Below, one piece after another: positions 1 through 64,000 of a stretch of 64,000 nt of DNA (position 1 is the first letter of the stretch; the number at the start of each line of letters is the position of its first letter). The stretch comes from Chloroflexota bacterium (GTDB lineage: Bacteria; Chloroflexota; Anaerolineae; UBA2200). The translations under genes and the position numbers were made by a program. The stretch is taken from contig JACIWX010000003.1 in assembly GCA_014360755.1 (NCBI GenBank), positions 91,678 through 155,677 of the forward strand. Reading direction: 5' to 3'. The notes beneath the pieces were generated by a model that was not told the DNA's origin, did not search any database, and was given only the letters and a program-made list of their open reading frames with translations.

Positions 1-1
1 A

Positions 2-1057
2 GGCAGTATCCTCCTCTCCTGGTTTCGTGCCCGACAGGAGCAAGATTGGCTTGATGCCCAGCGTTTGTATGAAACGGGTGAAATCTGGGAAGGGAAAGTC
101 AAGGGGTATAACCGGGGCGGTTTAATTGTGCCGTATGGCAAAATTCGGGGCTTTGTCCCCGCTTCGCAGATCACCGGCATATCGCGAAACATGAATGCAG
201 CCAATCTACAGGAACGGTTGGCGAAGATGGTGGGCCAGACTCTGCATTTGAAGGTGATCGAAGTAGACCGCCAAACCCGCCGTTTGATCTTTTCCGAACG
301 CATCGCGCAGCGCGAGTGGCGCATTCAACAACGGGAAAAGCTGCTCAATGAGCTGCAAGAGGGAACTCGCCTGCGTGGTGTAGTCAGCAATGTATGTGAT
401 TTTGGAGTCTTTGTAGATTTGGGCGGCATGGATGGTTTGGTCCACATCTCTGAACTGTCCTGGCGGCGCACCAAACATCCCAGCGATTTGGTTAAAGTAG
501 GGGATGAGGTCGAGGTTTACGTTCTGCACGTAGATAAGGAGAAAAAGCGGATTGCGCTGAGCCTGAGGCTTACGGAACCAGATCCCTGGCAAAGCGTGCT
601 GGAAAGATACCAAGTAGGGCAGCTAGTAACCGGAACCATTACCAAACTGGTAGCTTTTGGCGCCTTCGCAGCACTCGATGATGGTATTGAAGGGTTGATA
701 CATATCTCTGAATTGGCAGAGATTCCACCAAAGCATCCTAGCGAAGTGGTTAAGGTAGGCGACACTCTGCTGCTGCGCATTGTCAAGATAGACAACCAGC
801 GTAGGAGAATGGGATTAAGTCTGAAACGCGTTTCCGAAGAAGAAAGGGCCGCCTGGGAAGAACAACAAGCGACAGAGGCTGAAACTGAAGAGAGTGCTGA
901 ACTCAGCGGGGAGACGCAACTTGAGCAACAACCCCAGGCTGAGGCTGCCGAGGAAATACCTCCATCTATGGAGGCCATGCCACCTGAACCGTCGGATATC
1001 CTTTTGCCCGAAGGCGTCTTGCCAGATGATGAAGATGCGGATAACCCTGTTGAGTAG
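2..1057 (+). CDS. rpsA: 30S ribosomal protein S1-type RNA-binding protein (5' end cut by the window)
   Basis: The frame is open from base 2, so the gene begins before the window; the visible part is about 351 residues. It holds three complete S1 (OB-fold) repeats: one starting at the GEIWEGKVKGYNRGG segment, a second at GTRLRGVVSNVCDFGVFVDL followed by DGLVHISEL, and a third at GQLVTGTITKLVAFGAF followed by EGLIHISEL. The residues before the first repeat look like the end of a further repeat (RARQEQDWLDAQ). The last ~60 residues are acidic and low in complexity. S1 proteins bind mRNA at the 30S subunit and help initiation on structured or weak-SD leaders. A TTG at 65 lies inside the first visible repeat and is not the start. 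Confidence in the family is high; true rpsA versus a paralogue cannot be settled from the fragment. Confidence 0.88.
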   Translation, partial: GSILLSWFRARQEQDWLDAQRLYETGEIWEGKVKGYNRGGLIVPYGKIRGFVPASQITGISRNMNAANLQERLAKMVGQTLHLKVIEVDRQTRRLIFSERIAQREWRIQQREKLLNELQEGTRLRGVVSNVCDFGVFVDLGGMDGLVHISELSWRRTKHPSDLVKVGDEVEVYVLHVDKEKKRIALSLRLTEPDPWQSVLERYQVGQLVTGTITKLVAFGAFAALDDGIEGLIHISELAEIPPKHPSEVVKVGDTLLLRIVKIDNQRRRMGLSLKRVSEEERAAWEEQQATEAETEESAELSGETQLEQQPQAEAAEEIPPSMEAMPPEPSDILLPEGVLPDDEDADNPVE

Positions 1058-1131
1058 CGGATAGACACAGGTACGCGCTTGGTAGGATCCTGTGAAGGAC
1101 GAGGACAGCAGGAATAGGGGGCGAATCAGCG

Positions 1132-1461
1132 ATGATTGACCTCGTAAGCGCCAAAAAGAGGCTACAAGAACAACTAAAAGAGGCTCTGAAAGAGCTGGAG
1201 CAATTGGATCAGCGTCTGCAACAGAAAGCGGAGTACGGGCATGGCAAGGGAGATCCCGCGATTTATGAGTGGGAATTTACCCTAGCCCTGCGCCAACAAG
1301 CCCAAGCAAGGGTAGAGACTATTCGTCAGGCTTTGCAAAAGTGTGAAGAAGGGCGCTACGGCATCTGCGAAAGATGCGGCGCGCCTATAGACCCTGAGCG
1401 TTTGGAAATACTCCCACTCACGACTCTGTGTATCAACTGTGCGCGAGCTGCTCGCGCCTGA
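1132..1461 (+). CDS. TraR/DksA-type zinc finger protein
   Basis: A 109-residue protein with a long N-terminal helical hairpin rich in Lys, Glu and Gln (residues 5-75) and a C-terminal C4 zinc finger, CERCG then 17 residues later CINC, as in the DksA/TraR/YteA family. Such proteins reach into the RNA polymerase secondary channel and modulate initiation with ppGpp, although many short family members lack the acidic tip and have other roles. The start ATG follows a purine-rich GGAATAGGGGG. It sits 74 nt after the S1-protein gene and ends just before a strong terminator, so the two may share a transcript. Confidence 0.85.
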   Translation: MIDLVSAKKRLQEQLKEALKELEQLDQRLQQKAEYGHGKGDPAIYEWEFTLALRQQAQARVETIRQALQKCEEGRYGICERCGAPIDPERLEILPLTTLCINCARAARA

Positions 1462-1474
1462 CCCTCAACGTAAC

Positions 1475-1509
1475 AAATCGGCTGCTCAGGGTTTCTGGGC
1501 AGCCGATTT
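1475..1509 (+). terminator. Rho-independent terminator after the DksA-like gene
   Basis: AAATCGGCTGC (1475-1485) pairs with GCAGCCGATTT (1499-1509). The stem extends by a U-G pair and three more pairs around a short GGTTT loop and is followed by GTTTTTCC. It lies between convergent genes; the minus-strand side has AAATCG preceded by TGTTACG and so lacks a U-run, which favours plus-strand use. Confidence 0.85.
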
Positions 1510-1531
1510 GTTTTTCCGTTCGAAATAATAC

Positions 1532-1945
1532 TTATCCGCTTCGTCTGGCTTCCTTGCGATGAGCCAGCACTGGATATAAAGCGATGAAACTTGCCAGGAT
1601 AATCACACCCCATAAATGCTCCGCCAACGCTGCGATGACTGACAATGTTACTGCCAGCGCTCCCATGAGTATCCAGGCACTCCGGCTGGGCTGCGGCCTG
1701 AAGTATACCAAGAGAGTGACCAGTAAACCATAGGCAATCGTCATCATCCACACACTGAACAAGGCTGTATCTTTGGTGAGAGGAATCAACCCCTGTGGGT
1801 CCACAGAAAAAACGGGAGCCTCGTGCTCAAAGTGCACGTGGATGCGTCGAATAATGGAGAGGAAGAGCATGGTGTACTGCCCGATGGCAGCTACAGCTCC
1901 CCACAGTAAACTTGTCAGCACGCGGTCTTTTTGTGAATTCGTCAT
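1532..1945 (-). CDS. Small four-helix membrane protein of unknown function
   Basis: 137 residues from the preferred ATG (MTNSQK). An ATG three codons upstream directly abuts the AAAGGA ribosome site, while this one is 8 nt from it. Hydrophobic segments are seen near residues 12-32, 62-82, 89-107 and 110-125, with a His/Glu-rich external loop (HVHFEHEAP) between the first two and a basic C-terminus. It is probably an integral inner-membrane protein. No family is recognised by eye; the composition is typical of uncharacterised Chloroflexota membrane proteins. It converges on the DksA-like gene and shares the intergenic terminator region. Confidence 0.6.
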   Translation of the reverse strand: MTNSQKDRVLTSLLWGAVAAIGQYTMLFLSIIRRIHVHFEHEAPVFSVDPQGLIPLTKDTALFSVWMMTIAYGLLVTLLVYFRPQPSRSAWILMGALAVTLSVIAALAEHLWGVIILASFIALYPVLAHRKEARRSG

Positions 1946-2028
1946 GGGAATCATCCTTTCACCCTAATGGATTTCACCCTAGCAGGGATGCCACCAGGAT
2001 TATAGCCAATTTCATCCCTTGTGCAACG

Positions 2029-2057
2029 TTGGCAGAACCGCGAAATCTCGCTATAAT
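2029..2057 (+). promoter_or_regulatory. Sigma-70-type promoter for the lactonase-like gene
   Basis: TTGGCA (2029-2034), a 17-bp spacer, then TATAAT (2052-2057). The predicted start near 2064 gives a leader of about 34 nt to the ATG at 2098. Confidence 0.75.
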
Positions 2058-2097
2058 GCGCCACATCAGTAGGAAATCTCTGTGATAAGAGCGCGCT

Positions 2098-2928
2098 ATG
2101 CTCAGGTTGCATGTCTTTAACACAGGTTGGGCTGCCGTACAAGAGAAACATCTCTATGTAGGAGGCAGCACTGCTACTCGTATTGTGCCGGTATTGTCCT
2201 TTGTCATTGAATATCCTAAAGGCCTCATCGTTTTTGATACTGGCCTAAACCCTGCCTTTGCCGCTCGCCCAAGGCAATACATTGGCTGGCTTGGCAATTC
2301 GCTATTTCCGTTTCGCTCTTTGCCAGGTATGAACCTCTCTGCGCAAATGCAAGCCCGTGGATTGGCGCCGGAGAAAGTGTCCCATGTCGTGCTCTCGCAC
2401 CTGCACTACGATCATACGGGTGATTTGCGCGCTTTTCCTCAAGCACGACTGCTTGTGTCCCGCCCAGAATGGCGAGCAGCACAATCGCCATTCCGGCGCT
2501 GGAGGGGCTATCTAGACAAAGAATATCGCGGGCTAACCATTTCTTTGCTAGACTTTCCTCTGTACAATGGCCAGACGCCTAACCGGGCACTAAAAGGCAA
2601 CTACGGCTTGGATTTGCTGGAAGACGGCAGCCTGATTGTAATACCCACGTTTGGTCATACCCAAGGACATCAATCTTTGCTCGTCTTTCTCCCCTATGGC
2701 GTTGTGCTGCTGGCTGGAGACGCTGTCTATGTGCTGGAAAACTATGCTAAGCCTGCCACACAACCCCATGCTCACTTCCCTGAAAGCGCCTGGCGCACGC
2801 TCATTGGGTTGCGCGCGCTGGTTAAAGGAGACCCCACTGCTGTCATCTTGCCCACCCACGATGACAGTATATTGCGTAAGCTGCAACGACCTGATATTGT
2901 GATTGGCGGCGCCTACCCAATGCCCTGA
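2098..2928 (+). CDS. Metallo-beta-lactamase-fold hydrolase, AHL-lactonase-like
   Basis: 276 residues with the metal-binding motif HLHYDHTG (residues ~102-109), a downstream His in TFGHTQGHQS, an Asp in LLAGDAVY and a late His in LPTHDD. This is the HxHxDH - H - D - H pattern of the dinuclear zinc beta-lactamase fold. The N-terminal layout (MLRLHVFNTG, IVFDTGLNP) matches the AiiA-like N-acyl homoserine lactonase group. The family hydrolyses lactones or other esters in the cytoplasm; the substrate here is not known and quorum quenching should not be assumed. The gene stands alone behind a good promoter, with only a weak ribosome site. Confidence 0.85.
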   Translation: MLRLHVFNTGWAAVQEKHLYVGGSTATRIVPVLSFVIEYPKGLIVFDTGLNPAFAARPRQYIGWLGNSLFPFRSLPGMNLSAQMQARGLAPEKVSHVVLSHLHYDHTGDLRAFPQARLLVSRPEWRAAQSPFRRWRGYLDKEYRGLTISLLDFPLYNGQTPNRALKGNYGLDLLEDGSLIVIPTFGHTQGHQSLLVFLPYGVVLLAGDAVYVLENYAKPATQPHAHFPESAWRTLIGLRALVKGDPTAVILPTHDDSILRKLQRPDIVIGGAYPMP

Positions 2929-2963
2929 TAAGGCGATCTCCCAGCCAGTTTCCAGCATTGCGG

Positions 2964-3551
2964 CTATTGGCGGTCCGGATAGAAACCGGGCTTGCACAGT
3001 ACTTCCATGATGCGCAAGTCAAAGAAAGCCTGGGCATTGGCAGGAAGGAGCACTACTGCGGTATCTGCACCGCGTCCGGTGCCACCAATAGCAATCATTG
3101 GCTCCCTTACACGGATCAAGCCGGCATCGGCAGCCATGAGAGCAATCTCACAAGCGACCTTCATGCCTTCGCCGAAGATGCGTAGGGTATACGCAACGAT
3201 TTCCTCCAGTTCGTAAGTTTGCAGCTTCTTGCGCACGGCGCGGCCAATCCCGCCGAAGGCATGCTGGCAAGTCAGGATGCGCCCGCCATTGGCTTCGATA
3301 GCCTTGCGGTTTTCGTCGGTCAATTCCTGAAAGTTAGGTTCTTTAAACCCCGTGCTATGCGTTACTGCAATCAGATTGTAGCCTTTGAATACCTCGGAGG
3401 CGCGCACTCCGGTCTGGCCTGTCGTGGTTGCCACTACAATCGATCGGATGCCAAGCTGTTCTGCGCGCGTTTTAGCAATTTGCAAGACGCGCTCTGTGTT
3501 CTCCTTGCCCGGTGTGTGGAAGTAAGTGCATGGAATTGTCGTTTCGTGCAT
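2964..3551 (-). CDS. Stand-alone pyruvate-kinase C-terminal (alpha/beta) domain protein
   Basis: 195 residues resembling only the C-terminal allosteric domain of pyruvate kinase: IRSIVVATTTGQTGVRASE is the domain's nucleotide-loop-like start and the catalytic barrel is absent. These free domains are widespread in anaerobes and archaea. Their function is uncertain; a role binding phosphorylated effectors is assumed from the parent domain. A clear AGGAGG lies 6 nt before the ATG. Downstream it is followed on the opposite strand by the lactonase-like gene; upstream is the TtcA-like gene, 17 nt away, so these two may form an operon. Confidence 0.8.
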   Translation of the reverse strand: MHETTIPCTYFHTPGKENTERVLQIAKTRAEQLGIRSIVVATTTGQTGVRASEVFKGYNLIAVTHSTGFKEPNFQELTDENRKAIEANGGRILTCQHAFGGIGRAVRKKLQTYELEEIVAYTLRIFGEGMKVACEIALMAADAGLIRVREPMIAIGGTGRGADTAVVLLPANAQAFFDLRIMEVLCKPGFYPDRQ

Positions 3552-3568
3552 TGGTTGCCTCCTGAGAA

Positions 3569-4345
3569 CTAGAGATGAGTTTGTTCAGAATCCATGATGC
3601 CCAAATCGTTGTCATACGCTTCAGGAAAATGCGGGTGCAAACCAGCCCGGAAAAGGTTGATTTTGACCTTGGGATACTCGTGCTCCAGCATGCGGATGAT
3701 GTCCCTCATCAATGCGCGACGCGAGTTGGAGCCATAGGGACAAGCAGTGGCTTGTACTGGAAAAGCACAGGCTTGCGCGAAACGGGCAATTCTCTTTTCT
3801 GGCAGATAGATCAGTGGACGAATGAGCGTGAACCGTCCTTCAAAGAACTGCCGCTTGGGGTACAGAGTCTCTACTTTGCCGTGAAAAATCAAGTTAAGCA
3901 GGGTCGTCTGCGCAGCGTCATCAGCATGATGCCCTAGTGCGATTTTGTTGCATCCGAGGCGTTGCGCTGCCTCGAAGATAGCCTTCCGGCGCAGGAAGGA
4001 ACATCGTGAGCAGTGGCTGGGTTGTTCGCCCGTGTCAACCACTTCTAAAGGTTGTAGGTGCAAGCCCACCGTCTCCAGTGCACTGCGTATATCGAGTGCC
4101 ATACATGGCGTGCCATCGGCGTGGTGCATCCTTACATGGATCGCTACCGTCTCGTACTTCTCTGGAGTGCTTTGCTGTCTGAGCCACAGCAAATACAGCA
4201 GCGTGAGGCTGTCTTTCCCCCCAGACACGGCTACGGCGATGCGATCTCCATCAGCGATCATCTCGTAATCACGGATGGCTTTATTCATGCTTTTCAACAG
4301 ATAGTAGGCTAGCCTGTCCTTGAGAAGGAGATTTCGAGCGCACAT
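3569..4345 (-). CDS. TtcA/TilS-type PP-loop tRNA-modifying enzyme
   Basis: About 258 residues. The ATP-pyrophosphatase P-loop is SGGKDSLTLLYLL (~residues 42-54), a CSRC pair follows (~116-119), and ALGHHADDAAQTTLLNLIFHG is the conserved second motif of TtcA, which thiolates C32 of tRNA using a 4Fe-4S cluster. A later Cys lies in ATACPYGS. I start at MCARN because the frame upstream runs back through a terminator hairpin. The frame could also begin at an upstream ATG (4393). TtcA itself is one option; archaeal-type Ncs6/TtuA-like 2-thiolation is another. Confidence 0.8.
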   Translation of the reverse strand: MCARNLLLKDRLAYYLLKSMNKAIRDYEMIADGDRIAVAVSGGKDSLTLLYLLWLRQQSTPEKYETVAIHVRMHHADGTPCMALDIRSALETVGLHLQPLEVVDTGEQPSHCSRCSFLRRKAIFEAAQRLGCNKIALGHHADDAAQTTLLNLIFHGKVETLYPKRQFFEGRFTLIRPLIYLPEKRIARFAQACAFPVQATACPYGSNSRRALMRDIIRMLEHEYPKVKINLFRAGLHPHFPEAYDNDLGIMDSEQTHL

Positions 4346-4362
4346 TTTGCCGAACCCAGGGA

Positions 4363-4391
4363 TAAAAATGGGGTGACATGAAAGCCACCCC
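4363..4391 (-). terminator. Rho-independent terminator after the 141-residue unknown gene
   Basis: On the minus strand GGGGTG and CACCCC (plus-strand positions 4386-4391 and 4370-4375) enclose a ~10-nt loop and are followed by ATTTTTATC. It lies between the stop at 4399 and the preferred start of the TtcA-like gene. Confidence 0.65.
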
Positions 4392-4398
4392 AACTTAC

Positions 4399-4824
4399 TC
4401 AGCCAGATTCAGGTACTGGCTTGATCCCTTTGTAAATCTGGCCTTTTGTCAACAGGCGCAGGATTGTCTCCGGGGGTTGTTTATCCACACGTTCGTGTAA
4501 TTCGAGGATAGAAAGCGGCTTATTGCCATTTGCCAAAAAGACGCGAAAAATGCTCTCAATGAGCGGTAATTCCGGCGTGATGTAATCTGGCTTGAGGCTA
4601 CAGCAAGAACGGATCGCTTCCCATACTGCATACACGCGGGTCACTTCTGCTGTCTCCGGATCGATCATATCCACCATTTGTGTATCCGGAGCGTCGCGGA
4701 GAGATTCACTGCACTCCGGGCAGAGAAGCTCCCTCATCAAAACGCGTATGTCTTTGTTCTGCTTTTCCCACCATGAAAAATCAATATGGAACTTGGTATG
4801 GACGGTTGGTCTCAGTAGTTTCAT
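4399..4824 (-). CDS. Unknown protein, translationally coupled to the 576-residue gene
   Basis: 141 residues, soluble, no recognised family. A Cys pair sits at LLCPECSES (~34-40) and another in SCCSLKP, hinting at a metal site. The C-terminal part (PLSILELHERVDKQPPETILRLLTKG) reads like a small winged-helix unit. Its ATG overlaps the stop of the upstream gene as ATGA, so the two are almost certainly co-translated and may act together. A terminator follows. I do not assign a function. Confidence 0.6.
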   Translation of the reverse strand: MKLLRPTVHTKFHIDFSWWEKQNKDIRVLMRELLCPECSESLRDAPDTQMVDMIDPETAEVTRVYAVWEAIRSCCSLKPDYITPELPLIESIFRVFLANGNKPLSILELHERVDKQPPETILRLLTKGQIYKGIKPVPESG

Positions 4825-6551
4825 GGTTGATAACCTTCGTTACTGGCAGCATAAGGATAGACACGATCAATGATCAAATCTTGACGGCGCGAGCTGGGGC
4901 GCTTGCTCATTTCCTCTGGCGTGGTATAGACCACATCGCGTAGCGACTCTTCATATACCCAGTTGCCGTCGCCCACTGGGTCGAAACAAGCGTGCCGGGT
5001 CAATTCCGCAAAAATGGGCACAGCACCGCAACGGCGCGTCAGATTCACGGCGGAGTAGAGCGCTTTGGCATGCACCAGACCTTGTCCACTGAGCTTGGCT
5101 AGCTCAGGAAAGATTTCAGTTAAATAATCGAAAAGGGATGGCGCCGGATCACCCGCATTGACCCACAGGCGGTCCAGTTCCTCGCTAGACCCTTCATCAA
5201 TGAGCAGATGCTTGTCATAACGGCAGGTATACGCCTTCTGCTGGATGCTAAAGGTCAATCGGTTGTTGAAGACTTTGGCTTCTTTGATCCATTCGCGTCT
5301 GCGTTTCCCTTCCTCGTAGCCAATGAGAAAAGTGAACGGGTCATTTCCCCGGCGCAGTTCAATCACACTGCCAATGGGCAATGCATGACGGCGATACCAC
5401 TCTTCTAGCCCCCAAGCATATTTTTCCGCCGGCACCATCCAGCCAGGTATCTCTTCTCCTGTGCGCTGGTCAATGAAAGTAACCATGAAACGCTCCGCCG
5501 GGATCTCTGGCAGCAAGCGCAATGCTTGAGCAGTGAGGGGCAGGGTGCCCTCACGACGATGCGGGTAGATGAGAAGAATCTGCGCACTATCCGCAGGACT
5601 AGGAGCCGCAACAATCATTGTCTCTAGTTGATCTGCTTCATCCCCGATTTCAGCCACGAATTCGTGCAACTCGCGGCTCAGCCATTCTCCTCCCTGTGTG
5701 CGGTAGAGTGGCACGAGGCGCATGGGCTTGTGAAGGACACTCGCAGGCATCAAGTTAGCCAAGTACCAGGTTGCTTTCTCCCCGGATCCAATTTCTACAA
5801 AGCGTGCATCCTGACTCAATGCATATTGTAAGGCATATGCTTTTGCCGAGTCACTCACTTCTGCGGGTAATTCCACTTCCTGGAGCAACTGGGAGGCGCT
5901 CAACGGGCGCCTTTGCTCATCAATCATCGCCTCCGCGATGTTCAGATGGAATGGAGTAACTTCGGGCATCAACCCACGGAGAAACCATTGCCCATTAAAG
6001 TGCACGAACTCAGCGTTTTGTTGCAAGGCTTCCTGTAACCGCTCACGCACGATGTGACCGTACTGTTGATACAGTTGCTCGGGTGAAAGAACGCCAGTGC
6101 TCTCTTCCAGGAGTGCCGCACTACGATTCAGGACATGATCTTGAGCCAACTCCGCGGCAAACTCGCGCGGTGTGCTTTCATTTTCCAACTGGACTTGGAT
6201 CACGCTGAAAGAGCCATAGCGCGGGTTGTTCCCTGGCCGGACAGCCAACACCTCTCCCGTAGCATAGTCAAAGAGAGGAAACACGAGACGTTGACCCACT
6301 TCATATTTCTCTCGTGGTTGGTAGATGGCACCCTTGCTTCCCTTTGAGAGCGCCTCTTCTTCCCTTTTGCAACGTTGCTCGATAATCTTCAAACAAAGGG
6401 CATCTATGTTTTGTGGTTCATTCTCTTCCACAAACCAATCGTATAGGTATTCGATGTCTTCTTTGTGTACCGCAAACTCCTGAAGCCAGTAATCGGCTGT
6501 CTGGGTTTGCCGTTTCTGTTGCAAAATCACCGTCCCTCCACTAGATGTCAT
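4821..6551 (-). CDS. Large unknown protein, ~570 residues
   Basis: No recognised enzyme motif, signal peptide or membrane segment. The N-terminal 90 residues are rich in charged helices (KEDIEYLYDWFVEENEP). A beta-rich stretch around GQRLVFPLFDYATGEVLAV follows. A middle region (LYQQYGHIVRERLQEALQQNAEFVHFNGQWFLRG) looks like repeated winged-helix units of the type seen in DNA-binding or restriction-associated proteins. The start is uncertain: the first ATG (6551) has no ribosome site, whereas GGAGGG (6534-6539) precedes GTG (6530) and TTG (6524). It overlaps the next gene by ATGA. It could be a nucleic-acid-binding housekeeping accessory; this is only a guess. Confidence 0.6.
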   Translation of the reverse strand: MTSSGGTVILQQKRQTQTADYWLQEFAVHKEDIEYLYDWFVEENEPQNIDALCLKIIEQRCKREEEALSKGSKGAIYQPREKYEVGQRLVFPLFDYATGEVLAVRPGNNPRYGSFSVIQVQLENESTPREFAAELAQDHVLNRSAALLEESTGVLSPEQLYQQYGHIVRERLQEALQQNAEFVHFNGQWFLRGLMPEVTPFHLNIAEAMIDEQRRPLSASQLLQEVELPAEVSDSAKAYALQYALSQDARFVEIGSGEKATWYLANLMPASVLHKPMRLVPLYRTQGGEWLSRELHEFVAEIGDEADQLETMIVAAPSPADSAQILLIYPHRREGTLPLTAQALRLLPEIPAERFMVTFIDQRTGEEIPGWMVPAEKYAWGLEEWYRRHALPIGSVIELRRGNDPFTFLIGYEEGKRRREWIKEAKVFNNRLTFSIQQKAYTCRYDKHLLIDEGSSEELDRLWVNAGDPAPSLFDYLTEIFPELAKLSGQGLVHAKALYSAVNLTRRCGAVPIFAELTRHACFDPVGDGNWVYEESLRDVVYTTPEEMSKRPSSRRQDLIIDRVYPYAASNEGYQP

Positions 6552-6587
6552 GGATAAGTTAGAATGGATTACTTTCCAAGATGACGT

Positions 6588-6830
6588 TCACTTGTTCGCC
6601 TTTTGTTTAGTGAACAGAGATTGGATGTCAAAAAGAAAGACCGTGCGCTCACCGCATTGGCTGCAAGCCACGTCTACTCGATCGTAATGCCGGCCTTGTG
6701 CATCCTGCAGCAAGGCTTGTACCCGAACCCTCCAGCGGCCACCACAGCGTGGACACGGATGGGCTGCCAGATACTCATATTCCTCGCTTATGCTGTTGAC
6801 TGGAATTGCTGCACCATAGTCGAGTGGCAT
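6588..6830 (-). CDS. Small zinc-ribbon protein
   Basis: 80 residues with two knuckles, CPRCGG (~26-31) and CSQCGE (~56-61), about 25 residues apart, the spacing of a zinc ribbon. AGGTGG stands 5 nt before the ATG. It sits between the tRNA-Val terminator and the 576-residue unknown gene on the same strand, with 36 nt to the latter, so it probably heads that operon. Likely nucleic-acid or protein binding; no specific family recognised. Confidence 0.65.
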   Translation of the reverse strand: MPLDYGAAIPVNSISEEYEYLAAHPCPRCGGRWRVRVQALLQDAQGRHYDRVDVACSQCGERTVFLFDIQSLFTKQKANK

Positions 6831-6852
6831 GATCCCACCTGAACATGAAACA

Positions 6853-6891
6853 AAGGCCTGAGGTGTAGAGACCTAATCGCGCTCAGGCCTT
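6853..6891 (-). terminator. Terminator downstream of tRNA-Val
   Basis: A perfect 10-bp inverted repeat, AAGGCCTGAG (6853-6862) and CTCAGGCCTT (6882-6891). On the minus strand it is followed by TTTGTTTC. Confidence 0.6.
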
Positions 6892-6943
6892 CCACAAACC
6901 CGCCTGTAAGCAATGGATTTTTCACGATAGAAAACCCATCAGA

Positions 6944-7016
6944 TGGGCGAAACAGGACTCGAACCTGTGACCTTCTGAATGTAAGTCAGACGCTCTCCCA
7001 ACTGAGCTATTCGCCC
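6944..7016 (-). tRNA. tRNA-Val (anticodon TAC)
   Basis: 73 nt on the minus strand. Acceptor GGGCGAA pairs with TTCGCCC, the anticodon stem is TCTGA/TCAGA with loop CTTACAT (anticodon TAC), and the T-arm is ACAGG-TTCGAGT-CCTGT. Discriminator A; CCA is not encoded. It lies 50 nt downstream of argS. Confidence 0.95.
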
Positions 7017-7066
7017 GCTTGCGCTCATTATTATAGTAATGCAGCGGGTCTTTGTCAAAAATCTTT

Positions 7067-8734
7067 TTACATCTGTTCTGGTGCGCTCATGCCCATCAAG
7101 CGCAGAGTTTTTGCCAGCACGATTTTAGCCGCACGCACCAGCTTTAGCCGCGCCCGGGTCAACTCATAATCCGCCGGATCGGAAGAAACCACGCGGCAAT
7201 CGCGGTAAAACACATGGAACTGGCTAGCCAAATCTAAGGCATAGGCAGCCAAGTGGTGCGGTGCTAGATTTGTCGCTGCCAATTCGATGACCTCGGGCAA
7301 CATCAACATGCGCCGAATCAACGCCAACTCCATAGGGTGCGAGAGCAGGCTGACATCACCGCCGTCCGACTCCAACCCGCGTTCCTGTGCCACACGCAAG
7401 ATGCTGCTAATGCGAGCATGAGCATATTGGATATAATAGACTGGGTTTTCATTGGAGTGCTCCTTAGCCAGCTCCAAGTCGAAATCCATCTGGCTTTCCA
7501 CTGCCCGCGAGAGGAGGAAAAAGCGCACGGCGTCAACGCCAACGTCTTCCAGCACCTCGCGCAGGGTGATCATGTCGCCGGTGCGTTTGGATAGCCGTAC
7601 CACTTCGCCCCCGCGCTTGAGCGTAACCAATTGATAGATGATAATGGATAAACGCTTGGGATCAAGCCCCAGTGCGCGCATCATCGCGTACATGCGAGGC
7701 ACATGGCCTTGGTGGTCGGCGCCCCATACATCAATCACCCAATCAAATCCACGACGCACAAATTTGTCATAGTGATAGGCAATGTCGGAGGCAAAGTAAC
7801 CGGGTGCACCACCAGAGCGGATGATCACTTCATCCTTATCCCCACCAAGGGCAGTGGCGGTGAACCACACTGCACCATCCCGCTCGACGATATAGTTTCG
7901 CTCGCGCAGCAAAGCCATCACGCGATCGAAAGTCCCGTCTTCGTACAATGTCCGTTCGGAGAACCAGTGATCAAAGTGGATGCCCATCAAAGCCACATCA
8001 GCCTGAATGGATTCCAGGGTATATTTCAAGCCTATGTCCCCGAGGGCTTTCAAGGCTTCAGACCGTTCCATATCTAGGAAGCGCCGCCCATATTCGCGGG
8101 CAGCACGTTGGCCCATTGCAACCATATAAGAGCCCTGGTAACCCCCTTCAGGCATGGGCTCATCTTGGCCCAATGCCTGGGCGTAGCGAGCATACAGGCT
8201 TTCTGCGAACAGTCCCATCTGTGTACCAGCGTCATTCACATAGTACTCGCGCTGTACGTCGTAACCCGCCGCTACAAGCACATTAGCCAGCACATCCCCA
8301 ACCACGGCATTGCGTCCACTGCCAATGTGGAGCGGGCCGGTAGGATTGGCGCTGATGAACTCGACCTGCACCTTGCGTCGCTTGCCCAGGTCAATGTCTC
8401 CATAACGCTCTCCTGCCCGCAGGATCACCTCTACTTGCTGAGCCAGCCAGCGTGTCGAGAGCACAAAATTCATGTATCCAGGGCCAGCTACTTCCACGCT
8501 GTCCAGGTAATCGGGATGGGCTAAATGTTCCACGATGGCTTGTGCGATACGCACAGGAGCCATGCGGGCTGAGCTGGCGAGCTGCAGACATACCGGTGTC
8601 GCGAAATCTCCATGTCCTTCCTGTTTCGGTCGTTCCACAGGAATCTTGGGGATATCGAACGTGGGCAGAGCCCCCCTCTTTTGGGCTTCTTCAATGGCGT
8701 GGTGTACCAGTTCGGCAATCTCATCCTTGATCAT
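7067..8734 (-). CDS. argS: Arginyl-tRNA synthetase
   Basis: 555 residues, normal length for ArgRS. The N-terminal Add1 domain (EGHGDFATPVCLQLA) precedes the class I catalytic core with the HIGH-box variant HIGSGR within FISANPTGPLHIGSGRN, and the KMSKS region is degenerate (RLSKRTGD), as in many bacterial ArgRS. The C-terminal DALR anticodon-binding domain covers the last ~120 residues (YYIQYAHARISSIL). It charges tRNA-Arg with arginine, needing the tRNA for activation. The ATG lies 3 nt after the polA stop, so the two are coupled. Confidence 0.97.
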   Translation of the reverse strand: MIKDEIAELVHHAIEEAQKRGALPTFDIPKIPVERPKQEGHGDFATPVCLQLASSARMAPVRIAQAIVEHLAHPDYLDSVEVAGPGYMNFVLSTRWLAQQVEVILRAGERYGDIDLGKRRKVQVEFISANPTGPLHIGSGRNAVVGDVLANVLVAAGYDVQREYYVNDAGTQMGLFAESLYARYAQALGQDEPMPEGGYQGSYMVAMGQRAAREYGRRFLDMERSEALKALGDIGLKYTLESIQADVALMGIHFDHWFSERTLYEDGTFDRVMALLRERNYIVERDGAVWFTATALGGDKDEVIIRSGGAPGYFASDIAYHYDKFVRRGFDWVIDVWGADHQGHVPRMYAMMRALGLDPKRLSIIIYQLVTLKRGGEVVRLSKRTGDMITLREVLEDVGVDAVRFFLLSRAVESQMDFDLELAKEHSNENPVYYIQYAHARISSILRVAQERGLESDGGDVSLLSHPMELALIRRMLMLPEVIELAATNLAPHHLAAYALDLASQFHVFYRDCRVVSSDPADYELTRARLKLVRAAKIVLAKTLRLMGMSAPEQM

Positions 8735-8737
8735 GCG

Positions 8738-11494
8738 CTAGTCCATTTCTCCCCAATTTTGTCCTATTTTGATGTCCACTTTCAAGGGAGCATCCAGTGG
8801 ATAGGCGTTCTCCATGACTGATTTGACCAACGAACCCACGGTCTCTAACTCATGGTCGGGCACTTCCAGTACCAATTCATCATGCACTTGCAGGATCATC
8901 TTGCTGCGCAGGTTGCGGTTCTGTAATTCATGATGAAGCCGTATCATTGCTATCTTGATGATATCCGCCGCAGTACCTTGGATGGGGTGGTTAATAGCCA
9001 TACGCTGTGCGGCAGCTTTTAGGCTGCCATGTGCCTTGCTCCCTGACCGCAATTCAGGGAAATATCGTTTTCGTCCCAGCAAGGTCTCGACATAACCCTG
9101 TTCAGCGGCTTGCTGTTTGATGCGTGCCAGGTACTGTTGCACACGTGGATACTGCGCGAAATATTTGGCAATGAACTGTGCCGCTTCTTCCTGAGAGAGC
9201 TCAGTCCGTGCTGCCAGCCCCCAATCGCTCATGCCATAAATCAAACCAAAGTTGATTGTCTTGGCCAAGCGGCGCATTTCTGGCGTTATCTGCTCAAGCG
9301 GCACGCCCAGGATACGCGAGGCAGTACTGGCATGGATGTCTTCGCCTCGCCGGAATGCGGCGAGCAAATTCTCATCACCAGAAACGTGAGCCAGGATGCG
9401 CAATTCCACCTGCGAGTAATCCGCACCCAGCAGCTTCCAACCCGGCTGGGCGATGAAAGCTTGGCGCACGCGACGGCCGATGTCTGTGCGAATAGGAATA
9501 TTCTGCAGGTTGGGTTCGCTGGACGAAATACGCCCAGTAACGGTAGCAGTCTGGTTCCAAGAAGTGTGCAGGCGACCAGTGCGCGGATTCACCATCAATG
9601 GAAGGGCGTCCACATAGGTGGACTTGATTTTGGATAATTGCCGGTGTTCCAGGATCAGGTCAATCACCGGATGTGCGCCTCTTAAGCGTTCCAGTACCTC
9701 CGCTGCTGTAGAATAGTACCCTGATGCCCCGCGGGGTACAGCAGTTGTAGGCAGCCCGAGCTTCACGAAGAGGGCATCGCTCAACTGTTGCGATGAACTC
9801 AGGTTAAAAGGATAGCCAACCTGTTGTTGTATCTGCAGTTCCAGTTCATTCAGGCGCTGGTATAGCTCGCGGGACATCCTCTTCAGTAGATCCACATCCA
9901 GAGCCACACCTGTGCATTCCATATCCATCAAAACGGGCACGAGAGGCATCTCGATGTCGGTGAATAGCTTCCACAACTGCTTGTCTTTCAGTTGTGCTTC
10001 CTGGCGCGCCACCAAACGCAAGGTCATGTCCGCATCGGCCGCGGCATAGGGAAATACACGCTCGATGGCTACCTGATCAATGGTCAGTTGGTTTTTGCCT
10101 TTGCCAATGAGCTCTTCGATGGTGGTCATCTCCACGCCCAGTTCCTGCCATGCAAGGCCCTTCAAGCCTAGATTCCGCCCTGAAGGATTCAACAGATACG
10201 CAGCGATCATGGTGTCAAATTGGAGTCCACGCACCGCGAAGCCGTGTTGGTGCAACACGATCAGGTCATAGTTGGCATTGTGTGCGTACTTGGCAATGCT
10301 GGCGTCGGCGAGCACTGGTGCAAGCTGTGCGCGGACAACGTCTATGGGCAATTGGGGCACCGAAGCTGCCCGTGGCTGATGGCCCACAGGAATATAGTAA
10401 GCCTCGCCCGCCTGATAGGCGATGGAAATTCCTACTAGTTCGGCTTCTACAGGCCGCAGCGAGGTTGCTTCCGCATCCAGCGCGCAGGCACCTTTGGCGC
10501 GTATTCCGGCTACCAGAGCGCGTAGCCCCTCCTCGGTGTTCAGCAAGTAATACTGTCCCAACGCTGGTTTTTCCGCTTTTTCCCCAGCCTGTCCAGCAAA
10601 TAGCGGCAATTGGGCGGTCGTCGCTTCTTCTGTCTTGGGTAGCCTCTGCAATAGGCTGTGAAAGCCCAGTTCGCGGAACAAAGCGGACACTTTTGCGCGG
10701 TCATACGCACTGAGACGGCACTGGTCCAGATTGAGCTCTATAGGCAGGTCGGAGACGAGGCGAACCAGTTCTTTGCCACGGCGTACGTCATTTTCTTTCC
10801 CCTCTAACTTCTCGCGCAGTTTGGTGGGCACCTCAGAGAGATGGGCGTACAGATTTTCAATGCTGCCAAATTGCTGCAAAAGCTGCGTAGCCGTGACCTC
10901 GCCAACGCCGGGTACGCCCGGGATATTATCCGAGGCATCGCCTTTCAGCCCTTTCAAGTCCACCAGTTGCTGCGGCTCCAAGCCATACCGCTCACGAATA
11001 GCGGCTTCATCGTACATCTTGGCATCGGTGAACTTGCGCCCTGATAATAACACCTTGACATGGGGGCCAATCAACTGAAAGGTATCTGTATCCCCGGTAA
11101 CGATGATCACATCCAGGCCCTGTTCTGCTGCTTTTTTGGAAAGCGTGGCTAGCACGTCATCTGCTTCATAGCCCTCCAGGTATTTGCATGGGAGGTTAAA
11201 AGCATCTACCACATCCCGCACGCGTTCTAGTTGCACACGCAGGTCGTCAGGCATCGCTACCCGCGTGGCTTTGTATTCTGGATACTGCTCATGGCGGAAG
11301 GTACGCCCAACATCGAAAGCAACTGCAGCGTACTGGGGTTTGAGCTCATCCAGCACCTTTAGCAATGTGGATGTAAAGCCATAGGTAGCATTCGTCGGTT
11401 CACCACTCGGGCTTGTCAACGGTGGAATCGCATGGTATGCACGGTGCACCAAGGCATTGCCGTCTAAGAGCACGATCAATGGTCTCTCTGGCAT
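8738..11494 (-). CDS. polA: DNA polymerase I
   Basis: 918 residues in three domains. A 5'-3' flap nuclease occupies ~1-290 (VLLDGNALVHRAYHA; DTDTFQLI; GVPGVGEVTATQLL H3TH). A 3'-5' exonuclease domain (~330-510) retains by eye the expected acidic and Tyr residues: DAE in ALDAEATSL, the Asp in HNANYD and the YAAAD box. A family A polymerase covers ~530-918 (DYSQVELRILAH motif A, RRLAKTINFGLIYG motif B, LQVHDELVLEV motif C). It fills gaps in repair and removes Okazaki primers. AAGGAG lies before the ATG and an extended -10 promoter lies just upstream. Proofreading appears intact, unlike in the Thermus enzyme. Confidence 0.97.
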   Translation of the reverse strand: MPERPLIVLLDGNALVHRAYHAIPPLTSPSGEPTNATYGFTSTLLKVLDELKPQYAAVAFDVGRTFRHEQYPEYKATRVAMPDDLRVQLERVRDVVDAFNLPCKYLEGYEADDVLATLSKKAAEQGLDVIIVTGDTDTFQLIGPHVKVLLSGRKFTDAKMYDEAAIRERYGLEPQQLVDLKGLKGDASDNIPGVPGVGEVTATQLLQQFGSIENLYAHLSEVPTKLREKLEGKENDVRRGKELVRLVSDLPIELNLDQCRLSAYDRAKVSALFRELGFHSLLQRLPKTEEATTAQLPLFAGQAGEKAEKPALGQYYLLNTEEGLRALVAGIRAKGACALDAEATSLRPVEAELVGISIAYQAGEAYYIPVGHQPRAASVPQLPIDVVRAQLAPVLADASIAKYAHNANYDLIVLHQHGFAVRGLQFDTMIAAYLLNPSGRNLGLKGLAWQELGVEMTTIEELIGKGKNQLTIDQVAIERVFPYAAADADMTLRLVARQEAQLKDKQLWKLFTDIEMPLVPVLMDMECTGVALDVDLLKRMSRELYQRLNELELQIQQQVGYPFNLSSSQQLSDALFVKLGLPTTAVPRGASGYYSTAAEVLERLRGAHPVIDLILEHRQLSKIKSTYVDALPLMVNPRTGRLHTSWNQTATVTGRISSSEPNLQNIPIRTDIGRRVRQAFIAQPGWKLLGADYSQVELRILAHVSGDENLLAAFRRGEDIHASTASRILGVPLEQITPEMRRLAKTINFGLIYGMSDWGLAARTELSQEEAAQFIAKYFAQYPRVQQYLARIKQQAAEQGYVETLLGRKRYFPELRSGSKAHGSLKAAAQRMAINHPIQGTAADIIKIAMIRLHHELQNRNLRSKMILQVHDELVLEVPDHELETVGSLVKSVMENAYPLDAPLKVDIKIGQNWGEMD

Positions 11495-11515
11495 TCTATC
11501 ACTCCTTCATTGTGC

Positions 11516-11524
11516 ATTATACCA
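11516..11524 (-). promoter_or_regulatory. Extended -10 promoter for polA-argS
   Basis: On the minus strand TGGTATAAT lies 22 nt before the polA ATG (11494). No good -35 box is seen at 17-18 bp. Confidence 0.6.
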
Positions 11525-11539
11525 CATTCTGTGACAATT

Positions 11540-12724
11540 CTATTCATCATCGTGCTTCAATAAGGAAGCGCGGCGAATTGCCCGCTCGCCATACTTGCTG
11601 CGGATTTCGTCCACTGCCCGGCTCAGTTTGGCTAGCCTTGGCATGGATGCCTCGAACAGGGCGAGCTGTCGTGCTTGTCCTAGCCCTGTTACGCCCAAAC
11701 CAATCAGCCGTACCTGCATGCCCTTCTTCCATTCGCGCTGTAGCAGAGCGGTAGCCTGTGCATAGATTTCCTCGGTCAGGTCAGTGGGTTGCGCCAGGGT
11801 GACTCGCCGCGTGATGGTTTTGAAATCGGGATAGCGCATCTTGAGCACTACAGTGCGCGCACATTCGCCTTCTTTGCGCAACTGTCCCGCTAGCTCCTCG
11901 CTCATCTCCAACAAATATCGCTGCAATGTGCGTATATCCGCCACATCGCGTGGGAAAGTGTGCTCCTGGCTTATTGATTTGCGCCGCATTTCAACCCCCA
12001 CCGGGCTATCGTCTATGCCCAGCGCACGGCGATGCATTTCGGCGGCGGCTGACCCGAAGATGGCTTTCATCTGCTGCTCAGGCAATGCGGCGAGTTGTCC
12101 AATGGTCTGCACTCCCAGGCTGTGCAAACGTTCCGCAGTTACTTTGCCCACTCCCCATAGACGCTCAATCGGAAGGGGAGCGAGAAAAGCCGCTTCCTCG
12201 CCAGAAGGCACGACGAGCAAGCCGCGTGGCTTGGCTAGCGTGGAAGCCACCTTGGCTACCAATTTGTTGCTTGCCACGCCCAAAGATGAAGGCAACCCCA
12301 ATTCAGAGAGGATGCGTTGCTGGATACGCCGTGCGATCTCCGCTGGGGGACCGAAAAGTTGCTCACAACCTGTTACGTCCAGAAAGGCTTCGTCAATCGA
12401 GACTTGCTCCAGCAGAGGCGTATATTCAGCGAGAATTGCCATCACCCGCTGGGAATAGGAAGCATACGCCTCGCGATGGCCGTGGCGAACAACGGCATGT
12501 GGGCACAAACGCAGTGCCTGCGCCATCGGCATGGCTGAATGCACGCCATAGGCGCGAGCCGCGTAGGAAGCAGAGGCGACAACGCCACGCTCTGCCGGGT
12601 CGCCTCCAACGATAATGGGCAATCCAGCAATGGAAGGGTCAAGCAACTCTTCTACGGAGGCGAAAAACGCATCTAAATCCACATGGATCACACTGCGCGG
12701 ATGGATTCCAGTACGTGAATTCAT
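11540..12724 (-). CDS. dinB: DNA polymerase IV (Y family)
   Basis: 394 residues. Palm motifs are HVDLDAFFASVE (catalytic Asp and the adjacent Phe of the steric gate) and SIDEAFLDVTG; the helix-hairpin-helix region is LPIERLWGVGKVTAERLHSLG; the little-finger domain is at ~240-350. QLALF near residue 354 matches the beta-clamp-binding motif QL(S/D/A)LF. A ~35-residue basic tail follows, ending in a duplicated IRSKYGERAIRRASLL-type segment common in DinB. It performs translesion synthesis. GGACGGAG precedes the ATG. The polA promoter lies 16 nt after its stop, so the two can be expressed separately. Confidence 0.95.
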   Translation of the reverse strand: MNSRTGIHPRSVIHVDLDAFFASVEELLDPSIAGLPIIVGGDPAERGVVASASYAARAYGVHSAMPMAQALRLCPHAVVRHGHREAYASYSQRVMAILAEYTPLLEQVSIDEAFLDVTGCEQLFGPPAEIARRIQQRILSELGLPSSLGVASNKLVAKVASTLAKPRGLLVVPSGEEAAFLAPLPIERLWGVGKVTAERLHSLGVQTIGQLAALPEQQMKAIFGSAAAEMHRRALGIDDSPVGVEMRRKSISQEHTFPRDVADIRTLQRYLLEMSEELAGQLRKEGECARTVVLKMRYPDFKTITRRVTLAQPTDLTEEIYAQATALLQREWKKGMQVRLIGLGVTGLGQARQLALFEASMPRLAKLSRAVDEIRSKYGERAIRRASLLKHDDE

Positions 12725-12779
12725 CTCTCCGTCCTAGCACAAGGTATATGGATGCAGAGAGTTTTTGGGCGTATAGTAT

Positions 12780-12910
12780 GAGAGTGTTGAAAATCTTGTC
12801 GCCCTGAGCGAAGCGAAGGGTCTCGCGTAACTTTAGCAGTATTTTCCCAAGTACTGCGAGATGCTTCACTTCGTTCAGCATGACATTGGAAGGACTTTTT
12901 CAACACCCTC
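12780..12910. mobile_element. MITE-like palindromic element, copy A (131 bp)
   Basis: Ends GAGAGTGTTGAAAA and, inverted, GAGGGTGTTGAAAA. It is flanked by an exact 8-bp direct repeat TATAGTAT (12772-12779 and 12911-12918), as expected of a target-site duplication. Inside are the small palindromes CCCTGAGCGAAGCGAAGGG and GTACTGCGAGATGC. There is no coding capacity. It is the shortest of three family members in the window. Confidence 0.85.
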
Positions 12911-12939
12911 TATAGTATCCTGCTTCACCTTGTTCTGGG

Positions 12940-13383
12940 TCACGGTTGTTTGGTGTCTGTGGGAGCGCTCAACTCGTCCAGCAAGCCAACTGCCCAATTC
13001 AGGATCTCATGTTGTTGTGCTTCATCAGGTGTTGTGCGTCCCAGGCCTGCCCACGACAATTGACGAACGAGGTTGTCAGGACCGCCAGGGTTGTCTTCCA
13101 GCCGCAAGGTAAAGGGGGCAATTTGCTCCATCCATTCCTTCAAACGGGTGAATTTTCCTGGGCTGAGCGAGCCAATACGCTCGGAGCGTCCAGAGCGTGT
13201 GAGATAATATTCTCCCCCATAGCCAATGACCAGCCGGTCCTGGAAGCCAGCGATGCCCCCGGTGCGCTCAAAGGTTAACAGCGGGGAACCGGGCACTGCT
13301 GTTGGGCGGCGAGGTTGGTCGCAGCTAGCCAGGACAAGAATGGTGAACAGGCAGACTATTCCGAACAAGGTGTTTCTTTTCAT
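12940..13383 (-). CDS. Predicted lipoprotein of unknown function
   Basis: 147 residues beginning with a basic N-terminus, a hydrophobic stretch and the lipobox LASC (Cys 20). After lipidation the protein should sit on the outside of the cytoplasmic membrane. The mature part (FERTGGIAGFQDRLVIGYGGEYYLTR) resembles small beta-rich proteins found next to peptidase-inhibitor or heat-shock HslJ-like families, but no clear match is recognised. It is followed by the MITE and dinB on the same strand. Confidence 0.65.
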   Translation of the reverse strand: MKRNTLFGIVCLFTILVLASCDQPRRPTAVPGSPLLTFERTGGIAGFQDRLVIGYGGEYYLTRSGRSERIGSLSPGKFTRLKEWMEQIAPFTLRLEDNPGGPDNLVRQLSWAGLGRTTPDEAQQHEILNWAVGLLDELSAPTDTKQP

Positions 13384-13546
13384 GACTCACTTCCGTTCTA
13401 ACGGGTGCTATTGGCAATTTGCCTTTTTCCGCACAATCACGATATGCGAGTGCCCTTAGAGTGTAGCCTCATACAGATTGCGGGATTATTTGTGATTATA
13501 GGCGATAAGGCATAGTCCGCAAATTTTCGCTGGCAGCAAAACAGTA

Positions 13547-13555
13547 TGGTATAAT
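13547..13555 (+). promoter_or_regulatory. Extended -10 promoter for the DapB-like gene
   Basis: TGGTATAAT with only a weak -35 (TTCGCT, 18 bp upstream). The leader of ~50 nt contains a small hairpin, GTTGCCC-TGC-GGGCAAC, near 13563-13579, before AAAGGAG. Confidence 0.6.
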
Positions 13556-13612
13556 TGCTTTTGTTGCCCTGCGGGCAACTACCACAAATTACTCACAAAG
13601 GAGTTACCATCT

Positions 13613-14614
13613 ATGCCTGAACCAACCCGTATATTGCATTATGGCTTAGGACCCATCGGCATACGCATTGCCCAGGTGGTGGCTTTACGGCCCGGCTTGG
13701 AATCCGTGGGTGCAGTGGATATAGACCCCGCCAAAACAGGCAAGGACCTAGGAGAAGTAGCCGACATCGGACGAATGCTGGGGGTTTTTGTGCAGCCGAA
13801 TTTAGAAGCAGCATTGAAGAAATCCAAGCCTGATATTGTGCTTCACGCGACCGGTTCGCATTTGCCAAGTGTTTTGCCACAGTTTTTGGCTCTTGCCGAA
13901 GCAGGTTTGCCGGTTATCTCCACATGTGAAGAGTTGTCCTACCCCTGGTTTCACCATCCCGGAGAAGCAGAGAAGATTGATGAAGTAGCTCGTCGCAACC
14001 GCGTTGCTATTCTAAGCACGGGCATCAACCCGGGGTTCATTATGGATACTCTTGTCCTGATCCTTTCAGGCGTTTGTCCATCGGTCACAAGGGTGCGTGT
14101 GCGCCGTGTAGTGGACCTGTCTATACGCCGTAAGCAACTGCAACAGAAAGTAGGCGTTAATCTGACTACAGAAGAATTTGCTGCCCGTAAGGCAGCTGGG
14201 GGATTGGGCCATGTTGGACTGCCTGAATCCGTAGCCATGATCGCTGCCGGATTGGGCTGGAAGCTGGAACGGGTAGAACAGACCTTGGACCCGGTTATTG
14301 CTCCTTGTGCTTTGGATAGCGCCTTGGGGGCGGTAGCGGCAGGAAGAGTGCAGGGACAGCATCAAATCGCACGGGGTTATGTCGCTGGTCAGGAGCGCAT
14401 CACGCTGGAATTGAAGATGGCGCTCCAAGCACCGGATGCAGGCGATTTTATAGATCTCGAGGGCCCTGAATCGGTATCCTCAACAATTCGTGGCGTACAA
14501 GGGGACATAGCGACTGCCGCCATTGTGGTCAATGCCATCCCACGTGTGTTGGCTGCCGTGTCAGGGCTGAGGACTATGCTGGATATGCCGCCATTCAGGA
14601 GTGTAGGCATTTAG
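13613..14614 (+). CDS. DapB-like NAD(P)-dependent dehydrogenase (2,4-diaminopentanoate dehydrogenase type)
   Basis: 333 residues with an N-terminal Rossmann loop GLGPIGIRIA (~11-20), an acidic residue at the end of strand 2 (GAVDIDPAKTG) and the segment STGINPGFIMDTLVLIL, which is characteristic of the diaminopentanoate dehydrogenase/dihydrodipicolinate-reductase-like group. The group acts on amino acids in anaerobic ornithine or lysine fermentation, but the oxidoreductase ord gene neighbourhood is not present here, so the substrate stays open. AAGGAG lies 8 nt before the ATG, behind an extended -10 promoter. It stands alone between opposing genes. Confidence 0.75.
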   Translation: MPEPTRILHYGLGPIGIRIAQVVALRPGLESVGAVDIDPAKTGKDLGEVADIGRMLGVFVQPNLEAALKKSKPDIVLHATGSHLPSVLPQFLALAEAGLPVISTCEELSYPWFHHPGEAEKIDEVARRNRVAILSTGINPGFIMDTLVLILSGVCPSVTRVRVRRVVDLSIRRKQLQQKVGVNLTTEEFAARKAAGGLGHVGLPESVAMIAAGLGWKLERVEQTLDPVIAPCALDSALGAVAAGRVQGQHQIARGYVAGQERITLELKMALQAPDAGDFIDLEGPESVSSTIRGVQGDIATAAIVVNAIPRVLAAVSGLRTMLDMPPFRSVGI

Positions 14615-14695
14615 CAAGGAGGAGTGGGCATCAGCGCTACGTTTGATGTCCGCACTTGTACAGCCCGCTGCAGGGATCAAGGAGCCTGCTTGCTT

Positions 14696-15718
14696 TTAGG
14701 CGTGCGCTAACCGGGTTGCGGGCTTGGCTTCCACGGTGCACCATTCCAAGTTAGTCTCGGCTACCGGCAAGGCGTCTATGCCTGCCCCGTCTAGTACTAC
14801 GCCAAGCGGAGTGGGACGGGCTTGGCCGAAACAGGAATGGATTACTTTGGCTTCCCAGCCAGCCTCTGTGAAGTGTGCCAGCGCTGGGCGGCGGAAGAGC
14901 AAACTGGCAAGCCCCAGTTCGTCAATCGCTGCTTTATTCGCTGCATCGTCTTCTGGGAAGAAAATAGAGAGCACCAGGAACACGTCGGAGACAATGCGCC
15001 GCAGCTCTTGCAGCAAGCTCCCGGGTTCGCGGATGTTAGCCAGCCCTTGATAGGTTGTCAGGGTCTTGATCGCCTTGTCCCTGAACGGCGTGCGCCGCGC
15101 ATCGAATGCCAAAAGGCTCACGTTGTCGTACAGGCCAAAGAATTCCAGCCTTCGCCGGTCCCGTCTCAACACGCGTGGGCTAAAGTCGGTGGCGATAATA
15201 GGATGGGGGAGGTTGCGTGCCATCTTTTCCACGAAGTGGCACAGCCCCGAGGCGAGGTCAACAATGGGACCATCTACTGCGGAGAGGTATTCCAGGGCTT
15301 TATTGACTTGTTCATCGGAGCAAGCCAGGTACTCTTGGGTGTATATCGTCGTACGGGCTATGTCTGCTGTGGTTTTTGCTTGAGCGTAGTCCCCGCGCTC
15401 CTCCAAAATCATAGCCCGGAAGAATTGGTCGGCTGGTGCCAATGTTTCCAGTGGGACATCCATCAGTTGGCGTTCGACGTCAGGATGCGTGGATAAATAC
15501 TGGGCTAACTTACTGTCTACTTGTTCCCACAGATCCTCGCGTGGTAAGTCTGCGGTGAGAAATATGCCGATGCCCTCGCGGACGGGATAAACCGTATCGC
15601 ATCCCTTGCACTGTGCCTCTGCTGTTTCGATGTGACGATCACCACGCTCAATAATATGCCATTGCAACTGATCGTGGCAAGCGGGGCATGCTAGCATTTC
15701 GATGAGATAAGGGTGCAT
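14696..15718 (-). CDS. SAM-dependent methyltransferase with N-terminal zinc ribbon
   Basis: 340 residues. The N-terminus is Trm112-like (LIEMLACPACHDQLQW, then CKGCDTVYPVREGIGIF), four Cys forming a zinc ribbon. A helical linker follows, then a class I methyltransferase core from ~150 (GPIVDLASGLCHFVEKMA as motif I; IIATDFSP as motif II; LLAFDARRTPF as the motif III area). The substrate cannot be told; this fused architecture is common in uncharacterised methyltransferases of anaerobes. AGGAGG lies 6 nt before the ATG. Confidence 0.75.
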   Translation of the reverse strand: MHPYLIEMLACPACHDQLQWHIIERGDRHIETAEAQCKGCDTVYPVREGIGIFLTADLPREDLWEQVDSKLAQYLSTHPDVERQLMDVPLETLAPADQFFRAMILEERGDYAQAKTTADIARTTIYTQEYLACSDEQVNKALEYLSAVDGPIVDLASGLCHFVEKMARNLPHPIIATDFSPRVLRRDRRRLEFFGLYDNVSLLAFDARRTPFRDKAIKTLTTYQGLANIREPGSLLQELRRIVSDVFLVLSIFFPEDDAANKAAIDELGLASLLFRRPALAHFTEAGWEAKVIHSCFGQARPTPLGVVLDGAGIDALPVAETNLEWCTVEAKPATRLAHA

Positions 15719-15806
15719 CGTATCCTCCTGGTGATTATATGCTGGTCATCTGATTTGACATCCTTCTCCGCTTATCGTATACTGTATTTGCCCAAAGGCG
15801 GGCAAT

Positions 15807-15880
15807 GAGCCGTTAGCTCAGGATGGTAGAGCACCTGCCTTTTAAGCAGGGAGTCGCGCGTTCGAGTCGCGCACGGCTCA
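15807..15880 (+). tRNA. tRNA-Lys (anticodon TTT)
   Basis: 74 nt. Acceptor GAGCCGT/ACGGCTC, anticodon stem CCTGC/GCAGG with loop CTTTTAA (TTT), T-arm GCGCG-TTCGAGT-CGCGC, discriminator A, no encoded CCA. Its 3' half is repeated at 17225-17272, marking it as an integration target. Confidence 0.96.
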
Positions 15881-15895
15881 TTGGCAGCATGCCAC
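15835..15895 (+). repeat. Left direct repeat (att-like) in the tRNA-Lys 3' half
   Basis: This 61-nt segment runs from the anticodon stem of tRNA-Lys through its 3' end and on into ATTGGCAGCATGCCAC. It recurs at 17225-17272, with 13 nt missing in the second copy. A repeat beginning at a tRNA anticodon stem is typical of tyrosine-recombinase attachment sites. Confidence 0.8.
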
Positions 15896-15911
15896 TACTT
15901 CTAGTATGCCA
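15892..15911 (+). repeat. Left terminal inverted repeat of the XRE island
   Basis: CCACTACTTCTAGTATGCCA; its reverse complement occurs at 17193-17212 with one mismatch. The site is itself half of a local dyad: CTAGTATG (15901-15908), 13 nt, CATACTAG (15922-15929), which could bind a recombinase or one of the island's regulators. Confidence 0.7.
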
Positions 15912-16061
15912 ACAACGTGAACATACTAGGGGTAGTAGTTAAATGAGACGCAAAAAGAGTGCGCACAACATAATAATACAGAAACCCTTACGCTGTCAAA
16001 TTCTCTCCCTTTTGAAACCATTACTTACCTTTAAGATTTCTTATGTCTGTGTGGAGGGGAT

Positions 16062-16472
16062 ATGTCTGGGGAGAGGAAATTGCATCAGGAAAAAGCACGG
16101 CGCGTTGGCGCTATTTTACAAGCCAGGTTGCTCCAATTAGGCTGGCAACAACAGGATTTGGCTGAAAAGGCGCAGGTGCCACACAGTACGGTGAGCAGGG
16201 CGGTGCGCGGGATATGTCTGCCCGAAACAGACAACCTGGAACGCATGGCGCTCGCGCTAGGTCTTCCCCTGTCTTACGTGCTAGACCAGGCTACCGCACC
16301 TATGCCCGAGGTCAATGAGATGGTGCGGGAAATATCACTTATCGTTTCACACTTGCCGGAGGATGCTCAGCGCTATCTCTTGGTTTCGGCACGCGCGTTG
16401 TTGGCCCAGCAGCAGAAAGAGCGCGCGCCAGAAGAAAACGCCAAAGAGACAACTGGTTCATGCCCCTCATAG
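16062..16472 (+). CDS. XRE-family transcriptional regulator, island gene 1
   Basis: 136 residues. The helix-turn-helix spans ~17-70 (LGWQQQDLAEKAQVPHSTVSRAV then LERMALALGLPLSYVL), a Cro/CI-type fold. The C-terminal half is helical and acidic with no recognised sensor or peptidase domain, so it resembles a short repressor. GGAGGGG lies just before the ATG. It lies inside the segment bounded by tRNA-Lys repeats and could regulate the island or bind its end dyad; that is inference. The second XRE gene follows after 126 nt. Confidence 0.85.
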   Translation: MSGERKLHQEKARRVGAILQARLLQLGWQQQDLAEKAQVPHSTVSRAVRGICLPETDNLERMALALGLPLSYVLDQATAPMPEVNEMVREISLIVSHLPEDAQRYLLVSARALLAQQQKERAPEENAKETTGSCPS

Positions 16473-16598
16473 TCTCTATTAGCCGAGCAAGAGTGTCCAT
16501 GGTGCTCTTTTCATCATGAAAGAGACATTTTGTCCCGCTTGCGAAATTTATTGTGTATGTATATATTGATTTCTGTCAAATTTGTACAAGGAGCAATA

Positions 16599-16961
16599 GT
16601 GACAAGATTGCGAGACCTTATCCAATTTATAGATGAGGAACGTCGCCGACAGGGTTTGACTATCCGTGAACTGGCGCGGAGGAGCAAATTGGGGACAACT
16701 ACCGTCTCTAGGCTGCTCATGAAGCAGGGCAAAACAACGCCAGAGCTATCCACGATCATCGCCCTGGCGCATGGTTTAGGCTACGATGTCTCTTCTTTCC
16801 TGGCCGCGGCACTGGGCCCTATGGAGGAACTGCAGGGCTATGAGTTATATAGCACGTATCAGCAGCTCAACCCGCAGGGACGCGAGTTACTCCTTGACAT
16901 CGCTAAGGCAATGTTGCACAGGCAAGTTGGGGGGAACGGCAATCTTAAACCAGTCGAGTAA
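16599..16961 (+). CDS. XRE-family transcriptional regulator, island gene 2
   Basis: About 120 residues from a GTG start preceded by AAGGAG at 5-nt spacing; an ATG 69 nt upstream has no ribosome site. The helix-turn-helix is LTIRELARRSKLGTTTVSRLL with the following helices ELSTIIALAHGLGYDVSSFL. The C-terminal part (LNPQGRELLLDIAKAML) parallels that of the first XRE gene (LPEDAQRYLLVSARALL), so the two are probably distant duplicates. No integrase, toxin or peptidase accompanies them. Confidence 0.85.
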   Translation: MTRLRDLIQFIDEERRRQGLTIRELARRSKLGTTTVSRLLMKQGKTTPELSTIIALAHGLGYDVSSFLAAALGPMEELQGYELYSTYQQLNPQGRELLLDIAKAMLHRQVGGNGNLKPVE

Positions 16962-17192
16962 TCCGACCAGTACATCGCGGGCATCAGGGGACAGATCAAG
17001 GCAGCGCTGGATGTCCTCTATGCACGTATCTATTGTAGGCAATTCATTAGGTGGATGATCAATTATGGTAACCCTAGTACCGTATTGGTACAAATGCACG
17101 AATTTGTCAAATCTGATGTTATCAATCTGTTATCTTTTTGATACCCTTATGCAGAGAGGCAAAACACACAATATGTAGTGGTTTATCTGGCG
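16962..17192. other. Right part of the XRE island, no convincing gene
   Basis: AT-richer than its surroundings. A 70-codon minus-strand frame (17099-16887, GTG start, no ribosome site) overlaps the end of the second XRE gene. Its middle (NELPTIDTCIEDIQRCLDLSPD) reads protein-like, so a gene remnant is possible. A small dyad, CAAAT-GCACGA-ATTTG, lies near 17091-17106. Confidence 0.35.
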
Positions 17193-17212
17193 TGGCATAC
17201 TAGATGTAGTGG
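17193..17212 (-). repeat. Right terminal inverted repeat of the XRE island
   Basis: TGGCATACTAGATGTAGTGG, the inverse of 15892-15911 with 19 of 20 bases matching. GTAGTGG also occurs 31 nt upstream at 17175-17181. Confidence 0.7.
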
Positions 17213-17224
17213 TTCTGGCCTAAT

Positions 17225-17272
17225 CTGCCTTTTAAGCAGGGAGTCGCGCACGGCTCATTGGCAGCATGCCAC
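17225..17272 (+). repeat. Right direct repeat: truncated tRNA-Lys copy
   Basis: A second copy of 15835-15895 lacking 13 nt of the T-arm. The missing stretch lies between two GTCGCGC repeats of the intact tRNA, which points to a slippage or recombination deletion after duplication. The copy has no 5' half and cannot make a tRNA. It runs into the first five bases of tRNA-Thr. Confidence 0.8.
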
Positions 17273-17340
17273 CCTAGCTCAATCGGCAGAGCAAGCGCTT
17301 CGTAAGCGCTGGGTTTCCAGTTCAAGTCTGGAGGGTGGCT
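17268..17340 (+). tRNA. tRNA-Thr (anticodon CGT)
   Basis: 73 nt. Acceptor GCCACCC/GGGTGGC, anticodon stem AGCGC/GCGCT with loop TTCGTAA (CGT), T-arm TCCAG-TTCAAGT-CTGGA, discriminator T, no encoded CCA. Before the island inserted it probably followed tRNA-Lys by ~10 nt. Confidence 0.95.
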
Positions 17341-17431
17341 TTATCGTGGTTTGCTTCCTGTAGGCTCAATGATAAGTGAGTCAGGCTGATTTGACAAATC
17401 AGTTAAAGAAAAGTACACTAACATCACTAAC

Positions 17432-17516
17432 GCCGGGGTGGCGAAACTGGCAGACGCGCTAGGTTCAGGGCTTAGTGGGCATTGCGCTCATGTGGGTTCA
17501 AGTCCCACCCCCGGCA
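17432..17516 (+). tRNA. tRNA-Leu (anticodon CAG)
   Basis: 85 nt with a long variable arm (TGGGCATTGCGCTCA). Acceptor GCCGGGG/CCCCGGC, anticodon stem CTAGG/CTTAG with loop TTCAGGG (CAG), T-arm GTGGG-TTCAAGT-CCCAC, discriminator A. Confidence 0.95.
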
Positions 17517-17521
17517 TCGAG

Positions 17522-17546
17522 TTCCCAGCCGCTGCTGTGCTGGGAA
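17522..17546 (+). terminator. Terminator of the tRNA cluster
   Basis: TTCCCAGC (17522-17529) pairs with GCTGGGAA (17539-17546), followed by TTTTTCTTTCC. Confidence 0.85.
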
Positions 17547-17686
17547 TTTTTCTTTCCTGGCCCCTTCACTTTCTAGCACGAGAGCATTTGAGCGGGTCAG
17601 GGAAAAGTGATAGAGTGATGACGCTTATCAGGCCGTGGCGGATGCGGAGAGCAGCTCTGTGCGGCGGGGATTAAGGAGAACACTGT

Positions 17687-18355
17687 TTGTTGCCAATGCT
17701 TTTCCGTGAGATCGTGCCTTTTGTATCTTCGCGAGCTCCTCAGCTAGTGGGTGGTCTGGTCCTTTGTGGAGCGGTATCGTTTGCTGTCTCTGATTTCCGC
17801 CTGGGAGCATGGGGGTTTCTTGGGCAACGGTTACTGCTTATCGCGCTTCTTTGGGCCATCATTGGAACCCCGCTGGCACTCACGAGCGCCATTGCAGCCA
17901 TAGCTATTGCACTCATTTTCTCCATTACTGCATGGCGCTTGTGGTACATTCAGCGAACCGCGCGGAAAGCCATGTCGGGCATGGCCATGAGCAAGCCTCC
18001 TCTGAGCCGCTTCTCTCTGCGCGTTTTGATGGCAGCGTTGGGGATATTGTTGAGTTACGGGTTGGCGCAGAAATACCAAGTCGGTTCACTCCCTTTTCTC
18101 ACTACTTTCACTCTTGCCTGGCTTTTTGTGAGCAGCTTGTTCAGCGTATTGCTGCCTGACAATGCCCTGCACACGAGCCTGGGCATTTTAAATTTTGCTG
18201 ATGGCTGTCGTATCTTGTATGCCCTTTGGCAGCCCGCACCCCTAGTGTGGGGACTCTGGACAGCGTGTGATGTGCTGATCGCTTTGGCTGCTTCGCACCT
18301 GCACAATGGGGAGGTGATCGCCGCTCACAGCAAACTAGCGGGGGGTCAGGAATGA
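17687..18355 (+). CDS. HyfE-like integral membrane protein
   Basis: 222 residues with about six hydrophobic helices. The C-terminal part, SLGILNFADGCRILYALW then WTACDVLIALAASHL, follows the pattern of hydrogenase-4 subunit E (HyfE), a NuoK-related membrane subunit, including the Asp in the last helix. The match is distant and made by eye. An internal ATG (MLFRE) is an alternative start four codons on. The stop overlaps the next start as ATGA. No hydrogenase or complex I catalytic subunits are nearby, so its role as a respiratory subunit is doubtful. Confidence 0.55.
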   Translation: MLPMLFREIVPFVSSRAPQLVGGLVLCGAVSFAVSDFRLGAWGFLGQRLLLIALLWAIIGTPLALTSAIAAIAIALIFSITAWRLWYIQRTARKAMSGMAMSKPPLSRFSLRVLMAALGILLSYGLAQKYQVGSLPFLTTFTLAWLFVSSLFSVLLPDNALHTSLGILNFADGCRILYALWQPAPLVWGLWTACDVLIALAASHLHNGEVIAAHSKLAGGQE

Positions 18356-19692
18356 AACCCTATTGGTTGGTTGCGATTCCTCTCCTAGGTGCCGGCATAG
18401 TGTGGATGACAAGAAGATGGCGAGTGCTGGTTACAGGACTGGGGCTGGCTTCCATGCTCTTCTGTGCCTACTTGGTGGTTTGCCTACCACTGGGCGAGGT
18501 GATTCCCTTTTTGGGACAAATCTGGAGCCTTGACCGTAACATGCAGCCTTGGCTGCTTTTCATGTATGGGATCACAGTGGTTCTGCTGGTCATTGCTGCC
18601 TCAACAGAACAAGTCTCATCCTTTTCTGCACCTGCCTTGGCGAGCGTTGGCTTGTTCAGTGCTGTGATCCTCTTGCGTTCTTGGATGTCCTTTCTCCTGG
18701 TGCCTGCTGCTCTGGCTGTACTTGCGCTGGCAGTATACCCATCAGTTCCTGCCGCAGTACGGGCAGCCTCGCGTTATCTGACCTGCGTCTCATTGCCCAT
18801 CCCATTTTTCCTTGCCATTTCTATCCTATTAGATCGTTTTGCCCTGTTCCCCGATGAAGTGTCCCTCGCGAACTGGGGCGCATGGTTGGTGATACCACCT
18901 ATTGTTCTGTGGCTCACCTTATTTCCCATCCATTGGACCACACTGCTTTGGGCTAAGGGAAACCCGCCTCTAGCGCCAGCCTTCCTTTGGACAGTAAAAG
19001 ACTGGATCGTGATCTTCTTTTTCCTAGCGCTGTGGCAGCAGATGCCGTTTTTGCGCACAGAAAACACCATGGCTGTGCTGGGTAGCTTGGGGGTGTTGAC
19101 GGTGGTTTTCAGCGGGGCATGGGCAGTTCTTCAGTCCAGCCCATCTGCTGTGCTGGGTTGTGCAGCCATGAGTGCCTTGGGCATTGCTGTTCAGGGAATC
19201 GCTGTGGGCTCTGATGAGGCTCTAGCAGGAGCAATCTCTGTGCTAATCCATCGGGGGATAGCAATTTTGCTCGCCAGTTCAGCGCTGGCGGCTTTATATA
19301 GTTCTATTAATGAAGAATGTGCGGCGAAAGAGCGATCATTCTCCTGGCCAGGACTGGCCTTATTGCTCATTTTTCTCATCAGTGTGTTGGCTTTGGCTGT
19401 CCTCCCGCTCTATAGTCATTTTGGAGGTGGTCAGCATACAGCTGCAGCGTTGCAAGCGAGGGAATCTCGTCTGATGCAGGCATGGTGGGTCAGTTCTGTT
19501 GGAATTGTGATAGGCTTAGCGCGCACAAGTTGGCAGCTCTGGCGCGACAAAGTGCGTGTTTCAGCAAAGCCCATCTCCATTCCTGTTCTGGTGGCTATTT
19601 GCCTGTTTCTGCTTTGGTTGTGGTTGGAGTCATCCCCCTCACTCATCTGGGGCTGGGTTTCCAGAGTGATTGCACCGTTTCTGCCCCTTTGA
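18352..19692 (+). CDS. Divergent NuoN/HyfF-like proton-translocating membrane subunit
   Basis: 446 residues, ~13 hydrophobic helices. Segments correspond to the Proton_antipo_M domain: LAPAFLWTVKDWIVIFF resembles the TM7 region and keeps a Lys; LGSLGVLTVVFSGAWAVLQSSPSAVLGCAAMSALGIAVQGIA resembles the TM8 region, but the usual DLKR Lys and following His are replaced (SPSAV, MSALG). The Glu expected in TM5 is not visible. It is coupled to the HyfE-like gene by ATGA. It may be a scaffold or an altered ion channel rather than a working antiporter module. The ftsK promoter overlaps its stop codon. Confidence 0.6.
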   Translation: MKPYWLVAIPLLGAGIVWMTRRWRVLVTGLGLASMLFCAYLVVCLPLGEVIPFLGQIWSLDRNMQPWLLFMYGITVVLLVIAASTEQVSSFSAPALASVGLFSAVILLRSWMSFLLVPAALAVLALAVYPSVPAAVRAASRYLTCVSLPIPFFLAISILLDRFALFPDEVSLANWGAWLVIPPIVLWLTLFPIHWTTLLWAKGNPPLAPAFLWTVKDWIVIFFFLALWQQMPFLRTENTMAVLGSLGVLTVVFSGAWAVLQSSPSAVLGCAAMSALGIAVQGIAVGSDEALAGAISVLIHRGIAILLASSALAALYSSINEECAAKERSFSWPGLALLLIFLISVLALAVLPLYSHFGGGQHTAAALQARESRLMQAWWVSSVGIVIGLARTSWQLWRDKVRVSAKPISIPVLVAICLFLLWLWLESSPSLIWGWVSRVIAPFLPL

Positions 19693-19717
19693 CAATCCCC
19701 TTTTCATGACATATAAT
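19689..19717 (+). promoter_or_regulatory. Perfect-consensus sigma-70 promoter for ftsK
   Basis: TTGACA (19689-19694), 17 bp, TATAAT (19712-19717). The -35 box contains the stop codon of the preceding gene. The expected transcript start near 19724 excludes the ATGs at 19670 and 19706 as ftsK starts. Confidence 0.85.
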
Positions 19718-19780
19718 CGAAAGTGTAGTGTTAGCCTGCGTTTCCAAACGCTTTTCCTTGGCGAAAAGGGGCTTGTGCCA

Positions 19781-21967
19781 ATGCCAGCCAAAAAGAGCCA
19801 GAAAAAACAAGGCCAGCAGGGTGTGCCGATTACCTTGGATCGGACCTTGCAAAAAGAGATACTGGGTGTGTTGCTCATCGCCCTAGGGGGTGTGACCGCT
19901 CTGGCGTTGTTGTCCATTACCAAGGGCTCCCTGAGCGAAGCGTGGAGCATGTTTTTGCGGCGCATTTTTGGCTGGGGTGCGTACCCCATGGTTGTGGTTT
20001 TGCTCCTCACTGGCTTGCTCCTTCTGTGGGAAGATTTGCGCAAGTACCTCTCTATTCACACGCGGAGCATCGTTGGTCTCGAATTGCTTTTCATCGCCCT
20101 CTTGGGGTTGTCTCATCTCTTCCTTGCTCCGGAAAAAGCCTTCACATTGGCGGAAAGAGGGCAAGGGGGTGGATACATTGGTTGGGCCATTGGCTATTTC
20201 CTCACTGCTGCGGTGGGGCGCGGTGTGTCATTCCTACTGCTATCCTTAGCGGTTTGCGTTAGCCTTGGATTGCTCCTCAGCCCTTACTGGGATAAAGTGC
20301 TCCTTGCCTTGGGAGGGATAAAAACCCGCCTGCAGAACTTGCCTCCGCCTGCCCCGCCGACAGAGGTGGTCCAAACTCCCCAGGTCGTGCTTAAAGAGAA
20401 AAGGCGCCCTCAACGCGAGCCATCTCAACCGGCTCCAATCACCAAGCCACGTGCTGAAGTCTCACCTGCACTCGTTAGCACTCGTCGCACACGCCGGGAA
20501 AGGGGCTTACCACCTTTGGCTTTGCTCAACGGAAGCACCGCTGAGCCCTACGGCGACGCAGACGTGCGCTACAAGAAGCAAATCATTGAGGAGACTTTGG
20601 CTAGTTTTGGTGTCCCGGTCAGAGTGGTTGAAATCAACCAGGGGCCAACGGTTACCCAATTTGGTGTAGAACCAGGAGTCATCGAGACTCAAGAACCAGA
20701 TGGGCAAATACGACGCAGAAAAGTGCGCGTTAACAGAATTATGGCGTTGCAGGATGATCTAGCATTGGCTCTGGCAGCTGCTCCGATTCGCATCGAGGCG
20801 CCTGTCCCAGGCCGTTCTGTTGTTGGCATTGAGGTGCCCAATACCACACCATCATTGGTTGGTTTGCGCAGTGTAATGGAATCCAGGGCATTCCGCAGCA
20901 TTGATTCCAAATTGCGTATTGCCCTGGGCCAGGATGTCGCTGGACAGCCAGTAGCGGCAGATCTGGCTCAAATGCCTCATCTATTGATCGCGGGAGCTAC
21001 TGGCTCAGGAAAATCAGTGTGTATCAACTCCATTACAGCCTGCCTATTGTTCAACAACACTCCAGAGGATCTTCAACTGCTTATGGTTGACCCCAAGATG
21101 GTGGAACTGACTACTTTCAATGGCGTTCCACATTTGGTAGCACCTGTAGTAACCGATGTGGAAGAGGTTGTGCGGGCATTACAGTGGGTGACCAGGCAAA
21201 TGGATGAACGCTATCGGCTGTTCTCGGAGACAGGAGTGCGTAACATTGACTTTTATAACCAATTGATGGACTCCAGAGGACAGGCAAAGCTACCTTATAT
21301 GGTCATCCTCATTGACGAGTTGGCGGACCTAATGGTAACTGCGTCAGATGAGATTGAACGCTCTATCTGTCGCATTGCCCAATTGGCACGGGCAACGGGC
21401 ATTCACCTGGTCATCGCTACACAGCGTCCATCTGTGGATATCATCACCGGCTTGATTAAGGCAAACTTCCCTGCGCGGATCAGCTTTGCTGTAACCTCAC
21501 AGATAGATTCGCGGGTCATTCTGGATACAGCCGGCGCAGAGAAACTGCTAGGGCGGGGGGATATGCTGTATATGCCTTCAGATTCGAGCAAGTTAATTCG
21601 TCTGCAGGGCTGCTTTGTTTCGGACGAGGAACTCGAACGCCTGGTGAACTTCTGGCGTGAGAAAATAGACTGGGTTGTACCACAAGCAGAGACAATAGCC
21701 CCTTGGCATGATGTAGACCTGGATGAAGAAGTCGCTGATGAGCTATTAGAGCAGGCAATTGAGCTGGCTCGTGGGCGGAGCAGCATCTCTACCTCCTTCA
21801 TCCAACGGCGTTTGCGCATTGGCTATCCCCGTGCTGCGCGTTTAATTGACCAATTGGAAGAGCTAGGCATTGTTGGGCCAGCCGAAAACGCCGGGCGCTC
21901 AAGGAAGGTCCTGTTGAATGAGGATGGGTTTCAGGAAGAAGAAAGCGACGGATATGAATCCGAATGA
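19781..21967 (+). CDS. ftsK: DNA translocase FtsK/SpoIIIE
   Basis: 728 residues from MPAKKSQKK, the first ATG after the promoter with an upstream AAAAGGGG. There are four N-terminal membrane helices (~25-170), a short Pro/Arg-rich linker, then the RecA-like motor: Walker A AGATGSGKSVCINS, Walker B MVILIDELADLMV and the ATQRPSVDIITGLIKANFPARI sensor region. The C-terminal gamma winged helix (SISTSFIQRRLRIGYPRAARLIDQLE) reads KOPS-type sequences and contacts XerD in known systems. It pumps chromosome DNA through the division septum. The DUF72 gene follows 32 nt later. Confidence 0.96.
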   Translation: MPAKKSQKKQGQQGVPITLDRTLQKEILGVLLIALGGVTALALLSITKGSLSEAWSMFLRRIFGWGAYPMVVVLLLTGLLLLWEDLRKYLSIHTRSIVGLELLFIALLGLSHLFLAPEKAFTLAERGQGGGYIGWAIGYFLTAAVGRGVSFLLLSLAVCVSLGLLLSPYWDKVLLALGGIKTRLQNLPPPAPPTEVVQTPQVVLKEKRRPQREPSQPAPITKPRAEVSPALVSTRRTRRERGLPPLALLNGSTAEPYGDADVRYKKQIIEETLASFGVPVRVVEINQGPTVTQFGVEPGVIETQEPDGQIRRRKVRVNRIMALQDDLALALAAAPIRIEAPVPGRSVVGIEVPNTTPSLVGLRSVMESRAFRSIDSKLRIALGQDVAGQPVAADLAQMPHLLIAGATGSGKSVCINSITACLLFNNTPEDLQLLMVDPKMVELTTFNGVPHLVAPVVTDVEEVVRALQWVTRQMDERYRLFSETGVRNIDFYNQLMDSRGQAKLPYMVILIDELADLMVTASDEIERSICRIAQLARATGIHLVIATQRPSVDIITGLIKANFPARISFAVTSQIDSRVILDTAGAEKLLGRGDMLYMPSDSSKLIRLQGCFVSDEELERLVNFWREKIDWVVPQAETIAPWHDVDLDEEVADELLEQAIELARGRSSISTSFIQRRLRIGYPRAARLIDQLEELGIVGPAENAGRSRKVLLNEDGFQEEESDGYESE

Positions 21968-21999
21968 CCTTGCTTATTCCAGCCAAGGGGAGGAGTGAC

Positions 22000-22767
22000 A
22001 TGATCTATATCGGTACCAGCGGCTACAGTTATGAGGATTGGGTTGGGCCGTATTATCCCGCCGAGTTGCCCAAAACGGACTGGCTGACTTTCTATGCCCA
22101 TGAATTTCAGGCATGTGAAATCAACTTTACTTTCTATCGCTTGCCCGAAGCGCGCACTCTGGCAGCCATGGCAGACAAAACACCTGAAGGATTTCTTTTC
22201 ACCGTCAAAGCCACCCAGGAATTGACGCATAAGCGCGAAGGCAATGCGGAGCTCTTCCCCAAATTCGTGCGTGCTCTCAAGCCGTTGATTGAAGCGGGCA
22301 AATTCGGTTGCGTTCTGGCGCAGTTTCCGTATTCCTTCCATCCCAATAAGGAGAACCGCGAGTATCTGAGAGCATTTCGCGACGCTATGGGTGGCTTACC
22401 GGTAGTGGTGGAATTCCGCAATGCACGCTGGTTGACTCCAGAGACTTTTGCCTTCCTGGAGGAGAATAATCTAGGCTTTTGCTGCGTGGACGAACCGCGT
22501 CTCAAGGGTTTGATTCCCCCCATTGCAGAGGCAACAAGCCATATCGCCTATGTGCGTTTCCACGGCCGTAATGCCAAGAAATGGTGGCGCTATGATGAAC
22601 CGTGGGAGCGTTATGACTATACCTATTCCAAAGAAGAACTGGAGGAATGGGTACCGAAAATCAGGGACTTGAACGCAAAGGCTGAGAGCACTTTCATCTT
22701 CGCTAATAACCATTGGCGGGCTCAGGCGGTGGATACGGCGCGCCAATTGCGATTGCTGTTGCTGTGA
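22000..22767 (+). CDS. DUF72 (YecE-like) TIM-barrel protein
   Basis: 255 residues starting at MIYIGTSGYSYEDW, with GGAGG 6 nt upstream; the frame extends back but lacks a ribosome site. Family signatures are GTSGYSYEDWVGPYYP at the start, FLFTVKATQELTHKR, LAQFPYSFHPNKENREYL, VVVEFRNARW and a C-terminal FANNHWRAQAVDTARQL. DUF72 is a widespread barrel of unknown reaction, suspected to be a nuclease or sugar-phosphate enzyme. A terminator hairpin follows. Confidence 0.92.
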   Translation: MIYIGTSGYSYEDWVGPYYPAELPKTDWLTFYAHEFQACEINFTFYRLPEARTLAAMADKTPEGFLFTVKATQELTHKREGNAELFPKFVRALKPLIEAGKFGCVLAQFPYSFHPNKENREYLRAFRDAMGGLPVVVEFRNARWLTPETFAFLEENNLGFCCVDEPRLKGLIPPIAEATSHIAYVRFHGRNAKKWWRYDEPWERYDYTYSKEELEEWVPKIRDLNAKAESTFIFANNHWRAQAVDTARQLRLLLL

Positions 22768-22811
22768 AATCAAGGGGAATTATCCCTTGGAAATGATGCC
22801 ATCTTTCGCCC

Positions 22812-22842
22812 AGCGTTAGCCCCGCAGTTTCAGGCTAACGCT
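22812..22842 (+). terminator. Hairpin terminator after DUF72
   Basis: AGCGTTAGCC (22812-22821) pairs with GGCTAACGCT (22833-22842), followed by TTCATTT. A second small hairpin, CAAGGG/CCCTTG, sits just after the stop codon. Confidence 0.65.
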
Positions 22843-22867
22843 TTCATTTGGTACTATCTTGCCATCC

Positions 22868-22878
22868 TGTGATATAAT
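22868..22878 (+). promoter_or_regulatory. Extended -10 promoter for yebC-ruvCA
   Basis: TGATATAAT (22870-22878) with a possible TTGGTA -35 at 22848-22853. The leader is ~110 nt. Confidence 0.6.
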
Positions 22879-22995
22879 GTATATGCCGAATATTACGCAG
22901 AACGTGCAATGGCCTATCCAGTGGGTTCCCTAGTCAAATTCTAATAGTGTGAGAGTGTAGTTAATCGGATAGATACCGAAGGAGGTGTTTGGAAT

Positions 22996-23751
22996 ATGTC
23001 TGGACATTCGCATTGGGCCACGATTAAGCGTGCCAAAGGCGTGGCAGACGCCAGACGGGGACAATTGTTCACCAAACTGGGTCGAGAGATCGAAATTGCC
23101 GCCCGCGATGGCGGCGGCGACCCTGCGTCAAATTTTCGATTGCGGCTGGCCATAGAAAAGGCTAAACAGGCTGCTATGCCCAAGGAGAACATTGAACGCG
23201 CCATCCTGCGCGGAACGGGTCAACTGAAGGGCGAAGCCATAGAGGCAATTCAGTACGAAGGATATGGTCCTCAGGGGATCGCTATGATTGTCGAGGTGCT
23301 CACAAACAACCGTAATCGTGCTGTCTCGGAAGTGCGCAGGGTTTTCTCCCGACATGGCGGAAACCTGGGTGCGACTGGATCCGTCTCTTGGATGTTCGAA
23401 CGCAAGGGCTACATCAGCATCGTGCCTGATGATGGAAACGCTGAAGAATTAGCGCTGGCAGCGATTGACGCTGGCGCTGAAGATGTGAAAGTGGACAAAG
23501 ACCTGGTCGAGGTTTTCACCAAGGCTGAGGATTTGCAAAAGGTCAAGGAGAAGTTGGAACAAAAGAACATCACCTTTACCAACGCACAATTGTCATGGGT
23601 ACCCAAGACTTTGGCGCGCATTGATGAGAAAGCGACGATCCAGAACATGCGTCTGATCGAGGCATTGGAGGAACTGGACGACGTGCAGCAAGTCTACTCC
23701 AACTTGGAAATCAGCGATGAGGTCATGGCCGCATACGAAGCAGAGCAGTAG
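22996..23751 (+). CDS. yebC: YebC/PmpR family protein (Tsa-type translation/transcription factor)
   Basis: 251 residues, full length. It opens with MSGHSHWATIKRAKGVADARRGQLFTKLGREI, the family signature, followed by ARDGGGDPASNFRLRLAIEKAKQAAMPKENIERAI and GYGPQGIAMIVEVLTNNRNR. Family members act as DNA-binding regulators and, by later work, as factors relieving ribosome stalling at proline motifs. GGAGGTG lies upstream of the ATG. It is followed closely by ruvC and ruvA, the usual bacterial order. Confidence 0.95.
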   Translation: MSGHSHWATIKRAKGVADARRGQLFTKLGREIEIAARDGGGDPASNFRLRLAIEKAKQAAMPKENIERAILRGTGQLKGEAIEAIQYEGYGPQGIAMIVEVLTNNRNRAVSEVRRVFSRHGGNLGATGSVSWMFERKGYISIVPDDGNAEELALAAIDAGAEDVKVDKDLVEVFTKAEDLQKVKEKLEQKNITFTNAQLSWVPKTLARIDEKATIQNMRLIEALEELDDVQQVYSNLEISDEVMAAYEAEQ

Positions 23752-23802
23752 CCCTGCTCTTTCAAAAAGCGAGATACTTTGCTAGATCCTGCCAGCCCAG
23801 GA

Positions 23803-24321
23803 ATGTTAATACTAGGCATTGACCCTGGCGTAGCCATTACCGGCTATGGCATTGTGCGCCTGGATGGGGATGTGCTGCATTCTATCGCATATGGTGTTAT
23901 TACCACGCCATCGCATTTAGCCTTGCCACTCAGATTGCAGCGGCTCTACCAAAATTTGCTACAGTTGATTGACACCCATCACCCTACTGAAGCCTCAGTA
24001 GAAGAGCTGTTCTTCGCCCGTAATGCACGCACGGCGCTGTCTGTAGGCCATGCCAGAGGGGTGATCCTGTTGGCTTTGACCCATGCTGGTTTGCCAACAT
24101 ATGAGTACACACCCCTGCAAGTGAAACAGACTATCACCGGGTACGGCTTGGCAAGCAAGGAACAAATGCAAGAGATGGTGCGTCTTTTGCTTGGACTGGA
24201 GGAAATCCCGCAGCCAGATGATGCTGCGGATGCATTGGCAGTAGCCATCTGCCACGCGCATTCCTTCTCTACCGCGTTGCGCATAGCGCAGAGTGGCCAG
24301 GATATGGAAAATCACCCATGA
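23803..24321 (+). CDS. ruvC: Holliday junction endonuclease RuvC
   Basis: 172 residues from MLILGIDPG, the start that matches the family. It lacks a spaced ribosome site, and a TTG 24 nt upstream (23779) is the alternative. Catalytic acids are the Asp in LGIDPGVAITGYG, the Glu in VEELFFARNARTALSVGHARG, and the Asp pair in QPDDAADALAVAICHAHS, with the final His. It resolves Holliday junctions as a dimer with RuvAB. The stop overlaps the ruvA start as ATGA. ruvB is not in the window. Confidence 0.94.
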   Translation: MLILGIDPGVAITGYGIVRLDGDVLHSIAYGVITTPSHLALPLRLQRLYQNLLQLIDTHHPTEASVEELFFARNARTALSVGHARGVILLALTHAGLPTYEYTPLQVKQTITGYGLASKEQMQEMVRLLLGLEEIPQPDDAADALAVAICHAHSFSTALRIAQSGQDMENHP

Positions 24322-24917
24322 TCGCAACGCTAGAGGGACGGATAACGGCAAAAGGTGAAAATTATATTATCGTGGAGGTCAGCGGTATAGGCTTTAGGGT
24401 TCATATGCCGCCTGCCCTGCAGGATCGCCTGGGTGAAGTGGGGCATAGAGTTAGTTTATTCACGCACCTGCATGTGCGGGAAAACGAGCTCGAACTCTAT
24501 GGCTTTGTTACCCCTGACGAATTGACACTGTTCGAACTGCTGTTGGGCGTGTCCGGGATTGGCCCAAAAGCGGCTTCAAGAATTGTTTCCATCATGTCTG
24601 TAGAAACTTTGCGTGAAGCCATCGCCCGTGGCGATGCCGCCATGCTGACCCGCATACCCGGTGTTGGGAAAAAGACCGCGGAGAGGCTCATGGTAGATCT
24701 GAAGGACAAACTGGGCGTGGGGCTGGAGTTGGCTGCCTATCCAGGGTTGACCCACGCGGATGCTGAGGTCATCTCGGCGTTGACCTCTCTGGGCTACAGC
24801 ATCGCAGAAGCACAGGCCGCCTTGCGCTCGCTCCCGCAGGAGAGCCTTCCTCTGGAAGAAAAAGTGCGCCTGGCTCTGCAGTATTTTGCGCGAGAGCGAA
24901 AGGAGTGGGCTTCATGA
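24318..24917 (+). CDS. ruvA: Holliday junction helicase subunit RuvA
   Basis: 199 residues. The N-terminal OB domain is MIATLEGRITAKGENYIIVEVSGIGFRVHMP; two helix-hairpin-helix motifs follow (LLLGVSGIGPKAASRIVS and LTRIPGVGKKTAERLMVDLKD); the flexible linker and C-terminal domain III end in EEKVRLALQYFAR, which touches RuvB. It binds four-way junctions and loads RuvB. It overlaps ruvC before it and the CvpA-like gene after it by ATGA. Confidence 0.96.
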   Translation: MIATLEGRITAKGENYIIVEVSGIGFRVHMPPALQDRLGEVGHRVSLFTHLHVRENELELYGFVTPDELTLFELLLGVSGIGPKAASRIVSIMSVETLREAIARGDAAMLTRIPGVGKKTAERLMVDLKDKLGVGLELAAYPGLTHADAEVISALTSLGYSIAEAQAALRSLPQESLPLEEKVRLALQYFARERKEWAS

Positions 24918-25405
24918 ATTGGATAGATGCCATGATCATCGTGATCGTCGCTGTTTCCACGTTTTCCAGCTTGCGTGCCGGTTTTCTACGCCAAGCCTCT
25001 GCCTTGATCGGCTTTGTGGTAGGGGTGTACGCTGCGCTGGGGTATCACGAGACAGTAGCCCCTAGTCTGCGCGCGTACATTGGGGACTATACCATTGCAA
25101 AGATAGTTGCTTTTGTATTGATCCTGATCGCAGTTTGGGTCATCTCCGCTTTTCTTGCCACATTGGCGAGCGAGTTCCTCAAAGCCATTGGCTTGGCATG
25201 GGCAGACCATTTCCTGGGGATGCTGATGGGGCTGCTGATCGGCCTGTTGGTTGCTATTTCGCTGTTGTTGCTTTTCGCTCACCTTTCTATCCCTGGGATT
25301 AGCGAAGCACTCAGGCAGTCAACGCTCGCCCCATTCATCTTTCAGTGGCTGCCACACCTCAGGCAATTATTGCCCAGCGACCTGCACCTATTCAAAGTGC
25401 TTTGA
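24914..25405 (+). CDS. CvpA family membrane protein
   Basis: 163 residues starting at MNWIDAMIIVIVAVSTF, with AAGGAG 9 nt upstream; a GTG three codons earlier is less likely. Four hydrophobic helices with the family opening (WIDAMIIVIV, then LRAGFLRQASALIGFVVGVYAAL). CvpA was named for colicin V production; in most bacteria it is a small membrane protein linked to envelope integrity. Coupled to ruvA by ATGA. Confidence 0.85.
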   Translation: MNWIDAMIIVIVAVSTFSSLRAGFLRQASALIGFVVGVYAALGYHETVAPSLRAYIGDYTIAKIVAFVLILIAVWVISAFLATLASEFLKAIGLAWADHFLGMLMGLLIGLLVAISLLLLFAHLSIPGISEALRQSTLAPFIFQWLPHLRQLLPSDLHLFKVL

Positions 25406-25461
25406 GTGCGTGAAAGCGCTCTCGCGCCTTTGTTATCAATCAGCGTGCATTCCCTCAGCAT

Positions 25462-27927
25462 TTAGGCGCGCAATTGCGCACCTAATTCTTTCTCTAGCGC
25501 TTTCTGTATGCGTAACTGGATTTTGTTCACCTCGTCATCGGTCAAGGTGCGATCCGGCGCTTGGTAGGTGAGCGTATACGCTAGACTCTTCTTGCCTGGT
25601 GGCACTTGCGCGCCATGATAGACATCAAACAATTCTACTTTCTGCAGCAGTCTGCCGCCGGCTTTGACAATGGCATCGCGCACTCGAGCGGCAGGCACTT
25701 CATCATCCACGATCAAGGCCAAATCCCTCGTTACGGCAGGAAAGCGCGAGATCGGCTGGTAATAAAAAGAAGAGGGTACCAGCGTTAGCAGTGCTTCCAG
25801 ATCGAATTCCAGCAAACAGACCCGCTGTGCTGGCAAGTCAAAGTTTTCCCGAACCAAGGGGTGTACCTCACCTAACACGCCTATTTCGATGTCGTTCACG
25901 ACTAGTTTCGCGGCTCGGCCAGTGTGAAGCGTGGGGTGTTCTGTCGGCACAAACGCATAGCCAGTGATATGCAGATGATGGAGCAGTGCTTCGGCTACTC
26001 CTTTCAGGTCGTAAAAGTCCAGGAATTCCTCGCCTTTTACCGTCCAACTGGTGGGGTGGCGTGGCCCGCTCATGACAATCCCCAGGCGGCGAGGCTCCTC
26101 TGGAAGATCTTGTCCTGGCTGCGGCAGGTAAACCCTTGCTACTTCGAAGATGGCTACGCGCTCTGTAAAGCGTAGATTATCGCGCAGCGTCTCCAGCAGC
26201 GAGTTCATCAGAGTACGTCGCAGGTATTCCCGTTCGCTAGTCAGGGGATTGGCTAGCCGTATGTACTCTTCAGGGTTCACTGCTTTTCTCGTTGGATCGA
26301 GTTTGGACACGCTTTCCAAATTGGTCAGCGAATAGGTGATAACCTCGGTCAGTCCACAGCCAACAAGAATGTCCCGCACACGCTGTTCCCCTTCTAGTGA
26401 GAGATTACGGCGCTGAGGTGGCAGCTCATCGCGCAGAAGCGTATCCGGTATCTTGTCATAGCCAACGACACGGGCCACCTCTTCTACTAAATCCGCAGGC
26501 ATCTCGACGTCCAGACGATAGTACGGCACGGTTACTCGGATCGGTTCTGTGCCTTCCCCGGTTTCACAGGAGAATCCCAAAGAGCGCAGGATTTCTACCG
26601 TGCGTTGGCGACTGAGATCGATGCCCAATAAGCGGGTGACTTCTCCAGGAGGCAGGTCAATGATTTTTACTTCCTGTTTTACAGGGTAGCAGTCGGCAAT
26701 GCCCGCGGCGATCACCCCGCCGGCTAGTTGTCGCATCAGTTCGCTGGCTCGTTGTGCAGCGATGACAGTGACTTCCGGTGGTAAGCCGCGCCCAAAGCGG
26801 AGCGAGGCTTCGCTCGGCAGCTTGAGCATTTCAGAGGTGCGTCGGTTATTGAGGTTGTTAAAGTTGGCAGATTCCAGGAGCACATTCGTAGTAAATGGAC
26901 TGATCTCGGTCTCCAAACCGCCCATCACGCCGGCGATGGCTACTGGACCGCCTCCATCGGTAATAAGCAGCATATCGGGTTCAAGGTGGCGCTCAATGCC
27001 ATCTAGAGTTGTGATAGTCTCGCCAGGCTTCGCACGGCGCACAATGATTACCGGTTTCTCGCCCGCTTTGCGGCCACGCAATTTGTCATAGTCAAAAGCA
27101 TGCAAGGGCTGTCCCCATTCCAGCATGACATAGTTGGTGATGTCTACAATGCAGTTGATGGGGCGCATCCCAGCCATGCGCAAGCGTCGCTGCATCCATA
27201 GAGGCGATGGGCCAATCTTGACCCCTCGGATCAGCGTGGCACTGTAGCGCGAGCATAGATCCGGATCGGCAATCTCAATCTCGATTTGACCCTCAATGGG
27301 AGGTCCCTCAGCCTTCATCGTCGGCTCAGTCAGCCGCAGTTCTTGGCCTGTAAGCGCAGCCACTTCACGGGCAACGCCAATGACCGAAAGACAGCGCCCC
27401 AAGTTCGGTGTCAGGTCAATGTCCAGGACTGTATCTCCTAAATAGTCCTGCAAAGGCATGCCCACTGGGGCATCTGGATCTAAAATCAGGATACCCTCAT
27501 GCTCATCGGATAAACCGAGCTCTTTCTCGGAGCAGACCATGCCTGCCGAGAGCACGCCACGGATTTTGGTGGGTTTCAGTGTAATATAGCGCTTTTCTTG
27601 GGAATAGCCGTCAATAAGCTTTGCGCCGCTGCGGGCAAAGGCTACTTTTTGACCGTGGTCGCCTACTTTCAAGTTGCTTGCCCCGGTGACCACTGCCTCT
27701 GGCTCGCCCATACCGTGATCAACCACAGCGATAGTCAAACGGTCAGCATTGGGGTGGGGGCGCACCTCGACTACTTCGCCCACAACGATTTTGTCCCGCG
27801 CCCATTCTGCGCCAATCTGCTCAATTGCTGCGACCTCCAGTCCTGCCAAGGTCATGCGCTCTGCCAATTCTGGCAAAGGCAACGCGATGTCCACATACTC
27901 TTTCAGCCAGCTCAACGGTACTCTCAT
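25462..27927 (-). CDS. pheT: Phenylalanyl-tRNA synthetase beta subunit
   Basis: 821 residues from MRVPLSWLKEYVDI. The frame extends 27 nt upstream to a GTG, but this ATG fits the family and follows GGGGAGATGGAG. Domains in order: EMAP/tRNA-binding OB (~40-150), B3/4 editing domain (~200-400), B5 (~410-480), catalytic-like core, and a C-terminal ferredoxin-fold anticodon-binding domain (YQPISRFPAVTRDLALIVDD). It forms the alpha2-beta2 enzyme with PheS and clears Tyr-tRNA-Phe. It lies 27 nt after pheS under T-box control. Confidence 0.96.
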   Translation of the reverse strand: MRVPLSWLKEYVDIALPLPELAERMTLAGLEVAAIEQIGAEWARDKIVVGEVVEVRPHPNADRLTIAVVDHGMGEPEAVVTGASNLKVGDHGQKVAFARSGAKLIDGYSQEKRYITLKPTKIRGVLSAGMVCSEKELGLSDEHEGILILDPDAPVGMPLQDYLGDTVLDIDLTPNLGRCLSVIGVAREVAALTGQELRLTEPTMKAEGPPIEGQIEIEIADPDLCSRYSATLIRGVKIGPSPLWMQRRLRMAGMRPINCIVDITNYVMLEWGQPLHAFDYDKLRGRKAGEKPVIIVRRAKPGETITTLDGIERHLEPDMLLITDGGGPVAIAGVMGGLETEISPFTTNVLLESANFNNLNNRRTSEMLKLPSEASLRFGRGLPPEVTVIAAQRASELMRQLAGGVIAAGIADCYPVKQEVKIIDLPPGEVTRLLGIDLSRQRTVEILRSLGFSCETGEGTEPIRVTVPYYRLDVEMPADLVEEVARVVGYDKIPDTLLRDELPPQRRNLSLEGEQRVRDILVGCGLTEVITYSLTNLESVSKLDPTRKAVNPEEYIRLANPLTSEREYLRRTLMNSLLETLRDNLRFTERVAIFEVARVYLPQPGQDLPEEPRRLGIVMSGPRHPTSWTVKGEEFLDFYDLKGVAEALLHHLHITGYAFVPTEHPTLHTGRAAKLVVNDIEIGVLGEVHPLVRENFDLPAQRVCLLEFDLEALLTLVPSSFYYQPISRFPAVTRDLALIVDDEVPAARVRDAIVKAGGRLLQKVELFDVYHGAQVPPGKKSLAYTLTYQAPDRTLTDDEVNKIQLRIQKALEKELGAQLRA

Positions 27928-27954
27928 TGCTCCATCTCCCCTGCAAGATTCCAC

Positions 27955-28983
27955 TTAGGCAAATTGCTGCAAGAAGCGCAAGTCATTGGCAAAGAAATAG
28001 CGGATGTCGTCAATGCCGTATTTCAGCATGGCGATGCGCTCTGGACCCATGCCAAAGGCAAAGCCCGTGTACATATCAGGGTCATAACCGCCATTGCGCA
28101 GCACCTGAGGGTGCACCATGCCTGATCCCAGAATTTCCAGCCAGCCTGTGTATTTGCACACACGGCATCCCTTTCCTTTGCACAGGATACAATCTATATC
28201 CATCTCTGCGCTGGGTTCTGTAAACGGGAAATAACTGGCGCGAAAACGTACCTTGCGCTCAGCGCCGAACATCTGTCGGGCAAAGTTGGTCAGCACACCT
28301 TTGAGATCGCCCATCGTTACTTTGTAGCCAACAGCCAAGCCCTCGACTTGGTAGAACATGAACTCATGGCGGGCTGTAACCTGCTCATAGCGATAGCATT
28401 TCCCGGGTAGGATAACTCGAATTGGCTCTGGACAATACATGCGCATGACTCGTATCTGCCCTGGTGAAGTGTGTGTGCGCAGCAGTACCCCCTCGCGAGT
28501 GGTATGCAATGTGCTCCACATGTCGCGCGCTGGATGGTAGGGCGGGATGTTGAGCAACTGGAAATTGTTGACATCCGTCTCCACCTCTGGCGTTTCTACT
28601 ACCTGGAAGCCCATCTGGGCGAAGATGGCATAAATTTCACGCAAAGTTCGCGTGCTGATATGGAGAAAGCCTGGGCCAACAGGCCTGCCCGGTAGAGTTA
28701 CATCAATCCGCTCTTCGGCAAGTTGCCGTAAGGTTTCCTCTCTTTTGATTGTTTCTGCCTTTTCCTCGTATGCTCGCTCCAAAGTGGCTTTGAGCTGATT
28801 GGCAGCCTGGCCAATGGCAGGCCGCTCCTCGGGGGGCAACTGGCCCATGCCGCGTAGGATTATGGTCAGCGACCCTTTCCGTCCCAGATAAGTGATGCGC
28901 CATTTGTCCAGTGCCTCCATCGAGTTCACGTCTTCTAACTCGTGAAGGGCTTTCTCTTCTAGTTCGCGCAACTGTTCCAGCAT
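27955..28983 (-). CDS. pheS: Phenylalanyl-tRNA synthetase alpha subunit
   Basis: 342 residues. An N-terminal coiled coil (LRELEEKALHELEDVNSMEAL) contacts tRNA; the class II core shows motif 1 near HPARDMWSTLHT, motif 2 (MRMYCPEPIRVILPGKCYRYEQVTARHEFMFYQVEG) and motif 3 (GFAFGMGPERIAMLKYG). A CILCKGKGCRVCKYTGW insertion holds four Cys, a zinc-like knuckle found in some bacterial PheS. GGGAGGAG precedes the ATG. The upstream leader is a T-box. Confidence 0.97.
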   Translation of the reverse strand: MLEQLRELEEKALHELEDVNSMEALDKWRITYLGRKGSLTIILRGMGQLPPEERPAIGQAANQLKATLERAYEEKAETIKREETLRQLAEERIDVTLPGRPVGPGFLHISTRTLREIYAIFAQMGFQVVETPEVETDVNNFQLLNIPPYHPARDMWSTLHTTREGVLLRTHTSPGQIRVMRMYCPEPIRVILPGKCYRYEQVTARHEFMFYQVEGLAVGYKVTMGDLKGVLTNFARQMFGAERKVRFRASYFPFTEPSAEMDIDCILCKGKGCRVCKYTGWLEILGSGMVHPQVLRNGGYDPDMYTGFAFGMGPERIAMLKYGIDDIRYFFANDLRFLQQFA

Positions 28984-29043
28984 GCTCTCCTCCCGTCATA
29001 CACTTCGCATCTTCCTTTGCATTTGTGCAGATATTTCTCCAGC

Positions 29044-29355
29044 AATAAAACAAAACGGCTGTGACTTCAGGGACGAAGTCGCAACCGTTATATCTCCGCG
29101 GTACCACCCTGCTTGGCCCAGTTTATGTGGCCCCTCTCTGTGCTGGCGACCGACGCTCCCTATTGAGCGCAGCTTACCAGCCGCCCAGCTAACGGTGGGC
29201 GACCGGAGCAGCCTACTTGCAAACGCGGCAGCGTTTGTTTCAGCCGTCGGCTCAGGAGTGAACTTCGGCGAGGTGCTGCCCAAGGAGGCTTGCAGTCTGA
29301 GGCCTCCTCTCCCTGTTGGCCCTCACTCGCTTACTCTCTCCGTCGCAGCCTTTCG
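29044..29355 (-). promoter_or_regulatory. T-box riboswitch with UUC specifier controlling pheST
   Basis: On the minus strand the T-box sequence AGGGTGGTACCGCGG lies at plus positions 29110-29096. It is followed by a terminator: AACGGTTGCGACTTC pairs with GAAGTCACAGCCGTT (29089-29054), then a U-rich tract. Stem I carries AGAGTA on its 5' side and, on its 3' side, GAAG-TTC-A, giving a TTC (Phe) specifier at 29262-29260. Uncharged tRNA-Phe would pair with the specifier and the T-box bulge, favour the antiterminator and allow pheST transcription. Confidence 0.93.
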
Positions 29356-29360
29356 TCGCC

Positions 29361-29390
29361 ATTATATAAGCAAGATGCATTTCTAGTCAA
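29361..29390 (-). promoter_or_regulatory. Promoter of the T-box/pheST transcript
   Basis: Minus strand TTGACT (29390-29385), 18 bp, TATAAT (29366-29361). The start falls just ahead of stem I. Confidence 0.75.
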
Positions 29391-29428
29391 ATGCGCGGTT
29401 CTGTTGGCTGAGGGGCGCATCTTCAGGC

Positions 29429-29947
29429 TCAGATGCCGTTGCTGATTCCGGGCTGGCCGGCTCTTGTAGAGTTGTTTTGGCTGGTGAAACGTTCTCTGCC
29501 GACTTCAATCGCCGAAGCTCTTGCCGCAACGCTGCATTTTTCCTCGCGCAATTGCTGGACGAGCGTTTCCAGGCCCAGGATTGTGTTGCGTAGCGCCCCC
29601 GTTTGCATGTCGAGGACTTGATTATCGCGCATACAGCTAAAAGCGCGGAACTTCATCACCGCCGCGACCGATTCGAGATCCATTAACCGCTCAATCAGGC
29701 GGTTGCGTTCTTCGTTATCCGCTTGCAAGAGCCGCTGACCTTGGGTATAACCCAAGCCCAAAGTCAGTATAATGCGCAGACCTTCTTCCAATTCCCAACC
29801 GTTGCGCTGAATCGCGGCTAAAATGTCCTCATAGGTCTCTTTGAGCACCTTAATCACGATGTCAACGGTCTCTGCTCCATTGAAGAATTGGTGTTCAAAG
29901 TCCATTTCGTCCTGATTGGTTGGCATTTCCACAGTCACTGCCTCCAT
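29429..29947 (-). CDS. Unknown protein with helical C-terminus
   Basis: 172 residues from the ATG of MEAVTVEMPTNQ; alternatives are a TTG at 29956 and an in-frame ATG (MPTNQDE) with GGAGG 14 nt before it. The sequence is acidic and helical: EGLRIILTLGLGYTQGQRLLQ, then a likely coiled coil over ~95-145 (IERLMDLESVAAVMKFRAF, LETLVQQLREEK). The tail is polar and disordered. No family is recognised. It is transcribed towards pheS but ends before the pheS promoter, with MITE copy B just upstream. Confidence 0.55.
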   Translation of the reverse strand: MEAVTVEMPTNQDEMDFEHQFFNGAETVDIVIKVLKETYEDILAAIQRNGWELEEGLRIILTLGLGYTQGQRLLQADNEERNRLIERLMDLESVAAVMKFRAFSCMRDNQVLDMQTGALRNTILGLETLVQQLREEKCSVAARASAIEVGRERFTSQNNSTRAGQPGISNGI

Positions 29948-29969
29948 CAAATTCAAGTTTCCCTCATCT

Positions 29970-30136
29970 GAGAATGTTGAAAATCTTGTCGCCCTGAGCG
30001 AAGGGTCTCGCGTAACTTTATTTTCCCAAGTACTGCGAGATGCTTCACTTCCCCTTCGCTTTCCCTTCGCTTCGCTCAGGGCAAGGCTCAGGGCAAAGGT
30101 TCAGCATGACATTGCAAGAGCTTTTTCAACACTCAC
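29970..30136. mobile_element. MITE-like palindromic element, copy B (~167 bp)
   Basis: Same family and orientation as copy A: starts GAGAATGTTGAAAATCTTG, ends TTTTTCAACACTCAC. The flanks CTCATCTG (29963-29970) and CTCATATG (30137-30144) agree at 7 of 8 bases and may be a decayed target duplication. It carries extra CCCTTCGCTTCGCTCAGGG-type palindromes compared with copy A. Confidence 0.8.
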
Positions 30137-30150
30137 CTCATATGAGTATT

Positions 30151-30404
30151 GTTGCCTTAATTCCTATCGGGCAACTGCTACTGCAGCGATGGCTCATAGC
30201 CAGGCATCGCTCTTATTTCCCCGGGGCTCATTTTCAAGGTGATAATTGTTTTGCGTATGAACTCACTCAGCTTCCCCGGCGAATAAAAATGCCTCTACTA
30301 TCTGGACACGCATTGTGTGTCTCAGAAGTAGAGGCTATCAGTCGAGAGCCGACGGATCAGAGGGATTTATCCTCCTGGGTGAGCCTCATCACCCATTTTG
30401 TGTT
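30151..30404. ncRNA. Candidate structured RNA upstream of secG
   Basis: Five successive hairpins and no plausible gene: GTTGCC/GGCAAC (30151-30175), GCGATG/CATCGC (30186-30210), CCGGGG/CCCCGG (30221-30279), a near-perfect long stem GCCTCTACT/AGTAGAGGC extended by TCTGGACAC/GTGTCTCAGA (30291-30335), and a terminator. On the minus strand the long stem is also followed by ATTTTTATT. No tmRNA, SRP, RNase P or known riboswitch signature is recognised; strand and function are unknown. Confidence 0.45.
30377..30394 (+). terminator. Terminator ending the structured segment
   Basis: GGGTGA (30377-30382) and TCACCC (30389-30394), followed by ATTTTGTGTTTTTATTTT. Confidence 0.7.
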
Positions 30405-30495
30405 TTTATTTTAGCGCTGTCTATCCAAACAGTCAAAACAGCAAGCCATTGGCATGGTGACTAGCATATCCCGCTTTCCCTAATTGGCAAAACTG

Positions 30496-30504
30496 TGCTA
30501 TAAT
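30496..30504 (+). promoter_or_regulatory. Extended -10 promoter for secG
   Basis: TGCTATAAT; a start near 30511 leaves a ~27-nt leader with AAGGAGG before the TTG start at 30538. Confidence 0.65.
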
Positions 30505-30537
30505 GGTATTACTTTACAACCAAGGAGGAAATCGCAG

Positions 30538-30759
30538 TTGGCTAAGTATTTCAACATTGTGCAGATTATCTTGTCTGTGGCACTCATTGTCCTAGTCATC
30601 CTGCAGAGCAAGGGTGGCAGTCTAAGCCGTATGTTCGGCGGGGAATCCGGGATATACCGAACGCGCCGGGGTTTTGAAAAGACGCTGTTCAACATCACCC
30701 TTCTTGTCATTGTTGCCTTCTTCGTTTTTTCTTTGCTCAGTGTGATCTTCCAGGCGTAA
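30538..30759 (+). CDS. secG: Protein translocase subunit SecG
   Basis: 73 residues from TTG, chosen because AAGGAGG sits 9 nt before it and the upstream ATG (30484) precedes the promoter. Two membrane helices (IVQIILSVALIVLVILQ and TLFNITLLVIVAFFVFSLLSVIF) flank the conserved cytoplasmic loop SKGGSLSRMFGGESGIYRTRRG. SecG assists SecYE during preprotein export. A peptide-binding protein gene follows after 54 nt. Confidence 0.92.
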   Translation: MAKYFNIVQIILSVALIVLVILQSKGGSLSRMFGGESGIYRTRRGFEKTLFNITLLVIVAFFVFSLLSVIFQA

Positions 30760-30813
30760 GTGGAATCCTGGTTGCCCCGAGGACCAGGATTCTAGAACGA
30801 AGCAGGTACGCAC

Positions 30814-32463
30814 ATGCGCTGGCAAGCCGTTGTCGCCATAGTAGCCATTTTTTTGATCTTGGCATTAACGGGGTATACAGCCTTTCACACAACCACTGTC
30901 GTCATCCCGGACTATGGTGGCACCTATCGCGAGGGCGTTGCGGGTAACCCCCATTTCATCAATCCCCTGTTCAGTGCATACAGTGATGTAGACCGCGATT
31001 TGGTGGCACTGATTTTCAATGGACTAACCTACGCTGATGAGCATGGGCAGATTCAACCAGATCTTGCGGATACCTGGGAAATCTCGCCAGACAATCTTAC
31101 TTACACTTTTCACCTGCGCCAGGACGTGCGCTGGCACGATGGAACACCATTTACCGCTGACGATGTTGTTTTCACTATAGGCATCTTGCGCTCCCCAGAT
31201 TTTCAAGGCCAGCCACAGCTGGCGGAGCTGTGGCAGATGGTTACCGTGGAACGTTCCGACCGCTATACGGTGCGTTTCACATTAGCCGAGCCATTTGCAC
31301 CTTTCCTGCACTACACCACGATAGGCTTGTTGCCGGCGCATCTCTTACAGGACGTGCCAATTAAGCAGCTCGAGAGCCATCCCTTCAATCTACATCCCAT
31401 AGGCACTGGGCCCTTCAAGGTAGGGGAAGTCACCTCTAAGCATGTCTTGCTCCTGGCCAATGATGATTTCTATGGCGGGCGGCCGTATCTGGACAAGATC
31501 GAATTCCTCTTTTACCCCGATTATCCCAGTGTGCTTGCTGCTTATCACCGCGGCGAAATTCATGGCGTGGGCCGCGTTTCCGTAGAGTATTTGGATCAAG
31601 TCCTAGCTGAGGACACGCTACAATTGTATTCCGCGCCGCTATCCGGTTACGGGCTTATTTTCCTGAACCTGGAGCGCCCCGTTTTTCAGGATAGAGAAGT
31701 GCGACAAGCCCTGCTTTGGGCTTTGGATCGGCAAAGAATTATTGACCAGATTCTAGATGGCCAAGCTGTGCTTGCCCATGGGCCAGTCATGCCTTTTTCG
31801 TGGGCGTACGAGGCTCATACGGTACAATACACGTATGACCCTGCCAAGGCTAAGGACATTCTAGACAAAGCGGGTTGGATTGACGCAGATGGGGATGGCG
31901 TGCGCGAAAAGGGTGACCTCCGCCTGGAATTTGCCCTCTTGACCAATGATGATGAGACGCGCATCCAGATTATCAATGAGGTCACGCGGCAATGGGCTGA
32001 GATCGGCGTGCGGGCTATACCACAAACTGCGGGAGTAGCGGGTGTGGTGCGTGACTTTTTGGTGCCGCGGAACTACGATGCCATCCTTTATGAGTGGCAA
32101 CAGCTCCCGACCGATCCGGACCCTTATCCTCGATGGCACTCCACACAACGGCTGGGTATGGGGCAGAATTTCACGGGTTACAGTAATGAACAAGCCGATT
32201 TGATTATGGAAGAAGCCCGCCGTACGACGGATCCTGCACATAGGGCTGCGTTGTACCGCCAATTGCAGAGCATCCTTGCTGAAGATGTGCCAGAGTTGCC
32301 GCTATACCACCCAGTTTACAGCTATGCCGTTGACAGACGGGTGCAAAATGTACGCATTGGCCCAATGCAGGATTATTCCGACCGTTTCCGCACGGTTACG
32401 GAGTGGTACATCAACACGCGGAAAGTGATTGTCAGCGAAGCTCCGCTTTGGCAGCGCAAGTGA
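30814..32463 (+). CDS. Peptide/oligosaccharide ABC transporter substrate-binding protein (SBP family 5)
   Basis: 549 residues. A single N-terminal membrane helix (~4-24) without a lipobox Cys suggests an uncleaved anchor. The family 5 signature begins at EGVAGNPHFINPLFSAYSDVDRDLVALIFNGLTYADEHGQIQPDLADTWEIS in pieces, with LRQDVRWHDGTPFTADDVVFT following. Domain II lies around 290-500. It captures peptides or related solutes outside the membrane; no permease or ATPase genes are adjacent, so its partner must lie elsewhere. It is probably co-transcribed with secG. Confidence 0.9.
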   Translation: MRWQAVVAIVAIFLILALTGYTAFHTTTVVIPDYGGTYREGVAGNPHFINPLFSAYSDVDRDLVALIFNGLTYADEHGQIQPDLADTWEISPDNLTYTFHLRQDVRWHDGTPFTADDVVFTIGILRSPDFQGQPQLAELWQMVTVERSDRYTVRFTLAEPFAPFLHYTTIGLLPAHLLQDVPIKQLESHPFNLHPIGTGPFKVGEVTSKHVLLLANDDFYGGRPYLDKIEFLFYPDYPSVLAAYHRGEIHGVGRVSVEYLDQVLAEDTLQLYSAPLSGYGLIFLNLERPVFQDREVRQALLWALDRQRIIDQILDGQAVLAHGPVMPFSWAYEAHTVQYTYDPAKAKDILDKAGWIDADGDGVREKGDLRLEFALLTNDDETRIQIINEVTRQWAEIGVRAIPQTAGVAGVVRDFLVPRNYDAILYEWQQLPTDPDPYPRWHSTQRLGMGQNFTGYSNEQADLIMEEARRTTDPAHRAALYRQLQSILAEDVPELPLYHPVYSYAVDRRVQNVRIGPMQDYSDRFRTVTEWYINTRKVIVSEAPLWQRK

Positions 32464-32545
32464 ATAATCACGGGCGGTGAGCATCGTGTGGAGCAAGGGC
32501 GTCTAACTCCTCACTCGCCACTTATCACTTATTCAGGAGGTTACC

Positions 32546-33949
32546 ATGAAACGGATGCGCTGGTACGACTATATCACGTATAACGTCTATTGGCTTGGTC
32601 TGAGCATGTCCTCTGGCAGTCTGACGCCCATTATCTTACCATTCCTCGTGGCCAAGTTCGTGGGAGAGGCGGTAAAGGGTACGTATCTAGGTTTTCTCCG
32701 TTCTGCTGGGCTCATCATCGCGATCCTAGTACAGCCAGCCGCAGGGTTGCTCAGCGACCGCAGTACACTGCGCTGGGGACGACGGCGGCCATTCATCTTT
32801 ATAGGCACAGTATTTGATTTGGTCTTCCTCGCACTGATTGGTCTGGCTGGCAATTATTGGGTGCTCTTTGCGGCAGTACTGCTCATGCAAGTTTCATCCA
32901 ATGTGGCTCATGGTGCTCTCCAAGGAGTTATCCCAGACTTGGTGCCGGAGGATCAGCGTGGGAGAGCATCGGGGGTCAAAGCCATGATGGAACTGCTGCC
33001 CGTTATCCTGGCTTCTTTCATCACGGGCCGTCTAGTGGGGGCAGGGAACGTATGGGGGGCTATCCTAGTCGTGATGGCTTTCTTTCTCGTTACGATGCTC
33101 ATTACGGTAGTTGCCGTGCAAGAAGAACCCTTGCGAGAAAAGCCCAAAGAGCCCATTTCTCCTGCTCTGATGCGCATCGTCTTGCTGACAGCCATCTTTG
33201 CAGCAGTAACCACCGCCTTCGGTGGTTTGGTAGGCCTTGTCGGCCGGATGTTGTCAGGCAAAGGCGTCGCACAGTTGGTCGCGGTGGGCATGGCAGGCCT
33301 GATTGCTATGGCTGGTGCGATCATCGTTGGCGTGTGGTGGAGTGCGCGCGTGGGCATCGGTGAAGGAGCACAGAGATACCCCTCCTTTACCTGGTGGGTG
33401 ATCAACCGGCTCCTCTACCTGGCGGCCGTGGGCTCTATTGAGGGATTTGCCCTCTACTTCCTGCAAGATGTAGTCCGCGTGCCGAATCCAGCCAAGGCGA
33501 CTGGTGACCTGATGATTGCAGTGGGTGTTTTCCTCTTGCTATCGGCTCTGCCCAGTGGGTGGCTCTCCGATAGGCTGGGGCGCAAGCCGCTCGTTGCTCT
33601 GGCTGGCGTGGTAGCTGCCGTTGGCACCTTTTTGCTGCTCTTTGCCCAAAACATGACGATGGTTACGATTAGCGGCGTAATCATCGGCTTATCTGCCGGC
33701 GTTTTTATGACTGTGAACTGGGCACTTGGGACGGATCTGGTGCCGGCCTCAGAGGCGGGACTGTATCTGGGAGTTTCCAACTTGGCTGGCGCAGGGGCAG
33801 GCATTGTAGGAGCAGGCATTGGCGGGCCCATGGCAGACTTTTTCAACGCCTACCACAGTGGGCTGGGCTACCTGGTCATCTTTGGCATCTACGGAGCGCT
33901 GTTTATCCTCTCAGCGGTTACATTGCTGAAGGTGCAAGCCAAGCGGTAA
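32546..33949 (+). CDS. MFS transporter (sugar-cation symporter-like)
   Basis: 467 residues with about 12 membrane helices. Loop 2-3 carries the MFS motif LSDRSTLRWGRRRPFIFIG (D-R-x-RRRP form), as in sucrose and glycoside-pentoside-hexuronide carriers; the second half repeats it as LSDRLGRKPLVALAG. An extra pair of helices around 215-265 (GLVGRMLSG, MAGLIAMAGAIIVGVWW) separates the halves. AGGAGG lies 6 nt before the ATG, after a short run of heptad repeats. Substrate unknown. Confidence 0.88.
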   Translation: MKRMRWYDYITYNVYWLGLSMSSGSLTPIILPFLVAKFVGEAVKGTYLGFLRSAGLIIAILVQPAAGLLSDRSTLRWGRRRPFIFIGTVFDLVFLALIGLAGNYWVLFAAVLLMQVSSNVAHGALQGVIPDLVPEDQRGRASGVKAMMELLPVILASFITGRLVGAGNVWGAILVVMAFFLVTMLITVVAVQEEPLREKPKEPISPALMRIVLLTAIFAAVTTAFGGLVGLVGRMLSGKGVAQLVAVGMAGLIAMAGAIIVGVWWSARVGIGEGAQRYPSFTWWVINRLLYLAAVGSIEGFALYFLQDVVRVPNPAKATGDLMIAVGVFLLLSALPSGWLSDRLGRKPLVALAGVVAAVGTFLLLFAQNMTMVTISGVIIGLSAGVFMTVNWALGTDLVPASEAGLYLGVSNLAGAGAGIVGAGIGGPMADFFNAYHSGLGYLVIFGIYGALFILSAVTLLKVQAKR

Positions 33950-33988
33950 GCCTGAAATAAATCGCGGAAAGCAAGAAACTCATTCCCC

Positions 33989-35341
33989 TTACCGGAGAGG
34001 GGAAGCAGCATAATCCTGGCCCAGTATCAACCGGATATCTACATTGCTTTGTACATTCGTGTAGCGGAGCACATTTTCGGGCAGGATATGAAAGCGCTGC
34101 ACAAGGGCGTTCACCGTGTTTGCCTTCCCGGTGTAATCTATGAGGACGGTTTTGGCGTAATCAAAGCGGTCTGCATTACTGAATGAAACCACCGTATAAC
34201 CCAGGCTTTTCAGGTATTCGGCGGTGCGCTGTGCCAGTCCTGGCGTGAGTGTGCCATTCTGCACTTCGATTTTGGCTGCCTCTTGTGCGATCAAATCCTT
34301 CTCCGAAGGGCCAGCCTTGCTCGAAGCAGAGCCACTGAATAGCTCGTCCACTAGTGCGCGCACACGGGCACGATCGGGAATCAGCACCTGTGCGCCATCG
34401 GGAGTGACCTGCGGTGTGGTCATGGTTTCATCAATCACAGCATTCTTGATGTTTTCCGCGGGAATCTCACGCCCCAGTTTCGCCAGCGTGTACATTTCGC
34501 TCAGGGTCAAATCCGTCTGTACCGAATCTCCCACGATGCGGAGTATCTCTGGGATTTTAGTCAGGGGGATGTTCAGGCTGAGCACCTTATCGCGGATGGC
34601 TTTCAAAACCTGTTGCTGCCGTTTGGCGCGCGTGAAATCGCTGCTTCCATGGCGCACGCGAGCATACTGGAGCGCAGTTTTGCCATCCATGTGTTGTATA
34701 CCTGCGGGAATGTCCACAGTCATGTACCCGTAATTTTCGTCAGGGTACTTGTCATCGTGGATTGGCTCTTTGACGTCAATCGTGATGCCCCCAATGGCAT
34801 CCACGATCTTTTCAAAGCCTTCAAAGTTTACCCGGATGTAGTAGTGTATGGGTACACCAAGGGTATATTGCACCGTTTTCTTGGCTAAAGCAGGCCCGCC
34901 TCCCGGGTACTTGTCCCGTTCACCGAGAAAGTGGGCGGTGTTGATGCGGTTCTCGGAGTAGCCTGGAATAGGCACCCACAAGTCGCGAGGTATAGAGAGC
35001 ATCGCGGCTGTCTTGCTCCGCGGGTCTATCGTAACCACGATCATTGTATCGGTGCGGCTGGGTCCTTTTTCGTTGGCGCGCTTGTCTATGCCCAGCAACA
35101 GGATGTTCACGCGCTCCTTAGCAATATCGGGCAGTTCTTCTTGCGGAGCCCGTCCTTGTTCGAGTCCAGGTTGTACAGGCATGCCTAGTTGGGCATGGGC
35201 GACAAAGTCTTTAATGGTAGTATAGAAAAGGTAGCCCGAATAGACGCCTCCGGCGACAAAAATGACCAGCAGAGCGCCTAAGAAAAGCCATTTCCAACGG
35301 GGCATTGTTGTCCGGGATGCCCTTGGAGCTTTGCGTAACAT
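33989..35341 (-). CDS. LytR-CpsA-Psr (LCP) family cell-wall ligase
   Basis: 450 residues from MLRKAPRASR, with GGGAGG 5 nt upstream; the frame continues 72 nt back without a ribosome site. One N-terminal membrane helix (~18-38), then the LCP domain (RTDTMIVVTIDPRSKTAAMLSIPRDLWV; the NRINTAHFLGE and LQYARVRHGSSDFTRAKRQQ conserved Arg motifs) and a C-terminal LytR_C domain (VEVQNGTLTPGLAQRTAEYLKSLGY). LCP enzymes transfer lipid-linked glycopolymers to peptidoglycan or proteins outside the membrane. Confidence 0.93.
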   Translation of the reverse strand: MLRKAPRASRTTMPRWKWLFLGALLVIFVAGGVYSGYLFYTTIKDFVAHAQLGMPVQPGLEQGRAPQEELPDIAKERVNILLLGIDKRANEKGPSRTDTMIVVTIDPRSKTAAMLSIPRDLWVPIPGYSENRINTAHFLGERDKYPGGGPALAKKTVQYTLGVPIHYYIRVNFEGFEKIVDAIGGITIDVKEPIHDDKYPDENYGYMTVDIPAGIQHMDGKTALQYARVRHGSSDFTRAKRQQQVLKAIRDKVLSLNIPLTKIPEILRIVGDSVQTDLTLSEMYTLAKLGREIPAENIKNAVIDETMTTPQVTPDGAQVLIPDRARVRALVDELFSGSASSKAGPSEKDLIAQEAAKIEVQNGTLTPGLAQRTAEYLKSLGYTVVSFSNADRFDYAKTVLIDYTGKANTVNALVQRFHILPENVLRYTNVQSNVDIRLILGQDYAASPLR

Positions 35342-35445
35342 GCAACCTCCCAAAACCAAGATTGATGCGATTATAGCATAAGCGTTACAGTTGGGCAAAA
35401 AGTTCCCACACAAAATTTTAGATAAACAAATGAGTTTCTGATCCC

Positions 35446-36261
35446 CTAGGTAACATCAACTACAGAGGAGATGCGCTGGATAATCTCATCAACAAGCTGC
35501 TCGTTGCTGATGGTAATGCGAATGGCTCCTTCAGGACAGATACTGACACAACGTCCGCAACCGCGACAAGCATCGCTGATGACGGCACGTCCCTCCACCA
35601 GATGGATGGCATCCACAAAGCAAACATCCTGGGTGCACGTGCCGCAGCCTGTACAGCCCTCGCCCACCGTAACCGTTACGCCAGGCATGCGGTGCACTTG
35701 TTCGCCGATCGCAGGCGCTACGTAGGGCAACACGCGCCACAGACAGCAACAAGGGCAACAATTGCAGATAGTCAGCAGCCTGTCCCCGGGCCCAACGCCT
35801 AGCCAGACGGTGTCCAATTTGTTCCGCCCAATCAAATGCACGAGGCCAGCTTCGCGGCAACGGCGCACATGCTCTAGTGCCTCTTCTTTGCTCACATGCC
35901 GCCCAAGTTTGGGATTGATGCGTGAAGCAGCCTCGCCAAGGAACAGGCAACCCAGGTCCCTTGGGTAATTTTGGCACTTTTCCGCCTCACGGCAAATACA
36001 AAAATTCATGATCCAATGGTATGAGGCTTTGTCAATGAAATAATCCACGACCTGGGATGGCAATACCATGCTCTCAGGGGCATCAAGCGTTTGATAGATG
36101 GAAATCACGTGGTCACGGGTCAGGTAGATGAGGTCATCGCCTTCAGCCAGCCAATGCTGCATCAAGGAGCCAATGAGAGGCCACCTCGTGAGCCTGGCAA
36201 CAGCAAAGCGGTTGGGGAAAGCCTTTTTGATGAGTTCGACGAACCATACTGGCGTAGCCAT
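35446..36261 (-). CDS. Cys-rich ferredoxin-like protein with two C-terminal 4Fe-4S motifs
   Basis: 271 residues from MATPVWFVELI, behind GAGGATACC; the frame starts 21 nt earlier at TTG. The N-terminal half has FCICREAEKCQNYP and GCLFLGEAA, the middle has ICNCCPCCCLW, an unusually dense Cys cluster, and the C-terminus holds CTGCGTCTQDVC and CRGCGRCVSICP, two classic 4Fe-4S motifs. Cytoplasmic electron carrier or sensor. It ends the operon of aldo/keto reductase, hydroxyacyl-CoA dehydrogenase and crotonase and may link them to ferredoxin-level electrons. Confidence 0.8.
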   Translation of the reverse strand: MATPVWFVELIKKAFPNRFAVARLTRWPLIGSLMQHWLAEGDDLIYLTRDHVISIYQTLDAPESMVLPSQVVDYFIDKASYHWIMNFCICREAEKCQNYPRDLGCLFLGEAASRINPKLGRHVSKEEALEHVRRCREAGLVHLIGRNKLDTVWLGVGPGDRLLTICNCCPCCCLWRVLPYVAPAIGEQVHRMPGVTVTVGEGCTGCGTCTQDVCFVDAIHLVEGRAVISDACRGCGRCVSICPEGAIRITISNEQLVDEIIQRISSVVDVT

Positions 36262-36289
36262 GGTATCCTCGGCTTCTTTCAAGGGTGGT

Positions 36290-37075
36290 TTAGCGCCGGA
36301 AACGGCTGAAATCGGGTTTGCGCTTCTCCAGAAAGGCGGTCATCCCCTCGCGGAACTCTGCGCTGCCGTAGATTGACGACAGCATTTCGATAGCAAGGTT
36401 GAAAGACCCATATTGCCAGTCGCTGGCGTAATTCAGCGCGAGCTTGGAGACGCGCAGAGCCTGTGGGCTGAGCTCCAAAATGCGCGTCGTCCACGCTTGG
36501 AGCTCAGCCTCGAACTGCGCTTCAGGCACGGCTTTGTTGCACCAACCGAGCCGTTCTGCCTCTGCCGCAGAGTAGCGCTGGCAGAGGAAGATAATCTCAC
36601 GGGCGCGCTTTTCCCCCACAATGCCAGGCAAGAACTGGGTACCACCGAAGATGGGCGCGCTGCCTACGGTTGGTCCTACTTGGCCAAAGATGGCGTTCTC
36701 AGCAGCCAATGTCAAGTCACAGGCAACGTTGATTTCGTTGCCACCTCCCAGACAATAGCCACGCACAGCAGCGATCACCGGCACTGGAGCCTGGCGAATA
36801 CGCCACAGCAGGTCTGTAAAGCGGCGCAAGAAAAGACGGCCAGTCTCGGGTGTTAGATTACACATCTCTGTGATGTCTCCCCCCACGCAGAACGCACGCT
36901 CCCCAACGCCGGTAATCACGATGGCACCAATGGATCGGTCTGCGCTGGCATCCTCCAAAGCCTGGGTCATCTCTAGTACCGTCTGTGTGCGAAAAGCATT
37001 GAGCACCTGAGGGCGGTTGATAGCAATGGTGGCTACGCCATTGCTTTTTTCACAGAGGATGTCTGTATAAGGCAT
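36290..37075 (-). CDS. Enoyl-CoA hydratase/isomerase family protein, MenB-like
   Basis: 261 residues, crotonase length. Oxyanion-hole motifs are ERAFCVGGDIT and GYCLGGGNEINVACDLTLAA. The stretch FGQVGPTVGSAPIFGGTQFLPGIVGEKRAREIIFLCQRY resembles dihydroxynaphthoyl-CoA synthase (MenB) and ring-opening hydrolases more than plain enoyl-CoA hydratase. In this operon with a 3-hydroxyacyl-CoA dehydrogenase, a hydratase or C-C hydrolase role in acyl-CoA breakdown is more likely than menaquinone synthesis. It lies 27 nt after the dehydrogenase gene. Confidence 0.85.
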   Translation of the reverse strand: MPYTDILCEKSNGVATIAINRPQVLNAFRTQTVLEMTQALEDASADRSIGAIVITGVGERAFCVGGDITEMCNLTPETGRLFLRRFTDLLWRIRQAPVPVIAAVRGYCLGGGNEINVACDLTLAAENAIFGQVGPTVGSAPIFGGTQFLPGIVGEKRAREIIFLCQRYSAAEAERLGWCNKAVPEAQFEAELQAWTTRILELSPQALRVSKLALNYASDWQYGSFNLAIEMLSSIYGSAEFREGMTAFLEKRKPDFSRFRR

Positions 37076-37102
37076 GGGCCATCCTTCTTTCTACGGCTGA
37101 GG

Positions 37103-37954
37103 TTATGAGGGATATTCGTAAAAGCCTTTGCCCGTCTTGCGCCCCAGATGGCCAGCCTGCGCCATCTTACGCAGCAGGATGGGTGCGCGGTAGCGGTCAT
37201 CTTTGTAATTCGCATACAGCGCATCGAGGACATGTAGGACGATGTCCAAGCCAATCAAATCCGCAAGTGCCAGCGGCCCCATAGGCAGGTTGTAGCCCAA
37301 TTTCATCGCCTTATCCAATGCGTCGCGCTCAGCCACGCCTTCCTGCAGGGCGAAGATCGCCTCGGAAACGAGCATGATGCCCACACGGGTGGTGACAAAA
37401 CCAGGGAAATCCCTCACCACGACCGGCTCCTTGCCCACCTTCTTGGCGAATTCGACCACTGCCTGTACAGTGGCTTCGCTGGTTTCCATAGCCTGGATGA
37501 TCTCGATAAGTTGCATTACCGGAGCGGGGTTGAAAAAGTGAATGCCGATTACCCGCTCGCGCTTCTCCACCGCCGTAGCAATTTCGGTGATGGGCAATGA
37601 ACTGGTATTGCTGCCGAGGATGGCTTGGTCGCCTACGTACTGTTCCATCTCGTGGAATAATTTCTTTTTCAACTCAATGTTTTCCGGTGCGGCTTCGACC
37701 ACCAAATCCACTGCGGATAGGGCTTTTGCCAGGTCGCCGGTGTACAGGATACGGGCGCGTGTCCCTTCCGCTTCGTCCTTTGTCAAGCGTCCTTTTTCCA
37801 CTTCACGCTCCACTAGCTTGTGGTGGTATGCTTGTGCCTTAGTCAATTGTTCAGGGATGGGATCATACAGACGGGTGGAAATGCCAGCTCTTGCCGTAAC
37901 ATAGGCGATTCCACTGCCCATCGTGCCGCTTCCGATGATGGCTACCTTCTGCAT
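37103..37954 (-). CDS. hbd: 3-hydroxybutyryl-CoA dehydrogenase
   Basis: 283 residues, typical length. NAD-binding loop GSGTMGSGIAYVTARAG (~8-24), Ser in GSNTSSLPITEIA, the catalytic His in GIHFFNPAPVM with Glu in the following helix, and C-terminal helical domain ending KTGKGFYEYP. It interconverts 3-hydroxyacyl-CoA and acetoacetyl-CoA in beta-oxidation or butyrate-type fermentation. It is in an operon with the MenB-like crotonase downstream and an aldo/keto reductase upstream (52 nt). Confidence 0.93.
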   Translation of the reverse strand: MQKVAIIGSGTMGSGIAYVTARAGISTRLYDPIPEQLTKAQAYHHKLVEREVEKGRLTKDEAEGTRARILYTGDLAKALSAVDLVVEAAPENIELKKKLFHEMEQYVGDQAILGSNTSSLPITEIATAVEKRERVIGIHFFNPAPVMQLIEIIQAMETSEATVQAVVEFAKKVGKEPVVVRDFPGFVTTRVGIMLVSEAIFALQEGVAERDALDKAMKLGYNLPMGPLALADLIGLDIVLHVLDALYANYKDDRYRAPILLRKMAQAGHLGRKTGKGFYEYPS

Positions 37955-38006
37955 CGTCTCTCCTCCTCTTTGAAGTTTTTGGCTTGGTCATTTAACCGTG
38001 AGCGTT

Positions 38007-39167
38007 TTAACGCAAACATTCCTCATAAGGGCGGCCACGTGCCAGCACCAGATCCACGCGCTCCATCCACATACTGACGGGGATGTGCTGAGGGCATAAT
38101 TCTTCACACTGTTGACATTTGGTGCATTTGTCTGCCCTTGCCTGTTCAGGAATGTTTTGATAACCGGAGCGCGCTTCCTCAATGGCGTTGTATATGGCTC
38201 CATAGTTGAATTGACGAAAGACGCGCGGGATGTCCACCCCACTTGGACAGGGCATGCAATAGCCACACGCGGTGCATGGAATGGGGCATAGTTCGTTATA
38301 TTTAGCGCGCACACGGGCGATAATTTCCAGTTCTTCCTGGCTCAATATGCCAACCCCCGAACGGTCGGCACTGGCAAGGTTCTCCTCTACCTGTTGCATG
38401 GTGCTCATCCCACTGAGCACCACAGAGACTTCGGGTTGGTTCCATAGCCATTGCAGTGCCCAATCGGCTGGCGTTCGCTTTTTCGGAGCGCTGTCCCAGA
38501 TTTTCTGCACGGGTTCCGGAGGGTTGACCAATCTGCCGCCGAGCAAAGGCTCCATAACTACCACTGCCAGCCCTTTGGATGCTGCATATTGCAAGCCTTT
38601 GGTACCAGCCTGATGGTTGATGTCCATGTAGTTATATTGTATCTGGCAGAAGGTCCATTTCTCATACGCATCCACAATTTCCTGGAACACGGGGTACTCA
38701 TCATGGAAGGAGAAGCCAAGGTATCCGATGCGCCCATCGGCGATTGCCTTCTCTGCCCATGGAAGCACTCCCAGGTCACGCACTTTGGTCCATTCTGCCT
38801 TGTTCAAGGAATGCAACAGGTAGAAATCAATGTGTTCGGTCTGCAACTTGCGTAGTTGCTCATTCAGGTAGCGGTCGAAATCGGCTGCGCTTTGCACCAA
38901 CCAACAGGGTAGTTTGGTTGCCAACCTGACTTTGGCTCGGTAGCCATCCTGCAGTGCTCGTCCCAGGAAAGGTTCGCTGTTTCCTCCGTGATATGGATAG
39001 GCCGTGTCAATGTAGTTCACGCCGTGGTCGATCGCGTAGCGGATCATGCGCGTTGCTTCTGGCTCATCAATGTCAGCGGGGTTTGGGCTTTTCGTGGGCA
39101 ATCGCATGCAGCCAAATCCCAGTGCGGATACCTTCCAGTCCAGTTTGCCAAATGTTCGGTATTGCAT
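38007..39167 (-). CDS. Aldo/keto reductase with C-terminal ferredoxin motifs
   Basis: 386 residues from MQYRTFGKLDW, behind GAGG at 8 nt; the frame runs 309 nt further upstream, but that part is unlike the family. AKR barrel: Asp and Tyr in NYIDTAYPYHGGNSE, then Lys in the LATKLP strand and DFYLLHSLN. The C-terminal ~95 residues contain CPIPCTACGYCMPCPSGVDIP and CTKCQQCEELCP, the 4Fe-4S domain typical of this AKR subgroup. Acts on carbonyl compounds; physiological substrate unknown. Confidence 0.9.
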   Translation of the reverse strand: MQYRTFGKLDWKVSALGFGCMRLPTKSPNPADIDEPEATRMIRYAIDHGVNYIDTAYPYHGGNSEPFLGRALQDGYRAKVRLATKLPCWLVQSAADFDRYLNEQLRKLQTEHIDFYLLHSLNKAEWTKVRDLGVLPWAEKAIADGRIGYLGFSFHDEYPVFQEIVDAYEKWTFCQIQYNYMDINHQAGTKGLQYAASKGLAVVVMEPLLGGRLVNPPEPVQKIWDSAPKKRTPADWALQWLWNQPEVSVVLSGMSTMQQVEENLASADRSGVGILSQEELEIIARVRAKYNELCPIPCTACGYCMPCPSGVDIPRVFRQFNYGAIYNAIEEARSGYQNIPEQARADKCTKCQQCEELCPQHIPVSMWMERVDLVLARGRPYEECLR

Positions 39168-39316
39168 TGTGTCTACCTCTTCTCCCTGGTGTGAGTGGGT
39201 TGCTGCCTTGGGAAGCACAGGCAGTGCTGTAAGCCCGTCCGGGTAAGGCCAAGGCAGCGAAGATACCACTTTAGGATAACACACAACCTGGCAAGAAGCA
39301 AAGTGGACAGGTATGC

Positions 39317-40771
39317 CTAGGTCGCCTTGGTTGAGGCGGATTGGGCATTCGCAAGAGGCAATGTGAAATGAAAAGTGGAGCCCTTGCCCAGCGTGCTCTC
39401 TGCCCAAATGCGTCCGCCATGGGCTTTTACCAGGCTCTGAGCAATTGAGAGGCCGAGACCACTCCCCCCGGGCCAATGCTCATTGCGGGAGCGAGCAGGG
39501 TCAGCGCGCCAGAAACGCTCGAAAACAAAGGGTAAATCCTCGGGGGCAATGCCCTCGCCAGTGTCTGCTACCGTGATTTCCACACCTTCGTTGGTTGCTA
39601 TAGCGCTGACGGTAATTGCGCCTCCTGCGTGGGTATGCCGCAAGGCATTGACCAGCAGGTTATGCAATACCTGGGCTATGCGGTCAGAATCGGCGTGCAC
39701 AAGGGGCAATCCCTCGGGCACTTGCAGGGTGAGTTTCACCTCTTGGGCTTCCGCCGCAGGGGTCAGGTGGGCTACTGTGCTGCGCAGTACCTGGCTCACA
39801 TCTGTAGGTTGTAGGTTCATATGTAGTTGTCCGGCATCAGCCAAGGCTAACTCCCGCAAGTCATCTACCAGGCGGGCGAGCAGGCGAGTCTGGTCATAGA
39901 GACGCGCAATCTCCGCCTTGTCCAGCGTATAGACGTCATCCAGGATGGCTTGCAGGTTGCCCTGCAACACACTGAGTGGGGTACGTAATTCATGGGCTAC
40001 ATCAGCCATCAAATTTTTCCGCAATTGCTCCGCTTGCTCCAATGCAGCAGCCATCTCATTGAAAGCCTGAGAGACCTCGGCGATCTCGGCACTGCCGCCC
40101 ACCTCTACACGCCGGCTGAAATCCCGGTTAGCGACGGCGCGCGCCGCAACGGCAAGCCGCTGCAAAGGAGCAGAGAGGGTACGGCTAAAAGCGACGCCTA
40201 GCAGCACGCCCAGCACGCCTGCGAGAATTGCTCCAGCCAGCAAGACCTGGCGCAGGCGGTCGAAAAAGCGTTGCTCAATGGGGCCCAGGATGGCGGACTG
40301 GATGGGCAATGCAACCACCAAACGGCCAACCACTTTGCCGCCTACTTCGATATCGATTGCCGCCGCCGCCTCATCGGGAGTCAACCGCCGGCCTGGATGC
40401 TGTTGCATACGGTCGTACAAAACACGCCCAGTGGCATCCGTCAGGACCAGCTGTACCCGGCTGCCTCCAGGAAAGGTCATGCCGCGCATTCTTCCCACCA
40501 TAGGCTGGGACATGCCTGTCATCTGCTGCAGGATGGTCTCCACTTCCTGCCAGCGTTCCAGCAGTACCTCCACCCCTTGCCAACTACCGTGATTCTTGTA
40601 ATAGAGAGCCAAGGCTTGCACTAAAGGTTCGTAACGCCATGGATCTCGGTAGGACAGGTAGAAGCGGAAGGCTTCCCCAGCCCGCATATTCGCCATGATG
40701 GCAACGACTCCCAGAGTGACCAGGGTGATCAGGGTGAAAGCCAAGGTTAACCGTACCCAAAGCCGGTTCAT
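39317..40771 (-). CDS. Sensor histidine kinase (BaeS-like)
   Basis: 484 residues. Membrane helices at ~8-28 and ~172-195 flank an extracytoplasmic sensor; HAMP at ~196-248; dimerisation/phosphoacceptor helix DVAHELRTPLSVLQGN; ATPase with N box HNLLVNALRHT, G1 DTGEGIAPED, F box FVFERFWRAD and G2 GGSGLGLSIA. The start overlaps the response regulator stop as ATGA. With HtrA, a Spy-like protein and a MacAB-type pump nearby, an envelope-stress input is plausible. Confidence 0.95.
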   Translation of the reverse strand: MNRLWVRLTLAFTLITLVTLGVVAIMANMRAGEAFRFYLSYRDPWRYEPLVQALALYYKNHGSWQGVEVLLERWQEVETILQQMTGMSQPMVGRMRGMTFPGGSRVQLVLTDATGRVLYDRMQQHPGRRLTPDEAAAAIDIEVGGKVVGRLVVALPIQSAILGPIEQRFFDRLRQVLLAGAILAGVLGVLLGVAFSRTLSAPLQRLAVAARAVANRDFSRRVEVGGSAEIAEVSQAFNEMAAALEQAEQLRKNLMADVAHELRTPLSVLQGNLQAILDDVYTLDKAEIARLYDQTRLLARLVDDLRELALADAGQLHMNLQPTDVSQVLRSTVAHLTPAAEAQEVKLTLQVPEGLPLVHADSDRIAQVLHNLLVNALRHTHAGGAITVSAIATNEGVEITVADTGEGIAPEDLPFVFERFWRADPARSRNEHWPGGSGLGLSIAQSLVKAHGGRIWAESTLGKGSTFHFTLPLANAQSASTKAT

Positions 40772-41496
40772 TGTTGCCCTTCCTTCACCTGGCGTGTTTC
40801 AGGACGCAGGCGGTAGCCTACGCCAAATACTGTCTCAATCAATTCTGTCCCTAATCCAGGCCCGCCCACTTGATCCAGTTTGCGGCGCAGGTTCTTGATA
40901 TGGCTATCCACGGTGCGATCTAACCCTTCGTAGCTGTAGCCTAAGCCCTTCTCAATCAGTTCTAAGCGCGTTAGGGCGTAGCCAGGGTGTTCCGCCAGCG
41001 TGCGCAGCAAGCTGAACTCCGTGGGTGTCAAGTGGACAGGCTGGCCATTGACCTCCACTTCATGGCGGTCAACGTCAATGCGCAAGGGTCCTGTTTGGAT
41101 CACTTTGGGCAAGAGGGGTTCTCCCCGGACGCGCCGCAGCACCGCGCGCACGCGGGCGATCACTTCGCGTGGATTGAATGGCTTGGTGACATAGTCATCC
41201 GCACCCAATTCTAGGCCGAGGATTTTATCCCCATCCTCCACACGGGCGGTGAGCATGATGATGGGTATGGCAGCCAGGTTTGCATCGCCGCGCACGACGC
41301 GCGTTACTCCCCAGCCATCGCGATTGGGGAGCATCAGGTCCAGCAGCACCAGGTCAGGGCGTTCGCTGCGGATGAGGTGCAACGCCATGTTCCCGTCGTA
41401 GGCGACGAAAACCTGGAATCCTTCCTTTTCCAGATAGGCACGCAATAGCCGCACAATTTGTGGGTCATCATCAACTACCAGAATCCGTTGCGGCAT
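40768..41496 (-). CDS. OmpR/PhoB-family response regulator
   Basis: 242 residues. Receiver domain with acidic pocket VVDDDP, phospho-acceptor Asp53 (LLDLMLPNRDG) and Lys in VTKPFN; C-terminal winged helix (LTPTEFSLLRTLAEHPGYALTRLELIEK ... YEGLDRTVDSHIKNLRRKL). AAGGAG precedes the ATG, and an extended -10 promoter lies 40 nt upstream. Cognate kinase overlaps downstream. Confidence 0.96.
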   Translation of the reverse strand: MPQRILVVDDDPQIVRLLRAYLEKEGFQVFVAYDGNMALHLIRSERPDLVLLDLMLPNRDGWGVTRVVRGDANLAAIPIIMLTARVEDGDKILGLELGADDYVTKPFNPREVIARVRAVLRRVRGEPLLPKVIQTGPLRIDVDRHEVEVNGQPVHLTPTEFSLLRTLAEHPGYALTRLELIEKGLGYSYEGLDRTVDSHIKNLRRKLDQVGGPGLGTELIETVFGVGYRLRPETRQVKEGQQ

Positions 41497-41535
41497 GAGC
41501 TTCTCTCCTTACGGCCTGGATTGCTAGGTAGTGAT

Positions 41536-41544
41536 ATTATACCA
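41536..41544 (-). promoter_or_regulatory. Extended -10 promoter for the two-component system
   Basis: Minus-strand TGGTATAAT ~40 nt before the response regulator ATG. It lets this pair be expressed apart from the htrA gene upstream. Confidence 0.6.
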
Positions 41545-41577
41545 CTGGTGAGCAGATAATCATATGTGTTAGGCATC

Positions 41578-42846
41578 TCAAGAACTACGTGGCTGCTCTC
41601 CAATCTGCACTTCGACAACCCGCTTCTGCCCATCGCGTAGGATGGTCAGGCTCACCGTATCGCCGATGGTGGTTTTGGTCTCCAGGTAGACGGTCAGATC
41701 CTGGAAATTGTTGACTGCCTGGCCGTTGATGGCGATGATGACATCGCCGTCGAGCGGTACTTGATAGCGCCCCAATCGTGCCATGCGGCTGCTACCCTTG
41801 ATCCCTGCCCTGTCAGCTGGCCCACCACTGACCACGTTGGTTACCAGCAAGCCATTATCCACAGGCAGGTTCATGCCTGCCTCGCGCAACATTTTTGCGG
41901 TGGAAGGCGTCAACGACAATAACTCCACTCCCAACCAAGGATGAGGGTAGTATCCTTGGGTGATGAGCTTGGGCACTACACGCTGCACGGTATTCGCTGG
42001 GATGGCAAAGCCAATTCCTGCCGAGGCGCCACTGGTACTGATGATTTGCGAATTGACACCGATGACATAACCATCCAGGTCGAGCAATGGCCCACCAGAG
42101 TTGCCAGGATTGATGGCGGCATCGGTTTGGATTGCCTCGCCGATAAAGCGGTTGTCCGCAGGGCTTTGAATGATCCTGCCCAGCGCACTGATCACGCCCA
42201 TGGTCAGCGTCTGCTGCAAGCCAAAGGGATTCCCAATGGCTAGGACGATTTGCCCCACTTTTAGCCGCGCTGAATCGCCCAAGGCGAGTGGCTTAGCCAG
42301 GTCCTTGCCCGCCTCTATACGGATGACAGCGAGATCGTTGGTCGGGTCAACGCCCACAATGGTAGCCTCGTAAGTGCCTCCTCCGGCGAGGGTAACCAGG
42401 AGTTCCTGTGCGTTTTCCACGACATGGTAGTTGGTTACAATGTGCCCGTCACTATCGTAGACAAAGCCTGAACCGGTTCCCTCTTGCGGGATGGGTTGCA
42501 TGAACCAGTCATAGGCATAGCTGCGCGTGGTGATGTTCACCACAGCGGGTGCTGCCGAGTTGTATACGCTGATGAGCTGCGCTTGTAGGGCTTGGGCTGC
42601 CGTTTGCACATCGAAAGAGAGCGGTGCAGCAGGTGAGGCTGCAATGGACGCGGTTGTTGCCTCCGTCGTAGCCGGTGCCTCTGCAGCGTGCGACGCTGGC
42701 GCAGCAACGGTTGCCGTGGGCGCGGCAGCGATCGGCACGGCTGTTGCCTCTGCCGTAGCGCGTGGCAGGCTACACCCAGCCCCTGCAAGCAGCAGTATCA
42801 ACGCGATGATGATCAAGTTCTGACGCATGTGAAGCGTTTTGTCCAT
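41578..42846 (-). CDS. HtrA/DegP-type trypsin-like serine protease with PDZ domain
   Basis: 422 residues. A hydrophobic signal segment ends in LAGAGCS; the Cys could be lipidated, but the -3 residue is Gly, so this is a weak lipobox. A ~60-residue Ala/Thr/Pro linker follows. Catalytic triad: His in IVTNYHVVEN, Asp in DPTNDLAVIRI, Ser in INPGNSGGPLLD. One PDZ domain (~300-410, LLVTNVVSGGPADRAGIKG). It should degrade or refold damaged exported proteins. GGAGG lies 7 nt before the first ATG. A hairpin separates it from the Spy-like gene. Confidence 0.94.
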   Translation of the reverse strand: MDKTLHMRQNLIIIALILLLAGAGCSLPRATAEATAVPIAAAPTATVAAPASHAAEAPATTEATTASIAASPAAPLSFDVQTAAQALQAQLISVYNSAAPAVVNITTRSYAYDWFMQPIPQEGTGSGFVYDSDGHIVTNYHVVENAQELLVTLAGGGTYEATIVGVDPTNDLAVIRIEAGKDLAKPLALGDSARLKVGQIVLAIGNPFGLQQTLTMGVISALGRIIQSPADNRFIGEAIQTDAAINPGNSGGPLLDLDGYVIGVNSQIISTSGASAGIGFAIPANTVQRVVPKLITQGYYPHPWLGVELLSLTPSTAKMLREAGMNLPVDNGLLVTNVVSGGPADRAGIKGSSRMARLGRYQVPLDGDVIIAINGQAVNNFQDLTVYLETKTTIGDTVSLTILRDGQKRVVEVQIGEQPRSS

Positions 42847-42931
42847 TTTTCATCCTCCATTTCGTGCCAATGAATGGTGAACTACCACAATGAGAACAAG
42901 AGTTGGGTGTCTCATGCTCTGGATAGACAGT

Positions 42932-42966
42932 GAGGGGCGAACCGATCAGCGCTCGGTTCGCCCCTC
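42932..42966. terminator. 14-bp perfect hairpin between the Spy-like gene and htrA
   Basis: GAGGGGCGAACCGA (42932-42945), 7-nt loop, TCGGTTCGCCCCTC (42953-42966). There is no U-run on either side, so it may attenuate, stabilise the mRNA end or bind protein rather than act as a simple terminator. Confidence 0.5.
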
Positions 42967-42996
42967 GTCCAAATGAGACTTCCAGAAAATTGGGCG

Positions 42997-43707
42997 CTAG
43001 AATTCGCCCCAGCCAGGGAAGCCTCTTCCGGGAAAGCCGCCAAACCGGCCTCGACCACCGCGACCCATGAAACCGCCGACCCAGCAGCCACCGCAAGCGG
43101 CATCCAGCTGCTCCGCTACTGCTTCCTTCATCTGATTCAGCATCAGGTCTGCCTGCTTCTGGGTGATGCGCTCGTCCTTCACTGCCTCGTCCAGTTTCTC
43201 CTTGTACTTAGCCAAATACTCATCGGCAATGGTCTGTGGATCTACGCCTTTCTCCTTGGCTACGTCGCTGATGCTCTTGCCCTGCTTGAATTCCTCAATC
43301 AGGTCATCCAGCGACATACCCAGTTTGTCAGCAGCGATGGAGAGGAGCGATGTGCCGCCCAGTCCTCCAAATCCACGGCCACCCCAGAAGCCGAAGCGCT
43401 TGCCCATCCAAGGTCCCTCCCATTCCATCTCAAAACGCTCCTTGAGCATGTCAGCCTGCTTCTGGGTCAGCCAGCCTTCTTCTACCGCCTGTTTGAGCAC
43501 TTGCTCTTTGGCTGACTCAACGGCAGCATCATACTTCTCGACGCTAATGCCCAGGATATTGGCAATGGCTTCGTGCATCTTCTGGCGGAAATTCCAGCCC
43601 GAGGTCTCTGTAGAACCCCCTTGGGCCAGGGCGACAACCCCAACGGCGGTTACTCCCAGGATCAAAGCCAATGTGGCAATTCCCGCGATTTTCCAAAACT
43701 TCCTCAT
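42997..43707 (-). CDS. Secreted helical repeat protein (DUF2680/YckD-like)
   Basis: 236 residues with a clear signal peptide (~1-29, cleaved near ALAQGG). Two similar helical units follow: LGISVEKYDAAVESAKEQVLKQAVEEGWLTQKQADMLKERF in parts at ~50-92 and LGMSLDDLIEEF...ERITQKQADLMLNQM at ~128-190; each ends in the I/LTQKQAD motif. The tail is Gly/Arg/Phe-rich with a CGGC pair. Such proteins are exported and of unknown function, reminiscent of stress-linked Spy-type helpers. AAGGAGG precedes the ATG, and it has its own extended -10 promoter. Confidence 0.75.
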   Translation of the reverse strand: MRKFWKIAGIATLALILGVTAVGVVALAQGGSTETSGWNFRQKMHEAIANILGISVEKYDAAVESAKEQVLKQAVEEGWLTQKQADMLKERFEMEWEGPWMGKRFGFWGGRGFGGLGGTSLLSIAADKLGMSLDDLIEEFKQGKSISDVAKEKGVDPQTIADEYLAKYKEKLDEAVKDERITQKQADLMLNQMKEAVAEQLDAACGGCWVGGFMGRGGRGRFGGFPGRGFPGWGEF

Positions 43708-43762
43708 AGCACCTCCTTCCTTATTTGGGGTATCACTTCATCTCACCCCATTTTCTACCACC

Positions 43763-43771
43763 ATTATAGCA
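43763..43771 (-). promoter_or_regulatory. Extended -10 promoter for the DUF2680-like gene
   Basis: Minus-strand TGCTATAAT, ~56 nt before the ATG at 43707; no good -35. Confidence 0.6.
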
Positions 43772-43829
43772 GTAAGTTGTGTAGAAATGATGGAGATGGA
43801 TTGGAAAACGTATGGAATTTACCCAGTTC

Positions 43830-45047
43830 TTACTCATACCTCAGTGCCTCGATGGGGTTGAGTGCGGCAGCGCGGCTTGCTGGGTAGATGCCGAAGAACA
43901 AGCCCACCGCGATCGACACGCTCAAAGCCATCGTTACGCTTCCGGTGGTAACCAAGGCACGCGTGCCCCCCATGAGCGGGGTGATCACCTGCGCTGCACC
44001 GTAGCCGGCTAGCACACCAATGAACCCACCTGTCAGGCTGAGTATCACCGCTTCTACCAAGAACTGGGTTAGGATATCGCGTCGCTTGGCTCCTACTGCT
44101 TTGCGGATGCCAATCTCGCGCGTTCGCTCCGTCACAGAGACCAGCATGATGTTCATGATACCGATGCCTCCTACGACCAGGGAGATGGCAGCAATGGCAG
44201 CCAAGAGCACCGTAAATGTGCCCGTCACCGACTGCACCATCTCCACAATTTGCGCTTGATTTTGCACAGTGAAATCATTGGATTGGCTTGGCGCTAAGCC
44301 ATGGCTAGCTCGTAGGATGGCAGTCAGCTCTGCTTGCGCCAGATCCATTTTGTCTGCAGAGGCCGCTTGCACATTGATGGCGCTCAGGGTTCTGTTGCCT
44401 GCTCCGCCAAACCTGATCTGAGCCGTGCTTAAGGGGATGAATAGCTGGTCGTCCATGTTCATCCCTTTACTGGCTAGGATGCCTATCACTTCATAATTTT
44501 GGCGGTTGATCTTGATGGTTTTGCCCAAAGGGTCAACGAGTGTCTCCCCGAAGAGGTCTTCGACTACTGAGGCGCCCAGCACTGCCACCTTAGCCTGGCC
44601 AGAGACGTCTAATTCGTCAATGAAACGACCCCGTTCTATCTTCCAGTTGCGCACAGTAAGGTACTCTGGGGTGACTCCCACAACAGTGGTCTGGGTGTTC
44701 TTGCTGCCATAGACCACCTGGGCGCGAGTGGAGTACTCGGGTGCGATGGCTGCTACTGCCTTCGCCAGTCGCGCGATGGCTTCTACATCGTCATTGGTCA
44801 GGCTTTGCGCAGTGGCAGCCCCTAGGGAAACGCCACGGAAAAAGACCCTGCCCGGCGAGACAACCAACAGGTTGGAACCCAGGCTTTGGAACTGTTGTGT
44901 CACCTGTGCCTGGGCGCCAGCGCCAACAGCCACCAGAGCAATCACCGCTCCTACACCAATGATAATGCCCAACATGGTTAGCCCAGCACGCAGTTTATTG
45001 GCTGCCAAAGAGCGCAGCGCTATGCGTACGCTTTCAATCACGTTCAT
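43830..45047 (-). CDS. MacB-type ABC transporter permease
   Basis: 405 residues: first helix ~20-42 (AGLTMLGIIIGVGAVIALVAVG), a large periplasmic MacB_PCD domain (~45-280), then three helices (VLLAAIAAISLVVGGIGIMNIML; LTQFLVEAVILSLTGGFIGVLAG; VTMALSVSIAVGLFFGIYPA). The conserved cytoplasmic segment RTREIGIRKAVGAKRRDIL and the end ASRAAALNPIEALRYE are diagnostic. It works with the ATPase and HlyD-like protein of this operon to move peptides, lipids or drugs outward. It lies 4 nt after the HlyD-like gene. Confidence 0.94.
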   Translation of the reverse strand: MNVIESVRIALRSLAANKLRAGLTMLGIIIGVGAVIALVAVGAGAQAQVTQQFQSLGSNLLVVSPGRVFFRGVSLGAATAQSLTNDDVEAIARLAKAVAAIAPEYSTRAQVVYGSKNTQTTVVGVTPEYLTVRNWKIERGRFIDELDVSGQAKVAVLGASVVEDLFGETLVDPLGKTIKINRQNYEVIGILASKGMNMDDQLFIPLSTAQIRFGGAGNRTLSAINVQAASADKMDLAQAELTAILRASHGLAPSQSNDFTVQNQAQIVEMVQSVTGTFTVLLAAIAAISLVVGGIGIMNIMLVSVTERTREIGIRKAVGAKRRDILTQFLVEAVILSLTGGFIGVLAGYGAAQVITPLMGGTRALVTTGSVTMALSVSIAVGLFFGIYPASRAAALNPIEALRYE

Positions 45048-45051
45048 CGCC

Positions 45052-46614
45052 TCATCTCCTTAACAAACCGCCGGGGATCATTTGTCCGAAGCCGCGGAAG
45101 GTGCTGGTTTGCTGGGTGGAGGTCTGGTACTCAATCACGACACGGTCCCCCTCGTTCAGACCACGCACGATCTCCACATACGTGCCATCGCTCAGCCCCA
45201 CCTCCACCCTTGTGGCAGTCGTTGTCCCATCGGCTTCCTGCACCATCACTACGTAGCCATCTTCTCCCTGCTGCAAAGCCAAGACAGGGAGCAACAAGGC
45301 ATTCTCGCGTCTGCCCACAATGATGCTCACATTGGCGGTCATGCCAGGCTTGAGGGGCACTCCCTCCGTGCCTTCGAGGCTGATGGGCACCTCGTAGGTG
45401 ACGACATTCTGCACCAGTTTTCCTTCCAAGGGCACTTCGAGCACTTTGCCGCGGAACTTGCGTCCGGGGAAGGCATCGAAGGTGATGGTTGCTTCCTGGC
45501 CCACCTCGACTTTGCTGATGTCGGTTTCGTCTACGGAGGCGAGCACGCGGAGGTTGGAGAGGTCAGCGAGGGTAACGATGACAGTGCTGGAGGAGACGAT
45601 GTCGCCGGCTTCAGCGCCGACGGAGATGACCGTGCCGTCGAAGGGGGCGGTCATGGTGGCGGCGTCGAGGGTGGCTTGGGCTTTCTCCAGAGCGGCTTTA
45701 GCGGCGTTGTAGCGTGCCTGCGCCAGTTGGACGGCTTTGGGGTCAGGGCCGGCGAGGATGGTGGCGAGGGTATCTTTGGCTTTGGCGAGGTTGTACTCAG
45801 CCTGGGCGATTTTGTTGCGTACCTGTGCCTCTGCCAAACCTGCCTTCAACTGCGCCAATGTCTCCTCTGCCTGCTTGACCTTGTCCTCAGCGGCCGACAA
45901 GGCGGCATTGGCGTTGGCGCGGGCAGCCTCCAACTGAGTCCGTGCTTTCGCCAGTGCCTCTGCCTCTTCGTCCACTGCCGTCTGATCCACTTTGCCTTGT
46001 TGGCGCAAAGCCTCGAGGTCGCGCAATTTCCGCTCATGCCAGCGCACAGTGTACTCTAGGTCGCGCACGTTCTTGCCCACTGTAGTGCTGTGCTGAGTGA
46101 TGAGCAGGTTCAACCGCGCGCTTTCCAGGTTGAACTCCGCCTGGCGCAGTGTTTCCTCCACCGTAGCCTGCTTGGCTTCCAGCAGGGCGGCTTCGGCCAG
46201 AGCGACATCCAGTTCTGCTTTCTTCCGGTCTAATTCGGTGTAAGGGTTCTTTGCTTTTTCCAGTGCTTCCTCTGCTGAAAGCAGGTCTGCTTCTGCTTGG
46301 TCTACTGCCCGCTGCAGTGAAGAGGGGTCAATGCGTGCCAGGACTTGGCCCTTCTGCACCTGTTGGCCTGGCGCGACATTCAGTTCAATGAGGGTTACGC
46401 CATTGGCGTCAAAACTCAGTTTGGCTTGGTAGCGTGCTGTGACCTCGCCGGTAGGTTTGATGGTTGCCACCAGAGTTCCTCGCTCTACCGTAACTACCTG
46501 GGTATAGCCCGTCGTCTGGGTCTGGCCTCGCCGCAGTTGGCTGCCCACCAAGATCAACGTACCGATCAGGAGTATTGCCAAGCCCCATTGGAACACGCGT
46601 TTGAATCGTTGCAT
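45052..46614 (-). CDS. MacA/HlyD-type periplasmic adaptor protein
   Basis: 520 residues. N-terminal membrane anchor (~8-25); barrel-sandwich halves around ~60-95 (VTLIELNVAPGQQVQKGQVLARIDPSSLQRAVDQAE) and ~325-350 (MTAPFDGTVISVGAEAGDIV); between them a very long coiled coil (~95-320) rich in Ala, Glu, Lys and Gln; then beta-barrel and membrane-proximal domains (ASVDETDISKVEVGQEATITFDAFPGR). The hairpin is longer than in Gram-negative MacA. It links the permease to the outer surface or a partner protein. Confidence 0.93.
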   Translation of the reverse strand: MQRFKRVFQWGLAILLIGTLILVGSQLRRGQTQTTGYTQVVTVERGTLVATIKPTGEVTARYQAKLSFDANGVTLIELNVAPGQQVQKGQVLARIDPSSLQRAVDQAEADLLSAEEALEKAKNPYTELDRKKAELDVALAEAALLEAKQATVEETLRQAEFNLESARLNLLITQHSTTVGKNVRDLEYTVRWHERKLRDLEALRQQGKVDQTAVDEEAEALAKARTQLEAARANANAALSAAEDKVKQAEETLAQLKAGLAEAQVRNKIAQAEYNLAKAKDTLATILAGPDPKAVQLAQARYNAAKAALEKAQATLDAATMTAPFDGTVISVGAEAGDIVSSSTVIVTLADLSNLRVLASVDETDISKVEVGQEATITFDAFPGRKFRGKVLEVPLEGKLVQNVVTYEVPISLEGTEGVPLKPGMTANVSIIVGRRENALLLPVLALQQGEDGYVVMVQEADGTTTATRVEVGLSDGTYVEIVRGLNEGDRVVIEYQTSTQQTSTFRGFGQMIPGGLLRR

Positions 46615-46630
46615 TTTCCTACCTCACTTC

Positions 46631-47086
46631 CTATTGGCCGGGCGTGGTGGATGGGAATGCGCGCAAAGATTGGATGGAGCGGGCAGTGTAAGAACCGTCA
46701 TCGTTCTTGGAGCCCATGACTATTACCCGCTCACCGACTTGCAGGTCTCCCACCGTTACAGCCATGTATTTCTCAATCAGGGTGGTATCCGTGGTTTGCA
46801 CACGGATCGTGTCCTGTCCGGTGTTAATGATCACAGTCGTGCCATTGATTTCCTCAATGGTGCCTGTAATGCCACCACCCATGCCCTGAGCGACTCTCTG
46901 CCCGGGCTGCGGGGTCTGCGAAGGAGTGAAGAACTGACCTCCTTGCCCTCGTGCCCGCTGTTGGAAGAAACGGGCTGGGTTCTGAAGTACGCGGTTTTCT
47001 CCCACTTTTGTTCCGGCGTAGAAGGCACCGCCGCCCACGGCGGCCAAAACCAGTATTGCTATGAAGGCCATTGCAACCTTTTTCAT
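46631..47086 (-). CDS. Membrane-anchored small beta protein (DUF5666-like)
   Basis: 151 residues: one N-terminal hydrophobic segment (~5-26), a Gln/Gly/Pro-rich linker, then a beta-barrel-like domain (GTIEEINGTTVIINTGQDTIRVQTTDTTLI...VGDLQVGERVIVMGSKNDDGSYTARSIQSL in pieces), close to the DUF5666 OB-like fold. It sits inside the MacAB-type operon between the ATPase (53 nt) and the HlyD-like gene (16 nt), so it is probably an accessory of the pump. Function unknown. Confidence 0.75.
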   Translation of the reverse strand: MKKVAMAFIAILVLAAVGGGAFYAGTKVGENRVLQNPARFFQQRARGQGGQFFTPSQTPQPGQRVAQGMGGGITGTIEEINGTTVIINTGQDTIRVQTTDTTLIEKYMAVTVGDLQVGERVIVMGSKNDDGSYTARSIQSLRAFPSTTPGQ

Positions 47087-47139
47087 GATGCCATTCCCTC
47101 CTGGTACTCAGTAATATGTTCAAGCCTCACATCTTTCGC

Positions 47140-47802
47140 TTAATCCGAAACAATCATGCCATCCCGTAGGCGGATGATGCGTTGAGCACGCGCTCCGACT
47201 TCGGGGTCATGCGTAACCATGACGATGGTGATCCCTCGCTCGCGGTTCAAGGCTTCGAAAATACTCAGGATTTCCGCACCTGCTTTCGAGTCCAGGTTGC
47301 CAGTCGGCTCATCAGCCAGGATGATCGCCGGTTCATTGACCAGGGCGCGCGCGATGGCTACCCGCTGTTGTTCACCGCCAGATAGCTCATTGGGGCGGTG
47401 GTGCGCCCGCTCCGCCAAGCCCACGGCTTCCAGGGCTTCCAAGGCGCGCTGTCGTCGTCTTGTCGCCCCGGCGTAAATCAGGGGCAATTCCACATTGGCT
47501 AGGGCAGTGGTGCGGGGCAGCAAGTTGTACATCTGAAAAACGAAGCCAACCTTACGGTTGCGGATCTCAGCCAACTGGTCATCATTCAGCCTGCCTACCT
47601 CCATGCCATCCAGGTAATATGTGCCCGATGTGGGCTTGTCCAGGCAACCGATGATGTTCATCAAGGTGGACTTGCCCGACCCTGACGGGCCCATAATTGC
47701 TACCATCTCTCCTGCTTCCACTTGCAGAGAGACACCCCGTAAGGCATACACTTCCACCTTGCCCATTTTGTAGATCTTGGTCACTTCTTGGATGTGGATC
47801 AT
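47140..47802 (-). CDS. ABC transporter ATP-binding protein (MacB/LolD type)
   Basis: 220 residues: Walker [17 protein letters not shown]-loop [21 protein letters not shown], signature [15 protein letters not shown], Walker [13 protein letters not shown] and H-loop VTHDPEV. The DEPTGNLDS ending is typical of the LolD/MacB/FtsE branch. It powers the permease at 43830-45047. It is the first gene of the four-gene operon; GGGGAGG lies 6 nt before the ATG. Confidence 0.96.
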
Positions 47803-47962
47803 GGCGTCCTCCCCGTTTCACTGTAACCTTGAACGACAGCATCCCGTTGCTTTTACTCTGATAATCAAGCATAACAGGAAATTGTGGAGATTTGATGGAG
47901 ATATGTGGGAGATGCGATGCAATTACGGTTATGACTTGGCTGTGTAAGGGAGATTTGAGGGC

Positions 47963-48106
47963 TTATTTTAGGATGCTGTCGAGGGCATCGACGAGTCGGT
48001 AAATGTCCCAGTGCAGGCTGAAATAGCGTCTAGAGACGTGAATGACCATGAATTTATGCAAGATAATGTCCCGCATTGCCTTATGCTGCCCGCGGAAAGG
48101 GGATTC
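47963..48106 (-). pseudogene. Remnant of a HepT-like (DUF86/HEPN) protein
   Basis: A 47-codon minus-strand fragment, bounded upstream by an in-frame TGA (48109-48107), reads ESPFRGQHKAMRDIILHKF and later HWDIYRLVDALDSIL. This parallels the C-terminal half of HepT toxins (IPW-R-x-x-x-x-MRDxxxHxY ... LWDxVxxDLPxL). No start or N-terminal half is present and no MntA-like nucleotidyltransferase is near, so it looks like a decayed toxin-antitoxin relic. The rest of 47803-48271 holds nothing else I can support. Confidence 0.45.
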
Positions 48107-48271
48107 TCAAAATAGAATGTAGGCGTGTGAAAACTACGATTGCCCTCTATCTGGTCGGTGTTTGCCAAAGTAGGCAAGGTGGGGTAGAATGCTGAGCCAG
48201 CAATGGGCTTTGCGCACATCAACCGCGCGGGCGAGCGCAGTGGCCGTTGCCGAACTCCTGTGTGAGGCATC

Positions 48272-50665
48272 ATGACTCTTTTCTACCTTGCCTGTGCCTG
48301 GCTGCTAGGGATCTATGTGGGTTCCTTGTTTCACCTCCCGGCATGGAGTATGGGAGTGGCAATCGGGATATGCCTGGTAGCCTTCTCCGTTTTGCAGAGG
48401 ACACCCCATGCACAGCACCCGCGAAGCAGGGCAATAGCCATTGTTAGCCTCTGCCTTCTGGTTCTATTCCTCGGCTTGTGGCGCTACGAGCTGGCACGCC
48501 CCATCTTGGTGCCTGGCCCACTAGCTGCCTATAATGACGGGGAAAAGGTTACCTTGCAAGGCATTGTCGTCAATGAGCCGGTAGCCCGTGACCGTTCTAC
48601 CAATTTGCAAGTCTCGGTATCCCAGTTGAAAAGCGATGCCAATTGGGAATCTGTGCGCGGCCAAGTTCTAGTGCAAGTTCCTAGTTATGCCACGTATCGT
48701 TATGGGGATGAACTGGAACTCTACGGCAAACTCCAGAGCCCTCAAGATACGGGGGGATTCTCCTACCGCACCTACCTGGCGCGGAAGGGCATCCACTCAT
48801 TGCTACCCTACCCGCGGGTTACACTCCTGGCGCGCAATCGGGGTAACCCCCTGCTCGCTCTGCTCTATGCTTTGAAGCGTCGCACGCGACGCGTGATTGT
48901 GGCTATTCTGCCCGAACCAGAGGCAGCGCTGCTGACCGGCATCCTGCTTGGCAGCGACGAAGGCATCCCACGTTCCCTGATGGACAAGTTCCGCGCGACA
49001 GGTACGGCGCATATCATCGCCATCTCCGGTTTCAACATCACCCTCATCTCTGCGGCTTTGCTCAGGGTATTCTCCCGGCTGTTGCCGCGCTATACGGCGC
49101 TGATAGTCTCCATAGGCGTTATCGCGTGTTACGCCATTCTTGTCGGTGCGGAACCCCCGGTGGTGCGTGCAGCCATCATGGGTAGCCTTGCAGCACTGGC
49201 TTTGATTGTAGGGCGGCAAAGCCATGCCCTGACGAGCCTCTTTGCCGCCGCTTGGTGGATGACGGCTTGGCAGCCCTTTCTGCTGTGGGATGTTTCTTTT
49301 CAACTCTCCTTTGCTGCCAGCCTGGGCTTGATCGTGTACGCTGGGAAACTGCAGAAGGGCGCTGAGAACGTGCTCTGCCGTTTTGTCTCTGTGGAGATAG
49401 CACGGAAAGCAGTACAACTGCTCCAAGATACCTTCTTCACAACGTGCGCTGCCATGATCACGACCTTGCCATTGCTGGTGTACCATTTCCAGCAGTTCTC
49501 GCCGCTCAGTTTCTTCGCCAACCTGATGATATTGCCTGTGCAGCCAGCCGTTGTATACCTGGGCAGCACAGCGGCTATGGCAGGGTTCATCTCGTTACCC
49601 CTGGGGAAATGGCTAAGTTGGGTGGCTTGGCTTTTCCTGACCTATACCATCCGTATGGTGGAGATCGTGGCACAATGGATTCATACTTCAGGTATCGTGA
49701 GAGTTCCTCCTCAAGTTCCTTTGGCTTACTATGCGTTCTTGTTCCTCATCGCTTGGCAACCGACAAGAAACATCCTGTCGCCGAAAGCGGCGATACAGCG
49801 TCTGCTCCATAGCGGGATGGTGCGCAAAACAGGCACCGTTGCCCTAGCGGTTGCGGTGATCCTGGTGTGGGTGGCAGTGGCTAACTTACCGGATGGCAAA
49901 CTCCACGTGGCGTTTTTGGACGTTGGCCAGGGGGATGCCATCCTGGTGCAAACGCCAACAGGCAGCCGTCTGCTGATAGATGGTGGTCCCAGCCCCGCCT
50001 TATTGCTCTCCGCCTTGGGACGCCGCCTTCCTTTTTGGGACCGCCGAATAGACTTCATTCTGCTTTCTCACCCCCATGAGGATCATTTGCTGGGATTGCT
50101 GTCTGTGGTGGAAAGGTACCAGGTCAGGCAGGTGTTGATGGGCGATGCCGCTTGCCAATCACCACTGTGCGTACAGTGGCAGCAGCGCCTCGAAGAGAAA
50201 GGCATACCCGTCCTAGCAGTTGCGCATCCCATGCAAATAGATATGGGCGATGGACTGACGATGGAGGTCTTGCCTTCTGTAACTGAGGATGCCAGTAACC
50301 TGGACAGCGTGTCCCTGGTAGCCCACTTGACATGGCGAGAGACATCGTTTCTCTTTGCAGGCGACTTGGAGGCTGAGGGGTTGCTTGCTCTGCGGGATGC
50401 AGGTTGGCTGCTGTCTTCTAATGTGCTGAAGGTCTCGCATCACGGCAGCAATCAGGCAGTGAATGAGGCTTTGCTGGCTGCGGTTGATCCCGAGATTGCT
50501 GTCATCTCTGTGGGTGCCGGCAATCGCTTTGGCCATCCAGCAGCGACAACATTGTCCTGTCTGGAAGAGGCTGGGGTGCAGGTTCTGCGCACAGATGAGG
50601 TGGGGACTGTGGATGTGGTCAGCGATGGACAGCGTTGTCAAGTGCGGACTGACCGCACTAGATAG
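48272..50665 (+). CDS. comEC: DNA uptake channel ComEC/Rec2
   Basis: 797 residues. N-terminal membrane helices with a soluble OB-like DUF4131 domain (~75-165: GEKVTLQGIVVNEPVARDRS); the Competence domain with TGILLGSDEGIPRSLMDKFRATGTAHIIAISGFNITLISAALLR in parts; many helices to ~520; then a metallo-beta-lactamase domain (FLDVGQGDAILVQTPTGSRLLIDGG; LLSHPHEDHLLG; LFAGDLEAEG; KVSHHGSNQ). The MBL part may degrade the non-transferred DNA strand. It imports single-stranded DNA in transformable bacteria. No comEA is adjacent. GAGG lies 5 nt before the ATG. Confidence 0.94.
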   Translation: MTLFYLACAWLLGIYVGSLFHLPAWSMGVAIGICLVAFSVLQRTPHAQHPRSRAIAIVSLCLLVLFLGLWRYELARPILVPGPLAAYNDGEKVTLQGIVVNEPVARDRSTNLQVSVSQLKSDANWESVRGQVLVQVPSYATYRYGDELELYGKLQSPQDTGGFSYRTYLARKGIHSLLPYPRVTLLARNRGNPLLALLYALKRRTRRVIVAILPEPEAALLTGILLGSDEGIPRSLMDKFRATGTAHIIAISGFNITLISAALLRVFSRLLPRYTALIVSIGVIACYAILVGAEPPVVRAAIMGSLAALALIVGRQSHALTSLFAAAWWMTAWQPFLLWDVSFQLSFAASLGLIVYAGKLQKGAENVLCRFVSVEIARKAVQLLQDTFFTTCAAMITTLPLLVYHFQQFSPLSFFANLMILPVQPAVVYLGSTAAMAGFISLPLGKWLSWVAWLFLTYTIRMVEIVAQWIHTSGIVRVPPQVPLAYYAFLFLIAWQPTRNILSPKAAIQRLLHSGMVRKTGTVALAVAVILVWVAVANLPDGKLHVAFLDVGQGDAILVQTPTGSRLLIDGGPSPALLLSALGRRLPFWDRRIDFILLSHPHEDHLLGLLSVVERYQVRQVLMGDAACQSPLCVQWQQRLEEKGIPVLAVAHPMQIDMGDGLTMEVLPSVTEDASNLDSVSLVAHLTWRETSFLFAGDLEAEGLLALRDAGWLLSSNVLKVSHHGSNQAVNEALLAAVDPEIAVISVGAGNRFGHPAATTLSCLEEAGVQVLRTDEVGTVDVVSDGQRCQVRTDRTR

Positions 50666-50700
50666 GACGGCCAGCGCTGCATCCGCTTTCGCCAGGCTGC

Positions 50701-50729
50701 TTGCCAAAAGAGGGGAGAGTCAATATAAT
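50701..50729 (+). promoter_or_regulatory. Promoter abutting the SGNH hydrolase start
   Basis: TTGCCA (50701-50706), 17 bp, TATAAT (50724-50729). The expected transcript start (~50735) is only ~5 nt before ATG 50740, implying a nearly leaderless mRNA. Confidence 0.6.
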
Positions 50730-50739
50730 TCGCAAGTGT

Positions 50740-51702
50740 ATGGCTATCCCTGTATTGCTTCTATTGCTCCTCGTCGGCGAAGTTTCGCTTCGCGTGTACC
50801 ATCAGCAGACGCTGAGGCAGAAGCTTCCTGTCGAGTTACGAGAGGAAACCCGTGCTTTGACCTGGGATGAGATCAAGGACAAGTACCGTATTGTTTGCCT
50901 GGGGGATTCCATTACCTATGGCGAAGACCTGCCCTATGCGGAGACTTACCCAGCCATACTGGCTGATTTGTTGAAGCAAAAGCACGCCGACCTGGATGCG
51001 GTGGTGATCAATTCTGGCGTGCGTGGCCACACCTCAGTGCAAGGGCTGGCGCGCCTGGAACGCGATGTGTTGTGGTACAAGCCGCACGTCGTCTTTATCG
51101 CTTTCGGGCTGAACGATGGACGGTTGGGCTATTGGCCGCTGGACCCGCTCCGCGAGCGCCAAATGCGTGGTGATCCGAGTTTGTCAGGGCGAGTGGCAGC
51201 CTTGCTGCAGCGTAGCCACTTATGGCTGACCCTTCGGGCACGCACCCGGCGCCTATTGCGGCGGCTGGGCTGGCGTGAGAAGCCACCGGAGGTGTGTGCG
51301 GATGGAGGGCCGCAACCGCGTGTGTCGCGTGAGGGGTTTGCCATGGCTCAGGAGCGCATGATAGAGGGCATCAGGGAGAACGGATGCCAGGCAGTGTTCT
51401 TTATGACTGCCACGCCGGTGACGGAAGTATTTGCTGCCCAACTGGGGCCAGCCTGGCGACAGCAGCAATTGTCCCTTTATGAGGAGTACAATGACCTGAT
51501 TCGCCGGATCGCCGCGCATCACGGCGTCCACTTGCTGGACCTGCACCGCATTTTTGCCAGCCGTCAGGCGGAACTGCCATCGTTGCTAGCCGAAGACGGC
51601 GTGCATCTGACAGCAGCAGGTGAGCGCCTCGTTGCACAGAGTGCTCTGCAAGCACTGGAATCATGTGGCTTGCCGGGAAGCGAACGTTATCGAAGGAGGT
51701 AG
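50740..51702 (+). CDS. SGNH/GDSL-type hydrolase, membrane-anchored
   Basis: 320 residues from ATG 50740; an upstream TTG (50701) lies within the promoter. A hydrophobic anchor (AIPVLLLLLLVGEVSL) leads to an extracellular domain with the four SGNH blocks: CLGDSITYGED (Ser), NSGVRGHTS (Gly), AFGLNDG (Asn) and EDGVHLTAAG (Asp, His). Family members remove acetyl or acyl groups from cell-surface glycans or lipids. A ~60-residue arginine-rich insertion lies around 145-200. It follows comEC and ends 4 nt before the iorA start. Confidence 0.85.
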   Translation: MAIPVLLLLLLVGEVSLRVYHQQTLRQKLPVELREETRALTWDEIKDKYRIVCLGDSITYGEDLPYAETYPAILADLLKQKHADLDAVVINSGVRGHTSVQGLARLERDVLWYKPHVVFIAFGLNDGRLGYWPLDPLRERQMRGDPSLSGRVAALLQRSHLWLTLRARTRRLLRRLGWREKPPEVCADGGPQPRVSREGFAMAQERMIEGIRENGCQAVFFMTATPVTEVFAAQLGPAWRQQQLSLYEEYNDLIRRIAAHHGVHLLDLHRIFASRQAELPSLLAEDGVHLTAAGERLVAQSALQALESCGLPGSERYRRR

Positions 51703-51706
51703 CACA

Positions 51707-53518
51707 TTGAAGAGGTTTTTGTCAGGCAATGAAGCCGTGGCATGGGGAGCATGGGAGAGCGGGGTGCGGGTAGCGGCTGCCTATCCTGGTACGCCCAGCA
51801 CAGAAATCCTGGAAACCCTCGCACCGATGCCTGATGTGTATGCGGAGTGGTCACCTAATGAAAAGGTTGCCCTCGATGTGGCGATAGGTGCGGCTTATGC
51901 GGGCAGCCGCGCCATGGCCGTCATGAAGCATGTCGGCCTGAATGTGGCGGCAGACAGTTTCTTCTATGCTTCTATGACTGGTTTGGAAGCGGGGCTGGTC
52001 ATCGTCAACGCCGATGACCCCTTCATGCACAGTTCACAGAATGAGCAGGATAACCGCCGATATGCCAAATTTGCCCGTGTGCCATGTCTGGAGCCAACAG
52101 ATAGCCAGGAAGCCCATGACCTGGTGGGCGTCGCTTTAGACATCAGTGAGCAGTTTGATACGCCGGTGATGTTGCGATTGACCACGCGCATCTCCCATTC
52201 TAGCAGCCTGGTGGAACTGCAGGGTACGCGTCCCCCGCCACGCCAAGAAAAACCCTCTTACCGCATTGACACGACCAAGTACGTCATGGTCCCGGGCAAT
52301 GCACGGCGCCGCCATCCTGTGATCGAAGAGCGCATTGCCAAGCTGGCTGAGTTCGCCGAGACTTTTCCCTACAACCGCATGGAACTCAGGGATCGTGCGC
52401 TGGGCATCGTTTCCAACGGCGTAGCCTACCAGTACGCCCGGGAAGTTTTTCCGGAGGCTTCGCTGTTGAAACTAGGCATGACCTATCCCGTGCCGGCGAA
52501 GACGCTGCGCGACTTTGCCTCTCAGGTGCAACGCCTGATTGTCATTGAGGAACTGGATCCGTTCCTTGAAGAGGAGATCCGCTTACTAGGTATTCCGGTG
52601 GAGGGGAAGAGCATCTTCCCTATCTGTGGGGAATTGGATCAGCAAGTCGTGCGCGAATGCGCTATCAAAGCGGGTTTGTTGCCCCCTTCTGCACGCATCC
52701 CGGTCGTGCAGCCGGACAAAGGGCAACTTCCCCCGCGCCCACCCATTTTGTGCCCAGGCTGCCCTCACCGTGGCACGCTTTATGTAGCGAAAAAGCTCGG
52801 CTTGGTGGTGAATGGCGACATTGGCTGCTATACCTTGGCTTTTCAACCACCCCTTGGCGCGCTGCATACCTGTGGTTGCATGGGAGCGAGCATTGGCGTG
52901 GCGCATGGCGTGGCAAAAGCCGGCGTTGCCCAGCATAATGTCGCGGTGCTGGGCGATTCCACCTTCTTCCACACAGGGATGCCAGCCCTGCTCAATGTCG
53001 CGTATAACCGCAGCAATACGGTTACCATCATTCTGGATAACCGCACGACAGCTATGACAGGCCATCAGCAGCATCCAGGCACCGGCCGCACGCTGCAAGG
53101 GCAGGAAACGGTGCAAGTGGAATTCGAAGCCCTAGCGCGTGCGATGGGCATCCAGCGCATCCATACAGTGGACGCCTATGATCTGAAGGCAGTGGAGACG
53201 GCGCTCAAGGATTGCCTGGATGCGGACGAGCCTGCCGTGGTCATCGCCCGACGCGAATGCGCGCTGATGCCCGAGGCGAGGCAACGCTGGATGCCCTTGC
53301 AGGTGAACGATGAGCGTTGCAATGGCTGTGGACTTTGTTTCCAGGTGGGTTGCCCAGCCATCGTCAAGAGCAGTGAAGTAGATGCCAAAACCGGCCGTCC
53401 CAAGGCGCGCATTGATCCTTTGCTATGCACGGGTTGCGAAGTCTGCGCGCAGGTGTGCGCCCGCCGGGCAATCCTTTTCCGCCATCAACTGGCTCAGGAC
53501 AAGGAGCAGCAGGAATGA
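51707..53518 (+). CDS. iorA: Indolepyruvate:ferredoxin oxidoreductase alpha subunit
   Basis: 603 residues from TTG 51707, with GGAGG 7 nt upstream; the frame runs back into the previous gene. The N-terminal pyrimidine-binding domain (SGNEAVAWGAWESGVRVAAAYPGTPSTEI) comes first, then the transketolase-like middle, the thiamine diphosphate domain (CPGCPHRGT; GDIGCYTLAFQPPL; GDSTFFHTG with later N in LDNRTTAMTG) and two C-terminal 4Fe-4S clusters (CNGCGLCFQVGCP, CTGCEVCAQVC). It oxidatively decarboxylates aryl pyruvates from aromatic amino acids, reducing ferredoxin; oxygen-sensitive. Overlaps iorB by ATGA. Confidence 0.95.
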   Translation: MKRFLSGNEAVAWGAWESGVRVAAAYPGTPSTEILETLAPMPDVYAEWSPNEKVALDVAIGAAYAGSRAMAVMKHVGLNVAADSFFYASMTGLEAGLVIVNADDPFMHSSQNEQDNRRYAKFARVPCLEPTDSQEAHDLVGVALDISEQFDTPVMLRLTTRISHSSSLVELQGTRPPPRQEKPSYRIDTTKYVMVPGNARRRHPVIEERIAKLAEFAETFPYNRMELRDRALGIVSNGVAYQYAREVFPEASLLKLGMTYPVPAKTLRDFASQVQRLIVIEELDPFLEEEIRLLGIPVEGKSIFPICGELDQQVVRECAIKAGLLPPSARIPVVQPDKGQLPPRPPILCPGCPHRGTLYVAKKLGLVVNGDIGCYTLAFQPPLGALHTCGCMGASIGVAHGVAKAGVAQHNVAVLGDSTFFHTGMPALLNVAYNRSNTVTIILDNRTTAMTGHQQHPGTGRTLQGQETVQVEFEALARAMGIQRIHTVDAYDLKAVETALKDCLDADEPAVVIARRECALMPEARQRWMPLQVNDERCNGCGLCFQVGCPAIVKSSEVDAKTGRPKARIDPLLCTGCEVCAQVCARRAILFRHQLAQDKEQQE

Positions 53519-54135
53519 GCAAACAATTGACCGACGAACTAACTGCAATCAATTTCCTCCTGGCTGGGGTTGGCGGCCAGGGCACGATCCTCGCCAGCGA
53601 CATATTGGCTGGCGTTGGCTTGCGCATGGGATACGATGTGAAGAAATCCGAAGTGCATGGCATGGCGCAGCGTGGCGGAAGCGTGACCAGCCAGGTGCGC
53701 TGGGCAGATAGGGTCTATTCCCCATTGATTGGGTTGGGCGAGGCAGATTTCTTCCTGGCTTTTGAGAAACTGGAAGCCTTGCGGCACATCGAGATGCTGC
53801 GCCCAGGAGGCACGGTGCTGGTCAATGACTATGCTATCCCACCCCTTTCGGTGAGCTCTGGGAATGACGTATACCCCGATAAGGAGCGCATCGAGCGTAT
53901 TTTGAGCACCGTAACCACGCGCTATTACTGGGTGCCGGCGATTGCTTTGGCTGAAAGCCTGGGCAATGCGAGAGTGAACAATGTCGTGCTTTTGGGTGCG
54001 CTGTCCCATTTCCTCCCCCATGTGCCGCTCGAAGCCTGGCTGGAATCCGTCCGCGAGCGAGTTCCGCAGCGGTTCACTGATTTGAACGAACACGCCTTCC
54101 TGATAGGGCGGGAAAAGATGGCGGGTAATGGGTGA
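53515..54135 (+). CDS. iorB: Indolepyruvate:ferredoxin oxidoreductase beta subunit
   Basis: 206 residues from MSKQLTDELTAINFLLAGVGGQGTILASDIL, the pyruvate-ferredoxin oxidoreductase gamma-type fold with the GVGGQG loop; HGMAQRGGSVTSQVRW is the other family signature. It pairs with IorA to make arylacetyl-CoA. The start ATG overlaps the iorA stop, with GGAGCAGGA upstream. Heptad repeats fill the gap to pyrG. Confidence 0.94.
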   Translation: MSKQLTDELTAINFLLAGVGGQGTILASDILAGVGLRMGYDVKKSEVHGMAQRGGSVTSQVRWADRVYSPLIGLGEADFFLAFEKLEALRHIEMLRPGGTVLVNDYAIPPLSVSSGNDVYPDKERIERILSTVTTRYYWVPAIALAESLGNARVNNVVLLGALSHFLPHVPLEAWLESVRERVPQRFTDLNEHAFLIGREKMAGNG

Positions 54136-54176
54136 TGAGTGATGAGTGACGAGTGATGAGTGGTGAGTGACGAGCA
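54124..54176. repeat. GAGTGAT-type heptad repeats before pyrG
   Basis: About seven degenerate heptads (GGTGATG AGTGATG AGTGACG and so on) run up to the pyrG start and replace an ordinary leader. Purine-rich units could serve as weak ribosome sites. Confidence 0.75.
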
Positions 54177-55784
54177 ATGGCCAAGTATATTTTTGTTACG
54201 GGTGGGGTAATCAGTTCGGTAGGCAAGGGGGTTACGGCTGCCTCCATCGGACGGCTGATCAAGAGCCGTGGCGTGAAGGTCTCTATCCAGAAGTTGGACC
54301 CGTATCTCAACGTAGACCCCGGCACGCTCAGCCCTTACCAACATGGCGAGGTGTTCGTGCTGCAGGATGGCAGCGAGACTGACCTGGACCTGGGCCATTA
54401 TGAGCGCTTTATCGATGAGAACTTGCTGGCATCAAGCAACGTAACTACTGGACAGGTCTACTCCGAGGTGATTGCCAAAGAGCGCCGCGGGGATTTTTTG
54501 GGCGGCACGATCCAGGTGATTCCCCACATCACCAATGAGATCAAGCGCCGCATTGGCCGTGTGGCAGCGGAAACGGGCGCCGAGGTAGTCATTGTCGAGG
54601 TCGGGGGCACGGTTGGCGATATCGAGGGCCAGCCTTTTCTTGAAGCGATCCGCCAAATGCGCAAGGACGTGGGCCGCGAAAATGTGCTGTACGTGCACGT
54701 TACCTACGTGCCCTACATCAACGCGACGGGCGAACTGAAGAGCAAGCCCACGCAGCATTCGGTGATGCAACTGCGCAGCTTTGGCATCCAGCCAGACGTG
54801 ATTGTCTGCCGCTCCGATTACCCTATAGACGAAGCCTTGAAGGACAAGATTTCCCTCTTCTGCGACGTGGAAAAGCGCGCTGTCATCCCCCTGGTTACGG
54901 CAAAAACCGTGTACAAGGTGCCCCTTATCCTCGAGGAAGCCGGGCTTGGGGTATTCATCAGCGAACGCCTAGATTTGCCCCCCGAACCCGATTTGGCTTT
55001 CTGGCGCCATCTGGTGGCGGCGATCGAGCGCCCCAAGCCAGAACTGCGCATTGGGGTGGTAGGCAAATATGTTGCGCTGTTGGATGCGTATATCAGCGTA
55101 CGTGAAGCACTGTTCCATGCAGCACTTGCCCAAGGCTATAGCGTGCATATCGATTGGATCAGTTCCGAGGACTTGGAAAAGGGACGGGGGTTGGAGCGCT
55201 TGGATCATGTGGCGGGTATCGTCGTGCCTGGTGGCTTTGGCTATCGGGGCATCGAGGGCAAGGTCATTGCAGCGCGTTACGCCCGTGAGCATAAAAAACC
55301 CTATCTCGGGTTGTGCTTGGGCATGCAGGTGATGGTTATCGAACTAGCACGGTATGCGCTGGGCAGTGATGAGCCCAATAGCGCCGAATTTGACCCCTCC
55401 ACCAAGTACCCCGTGATTGATTTGATGCCTGAGCAGCGTGCCATCTCTGAAATGGGCGGCACCATGCGCCTGGGCGTCTACCCTTGCCAAGTGGTCCCTG
55501 GGACTAGAGCAGCAGCAGCGTACGGAGAGCCAGTGGTGTACGAGCGGCACCGGCACCGTTTCGAATTGAACAACCAATACCGTGATTTGTTAGCCAGTGC
55601 GGGGATGGTGTTCAGTGGGCTTTCGCCAGATGGACGATTAGTGGAGATTGTGGAATTGCGCGACCATCCTTGGATGGTGGGATGCCAATTTCACCCCGAA
55701 TTCCGATCAAGGCCGGGCAAACCGCACCCGCTGTTCAGCGGGTTTGTGGAGGCTGCGATAAAATTTGCCAAGAGTAACGAGTGA
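54177..55784 (+). CDS. pyrG: CTP synthase
   Basis: 535 residues. N-terminal synthetase domain ([24 protein letters not shown]-loop; [19 protein letters not shown]), linker and C-terminal class I glutaminase: oxyanion loop VPGGFGYRG, nucleophile Cys in YLGLCLGMQ, and His/Glu in [12 protein letters not shown]. It makes CTP from UTP and glutamine. No standard SD is seen; heptad repeats precede the ATG. Its last codons (SNE-stop) lie within the next repeat tract. Confidence 0.97.
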
Positions 55785-55894
55785 GGAGTAATGAGTGACG
55801 AGTGTCGAGTAACGAGTAACGAGTGCAGAAAGGAACACGCAATACGCAATACGTCACACTTATCACTTATCACTCATCACTCATCACTTATCAC
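55771..55894. repeat. Inverted heptad-repeat tract between pyrG and the transaldolase gene
   Basis: GAGTRAY-type heptads (55771-55826) are followed by the complementary form (ATCACTT/ATCACTC units, 55852-55894), so the RNA can fold into a long imperfect hairpin. The tract includes the last pyrG codons. Confidence 0.75.
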
Positions 55895-55916
55895 ATCCCC
55901 ATTACAAGGAGGACCC

Positions 55917-56666
55917 ATGGAACTCTTTCTCGATACTGCGAATGTGGACGAAATTCGCGAAGCAGTGAAGTTGGGGTTGATCAGCGGGGTAACGACCAAT
56001 CCCAGCCTGATGATGCGCGCAGGGCGCGGGGATTATAAAGAGGTTACGCGCGAGATCTGCTACCTGGTCCAAAACCGCATCAGTGTTGAAGTGGTGAGCC
56101 TCGATGCGGAAGGCATGCTGGCAGAGGCGAAAGAAATCGCCACTTGGTCGCCCCACGTCGTGGTCAAGATTCCTACGATTGCAGAAGGTCTGAAGGCGAT
56201 GAAGATGATCAGCCGGCAGGAGGTAGACCTGGATCGGCTGTGCCAGGGTTGCCCCTGGCTGGGCAAATGCGAGACGGACATCGCGCTTGCCCGTGAACTT
56301 GCTGCTTCCTGGGGCATCCGCGTCAATGCCACGTTGGTTTTTTCACCGAACCAGGCACTGTTCGCTGCCACTGCCGGCGCCAATTTTGTCTCGCCCTTTG
56401 TGGGCAGGCTCGATGACATTGGTGAAGACGGCATGCAGGTAGTTGCCGACATCGTGCAAATCTTCGAGACCTATGGCATGGATGCCCAAGTGATCGCTGC
56501 CAGCATCCGCCACCCCCTGCACATCACCCAGGCAGCGCTGGCTGGTGCAGACATCGCCACCGTGCCTTATGACGTCTTGATGAAGGCGCTCAAGCACCCC
56601 TTAACCGACATCGGGGTGGAGCGCTTCCTCGCCGACTGGGCGAAGGTCACAGGGAAGAAGGAGTAG
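55917..56666 (+). CDS. Fructose-6-phosphate aldolase/transaldolase-like protein with Cys-rich insertion
   Basis: 249 residues from MELFLDTANVDEIREAVKLG, with AAGGAGG 5 nt before; the frame runs back into the repeats. Family motifs: GVTTNPSLM near the start, Schiff-base Lys84 in VVVKIPT, and ATLVFSPNQALFAATAGANFVSPFVGRLDD. The usual FSA/TalC protein has ~215 residues; here an extra ~27 residues follow LKAMKMIS and carry CQGCPWLGKC (C109, C112, C118). FSA-type enzymes join dihydroxyacetone or similar donors to aldehydes, formaldehyde included in vitro. It heads the aldehyde-related cluster. Confidence 0.88.
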   Translation: MELFLDTANVDEIREAVKLGLISGVTTNPSLMMRAGRGDYKEVTREICYLVQNRISVEVVSLDAEGMLAEAKEIATWSPHVVVKIPTIAEGLKAMKMISRQEVDLDRLCQGCPWLGKCETDIALARELAASWGIRVNATLVFSPNQALFAATAGANFVSPFVGRLDDIGEDGMQVVADIVQIFETYGMDAQVIAASIRHPLHITQAALAGADIATVPYDVLMKALKHPLTDIGVERFLADWAKVTGKKE

Positions 56667-57052
56667 GTTTGTAGTAAGCGCTTCAGCGCTGAGAAGAAAC
56701 GTTGCGTGGGGGGAAGTTTGCGTATAGGTTTTGTAAGGGGCAGTAACGAAAGGGGGACGGAAATGTCTGCTCGACTGTGCATACCGCAACAGGAACGAAC
56801 CTGACAACTGGAACAACAATGTTGGGTTTCGGGTGGTGGCTTACGGTCTTCTTGGAAGCCAGAATGCTGCACGGTTTGATAGCTGAGCAGCCGAGGCATT
56901 GAAGAGCGGTGCGACCTGTTCCCGGCTGGGGTAGCCCCAGGCAAATAGAGAAGAGCCCCGCCCCCTGTGGTAGGCCAACAAGTCGAAGCCTGGGGTGGGG
57001 CAACGTCTAAAAAAGCGGCTGACCAAGCCGTTCGATAGCAGACGATTAGGGT
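56667..57052. other. 386-bp non-coding segment with GC-rich hairpins
   Basis: It opens with GTAGTAAGCGCTTCAGCGCT (56671-56690), a short palindromic repeat related to 58116-58140. Further on, CTGGGG-TAG-CCCCAG (near 56923-56937) and a 10-bp stem GCCCCGCCCC/GGGGTGGGGC (56955-56964, 56992-57001) suggest structured RNA. The minus-strand frames here have no ribosome site and odd composition; I see no gene. Confidence 0.4.
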
Positions 57053-57082
57053 TTGTTACTTGGTCAGAGGCTAGCGTATAAT
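57053..57082 (+). promoter_or_regulatory. Promoter of the TIM-barrel/DapA-Fae genes
   Basis: TTGTTA (57053-57058), 18 bp, TATAAT (57077-57082). The leader contains heptad repeats (TCACTCGTCACTCATTACTC) and AAAGGAGG before ATG 57148. Confidence 0.6.
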
Positions 57083-57147
57083 CTGCTGCCAAAGTTCACT
57101 CGTCACTCATTACTCATCACGCAAAATTCCAAAGGAGGAAAAGAGCA

Positions 57148-58098
57148 ATGGAGCTGGATAAAGTATCTACCGCAATGGAGAAAGTGGGCATTCCAGGCCG
57201 CGATGCCTATGACCTGCCCACGAGCACCAAGCGCTTCCCGGACGGCGCTTGGTACCGCATGGAAGTGTCCGGAGTGGAGCGCCCCCAAGTGCTCGAAGCC
57301 TTGGTGGACGAAGCGGACAAGCGCAAAATGCCCATCCACCGCCTGATTTCCGTGGTGATGGGCGCCACGCTCTTGGATAAGGCTGAATTGCGCGCTTTCG
57401 CCCAAATCGCTGCCGACGCCAAGATGGAAGTCATCCTCACGCCAGGCCCGCGTTCTGCCTGGGACACGGGCAGGCAACTGGTTACGCCAGAAGGCGGGCT
57501 TTCGGGCTTGCGCTTTCGTGGTTCGGATCAACTGCGCGCAGTCATCGCCGACATCATGCGCTGCATAGACCTGGGCTTTCGTGGTTTCCTGGTCATAGAC
57601 GAAGGCTTGCTCTGGCTGCTGAATGAGATGAAGAAGAACGGGGACATCCCGCGCGAGGTGGTCTTCAAGGTCTCTATCTACGCCGGGCACGCCTCGGCTG
57701 CAGGGGGCAAACTCCTGGAGATGCTGGGCGCAAGCACCTTCAACCCACTGGGGGATTTATCTCTGCCGCAGTTGGCGTCCATCCGTCAGGGTTGCAACAT
57801 CCCGTTAGATTTACACATCTACCTGGCGGAGTCTTTTGGTGGCTACAACCGTTTCTACGAAGGTCCGGAGATGGCGCGCCTCTGTGCGCCGTGCTATTTC
57901 AAGATCGAACCTGGGCCAGCCTGCGCCGCAGGGCCTGGGGCGTTGTACAAGCCGTGGACGAGCGTGGATGCCCTTTCTTTCCTGGCGCGCGAGAAGGTCA
58001 AATATGCGCAGATCATCCACGAACTGATCCAGGAGAACTTTCCAGAAGCCAAGATGTCCGGGATTGGCCCGGCAGACCTGGCGGTTCCAAAACCGTGA
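57148..58098 (+). CDS. Unassigned TIM-barrel-like protein
   Basis: 316 residues, soluble. Alternating strands and helices (HRLISVVMGATLLDKAE; KMEVILTPGPRSAWDTG; LGFRGFLVIDEGLLWLL; VFKVSIYAGHASAAGG; PLDLHIYLAESFGGYNRFYE) suggest a beta/alpha barrel. The DLHIY and FGGYNRFYEGPE pieces faintly recall U32-peptidase-like barrels, but I cannot confirm this. Conserved-looking Cys, Asp, Glu and His could bind metal. AAAGGAGG precedes the ATG. It lies between the transaldolase-like gene and the first DapA-Fae fusion and probably shares their pathway. Confidence 0.55.
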   Translation: MELDKVSTAMEKVGIPGRDAYDLPTSTKRFPDGAWYRMEVSGVERPQVLEALVDEADKRKMPIHRLISVVMGATLLDKAELRAFAQIAADAKMEVILTPGPRSAWDTGRQLVTPEGGLSGLRFRGSDQLRAVIADIMRCIDLGFRGFLVIDEGLLWLLNEMKKNGDIPREVVFKVSIYAGHASAAGGKLLEMLGASTFNPLGDLSLPQLASIRQGCNIPLDLHIYLAESFGGYNRFYEGPEMARLCAPCYFKIEPGPACAAGPGALYKPWTSVDALSFLAREKVKYAQIIHELIQENFPEAKMSGIGPADLAVPKP

Positions 58099-58115
58099 GA
58101 CAGGTGTCTGGATAG

Positions 58116-58140
58116 GTTTGTCGTGAGCGCTTTAAGTGCT
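58116..58140. repeat. Short palindromic repeat, second copy
   Basis: GTTTGTCGTGAGCGCTTTAA and following bases match 56667-56692 (GTTTGTAGTAAGCGCTTCAG) at most positions; each follows a stop codon by 0-17 nt. Confidence 0.5.
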
Positions 58141-58218
58141 AGAAATGCGCTGGAGTGTGCGCTATTAACCCAAAGTGCTTTTGCTGCATCAAAAGTGATT
58201 TACAAAGGAGAAAATCAC

Positions 58219-59649
58219 ATGAAGAACGTCGCGTTCAAACCGCACGGTGTGTTGCCCGCTTTGGTAACACCGTTCACTGCTGATGAGGAAGTGGATGAGG
58301 CGGGACTGCGGGCGTTGGTGCGCTATGTCTTGCCTCACGTGGATGGCGTGGTCCCCTGCGGCACAACGGGCGAGTTCGTCTACCTCACGCCCGATGAGCA
58401 GAGGCGCATTATTGAGATCGTGGTGGATGAGGTTGCCGGGCGTGTGCCGGTAGTTGCCGGTACGGGTGCCGCCTCCACCAAACAAGCAGTGCAGTTGGCG
58501 CGCGCCGCTCAGGAAGCGGGAGCCAGCGCGTGCCTGGTGGTCACGCCGTTTTTCCTCCATCCTTCGGACAAGGGCATTTACCAGCACTTCTATGAAATCG
58601 CCCAGGCTGTGGACTTGCCTATCATCATGTACAACATTCCCCAAGTTGTGGATGCTTATCTTCCGCGTACGGTCATCGAAGACCTGGCTGACATCCCCAA
58701 CATCGTCGCCCTAAAAGATTCTTCGGGCAATCTGACCTATACCATGGAAGTGCTGGAGATGACCAAGGGCAGGCTGGATGTGCTCATCGGGCACGATGAG
58801 GTGGTCTTGCCGGCTTTGGCTGGCGGCTGCAGTGGCATGATCCTCGCTAGTGCGCAGGTCTTTCCGGAAGTATGGCAAAAAGTGTATGCCGCGGTGCAAG
58901 CGGGTGACTTGGAGACGGCGCGGGCGCTGCAGCGTAGTGTGCAGAAGTTAGCGCGCATTTTCTGCCGCCATGGCGGAGGAGTAGCGGTCAAGGCGGCGCT
59001 GAACATGATGGGCATCAAGGTGGGCGGGCCCCGCCGGCCGTTGCTTCGGCAAGGCGGCGTGCTCATCAATGAGGTGCGTGCCGAGATACGCCTGGAGTTG
59101 GAGAAGTTGGGCAAGATCAGCATGCCCCAGGTGGAGATCGAGGCTCCGCGCGAGCCTTTGCCGGAGAGGTTTGCCCATTTGGGGTTGACGGCGGATCTTC
59201 TGCAGTCGAATGGTGTGCGCATGGGCACCGCTGTAGCGGGCGAAGGCGCGGAAAAAGTGCAGATTGACTTGGTGGCAGGACCCAAGAATGGCCCCGTTGG
59301 CGATGCCTATGCGCTACAACTTACCTACCCGCGTCAGGGGCACGAGGCTTTGACCGCTATCCTGGAGCCCAATTTGACAGTGCGACCAGCCACGCTCATC
59401 GTGCCGGTCGTGGAGCTGAAAGATTTGCGCCAGGCGAACATGATTTACGGACCTACGCAATCCGCCGTAGGCAAAGCCATTGCCGATGGCTTGGCTTCCG
59501 GTTTGATACCGGTCTCCGCCATGGCGGAAGAAGTCATGTTGGCGCAAGTTACTGTCCATCCCCAAGCATTGGACCGACATCAACTCTATGGGAATGCTTA
59601 CATGGCTATGGGTGAGGCATTGCAAAACGCATACAATGGAGGACGCTAG
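58219..59649 (+). CDS. DapA-like aldolase fused to a formaldehyde-activating enzyme (Fae) domain, paralogue 1
   Basis: 476 residues from [10 protein letters not shown], with AAAGGAG 8 nt upstream. Residues ~1-300 are a DHDPS/NAL-family barrel: GTTGEFVYL, Tyr138 in IIMYNIPQ, Schiff-base Lys166 in [10 protein letters not shown] linker leads to a Fae domain (~330-476): [73 protein letters not shown]. Fae condenses formaldehyde with tetrahydromethanopterin. The His of the AHIDL motif, the proposed general base (His22 in Methylobacterium), is Gln348 here, so this copy may bind rather than catalyse. This domain pairing is not one I know as described. Confidence 0.85.
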
Positions 59650-59651
59650 AG

Positions 59652-59846
59652 ATGGAGTGCAAACAAGAGCAGAATAAGGTGACTTGCACCTGCACCTATG
59701 AACCATGCCCACGCAAGGGCATCTGTTGTGAATGCATTGCCTACCACCGCCGCTACGGTGAGCTGCCAGGCTGCCTGTTTCCACCGGAAGTGGAGCGCAC
59801 CTACGATCGCTCCATCGCGCGCTTTGTAGCCTGTTATAAGCGCTGA
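59652..59846 (+). CDS. Small Cys-rich protein (DUF6485-like)
   Basis: 64 residues with nine Cys: [22 protein letters not shown] then LPGCLFP, and one near the end. The pattern matches the small DUF6485 family of anaerobes, likely a metal-binding protein. Start ATG is 2 nt after the fusion gene's stop, and GGAGG lies within the end of that gene. It stands between the two DapA-Fae paralogues and is surely co-transcribed with the first. Confidence 0.75.
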
Positions 59847-59907
59847 GCATGTCTTGCTATTTTGTATCGTGGTGCGCTTTTGAGATACCGAAATGCTCAC
59901 TACGAAT

Positions 59908-60096
59908 GAGAGTGTTGAAAGACCCTGTCAGTGTCATGCTGAACCTTCGCCCTGAGCCTTGCCCTGAGCGAAGCGAAGGGGAAGTGAGGCATCTCACAGT
60001 ACTTGGGAAAATACAGCTAAAGTTACGCGAGACCCCTTCGTTGTACTCAGGGCAAGGCTCTTCGCTTGCTCAGGGTGATAAGATTTTCAACACTCT
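59908..60096. mobile_element. MITE-like palindromic element, copy C (189 bp, inverted)
   Basis: Begins GAGAGTGTTGAAAG and ends TTTTCAACACTCT. It is flanked by the exact 8-bp repeat CTACGAAT (59900-59907 and 60097-60104). It lies in the orientation opposite to copies A and B and is longer, through extra CCCTGAGCGAAGCGAAGGG-type palindromes. It separates the Cys-rich gene from the second DapA-Fae gene. Confidence 0.88.
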
Positions 60097-60163
60097 CTAC
60101 GAATCTTTGCAGACATCCTCATCATTGGATTAAAAGGATGTCCTAGCATGAAGGGAGTTGAAG

Positions 60164-61633
60164 ATGAATAAGAAACCAGAATGGTTTAAAGGGATTTTCC
60201 CAGCCTTGGTAACTCCATTTGCAGATGGCAGGGCAATTGATGAAGCCGCGTACCGTTCCTTGATCCGCTTCGTCCTGCCGCACGTGAATGGCGTGGTGCC
60301 GGTGGGCACGACCGGTGAGTTTGTTTATTTGACAGAGGAGGAGAAACGCCGGGCGATTGCCATTGCTCTGGATGAGGTGGCAGGACGCGTCCCAGTAGTT
60401 GCGGGCACGGGCTGTGCCAGCACCCGCGATACGGTCGCTCTGACGCGCTATGCCAAGGACGCGGGAGCACAGGCTGCTCTGGTCGTAGCCCCTTATTACC
60501 TCAAGCCCGCCTACAATGAAATTTACGAGCATTATGAAGCGGTGAGCAAGGTCGGCTTGCCGATTATCCTCTACAATATCCCCCAGTGCGCCGGCACCCA
60601 TTACGAGTGGTGGACGGCAGAGGGGTTAGCCCACCTGGACAATGTCGTTGGCATCAAAGATTCCAGCGGGGACATGCCATTTTTGATGGCTCTGTTCGAG
60701 AAAATCAAAGGGCTGGTGGGCATCTTCTGCGGCCATGATGAGATCATCACCGCCGCCCTGGCGGCAGGAGCAGATGGTGCCATCCTTGCCAGTGCCAATC
60801 TCATCCCCGATGTCTGGCAGCAGATTTATGCTGCCGTGCGCAACGGCGACTTGGCGCAGGCGCAGGCTTTACAGGCAAAGATCCAGATATTGGTGCGCCT
60901 CATCACCCGGCAAGGTTCTGTGCAGGCGGTCAAGGAGGGGCTGCAGATGATGGGGCTCCCGGTGGGCAATGCGCGGCTGCCGATGATGCCTGGCGATGCC
61001 TTTCGCCGTGAAGACCGCGAAGACCTGCGCTGGCAACTGGAGAAGTTAGGCAAGATCCCCCTGCGGGCAATAGAATATGAGTTGTGCGGCAAGACGGTGC
61101 GCACAACCGTTCCGGCTACGCCCCAAACGCCACGCCGGGTCAGTGGTTTTGCGCTGAAGATCGGCGAGGGGTTCGCTGGGCCGCCCTTCTTTGAACTGGC
61201 GCACATTGACTTGCTATTGGGAGAGCGCGGCGGGCCTGTGGACAAAGCCATTGCGCAGGCGCTTACAGTGCCCCATCCAGGCCATGAAGTACGCCTTGTC
61301 TACGAGCGCCCGCGTACGCTGCTTGTGCCGACCGTTACTCTGCGCACGGACAAACAAGCAGAGCATGTTTATACCTGGGCTACCAACGGGGTTGTGCAAG
61401 CGATCGAGGCGAGTATCACAGATGGCTTTCTACCTCGGGAGGCGCTAGATGATCTAGTCATGATTGCCAACGTGTTTGTCCACCCCGCGGCAGCCAACCG
61501 CAGACGCATCGAGGTGAACAACTACAAGGCAATGCGCGCCGCTATCCGCAAAGCCATCGAAGGCCGTCCAACCTTGGAAGAACTTTTGTACGAAAAGCAA
61601 GCAGCACGCCATCCGTTCCGGTATGCGCCGTAA
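60164..61633 (+). CDS. DapA-like aldolase fused to a Fae domain, paralogue 2
   Basis: 489 residues from MNKKPEWFKG, with GGGAG 6 nt upstream. DapA-type barrel ~1-300: [11 protein letters not shown], Tyr137 in IILYNIPQ, Schiff-base Lys165 in VGIKDSSGD. Fae domain ~325-480: FELAHIDLLLGERGGPVDKAIAQAL in parts, LVPTVTLRT, DDLVMIANVFVHPAAANRRRIEVNNYKAMRAAIRKAIEG and ending ARHPFRYAP, where known Fae proteins end in a HPF motif. The catalytic His is kept (His347). The usual second-strand AVLEPNLP is replaced by LVYERPRTL. It could capture an aldehyde released by its own barrel. It converges on the AOR gene. Confidence 0.86.
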   Translation: MNKKPEWFKGIFPALVTPFADGRAIDEAAYRSLIRFVLPHVNGVVPVGTTGEFVYLTEEEKRRAIAIALDEVAGRVPVVAGTGCASTRDTVALTRYAKDAGAQAALVVAPYYLKPAYNEIYEHYEAVSKVGLPIILYNIPQCAGTHYEWWTAEGLAHLDNVVGIKDSSGDMPFLMALFEKIKGLVGIFCGHDEIITAALAAGADGAILASANLIPDVWQQIYAAVRNGDLAQAQALQAKIQILVRLITRQGSVQAVKEGLQMMGLPVGNARLPMMPGDAFRREDREDLRWQLEKLGKIPLRAIEYELCGKTVRTTVPATPQTPRRVSGFALKIGEGFAGPPFFELAHIDLLLGERGGPVDKAIAQALTVPHPGHEVRLVYERPRTLLVPTVTLRTDKQAEHVYTWATNGVVQAIEASITDGFLPREALDDLVMIANVFVHPAAANRRRIEVNNYKAMRAAIRKAIEGRPTLEELLYEKQAARHPFRYAP

Positions 61634-61650
61634 GTGCGGCCGTGGGTATG

Positions 61651-63612
61651 CTAGCGATGTGCGTGCAGCAAGGCTTCCAGGCCTAGTATCTGAACCGTTT
61701 CAGGCGAGGGCCAGCCCGTAGCAGGGTCAATGCCCATGACGGAAAAGTAGCCTGTGGACATTGCGCCCGTGTCCAGCGTTATACCTGCCAAGGGTCCCGC
61801 TTCCAGAGGAGGGTCGCCGCGCTCGCGGGCAGGCAGCTTGACTTGCTCTGGTGTGATGCCTTCACGGGCATTAAAGGCGTGGCGCAGGGCTTGGATGCGC
61901 CATCCTAAGCGCAGAAAATCCGCTTCACTTACTTCCCAGCCTGTCGCAGCCTGCAGCCAATCCAGGATAGGCGGTTCACCCATCAACAGGCTGAATTGGC
62001 ACATGCCCAAGGAATCAAAAGCACGCAGCACTTGCATAACCACAGCCATTTCCGCGCCTTTGGCGGAATAATCATAGCGCGCTGCTAACTGACGCCCACT
62101 CCGCTTGAGATAGCGGATCATAGTAGGATTGGCAGTCATCCCGCTGAGTGTAGCGGTGTGGCGGCCCGGTGCCGGGTCCAGCCAATAGCCGACAGCCACG
62201 CCAGGTTCGTAAAGTCCGCGATGCATGGGCAGTTCCTGGCCCCCAGCGTGTACAGCGGCTTCTTGGGCAGCAGGGCTTGCACGTGAAGCGGCGTGCCGTA
62301 TGCCATCTGCCAGCCATTCCCCCAGACCGGGCTGACGGGCAGCGATACGTTTAGTCAGTTCTACGATTGCCTGGCTATCTCCCCAGTGAAGGGGGAGTTC
62401 ACCCGCGAGTTCGGGAGGCAACCAGCCACGTTCAGAACACTCAATGGCAAAAGCCACGGCCACGCCGGTGGAGATGGTATCCAGCCCCGCCAGGTTACAG
62501 ATCTCATTGCATGCCACGACTGTATCCAGGTCGGCATTCAGCAGCAGGGGGCCAAAAGCAGCCAATGTCTCGTATTCAGGGCGATGGCCGGTGCCGCCAT
62601 TGGGCAGTCGGATGGTCGCTCCACAGGCCAGTGGGCAACTGTGGCAGGCGTATGGTTTGATTTTGTTACGGATCACTGCCTCATCGCTGAGGTTTTCAGC
62701 CATGCTGACTGGGTAGTCTCGCACACTTGTGCCCGTCCAATTACGTATGGGCGTGTCATCCAGAGCCACCAGCAAGGCAGTCGCTGATGCAGTCCCGTAG
62801 AGGCGGTAGTTGTCCATGATCATCTGCAACGGGCCACTGGTGGGTTTGAAGCGGAGGCGGCGCAAAAAGGGAGCAAATGCATGGAGAAACTTGGGCATCA
62901 AGGGCATCCAGCGGGCGGGTTGGCGACGGAAAAGTTGGCGGTAGCCTTTTGTACTTTGGTCAAAGGCTTCCTTGTCAGCCAGGGGCGGCGATGCTCTGCC
63001 TCGCGCCGCGATTGCTTTGAGATTTTTGGAGCCCATCACGGCACCTAGACCGCAGCGCGCCGCAATACGGCCGCCTTCGTTGACGATGCCGGAGATGAGG
63101 GAGCGCTTTTCCCCGGCAGGCCCGATGCAAGCGACCTGCACATCTGATGAAGTAGCCTGGCGGATGGCTTCTTCCGTTGCGACCGTATCTAGCCCCCATA
63201 ATGTTGTAGCATCGCGCAGTTCAGCGTGTTGATCGTCCACATAAAGATAAACGGGTTTTGGCGCGATGCCATAGACAAATATGCCATCATAGCCCGCTCC
63301 ACGCAGGGCAGGGCCAAATCTGCCCCCACCGTTTGCCTCTCCCCAGCCGCCGGTGAGCGGTGACTTGGCTACAACCATAAAGCGGCCGCTGAAAGGCGCA
63401 TGAGTGCCTGTGAGCAAGCCTGGCAGGAATCCCAACATATTGTCTGGACCAAGGGGGTCAGTGCCAGGTGGGATATGTTCATAAAGCATGCGCACGCCCA
63501 GCCCGTACCCTCCCAGGTACTGGCGGTAGACCTCATCTGGCAAGGTTTGCTCCTCAATATGGCCTGTGGACAGATTGACAAATAGCACCCTTCCCCAATA
63601 TCCGTTTGGCAT
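61651..63612 (-). CDS. Aldehyde:ferredoxin oxidoreductase (tungsten/molybdopterin type)
   Basis: 653 residues, slightly over the family's ~610. N-terminal AOR domain: GRVLFVNLSTGHIE, LGGYGLGVRMLYEHIPPGTDPLGPDN, SPLTGGWGEANGGGRFGPALRGAGYDGIFVYG in parts. 4Fe-4S ligands: CHSCPLAC (~residues 318-325) plus the Cys of DSLGMCQFSLLMG near the C-terminus. The family oxidises aldehydes to acids with a bis-pterin tungsten cofactor, passing electrons to ferredoxin; strictly anaerobic. GAGGAG lies 6 nt before the ATG. It lies 22 nt downstream of a class II aldolase gene, so the aldolase product may be its substrate. Confidence 0.94.
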   Translation of the reverse strand: MPNGYWGRVLFVNLSTGHIEEQTLPDEVYRQYLGGYGLGVRMLYEHIPPGTDPLGPDNMLGFLPGLLTGTHAPFSGRFMVVAKSPLTGGWGEANGGGRFGPALRGAGYDGIFVYGIAPKPVYLYVDDQHAELRDATTLWGLDTVATEEAIRQATSSDVQVACIGPAGEKRSLISGIVNEGGRIAARCGLGAVMGSKNLKAIAARGRASPPLADKEAFDQSTKGYRQLFRRQPARWMPLMPKFLHAFAPFLRRLRFKPTSGPLQMIMDNYRLYGTASATALLVALDDTPIRNWTGTSVRDYPVSMAENLSDEAVIRNKIKPYACHSCPLACGATIRLPNGGTGHRPEYETLAAFGPLLLNADLDTVVACNEICNLAGLDTISTGVAVAFAIECSERGWLPPELAGELPLHWGDSQAIVELTKRIAARQPGLGEWLADGIRHAASRASPAAQEAAVHAGGQELPMHRGLYEPGVAVGYWLDPAPGRHTATLSGMTANPTMIRYLKRSGRQLAARYDYSAKGAEMAVVMQVLRAFDSLGMCQFSLLMGEPPILDWLQAATGWEVSEADFLRLGWRIQALRHAFNAREGITPEQVKLPARERGDPPLEAGPLAGITLDTGAMSTGYFSVMGIDPATGWPSPETVQILGLEALLHAHR

Positions 63613-63634
63613 TTGTGCTCCTCAATGGATTAGA

Positions 63635-64000
63635 TTAGGCGATGCCTGCTGCTTTGAGCATTTCCACCGTGTCTGGTGGCAAAGTGGCGGGCTCTTTGCC
63701 GAACAGTTTGCAAGCAAGCAGAACTTGGATGACTTCCTCGATGGCCATGGTACGGTTAGCCGCTTGCCGCAGCGTCCAACCCACCGTCAGCAAGCCATGG
63801 CATTGCATCAGAACTGCCGGGCTGTGCTGCAATGCCGCTACCACTGCCTCGCACAGTTCCGGTGAGCCAGATAGATAATACGGTATGACTTGTGTGTTCA
63901 TGAAGGGGATGGCGTCTACGGTGATGGGTGGGATGCTTCCGTTGATCAAGCCCAATGCTGTACACAACCTGGCATGGCTATGGATGACGGCTTCGATCTC
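63635..64000 (-). CDS. Class II aldolase/adducin family protein (N-terminal part outside the window)
   Basis: Open to the window edge; the visible 121 residues begin EIEAVIHSHARLCTALG. The HSHA pair and the His of LMQCHGLLTVGWTLRQA are the zinc ligands of FucA/AraD-like class II aldolases, and the C-terminal helices (EEVIQVLLACKLFG) follow. Such enzymes cleave sugar phosphates to DHAP and an aldehyde (for example lactaldehyde from fuculose phosphate). It is co-oriented with the AOR gene, 22 nt upstream of it. Confidence 0.85.
   Translation of the reverse strand, partial: EIEAVIHSHARLCTALGLINGSIPPITVDAIPFMNTQVIPYYLSGSPELCEAVVAALQHSPAVLMQCHGLLTVGWTLRQAANRTMAIEEVIQVLLACKLFGKEPATLPPDTVEMLKAAGIA

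Follow-up and report, generated by a model that had tools for sequence, protein, structure and literature searches.

Several described systems resemble parts of the locus presented here. Fae, the formaldehyde-activating enzyme, of Methylobacterium extorquens (PDB 1y5y/1y60) uses H4MPT, according to PMC8879981. In archaeal Fae-Hps (PRK13307), Fae is joined to 3-hexulose-6-phosphate synthase, an aldolase that forms or consumes formaldehyde. Members of the DapA/NAL/KDG-aldolase superfamily (DHDPS, PF00701) share a Schiff-base lysine, a tyrosine and a GTTGE-type motif. In DHDPS, the arginine after YNxPx binds the carboxylate of the semialdehyde. PanB, the ketopantoate hydroxymethyltransferase, catalyzes the type of reaction proposed below; it is an unrelated metal-type enzyme and, unlike the proteins described here, has no Fae domain. 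A synthetic pathway in E. coli transfers a one-carbon unit from 4-hydroxy-2-oxobutanoate to tetrahydrofolate with release of pyruvate, and the source calls this keto acid absent from canonical metabolism and its use as a C1 donor an engineered pathway (PMC8719824).

The DNA analyzed here (the window) is a 64,000-nucleotide stretch from a Chloroflexota bacterium, and its last 8 kb encode two proteins in which a DapA-type aldolase precedes a Fae-like domain: fusion A (58219–59649, plus strand; DHDPS 9e-74, Fae 5e-38) and fusion B (60164–61633, plus strand; DHDPS 1.5e-74, Fae 7e-37). For fusion A the ATG at 58219, behind AGGAGA, is preferred to the start of the listed ORF (58123–59649); for fusion B the listed ORF begins with TTG at 60158. 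A search of the open-licence PMC literature found no matching description of a DapA–Fae fusion. The fusions resemble Fae-Hps in joining Fae to an aldolase that would take up or yield formaldehyde, and Fae-Hps also occurs in Bathyarchaeia, the class that holds the archaeal fusions (five proteins tested). Unlike Fae-Hps, the aldolase partner is of the DapA type, a Schiff-base pyruvate aldolase, Fae is C-terminal, and the bacterial fusions are duplicated into complementary halves. The window fusions miss the 274-bit cut-off of PRK13307, with 114.6 and 98.7 bits, and match only its Fae part, not the C-terminal hexulose-phosphate synthase domain. By sequence they belong to the same domain family as M. 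extorquens Fae (E 1e-21 to 1e-22), but the window copies are fused, each lacks part of the conserved set, and no Mch match was found in the host.

The DapA half of both fusions exceeds the dapA NCBIfam equivalog cut-off of 206.15 bits (A, 228.6; B, 213.5). Among 77 fusions, which are the proteins passing a length and motif filter that excludes shorter or truncated fusions, the Schiff-base lysine, the tyrosine and the GTTGE-type motif of the superfamily are each present in 77/77. Unlike DHDPS, none of them (0/77) has the arginine of YNxPxR. Compared with three unfused DapA proteins, the 77 fusions group as a single clade. By analogy with the family, pyruvate is most likely their preferred substrate. 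A “dapA” annotation would mislead metabolic models of fusion-bearing genomes.

The Fae half likewise exceeds its equivalog cut-off (TIGR03126, 118.05 bits), with 129.9 bits for A and 143.6 for B. Judged by conserved residues, single-copy archaeal fusions have a complete Fae (histidine 36/36, loop 36/36, YGP 35/36, HP tail 35/36), and A and B are complementary halves. Fusion A keeps the PNL loop and RQA/YGP and lacks the HPF tail and the AHID histidine, which has a catalytic role in Fae; fusion B keeps the AHID histidine and the HPF tail and lacks the PNL loop and YGP. The counts for fusion A are histidine 2/23, loop 23/23, YGP 23/23 and tail 0/23, and for fusion B 18/18, 1/18, 1/18 and 18/18, respectively. 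Exactly two Fae matches are found in 22 of 25 Fae-positive genomes. The complementary halves predict an obligate heteromer of A and B in which both contribute to the Fae site. In its canonical form Fae is a homopentamer, a symmetry that is awkward for alternating A and B and counts against the heteromer. The A/B pair offers a clear, testable example of an active site split across paralogues.

Conservation was examined in 100 related genomes, the host (G000) included, of which 25 are Fae-positive, all with Fae fusions and the host among them, and 75 Fae-negative. This recurrence, together with domain E-values of about 1e-37 to 1e-85, shows that the fusions and AOR are not chance matches. A sequence-only reading of the window had treated the 8 kb as a single aldehyde-handling cluster. 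Open reading frame and domain searches recovered every gene that it named, and the two blocks converge at 61633/61651 as it described. Comparison of neighborhoods in relatives upheld its claim of linkage for the fusions, the barrel and the Cys-rich protein but not for AOR and the class II aldolase. The conserved unit is the barrel, fusion A, DUF6485 and fusion B, and not the whole 8 kb. A close barrel is present in 22/25 Fae-positive and 7/75 Fae-negative genomes (p=3.7e-13, genomes treated as independent, as for all co-occurrence p-values here except the family-level test), and by family the co-occurrence is 9/11 versus 5/33 (p=1.2e-4). By search coordinates, barrel and Fae domain are no more than about 2.2 kb apart in 15 of the 22 genomes with both. 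In Bathyarchaeia, 84/151 genomes have any Fae, and among 36 lower-scoring loci fetched, a subset of all, 35 encode DapA–Fae; L176 is Fae–Hps and was dropped from the fusion count. Gene calls by script took the longest ORF, real genes were masked by antisense ORFs at several loci of high GC content (L050, L057, L059, L062, L091 and L092 among them), and script-based neighbor counts are lower bounds.

The conserved DNA between A and B is the DUF6485 gene (59652–59846, plus strand), which encodes the Cys-rich protein of 64 aa (PF20095, 34.3 bits against a cut-off of 24). It is kept between A and B in L003, L046, L047, L048, L049, L007 and L011, and lies close to the barrel in the Fae-negative loci L077 and L083. 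No paper on DUF6485 was found in the open-licence PMC literature. The 94-aa ORF at 59849–60133 was ruled out as the Cys-rich protein and has no convincing relative among nine loci tested. An Rfam scan of positions 55000–62000 gave no match.

The core partner of the fusions is a 316-aa barrel protein (57148–58098, plus strand) of a possibly U32-like family, with 65–89% identity across Chloroflexota and Bathyarchaeia loci. It has no match in Pfam or NCBIfam even at E<=10, and nothing above noise among PDB sequences, profile search included. Peptidase U32 (PF01136) is matched by three divergent homologues, two above the cut-off and one below, and not by the window barrel at E<=10. The AF2 model is TIM-barrel-like (mean pLDDT 64), and Foldseek with VIA-align 2 places it near class II FBP aldolase (Z 13.0), MTHFR (Z 12.3) and U32 Mk0906 (Z 11.6); since many TIM barrels score alike, the fold assigns no function. 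In Anaerolineae-like bacteria and Bathyarchaeia the fusions are accompanied by the barrel or by an alternative partner, family c36 or c43, and no close barrel was found in any of the four genomes in which the fusion has c36 or c43 as its neighbor (G011, G101, G103 and G104). The two alternative families are related to each other (hhalign P 91, E 9e-7); a relation of the barrel to c43 is only suggested (P 48), and profile comparison found none to c36. Profiles of c36 and c43 match no PDB sequence, and their fold prediction gave no usable model (pLDDT 33).

These features suggest an undescribed enzyme pair, a pyruvate aldolase welded to a formaldehyde carrier, which with its conserved partner would give anaerobic bacteria and archaea a natural C1 route between a keto acid and a cofactor without release of toxic formaldehyde. 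In the DapA domain, a lysine would bind a 2-oxo acid as a Schiff base, pyruvate being the likeliest, and the bond joining this acid to formaldehyde, the one-carbon aldehyde unit, would be made or broken. Between the Fae domain and a reduced pterin the formaldehyde would move in either direction as methylene-pterin, without being set free. One complete archaeal-type fusion may have given rise to A and B, which would now cooperate with half a Fae site each. We give a probability of about 0.5 to the reading that the core is such a module, which exchanges hydroxymethyl units of a 2-oxo acid with a pterin, and that A and B share the Fae site. The preferred but unproven net reaction is 4-hydroxy-2-oxobutanoate (2-keto-3-deoxytetronate) + H4folate = pyruvate + methylene-H4folate; it would be reversible, and formaldehyde split from the keto acid would be captured by tetrahydrofolate. 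The proposed net chemistry equals that of the engineered E. coli pathway, C1 to tetrahydrofolate and pyruvate out, with the difference that the fusions would be natural, consist of two fused domains and use a formaldehyde intermediate (PMC8719824). The substrate, pterin and direction named here are proposals, as are the heteromer and any roles for the barrel and DUF6485. 4-Hydroxy-2-oxobutanoate is probably a product or substrate of the barrel (or c36/c43). No enzyme supplying this keto acid was identified in the host genome, and of the 35 archaeal fusion loci fetched just two (L167 and L186; a lower bound) have a UxaA-type dehydratase next to the fusion.

The pterin in the host is probably tetrahydrofolate. 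The host genome has FTHFS (C17:326738–328573), two MTHFR matches and a gene cluster that looks like the folate branch of the Wood–Ljungdahl pathway; no match to Mch (methenyl-H4MPT cyclohydrolase, PF02289) was found in this 94% complete genome. The sequence-only reading had called for genes of a pterin C1 carrier elsewhere in the genome, which were found on the folate side but not, going by Mch, on the H4MPT side; in line with its C1 pterin carrier, the chemistry suggested by the fusions involves formaldehyde and a C1 pterin. H4MPT was rejected as the cofactor of the host since no Mch match was found there, though 6/25 Fae-positive genomes have Mch. Since Mch was not found in the other 19/25 and M. 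extorquens Fae uses H4MPT, the folate reading needs a changed specificity. Mch occurs in 10/100 relatives, in 9/32 with Fae or a close barrel and 1/68 others, and L101–L103 read, as named from sequence, as fhcD/fhcC–mch operons.

A wider and more speculative version, which we regard as rather doubtful as a whole, is a natural 4-hydroxy-2-oxobutanoate-dependent C1 pathway in Bathyarchaeia and Anaerolineae-like bacteria. The barrel or c36/c43 would make C4 keto acids out of sugar acids, the two-protein, composite-site DapA–Fae would split them, formaldehyde would go directly to tetrahydrofolate or tetrahydromethanopterin and feed the Wood–Ljungdahl pathway, and PanB-type enzymes would do the same job in relatives. 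Such acids represent the C4 step of the keto-deoxy sugar-acid ladder. If the main reading holds, a formaldehyde-channelling enzyme would join pyruvate C–C bond chemistry to the C1 cofactor pool, Wood–Ljungdahl organisms would have an extra C1 entry point, and both DUF6485 and the barrel family, which has no Pfam or NCBIfam name, would gain a concrete function.

PanB adjoins the barrel in the Fae-negative genomes G078, G039 and G010, with DUF6485 also present in G078, which suggests shared chemistry, with a hydroxymethyl unit exchanged between 2-oxo acid and pterin. The same linkage favors an anabolic alternative in which the fusions replace PanB and use methylene-pterin to produce ketopantoate or a different hydroxymethylated 2-oxo acid, as does the occurrence of PanB in 3/25 Fae-positive versus 53/75 Fae-negative genomes (p=2.8e-7, genomes as independent). 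However, PanC and PanD are both absent from the Fae-positive genomes (0/25 each), which indicates that the standard pantothenate route is missing rather than patched and weakens displacement of PanB for pantothenate, and among the 65 genomes without PanC the contrast shrinks to 3/25 versus 18/40 (p=0.007). The PanB beside the barrel in G039 and G010 is additional to another PanB and a PanC encoded elsewhere in the genome, and DapA-type sites are built for pyruvate. We consider this replacement unlikely.

We judge it equally unlikely that the Fae domain binds formaldehyde or pterin merely to scavenge or regulate, with the DapA domain disposing of formaldehyde onto pyruvate. Known Fae is a formaldehyde-consuming step (PMC8879981), and each paralogue lacks one half of the Fae site. 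Detoxification or sensing fits poorly, however, with the complementary, lineage-wide pattern in which the halves were lost, with the invariant lysine and tyrosine and with the strong conservation of the barrel partner.

It is quite improbable that the module supplies homoserine, with methylene-pterin and pyruvate giving 4-hydroxy-2-oxobutanoate for transamination. A homocysteine-type cluster lies near the fusion in 6/35 archaeal fusion loci, and homoserine dehydrogenase was not found in 7/25 Fae-positive versus 7/75 Fae-negative genomes (p=0.04), but five of those seven Fae-positive genomes are <90% complete. The enzyme is kept by 18/25 Fae-positive genomes, the host included, and its displacement was rejected on that ground.

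Downstream, AOR (aldehyde:ferredoxin oxidoreductase, 61651–63612, minus strand; PF01314/PF02730, both AFOR domains) and the class II aldolase (63635–64000, minus strand, C-terminal 121 aa; PF00596) form a separate, convergent operon with an FGGY kinase and a 2-hydroxyacid dehydrogenase. The aldolase gene runs past the window end and continues in L067, with a homologue in L046. The scheme in the sequence-only reading, in which sugar or acid cleavage yields aldehydes that pass to a pterin and to AOR with recovery of reduced ferredoxin, runs against the comparative data and is highly improbable: its enzymes are all neighbors in the window and in G001 (L046), a genome of the same genus, but the AOR/aldolase block lies beside the fusions nowhere else in the class, and AOR lies <=2.5 kb from the archaeal fusion in 4/33 loci (those of 35 that passed the script's pattern) against 10.8% of random windows of the same loci, which is background. 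Upstream of the barrel, an FSA/transaldolase-type protein (55917–56666, plus strand) passes TIGR00875, the fructose-6-phosphate aldolase family (fsa/talC/mipB), with 272.3 bits against a cut-off of 245.95 and carries a CxxC-x5-C cysteine insert found in 7/7 aligned sequences. It lies near the barrel at nine loci from four families, but adjoins pyrG, and is a possible accessory of the module.

The window spans G000:C17:91678–155677 and contains all genes named by the sequence-only reading; two of them, A (58219–59649) and B (60164–61633), each combine an N-terminal DapA-type domain with a C-terminal Fae domain and exceed the curated cut-offs of both dapA and Fae. The Cys-rich protein of 64 residues (59652–59846) is encoded by a DUF6485 gene placed exactly between the two fusions. 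The barrel protein (57148–58098) matched no named family of Pfam or NCBIfam at thresholds as loose as E<=10, and no further Fae was found in this 2.98 Mb genome, which is 94% complete.

The Schiff-base lysine and tyrosine are kept in 77 of 77 fusions examined, and the arginine used by DHDPS is present in none of the 77. In archaeal single-copy fusions, the Fae part retains the histidine and the PNL-type loop (36/36 each) as well as YGP and the HP tail (35/36 each, with one sequence masked and one truncated, respectively). The Fae part of A has kept the PNL-type loop and YGP (23/23 each), with the histidine in 2 of 23 and the tail in none; that of B has kept the histidine and tail (18/18 each), with the loop and YGP in 1 of 18 each. 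The exception among B is L014, an archaeal locus carrying the barrel, A and B, which looks like an intermediate form. We regard as solid the fusion itself, the genes that accompany it and the way the Fae features are split. On a simple reading, the fusion would have been duplicated once, with the Fae site then shared out between two proteins obliged to cooperate. In a tree with three unfused DapA as outgroups, all 77 fusions group into a single clade and the archaeal single copies nest within A plus B; the node uniting A with the L014 copy of A has a support of 0.68, and the branching is not settled by the tree.

Among 100 related genomes, this one included, Fae occurs in 25, with exactly two matches in 22 of them. 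Barrel homologues at E<1e-170, counted as close, occur in 22 of the 25 genomes with Fae versus 7 of the 75 without it, and by family in 9 of 11 Fae families versus 5 of 33 others. Of the 22 genomes having both, 15 place the barrel, by coordinates, no more than about 2.2 kb from a Fae domain; it is 60 kb away in G006 and on a different contig in six others. DUF6485 sits between A and B in loci L003, L046, L047, L048, L049, L007 and L011. An FSA gene is found near the barrel in nine loci from four families, mostly adjoining pyrG, so it counts as a possible member of the unit only. The FSA-type protein of the window (55917–56666) carries a CxxC-x5-C insert, possibly a metal site, that is kept in 7 of 7 aligned relatives.

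Besides Chloroflexota, a scan of genome contigs located the fusion in four Bathyarchaeota loci, and Fae is present in 84 of 151 genomes of their class. The DapA–Fae architecture was found in 35 of 36 lower-scoring archaeal loci fetched; the remaining locus, like four high-scoring controls, encodes the known Fae–Hps fusion. In L194, L195 and L197, Bathyarchaeial Fae–Hps has an extra N-terminal stretch of about 85–100 residues, possibly a helix-turn-helix domain. The archaeal fusion neighbours either the barrel (3 of 35 fetched loci) or a different protein, c43 (14 of 35), itself a relative of the c36 found in two Chloroflexota (hhalign P 91); the partner is not always directly adjoining, being 3.6 kb off in L163 and 6 kb in L167. 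No close barrel was found in 4 of 4 tested genomes with c36 or c43 flanking the fusion (G011, G101, G103 and G104), G103 having a divergent barrel only. The barrel and c36/c43 thus look like interchangeable partners of the fusion. On a Polaromonas plasmid, the surroundings of a c43 homologue (54%) include an unfused dapA, a TRAP transporter gene and a GlcD-type oxidase.

The best-supported mechanism, to which we give a probability of about 0.5, has formaldehyde passing between a 2-oxo acid and a pterin in either direction. PanB catalyses one-carbon transfer between folate and a 2-oxo acid, and it adjoins the barrel in three genomes without Fae, in operon-like arrays: L077 5137–5985 (-) and L081 6042–6959 (-), both passing the equivalog cut-off, and G010:C262:304–1077. 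The genomes with this adjacency are G078, G039 and G010; the barrel-linked PanB is an extra, second copy in G039 and G010, and DUF6485 accompanies PanB and the barrel in G078. The DapA–Fae pair would resemble PanB, although the same transfer would come about by another mechanism.

Folate is the likelier cofactor in this genome, since Mch had no match in it (94% complete), FTHFS and MTHFR are common (23 and 24 of the 25 genomes with Fae) and FTHFS lies in a cluster here. Read from sequence, that cluster holds MTHFR together with what we take to be FolD-type, CODH and acetyl-CoA synthase genes. This apparent folate Wood–Ljungdahl cluster occupies G000:C17:314994–342921 (L122, L123) and so shares a contig with the window. 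Altogether, Mch was unmatched in 19 of the 25 genomes with Fae and present in 6; it occurs in 9 of 32 genomes with Fae or a close barrel versus 1 of 68 others. In L101, L102 and L103, the minority Mch stands inside an apparent bacterial H4MPT operon, whose genes read from sequence as fhcD, fhcC, mch and an ATP-grasp-like gene.

Pyruvate is the usual donor of the DapA superfamily, and with pyruvate the substrate or product would be 4-hydroxy-2-oxobutanoate (2-keto-3-deoxytetronate). A pathway through this specific compound is a bolder proposal than the general exchange, and we consider it rather unlikely. Galactarate/altronate-type dehydratase genes adjoin the fusion in L167 and L186, a Thermomicrobium barrel of 41% identity has a mandelate-racemase-family gene nearby, and an IolN-type gene adjoins a divergent barrel; these few cases hint at a sugar-acid context and leave the direction of the reaction undecided. 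An engineered version of this chemistry exists in E. coli (PMC8719824, PMC8879981 and PMC8224422).

A role of the fusions in pantothenate synthesis would fit the PanB adjacency and the greater rarity of PanB in genomes with Fae than in those without (3/25 versus 53/75), but PanC and PanD were each found in 0 of the 25 genomes with Fae, so it is not the easy answer. The proposal that sugar or acid cleavage feeds aldehydes to a C1 pterin carrier and to AOR (61651–63612, minus strand), recovering reduced ferredoxin, is unsupported because 4 of the 33 archaeal loci have AOR within 2.5 kb of the fusion, equal to the background level of 10.8%. One convergent block comprises AOR, class II aldolase, FGGY kinase and 2-hydroxyacid dehydrogenase; apart from this genome, it was seen beside the fusions in G001, of the same genus, only.

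Other neighbourhoods were also recorded. In six Bathyarchaeia loci (L166, L170, L171, L173, L174 and L188), the fusion is near a conserved cluster, presumably of methan_mark_16-type, NIL/ferredoxin-type and COG2122-like proteins, which resembles non-canonical homocysteine synthesis genes. One Bathyarchaeia genome (L164) encodes a trans-4-hydroxy-L-proline dehydratase, a glycyl radical enzyme scoring above its own cut-off (2031–4406), which with an activase-like gene lies about 2 to 3 kb from the fusion. An Enterobacter chuandaensis plasmid (L098) encodes a distant relative of the barrel (28%), with the annotation U32 peptidase, in what appears to be a small-molecule gene cluster that also holds an aminotransferase and two iron-containing redox enzymes.

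Follow-up and report, generated by a model that had tools for sequence, protein, structure and literature searches.

Two class I aldolase-type genes carrying C-terminal Fae-type domains form a conserved pair in Anaerolineae and a few archaea

Why would a bacterial genome carry two aldolase genes that each end in a domain of the formaldehyde-activating enzyme (Fae), and what could such a domain do there? The window analyzed here, a stretch of 64,000 nucleotides from a Chloroflexota genome of the class Anaerolineae, holds both genes on the forward strand: copy A (58219..59649; 476 aa counted from ATG) and copy B (60164..61633; 489 aa counted from ATG), which an earlier note had read as two paralogous fusions of a DapA-type aldolase with Fae. 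Both open reading frames were recovered, and both domains are significant in each. Copy A consists of an aldolase barrel (about residues 1-300; DHDPS PF00701 at residues 8-277, E 7.6e-74) and a Fae-type domain (residues 334-473 by TIGR03126, at 59218..59637 on the plus strand; PF08714 at residues 336-473, E 4.9e-38). Copy B has the same arrangement, with a barrel at about residues 1-298 (PF00701 at residues 8-279, E 1.5e-74) and a Fae-type domain at residues 332-485 (TIGR03126 match at 61157..61618 on the plus strand; PF08714 at residues 333-485, E 7.1e-37). No other Pfam family exceeded its cut-off in A or B, and the NCBIfam profile TIGR03126 (one_C_fae) scored 130.1 bits for A and 143.6 bits for B, both above the curated cut-off of 118.05, so that the Fae profile expected by the note in the C-terminal regions is indeed there. 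The homology spans about 140-155 residues, and the best structural relative of both C-terminal parts is the solved Fae of M. extorquens (1y5y), matched by phmmer at 1e-21 (A) and 1e-22 (B). Pfam and NCBIfam profile searches found no hexulose-6-phosphate synthase domain in A or B, and the Fae-HPS profile NF009833 matched through the Fae part only, far below its cut-off. Beyond A and B, no Fae occurs in the window genome, which measures 2.98 Mb at 94% completeness. A promoter scan returned nothing above chance, and no Rfam family was matched.

The fusion of a DHDPS/NAL-type barrel with Fae is real. Among 60 genomes (the window genome and its relatives), 19 carry Fae, almost always in two copies and, where the contig allows, in fused reading frames some 500 aa long. 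In a class sample of 396 genomes Fae was matched in 43: two copies were present in 37, a single fused copy in three, a stand-alone canonical Fae in two and a weak fragment in one. The fusion is present in 40 of these, 37 of which have both A and B. Among named GTDB genomes, 29 loci were found by a scan, distributed over Chloroflexota (Anaerolineae, Thermoflexia and Ardenticatenales), three Thermoplasmatota archaea (two of them single chromosomes) and a single contig with the label Proteobacteria. Each of seven named hosts that were tested has exactly two Fae; two of the seven are archaeal chromosomes in one contig, and in both of these the two genes are adjacent. Wherever both copies share one strand of a fetched locus, A precedes B, and the gap between them is often 0-20 nt or the genes overlap. 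Because the fusion recurs in so many genomes, single archaeal chromosomes included, an assembly artefact can be rejected. The search for this architecture across genomes returned a conserved pair, present in Anaerolineae and in a few archaea.

To place the two copies, a tree of the Fae domain was built from 39 A sequences, 30 B sequences and five canonical Fae, together with a smaller barrel tree that also included five stand-alone paralogues from the window genome and three DHDPS of solved structure. In the Fae tree, A (100/96) and B (100/98) form separate clades, and A+B stand apart from the canonical Fae (100/94). The barrels likewise split into an A and a B clade, which group together (92/94) away from DHDPS and the paralogues. 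Since the Fae domains form separate A and B clades while the barrels of A and B are each other's nearest relatives, a single fusion and then an old duplication probably preceded the spread of the pair among bacteria and archaea, although the branches in these trees are long.

The barrels belong to the DHDPS/NAL superfamily (PF00701), which they match over its full length with the invariant Lys, Tyr and GTTGE motif. In the 39 A sequences Tyr138, Lys166 and Thr49-Thr50 are invariant, and the same holds in B for the Schiff-base Lys165, for Tyr137 and for the Thr-Thr pair, which bears out the note's description of a complete Schiff-base aldolase barrel in each copy. From these residues, Schiff-base formation with pyruvate or a different 2-oxo-acid is expected in both barrels. 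The AlphaFold2 model computed for B with 20 relatives reached a pLDDT of 89.2 and a pTM of 0.88; its barrel superimposes on NAL/DHDPS structures at a TMt of 0.9, and a structure search with the whole model listed barrel matches only, the best being NAL, DHDPS and the unassigned structure 3na8. The barrels of A and B are set apart by a YNIPQ motif (YNVPGRT in DHDPS), a GHDE loop and the C-terminal Fae domain, and form a subfamily of their own.

The Fae domains show a different kind of conservation. We divided the domain into N-terminal, middle and C-terminal segments and counted invariant columns at the 23 loci that have both copies, which gave 3/29/5 for A and 17/8/29 for B (naive chi-square p 1e-8, indicative only and overstated, as neither the columns nor the related sequences are independent). 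In A the middle segment is kept, including a run of 12 residues with Gln414 (GPTQ); the Gln of GPxQ and a 5-residue loop before it are present in 39/39 sequences. The Fae His position is occupied in A by Gln in 30/39 (Gln348 here) and by His in 4/39, two of these four being archaeal, and the C-terminal HPF tail is missing. B, on the other hand, conserves the N-terminal EGFAGPPxxELAHIDL (His347, Asp349), with the His of AHIDL and the Asp each in 30/30 sequences, as well as the C-terminal NNYKA...ARHPFRYAP, and it also has FVHPAA; its N- and C-terminal segments are nearly frozen between bacteria and archaea, the GPxQ motif is gone and the 5-residue loop before that position is deleted. The canonical Asn-Lys pair is missing in both copies (Pro-Thr/Val instead), so the formaldehyde chemistry may have been lost. 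Against His17, Asp19, Leu48, Lys66, Thr68 and Gln83, which we take to be the conserved sites of M. extorquens Fae, A mostly has Gln for His17, Thr for Leu48, Thr/Val for Lys66 and Glu/Pro for Thr68 and keeps Gln83, whereas B keeps His, Asp and Thr68 and has Thr for Lys66, Ala for Gln83 and, in the family alignment, mostly Arg/Lys for Leu48. Neither chain holds the full canonical set. The note had listed the Fae motifs, one of them "or equivalent", for the two copies: motifs are present in both, but the sets of A and B are not equivalent.

In M. extorquens Fae the ligand site lies between neighbouring subunits, and a reciprocal pattern is what a composite site shared by A and B would give; we regard such a site as the simplest reading of the conservation. 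The note's two self-contained bifunctional enzymes fit less well, as Fae domains that keep different segments in a conserved A-B pair point to one hetero-complex. Canonical Fae is a homopentamer, so a strict alternation of A and B would be impossible.

Fae chemistry raises the question of a one-carbon carrier, and the note had linked the fusions to tetrahydromethanopterin (H4MPT), suggesting a test of co-occurrence with H4MPT or folate C1 genes. The link to H4MPT did not hold up. The window genome has no MCH, which was found in 2/14 pair-bearing and 3/27 other genomes among 41, in 3/12 named hosts (two of these three being assemblies already counted among the 41) and in 0/3 archaeal hosts. Beta-RFAP synthase, a marker of methanopterin synthesis, is likewise missing from the window genome and exceeded its cut-off in 0/19 pair-bearing relatives and 0/8 named hosts. 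With MCH scarce and beta-RFAP synthase never above cut-off in the pair-bearing genomes tested, an H4MPT-dependent step is unlikely in general and can be rejected for the window genome, which has neither gene; H4MPT is probably not the carrier. A few hosts have MCH without beta-RFAP synthase.

Two further genes travel with the pair. Upstream of A lies a 316-aa protein (57148..58098, plus strand; here F1), which matches no Pfam (E<=0.1) or NCBIfam family and whose alignment columns average 85% identity between bacteria and archaea. It is predicted to be a TIM barrel (model pLDDT 78). Profile searches against the PDB gave short, unconvincing matches, and a structure search returned numerous TIM barrels, unrelated to one another and tied at Z values near 14, so that only the fold can be assigned. 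In one relative F1 touches Peptidase_U32 (E 0.033). A close copy of F1 occurs in 17/19 pair-bearing and in 5/41 other genomes (Fisher p 9e-9, kinship ignored), is often directly upstream of A and adjoins it in both complete archaeal chromosomes. Since some genomes have F1 without the pair, it is not strictly dependent on it. The second gene, a Cys-rich ORF of 64 aa (59652..59846, plus strand; DUF6485, PF20095, E 3.3e-8, 34.3 bits against a cut-off of 24), starts 2 nt past the stop codon of A, and a DUF6485 gene directly follows A in ten other loci. Other neighbours vary (a sugar-isomerase-like barrel, an FAD oxidase, an enolase-superfamily protein, MttB-like and CBS proteins) and for that reason name no substrate; no formaldehyde-producing or other C1 gene was found as a consistent neighbour.

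The pattern leads us to a tentative proposal, to which we give somewhat less than an even chance: A and B would be different subunits of a single aldolase of class I (Schiff-base, pyruvate-type), a hetero-oligomer with a composite, Fae-derived aldehyde site. Both barrels would make or break the bond between a 2-oxo-acid and an aldehyde, and co-assembly would bring together the Fae-derived domains of both subunits around a site for a small aldehyde, to which B would contribute the His/Asp and C-terminal parts and A the middle part with its Gln. The aldehyde would then pass between barrel and Fae domains, with a carrier, if any, other than H4MPT. Formaldehyde is the simplest candidate, because Fae chemistry is with formaldehyde, because in Fae-HPS a Fae domain sits on an aldolase and may capture the formaldehyde that it frees (PMC5241800), and because the aldol reaction of pyruvate with formaldehyde is known from RhmA in the engineered homoserine cycle (PMC8879981). 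The reaction would accordingly be pyruvate + HCHO <-> 4-hydroxy-2-oxobutanoate or a close relative. Several points count against this proposal: the Asn-Lys pair is lost from both domains, four A sequences retain the His, a homopentamer leaves no room for strict A-B alternation, and a formaldehyde-producing gene is not a regular neighbour. The aldehyde-handling role that the note had proposed finds support by analogy with Fae-HPS.

The main rival to this composite-site aldolase is that the Fae-derived domains have lost their chemistry and serve as a hetero-oligomerization or regulatory module, the barrels alone being enzymes that act on sugar acids or other 2-oxo-acids rather than on C1 compounds. 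The loss of the Asn-Lys pair in both copies, of the His in most A and of GPxQ in B, together with the missing H4MPT markers and the lack of consistent C1 neighbours, all speak for it, and we hold it to be a serious, though on balance unlikely, explanation. However, B retains its His and Asp without exception, and the near-frozen flanking segments seem to be conserved beyond what an oligomerization surface would need.

A composite Fae site might also work with another C1 carrier, e.g., tetrahydrofolate, in which case the complex would be a folate-linked hydroxymethyl transferase acting on pyruvate, with an outcome comparable to that of PanB on ketoisovalerate. Almost all organisms have folate C1 metabolism, the Fae domain has a pterin-binding ancestry, and B retains the part of the site with His and Asp; yet the residues that line the pterin pocket are altered in both copies, and we consider this variant improbable. 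Still less probable is the original picture drawn from the note, in which each fusion is a self-contained bifunctional enzyme whose barrel frees formaldehyde and whose own Fae domain loads it onto H4MPT. It has in its favor the domain content, the Fae-HPS precedent and the few hosts with MCH, but it is strongly weakened by the marker genes missing from the window genome, by the lack of beta-RFAP synthase above cut-off in every pair-bearing genome tested, by the three relatives that do have this enzyme and carry no Fae at all, and by the incomplete canonical residues of either Fae domain. That A and/or B is the lysine-pathway DapA (DHDPS) of this genome is very hard to sustain: both pass the TIGR00674 dapA equivalog cut-off of 206.15 bits (A 228.8, B 213.6), but YNIPQ replaces the motif whose Arg we take to bind aspartate semialdehyde, and no dapB (TIGR00036) exceeded its cut-off in the window genome or in any of 20 relatives (21 genomes in all), so that a function in lysine synthesis can be rejected.

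Both component families are known. The domains of A and B are homologous to M. extorquens Fae (1y5y/1y60) above curated cut-offs, B keeping His-x-Asp and the C-terminal HPF and A the Gln of GPxQ, but they share only 32-34% identity with it, lack Asn-Lys, hold each a part of the conserved set, are joined to an aldolase and occur in hosts without the H4MPT marker genes. The type of reaction proposed for A-B, pyruvate with formaldehyde, is also that of promiscuous 4-hydroxy-2-oxobutanoate aldolases such as RhmA, but RhmA is one of the metal-dependent pyruvate aldolases of class II, has no relationship to PF00701 and lacks a Fae domain. Archaeal Fae-HPS (NF009833; e.g., M. hungatei Mhun1628, PMC5241800) also unites Fae and a barrel aldolase in one chain, with a proposed capture of the freed formaldehyde, but its barrel is a hexulose-6-phosphate synthase and its Fae domain is N-terminal, whereas A and B have a Schiff-base DHDPS/NAL barrel, a C-terminal Fae domain, two diverged copies and no markers of the H4MPT pathway. 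In agreement with the note, no DHDPS-Fae fusion is described in the literature searched, which left out most subscription papers; to the extent that this could be checked, neither the architecture, nor the reciprocally conserved pair, nor the lack of H4MPT marker genes has been described.

Fae is usually seen as an enzyme of tetrahydromethanopterin. In the present case a set of Anaerolineae, most of them uncultured, and several archaea have two Fae-type domains distributed over two aldolase subunits while the marker genes for that cofactor are missing, which suggests either a second role for Fae domains or an aldolase that handles formaldehyde independently of H4MPT. In its boldest form, which we think improbable, this would be a naturally occurring enzyme that needs no H4MPT and adds formaldehyde to pyruvate (or cleaves 4-hydroxy-2-oxobutanoate) as an A-B hetero-complex with a shared aldehyde-activating site, neither Fae domain being complete alone; if true, Chloroflexota and archaea would possess a natural equivalent of the key reaction in the engineered homoserine cycle. 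In any case, matches to "Fae" or "dapA" in Anaerolineae should not be equated with H4MPT-linked formaldehyde oxidation or with lysine synthesis.

Upstream of A (58219-59649), the first of the two barrel-Fae fusion genes, lies a gene for a 316-aa protein (57148-58098) that is predicted to be a TIM barrel and has no Pfam family; the window copy shares 66-87% identity with archaeal and bacterial relatives, and a more distant second paralogue group (37-44% identity) occurs in the class. Directly 3' of A, a small, Cys-rich DUF6485 gene (59652-59846) is kept in this position across several families, and in G422 (locus L073) it is found near the 316-aa gene, with A and B both absent there. The long gap between A and B (60164-61633) in the window would be explained by a MITE-like element (59908-60097) whose 13-bp terminal inverted repeats (GAGAGTGTTGAAA) are perfect and enclose another inverted repeat of 28 bp; the repeat end of this element has further single matches at 12782 and 30124. 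Convergent with B, an aldehyde:ferredoxin oxidoreductase is encoded on the reverse strand (61651-63612); a member of this family also lies downstream of B in locus L042 and is absent from this position in most loci.

Regarding the H4MPT markers, MCH was found and beta-RFAP synthase was not above cut-off in G404, G410 and G453.

Although it lacks dapB above cut-off, the window's genome carries several genes of the DHDPS family, among them a stand-alone paralogue without a Fae domain (L099; G000:C1:400318-401184), which forms a long branch in the tree and has the YNIPQ motif in common with A and B. Because dapB was missing above cut-off from all 21 genomes searched (this genome and 20 relatives), these bacteria seem to make lysine, or to obtain it, via another route.
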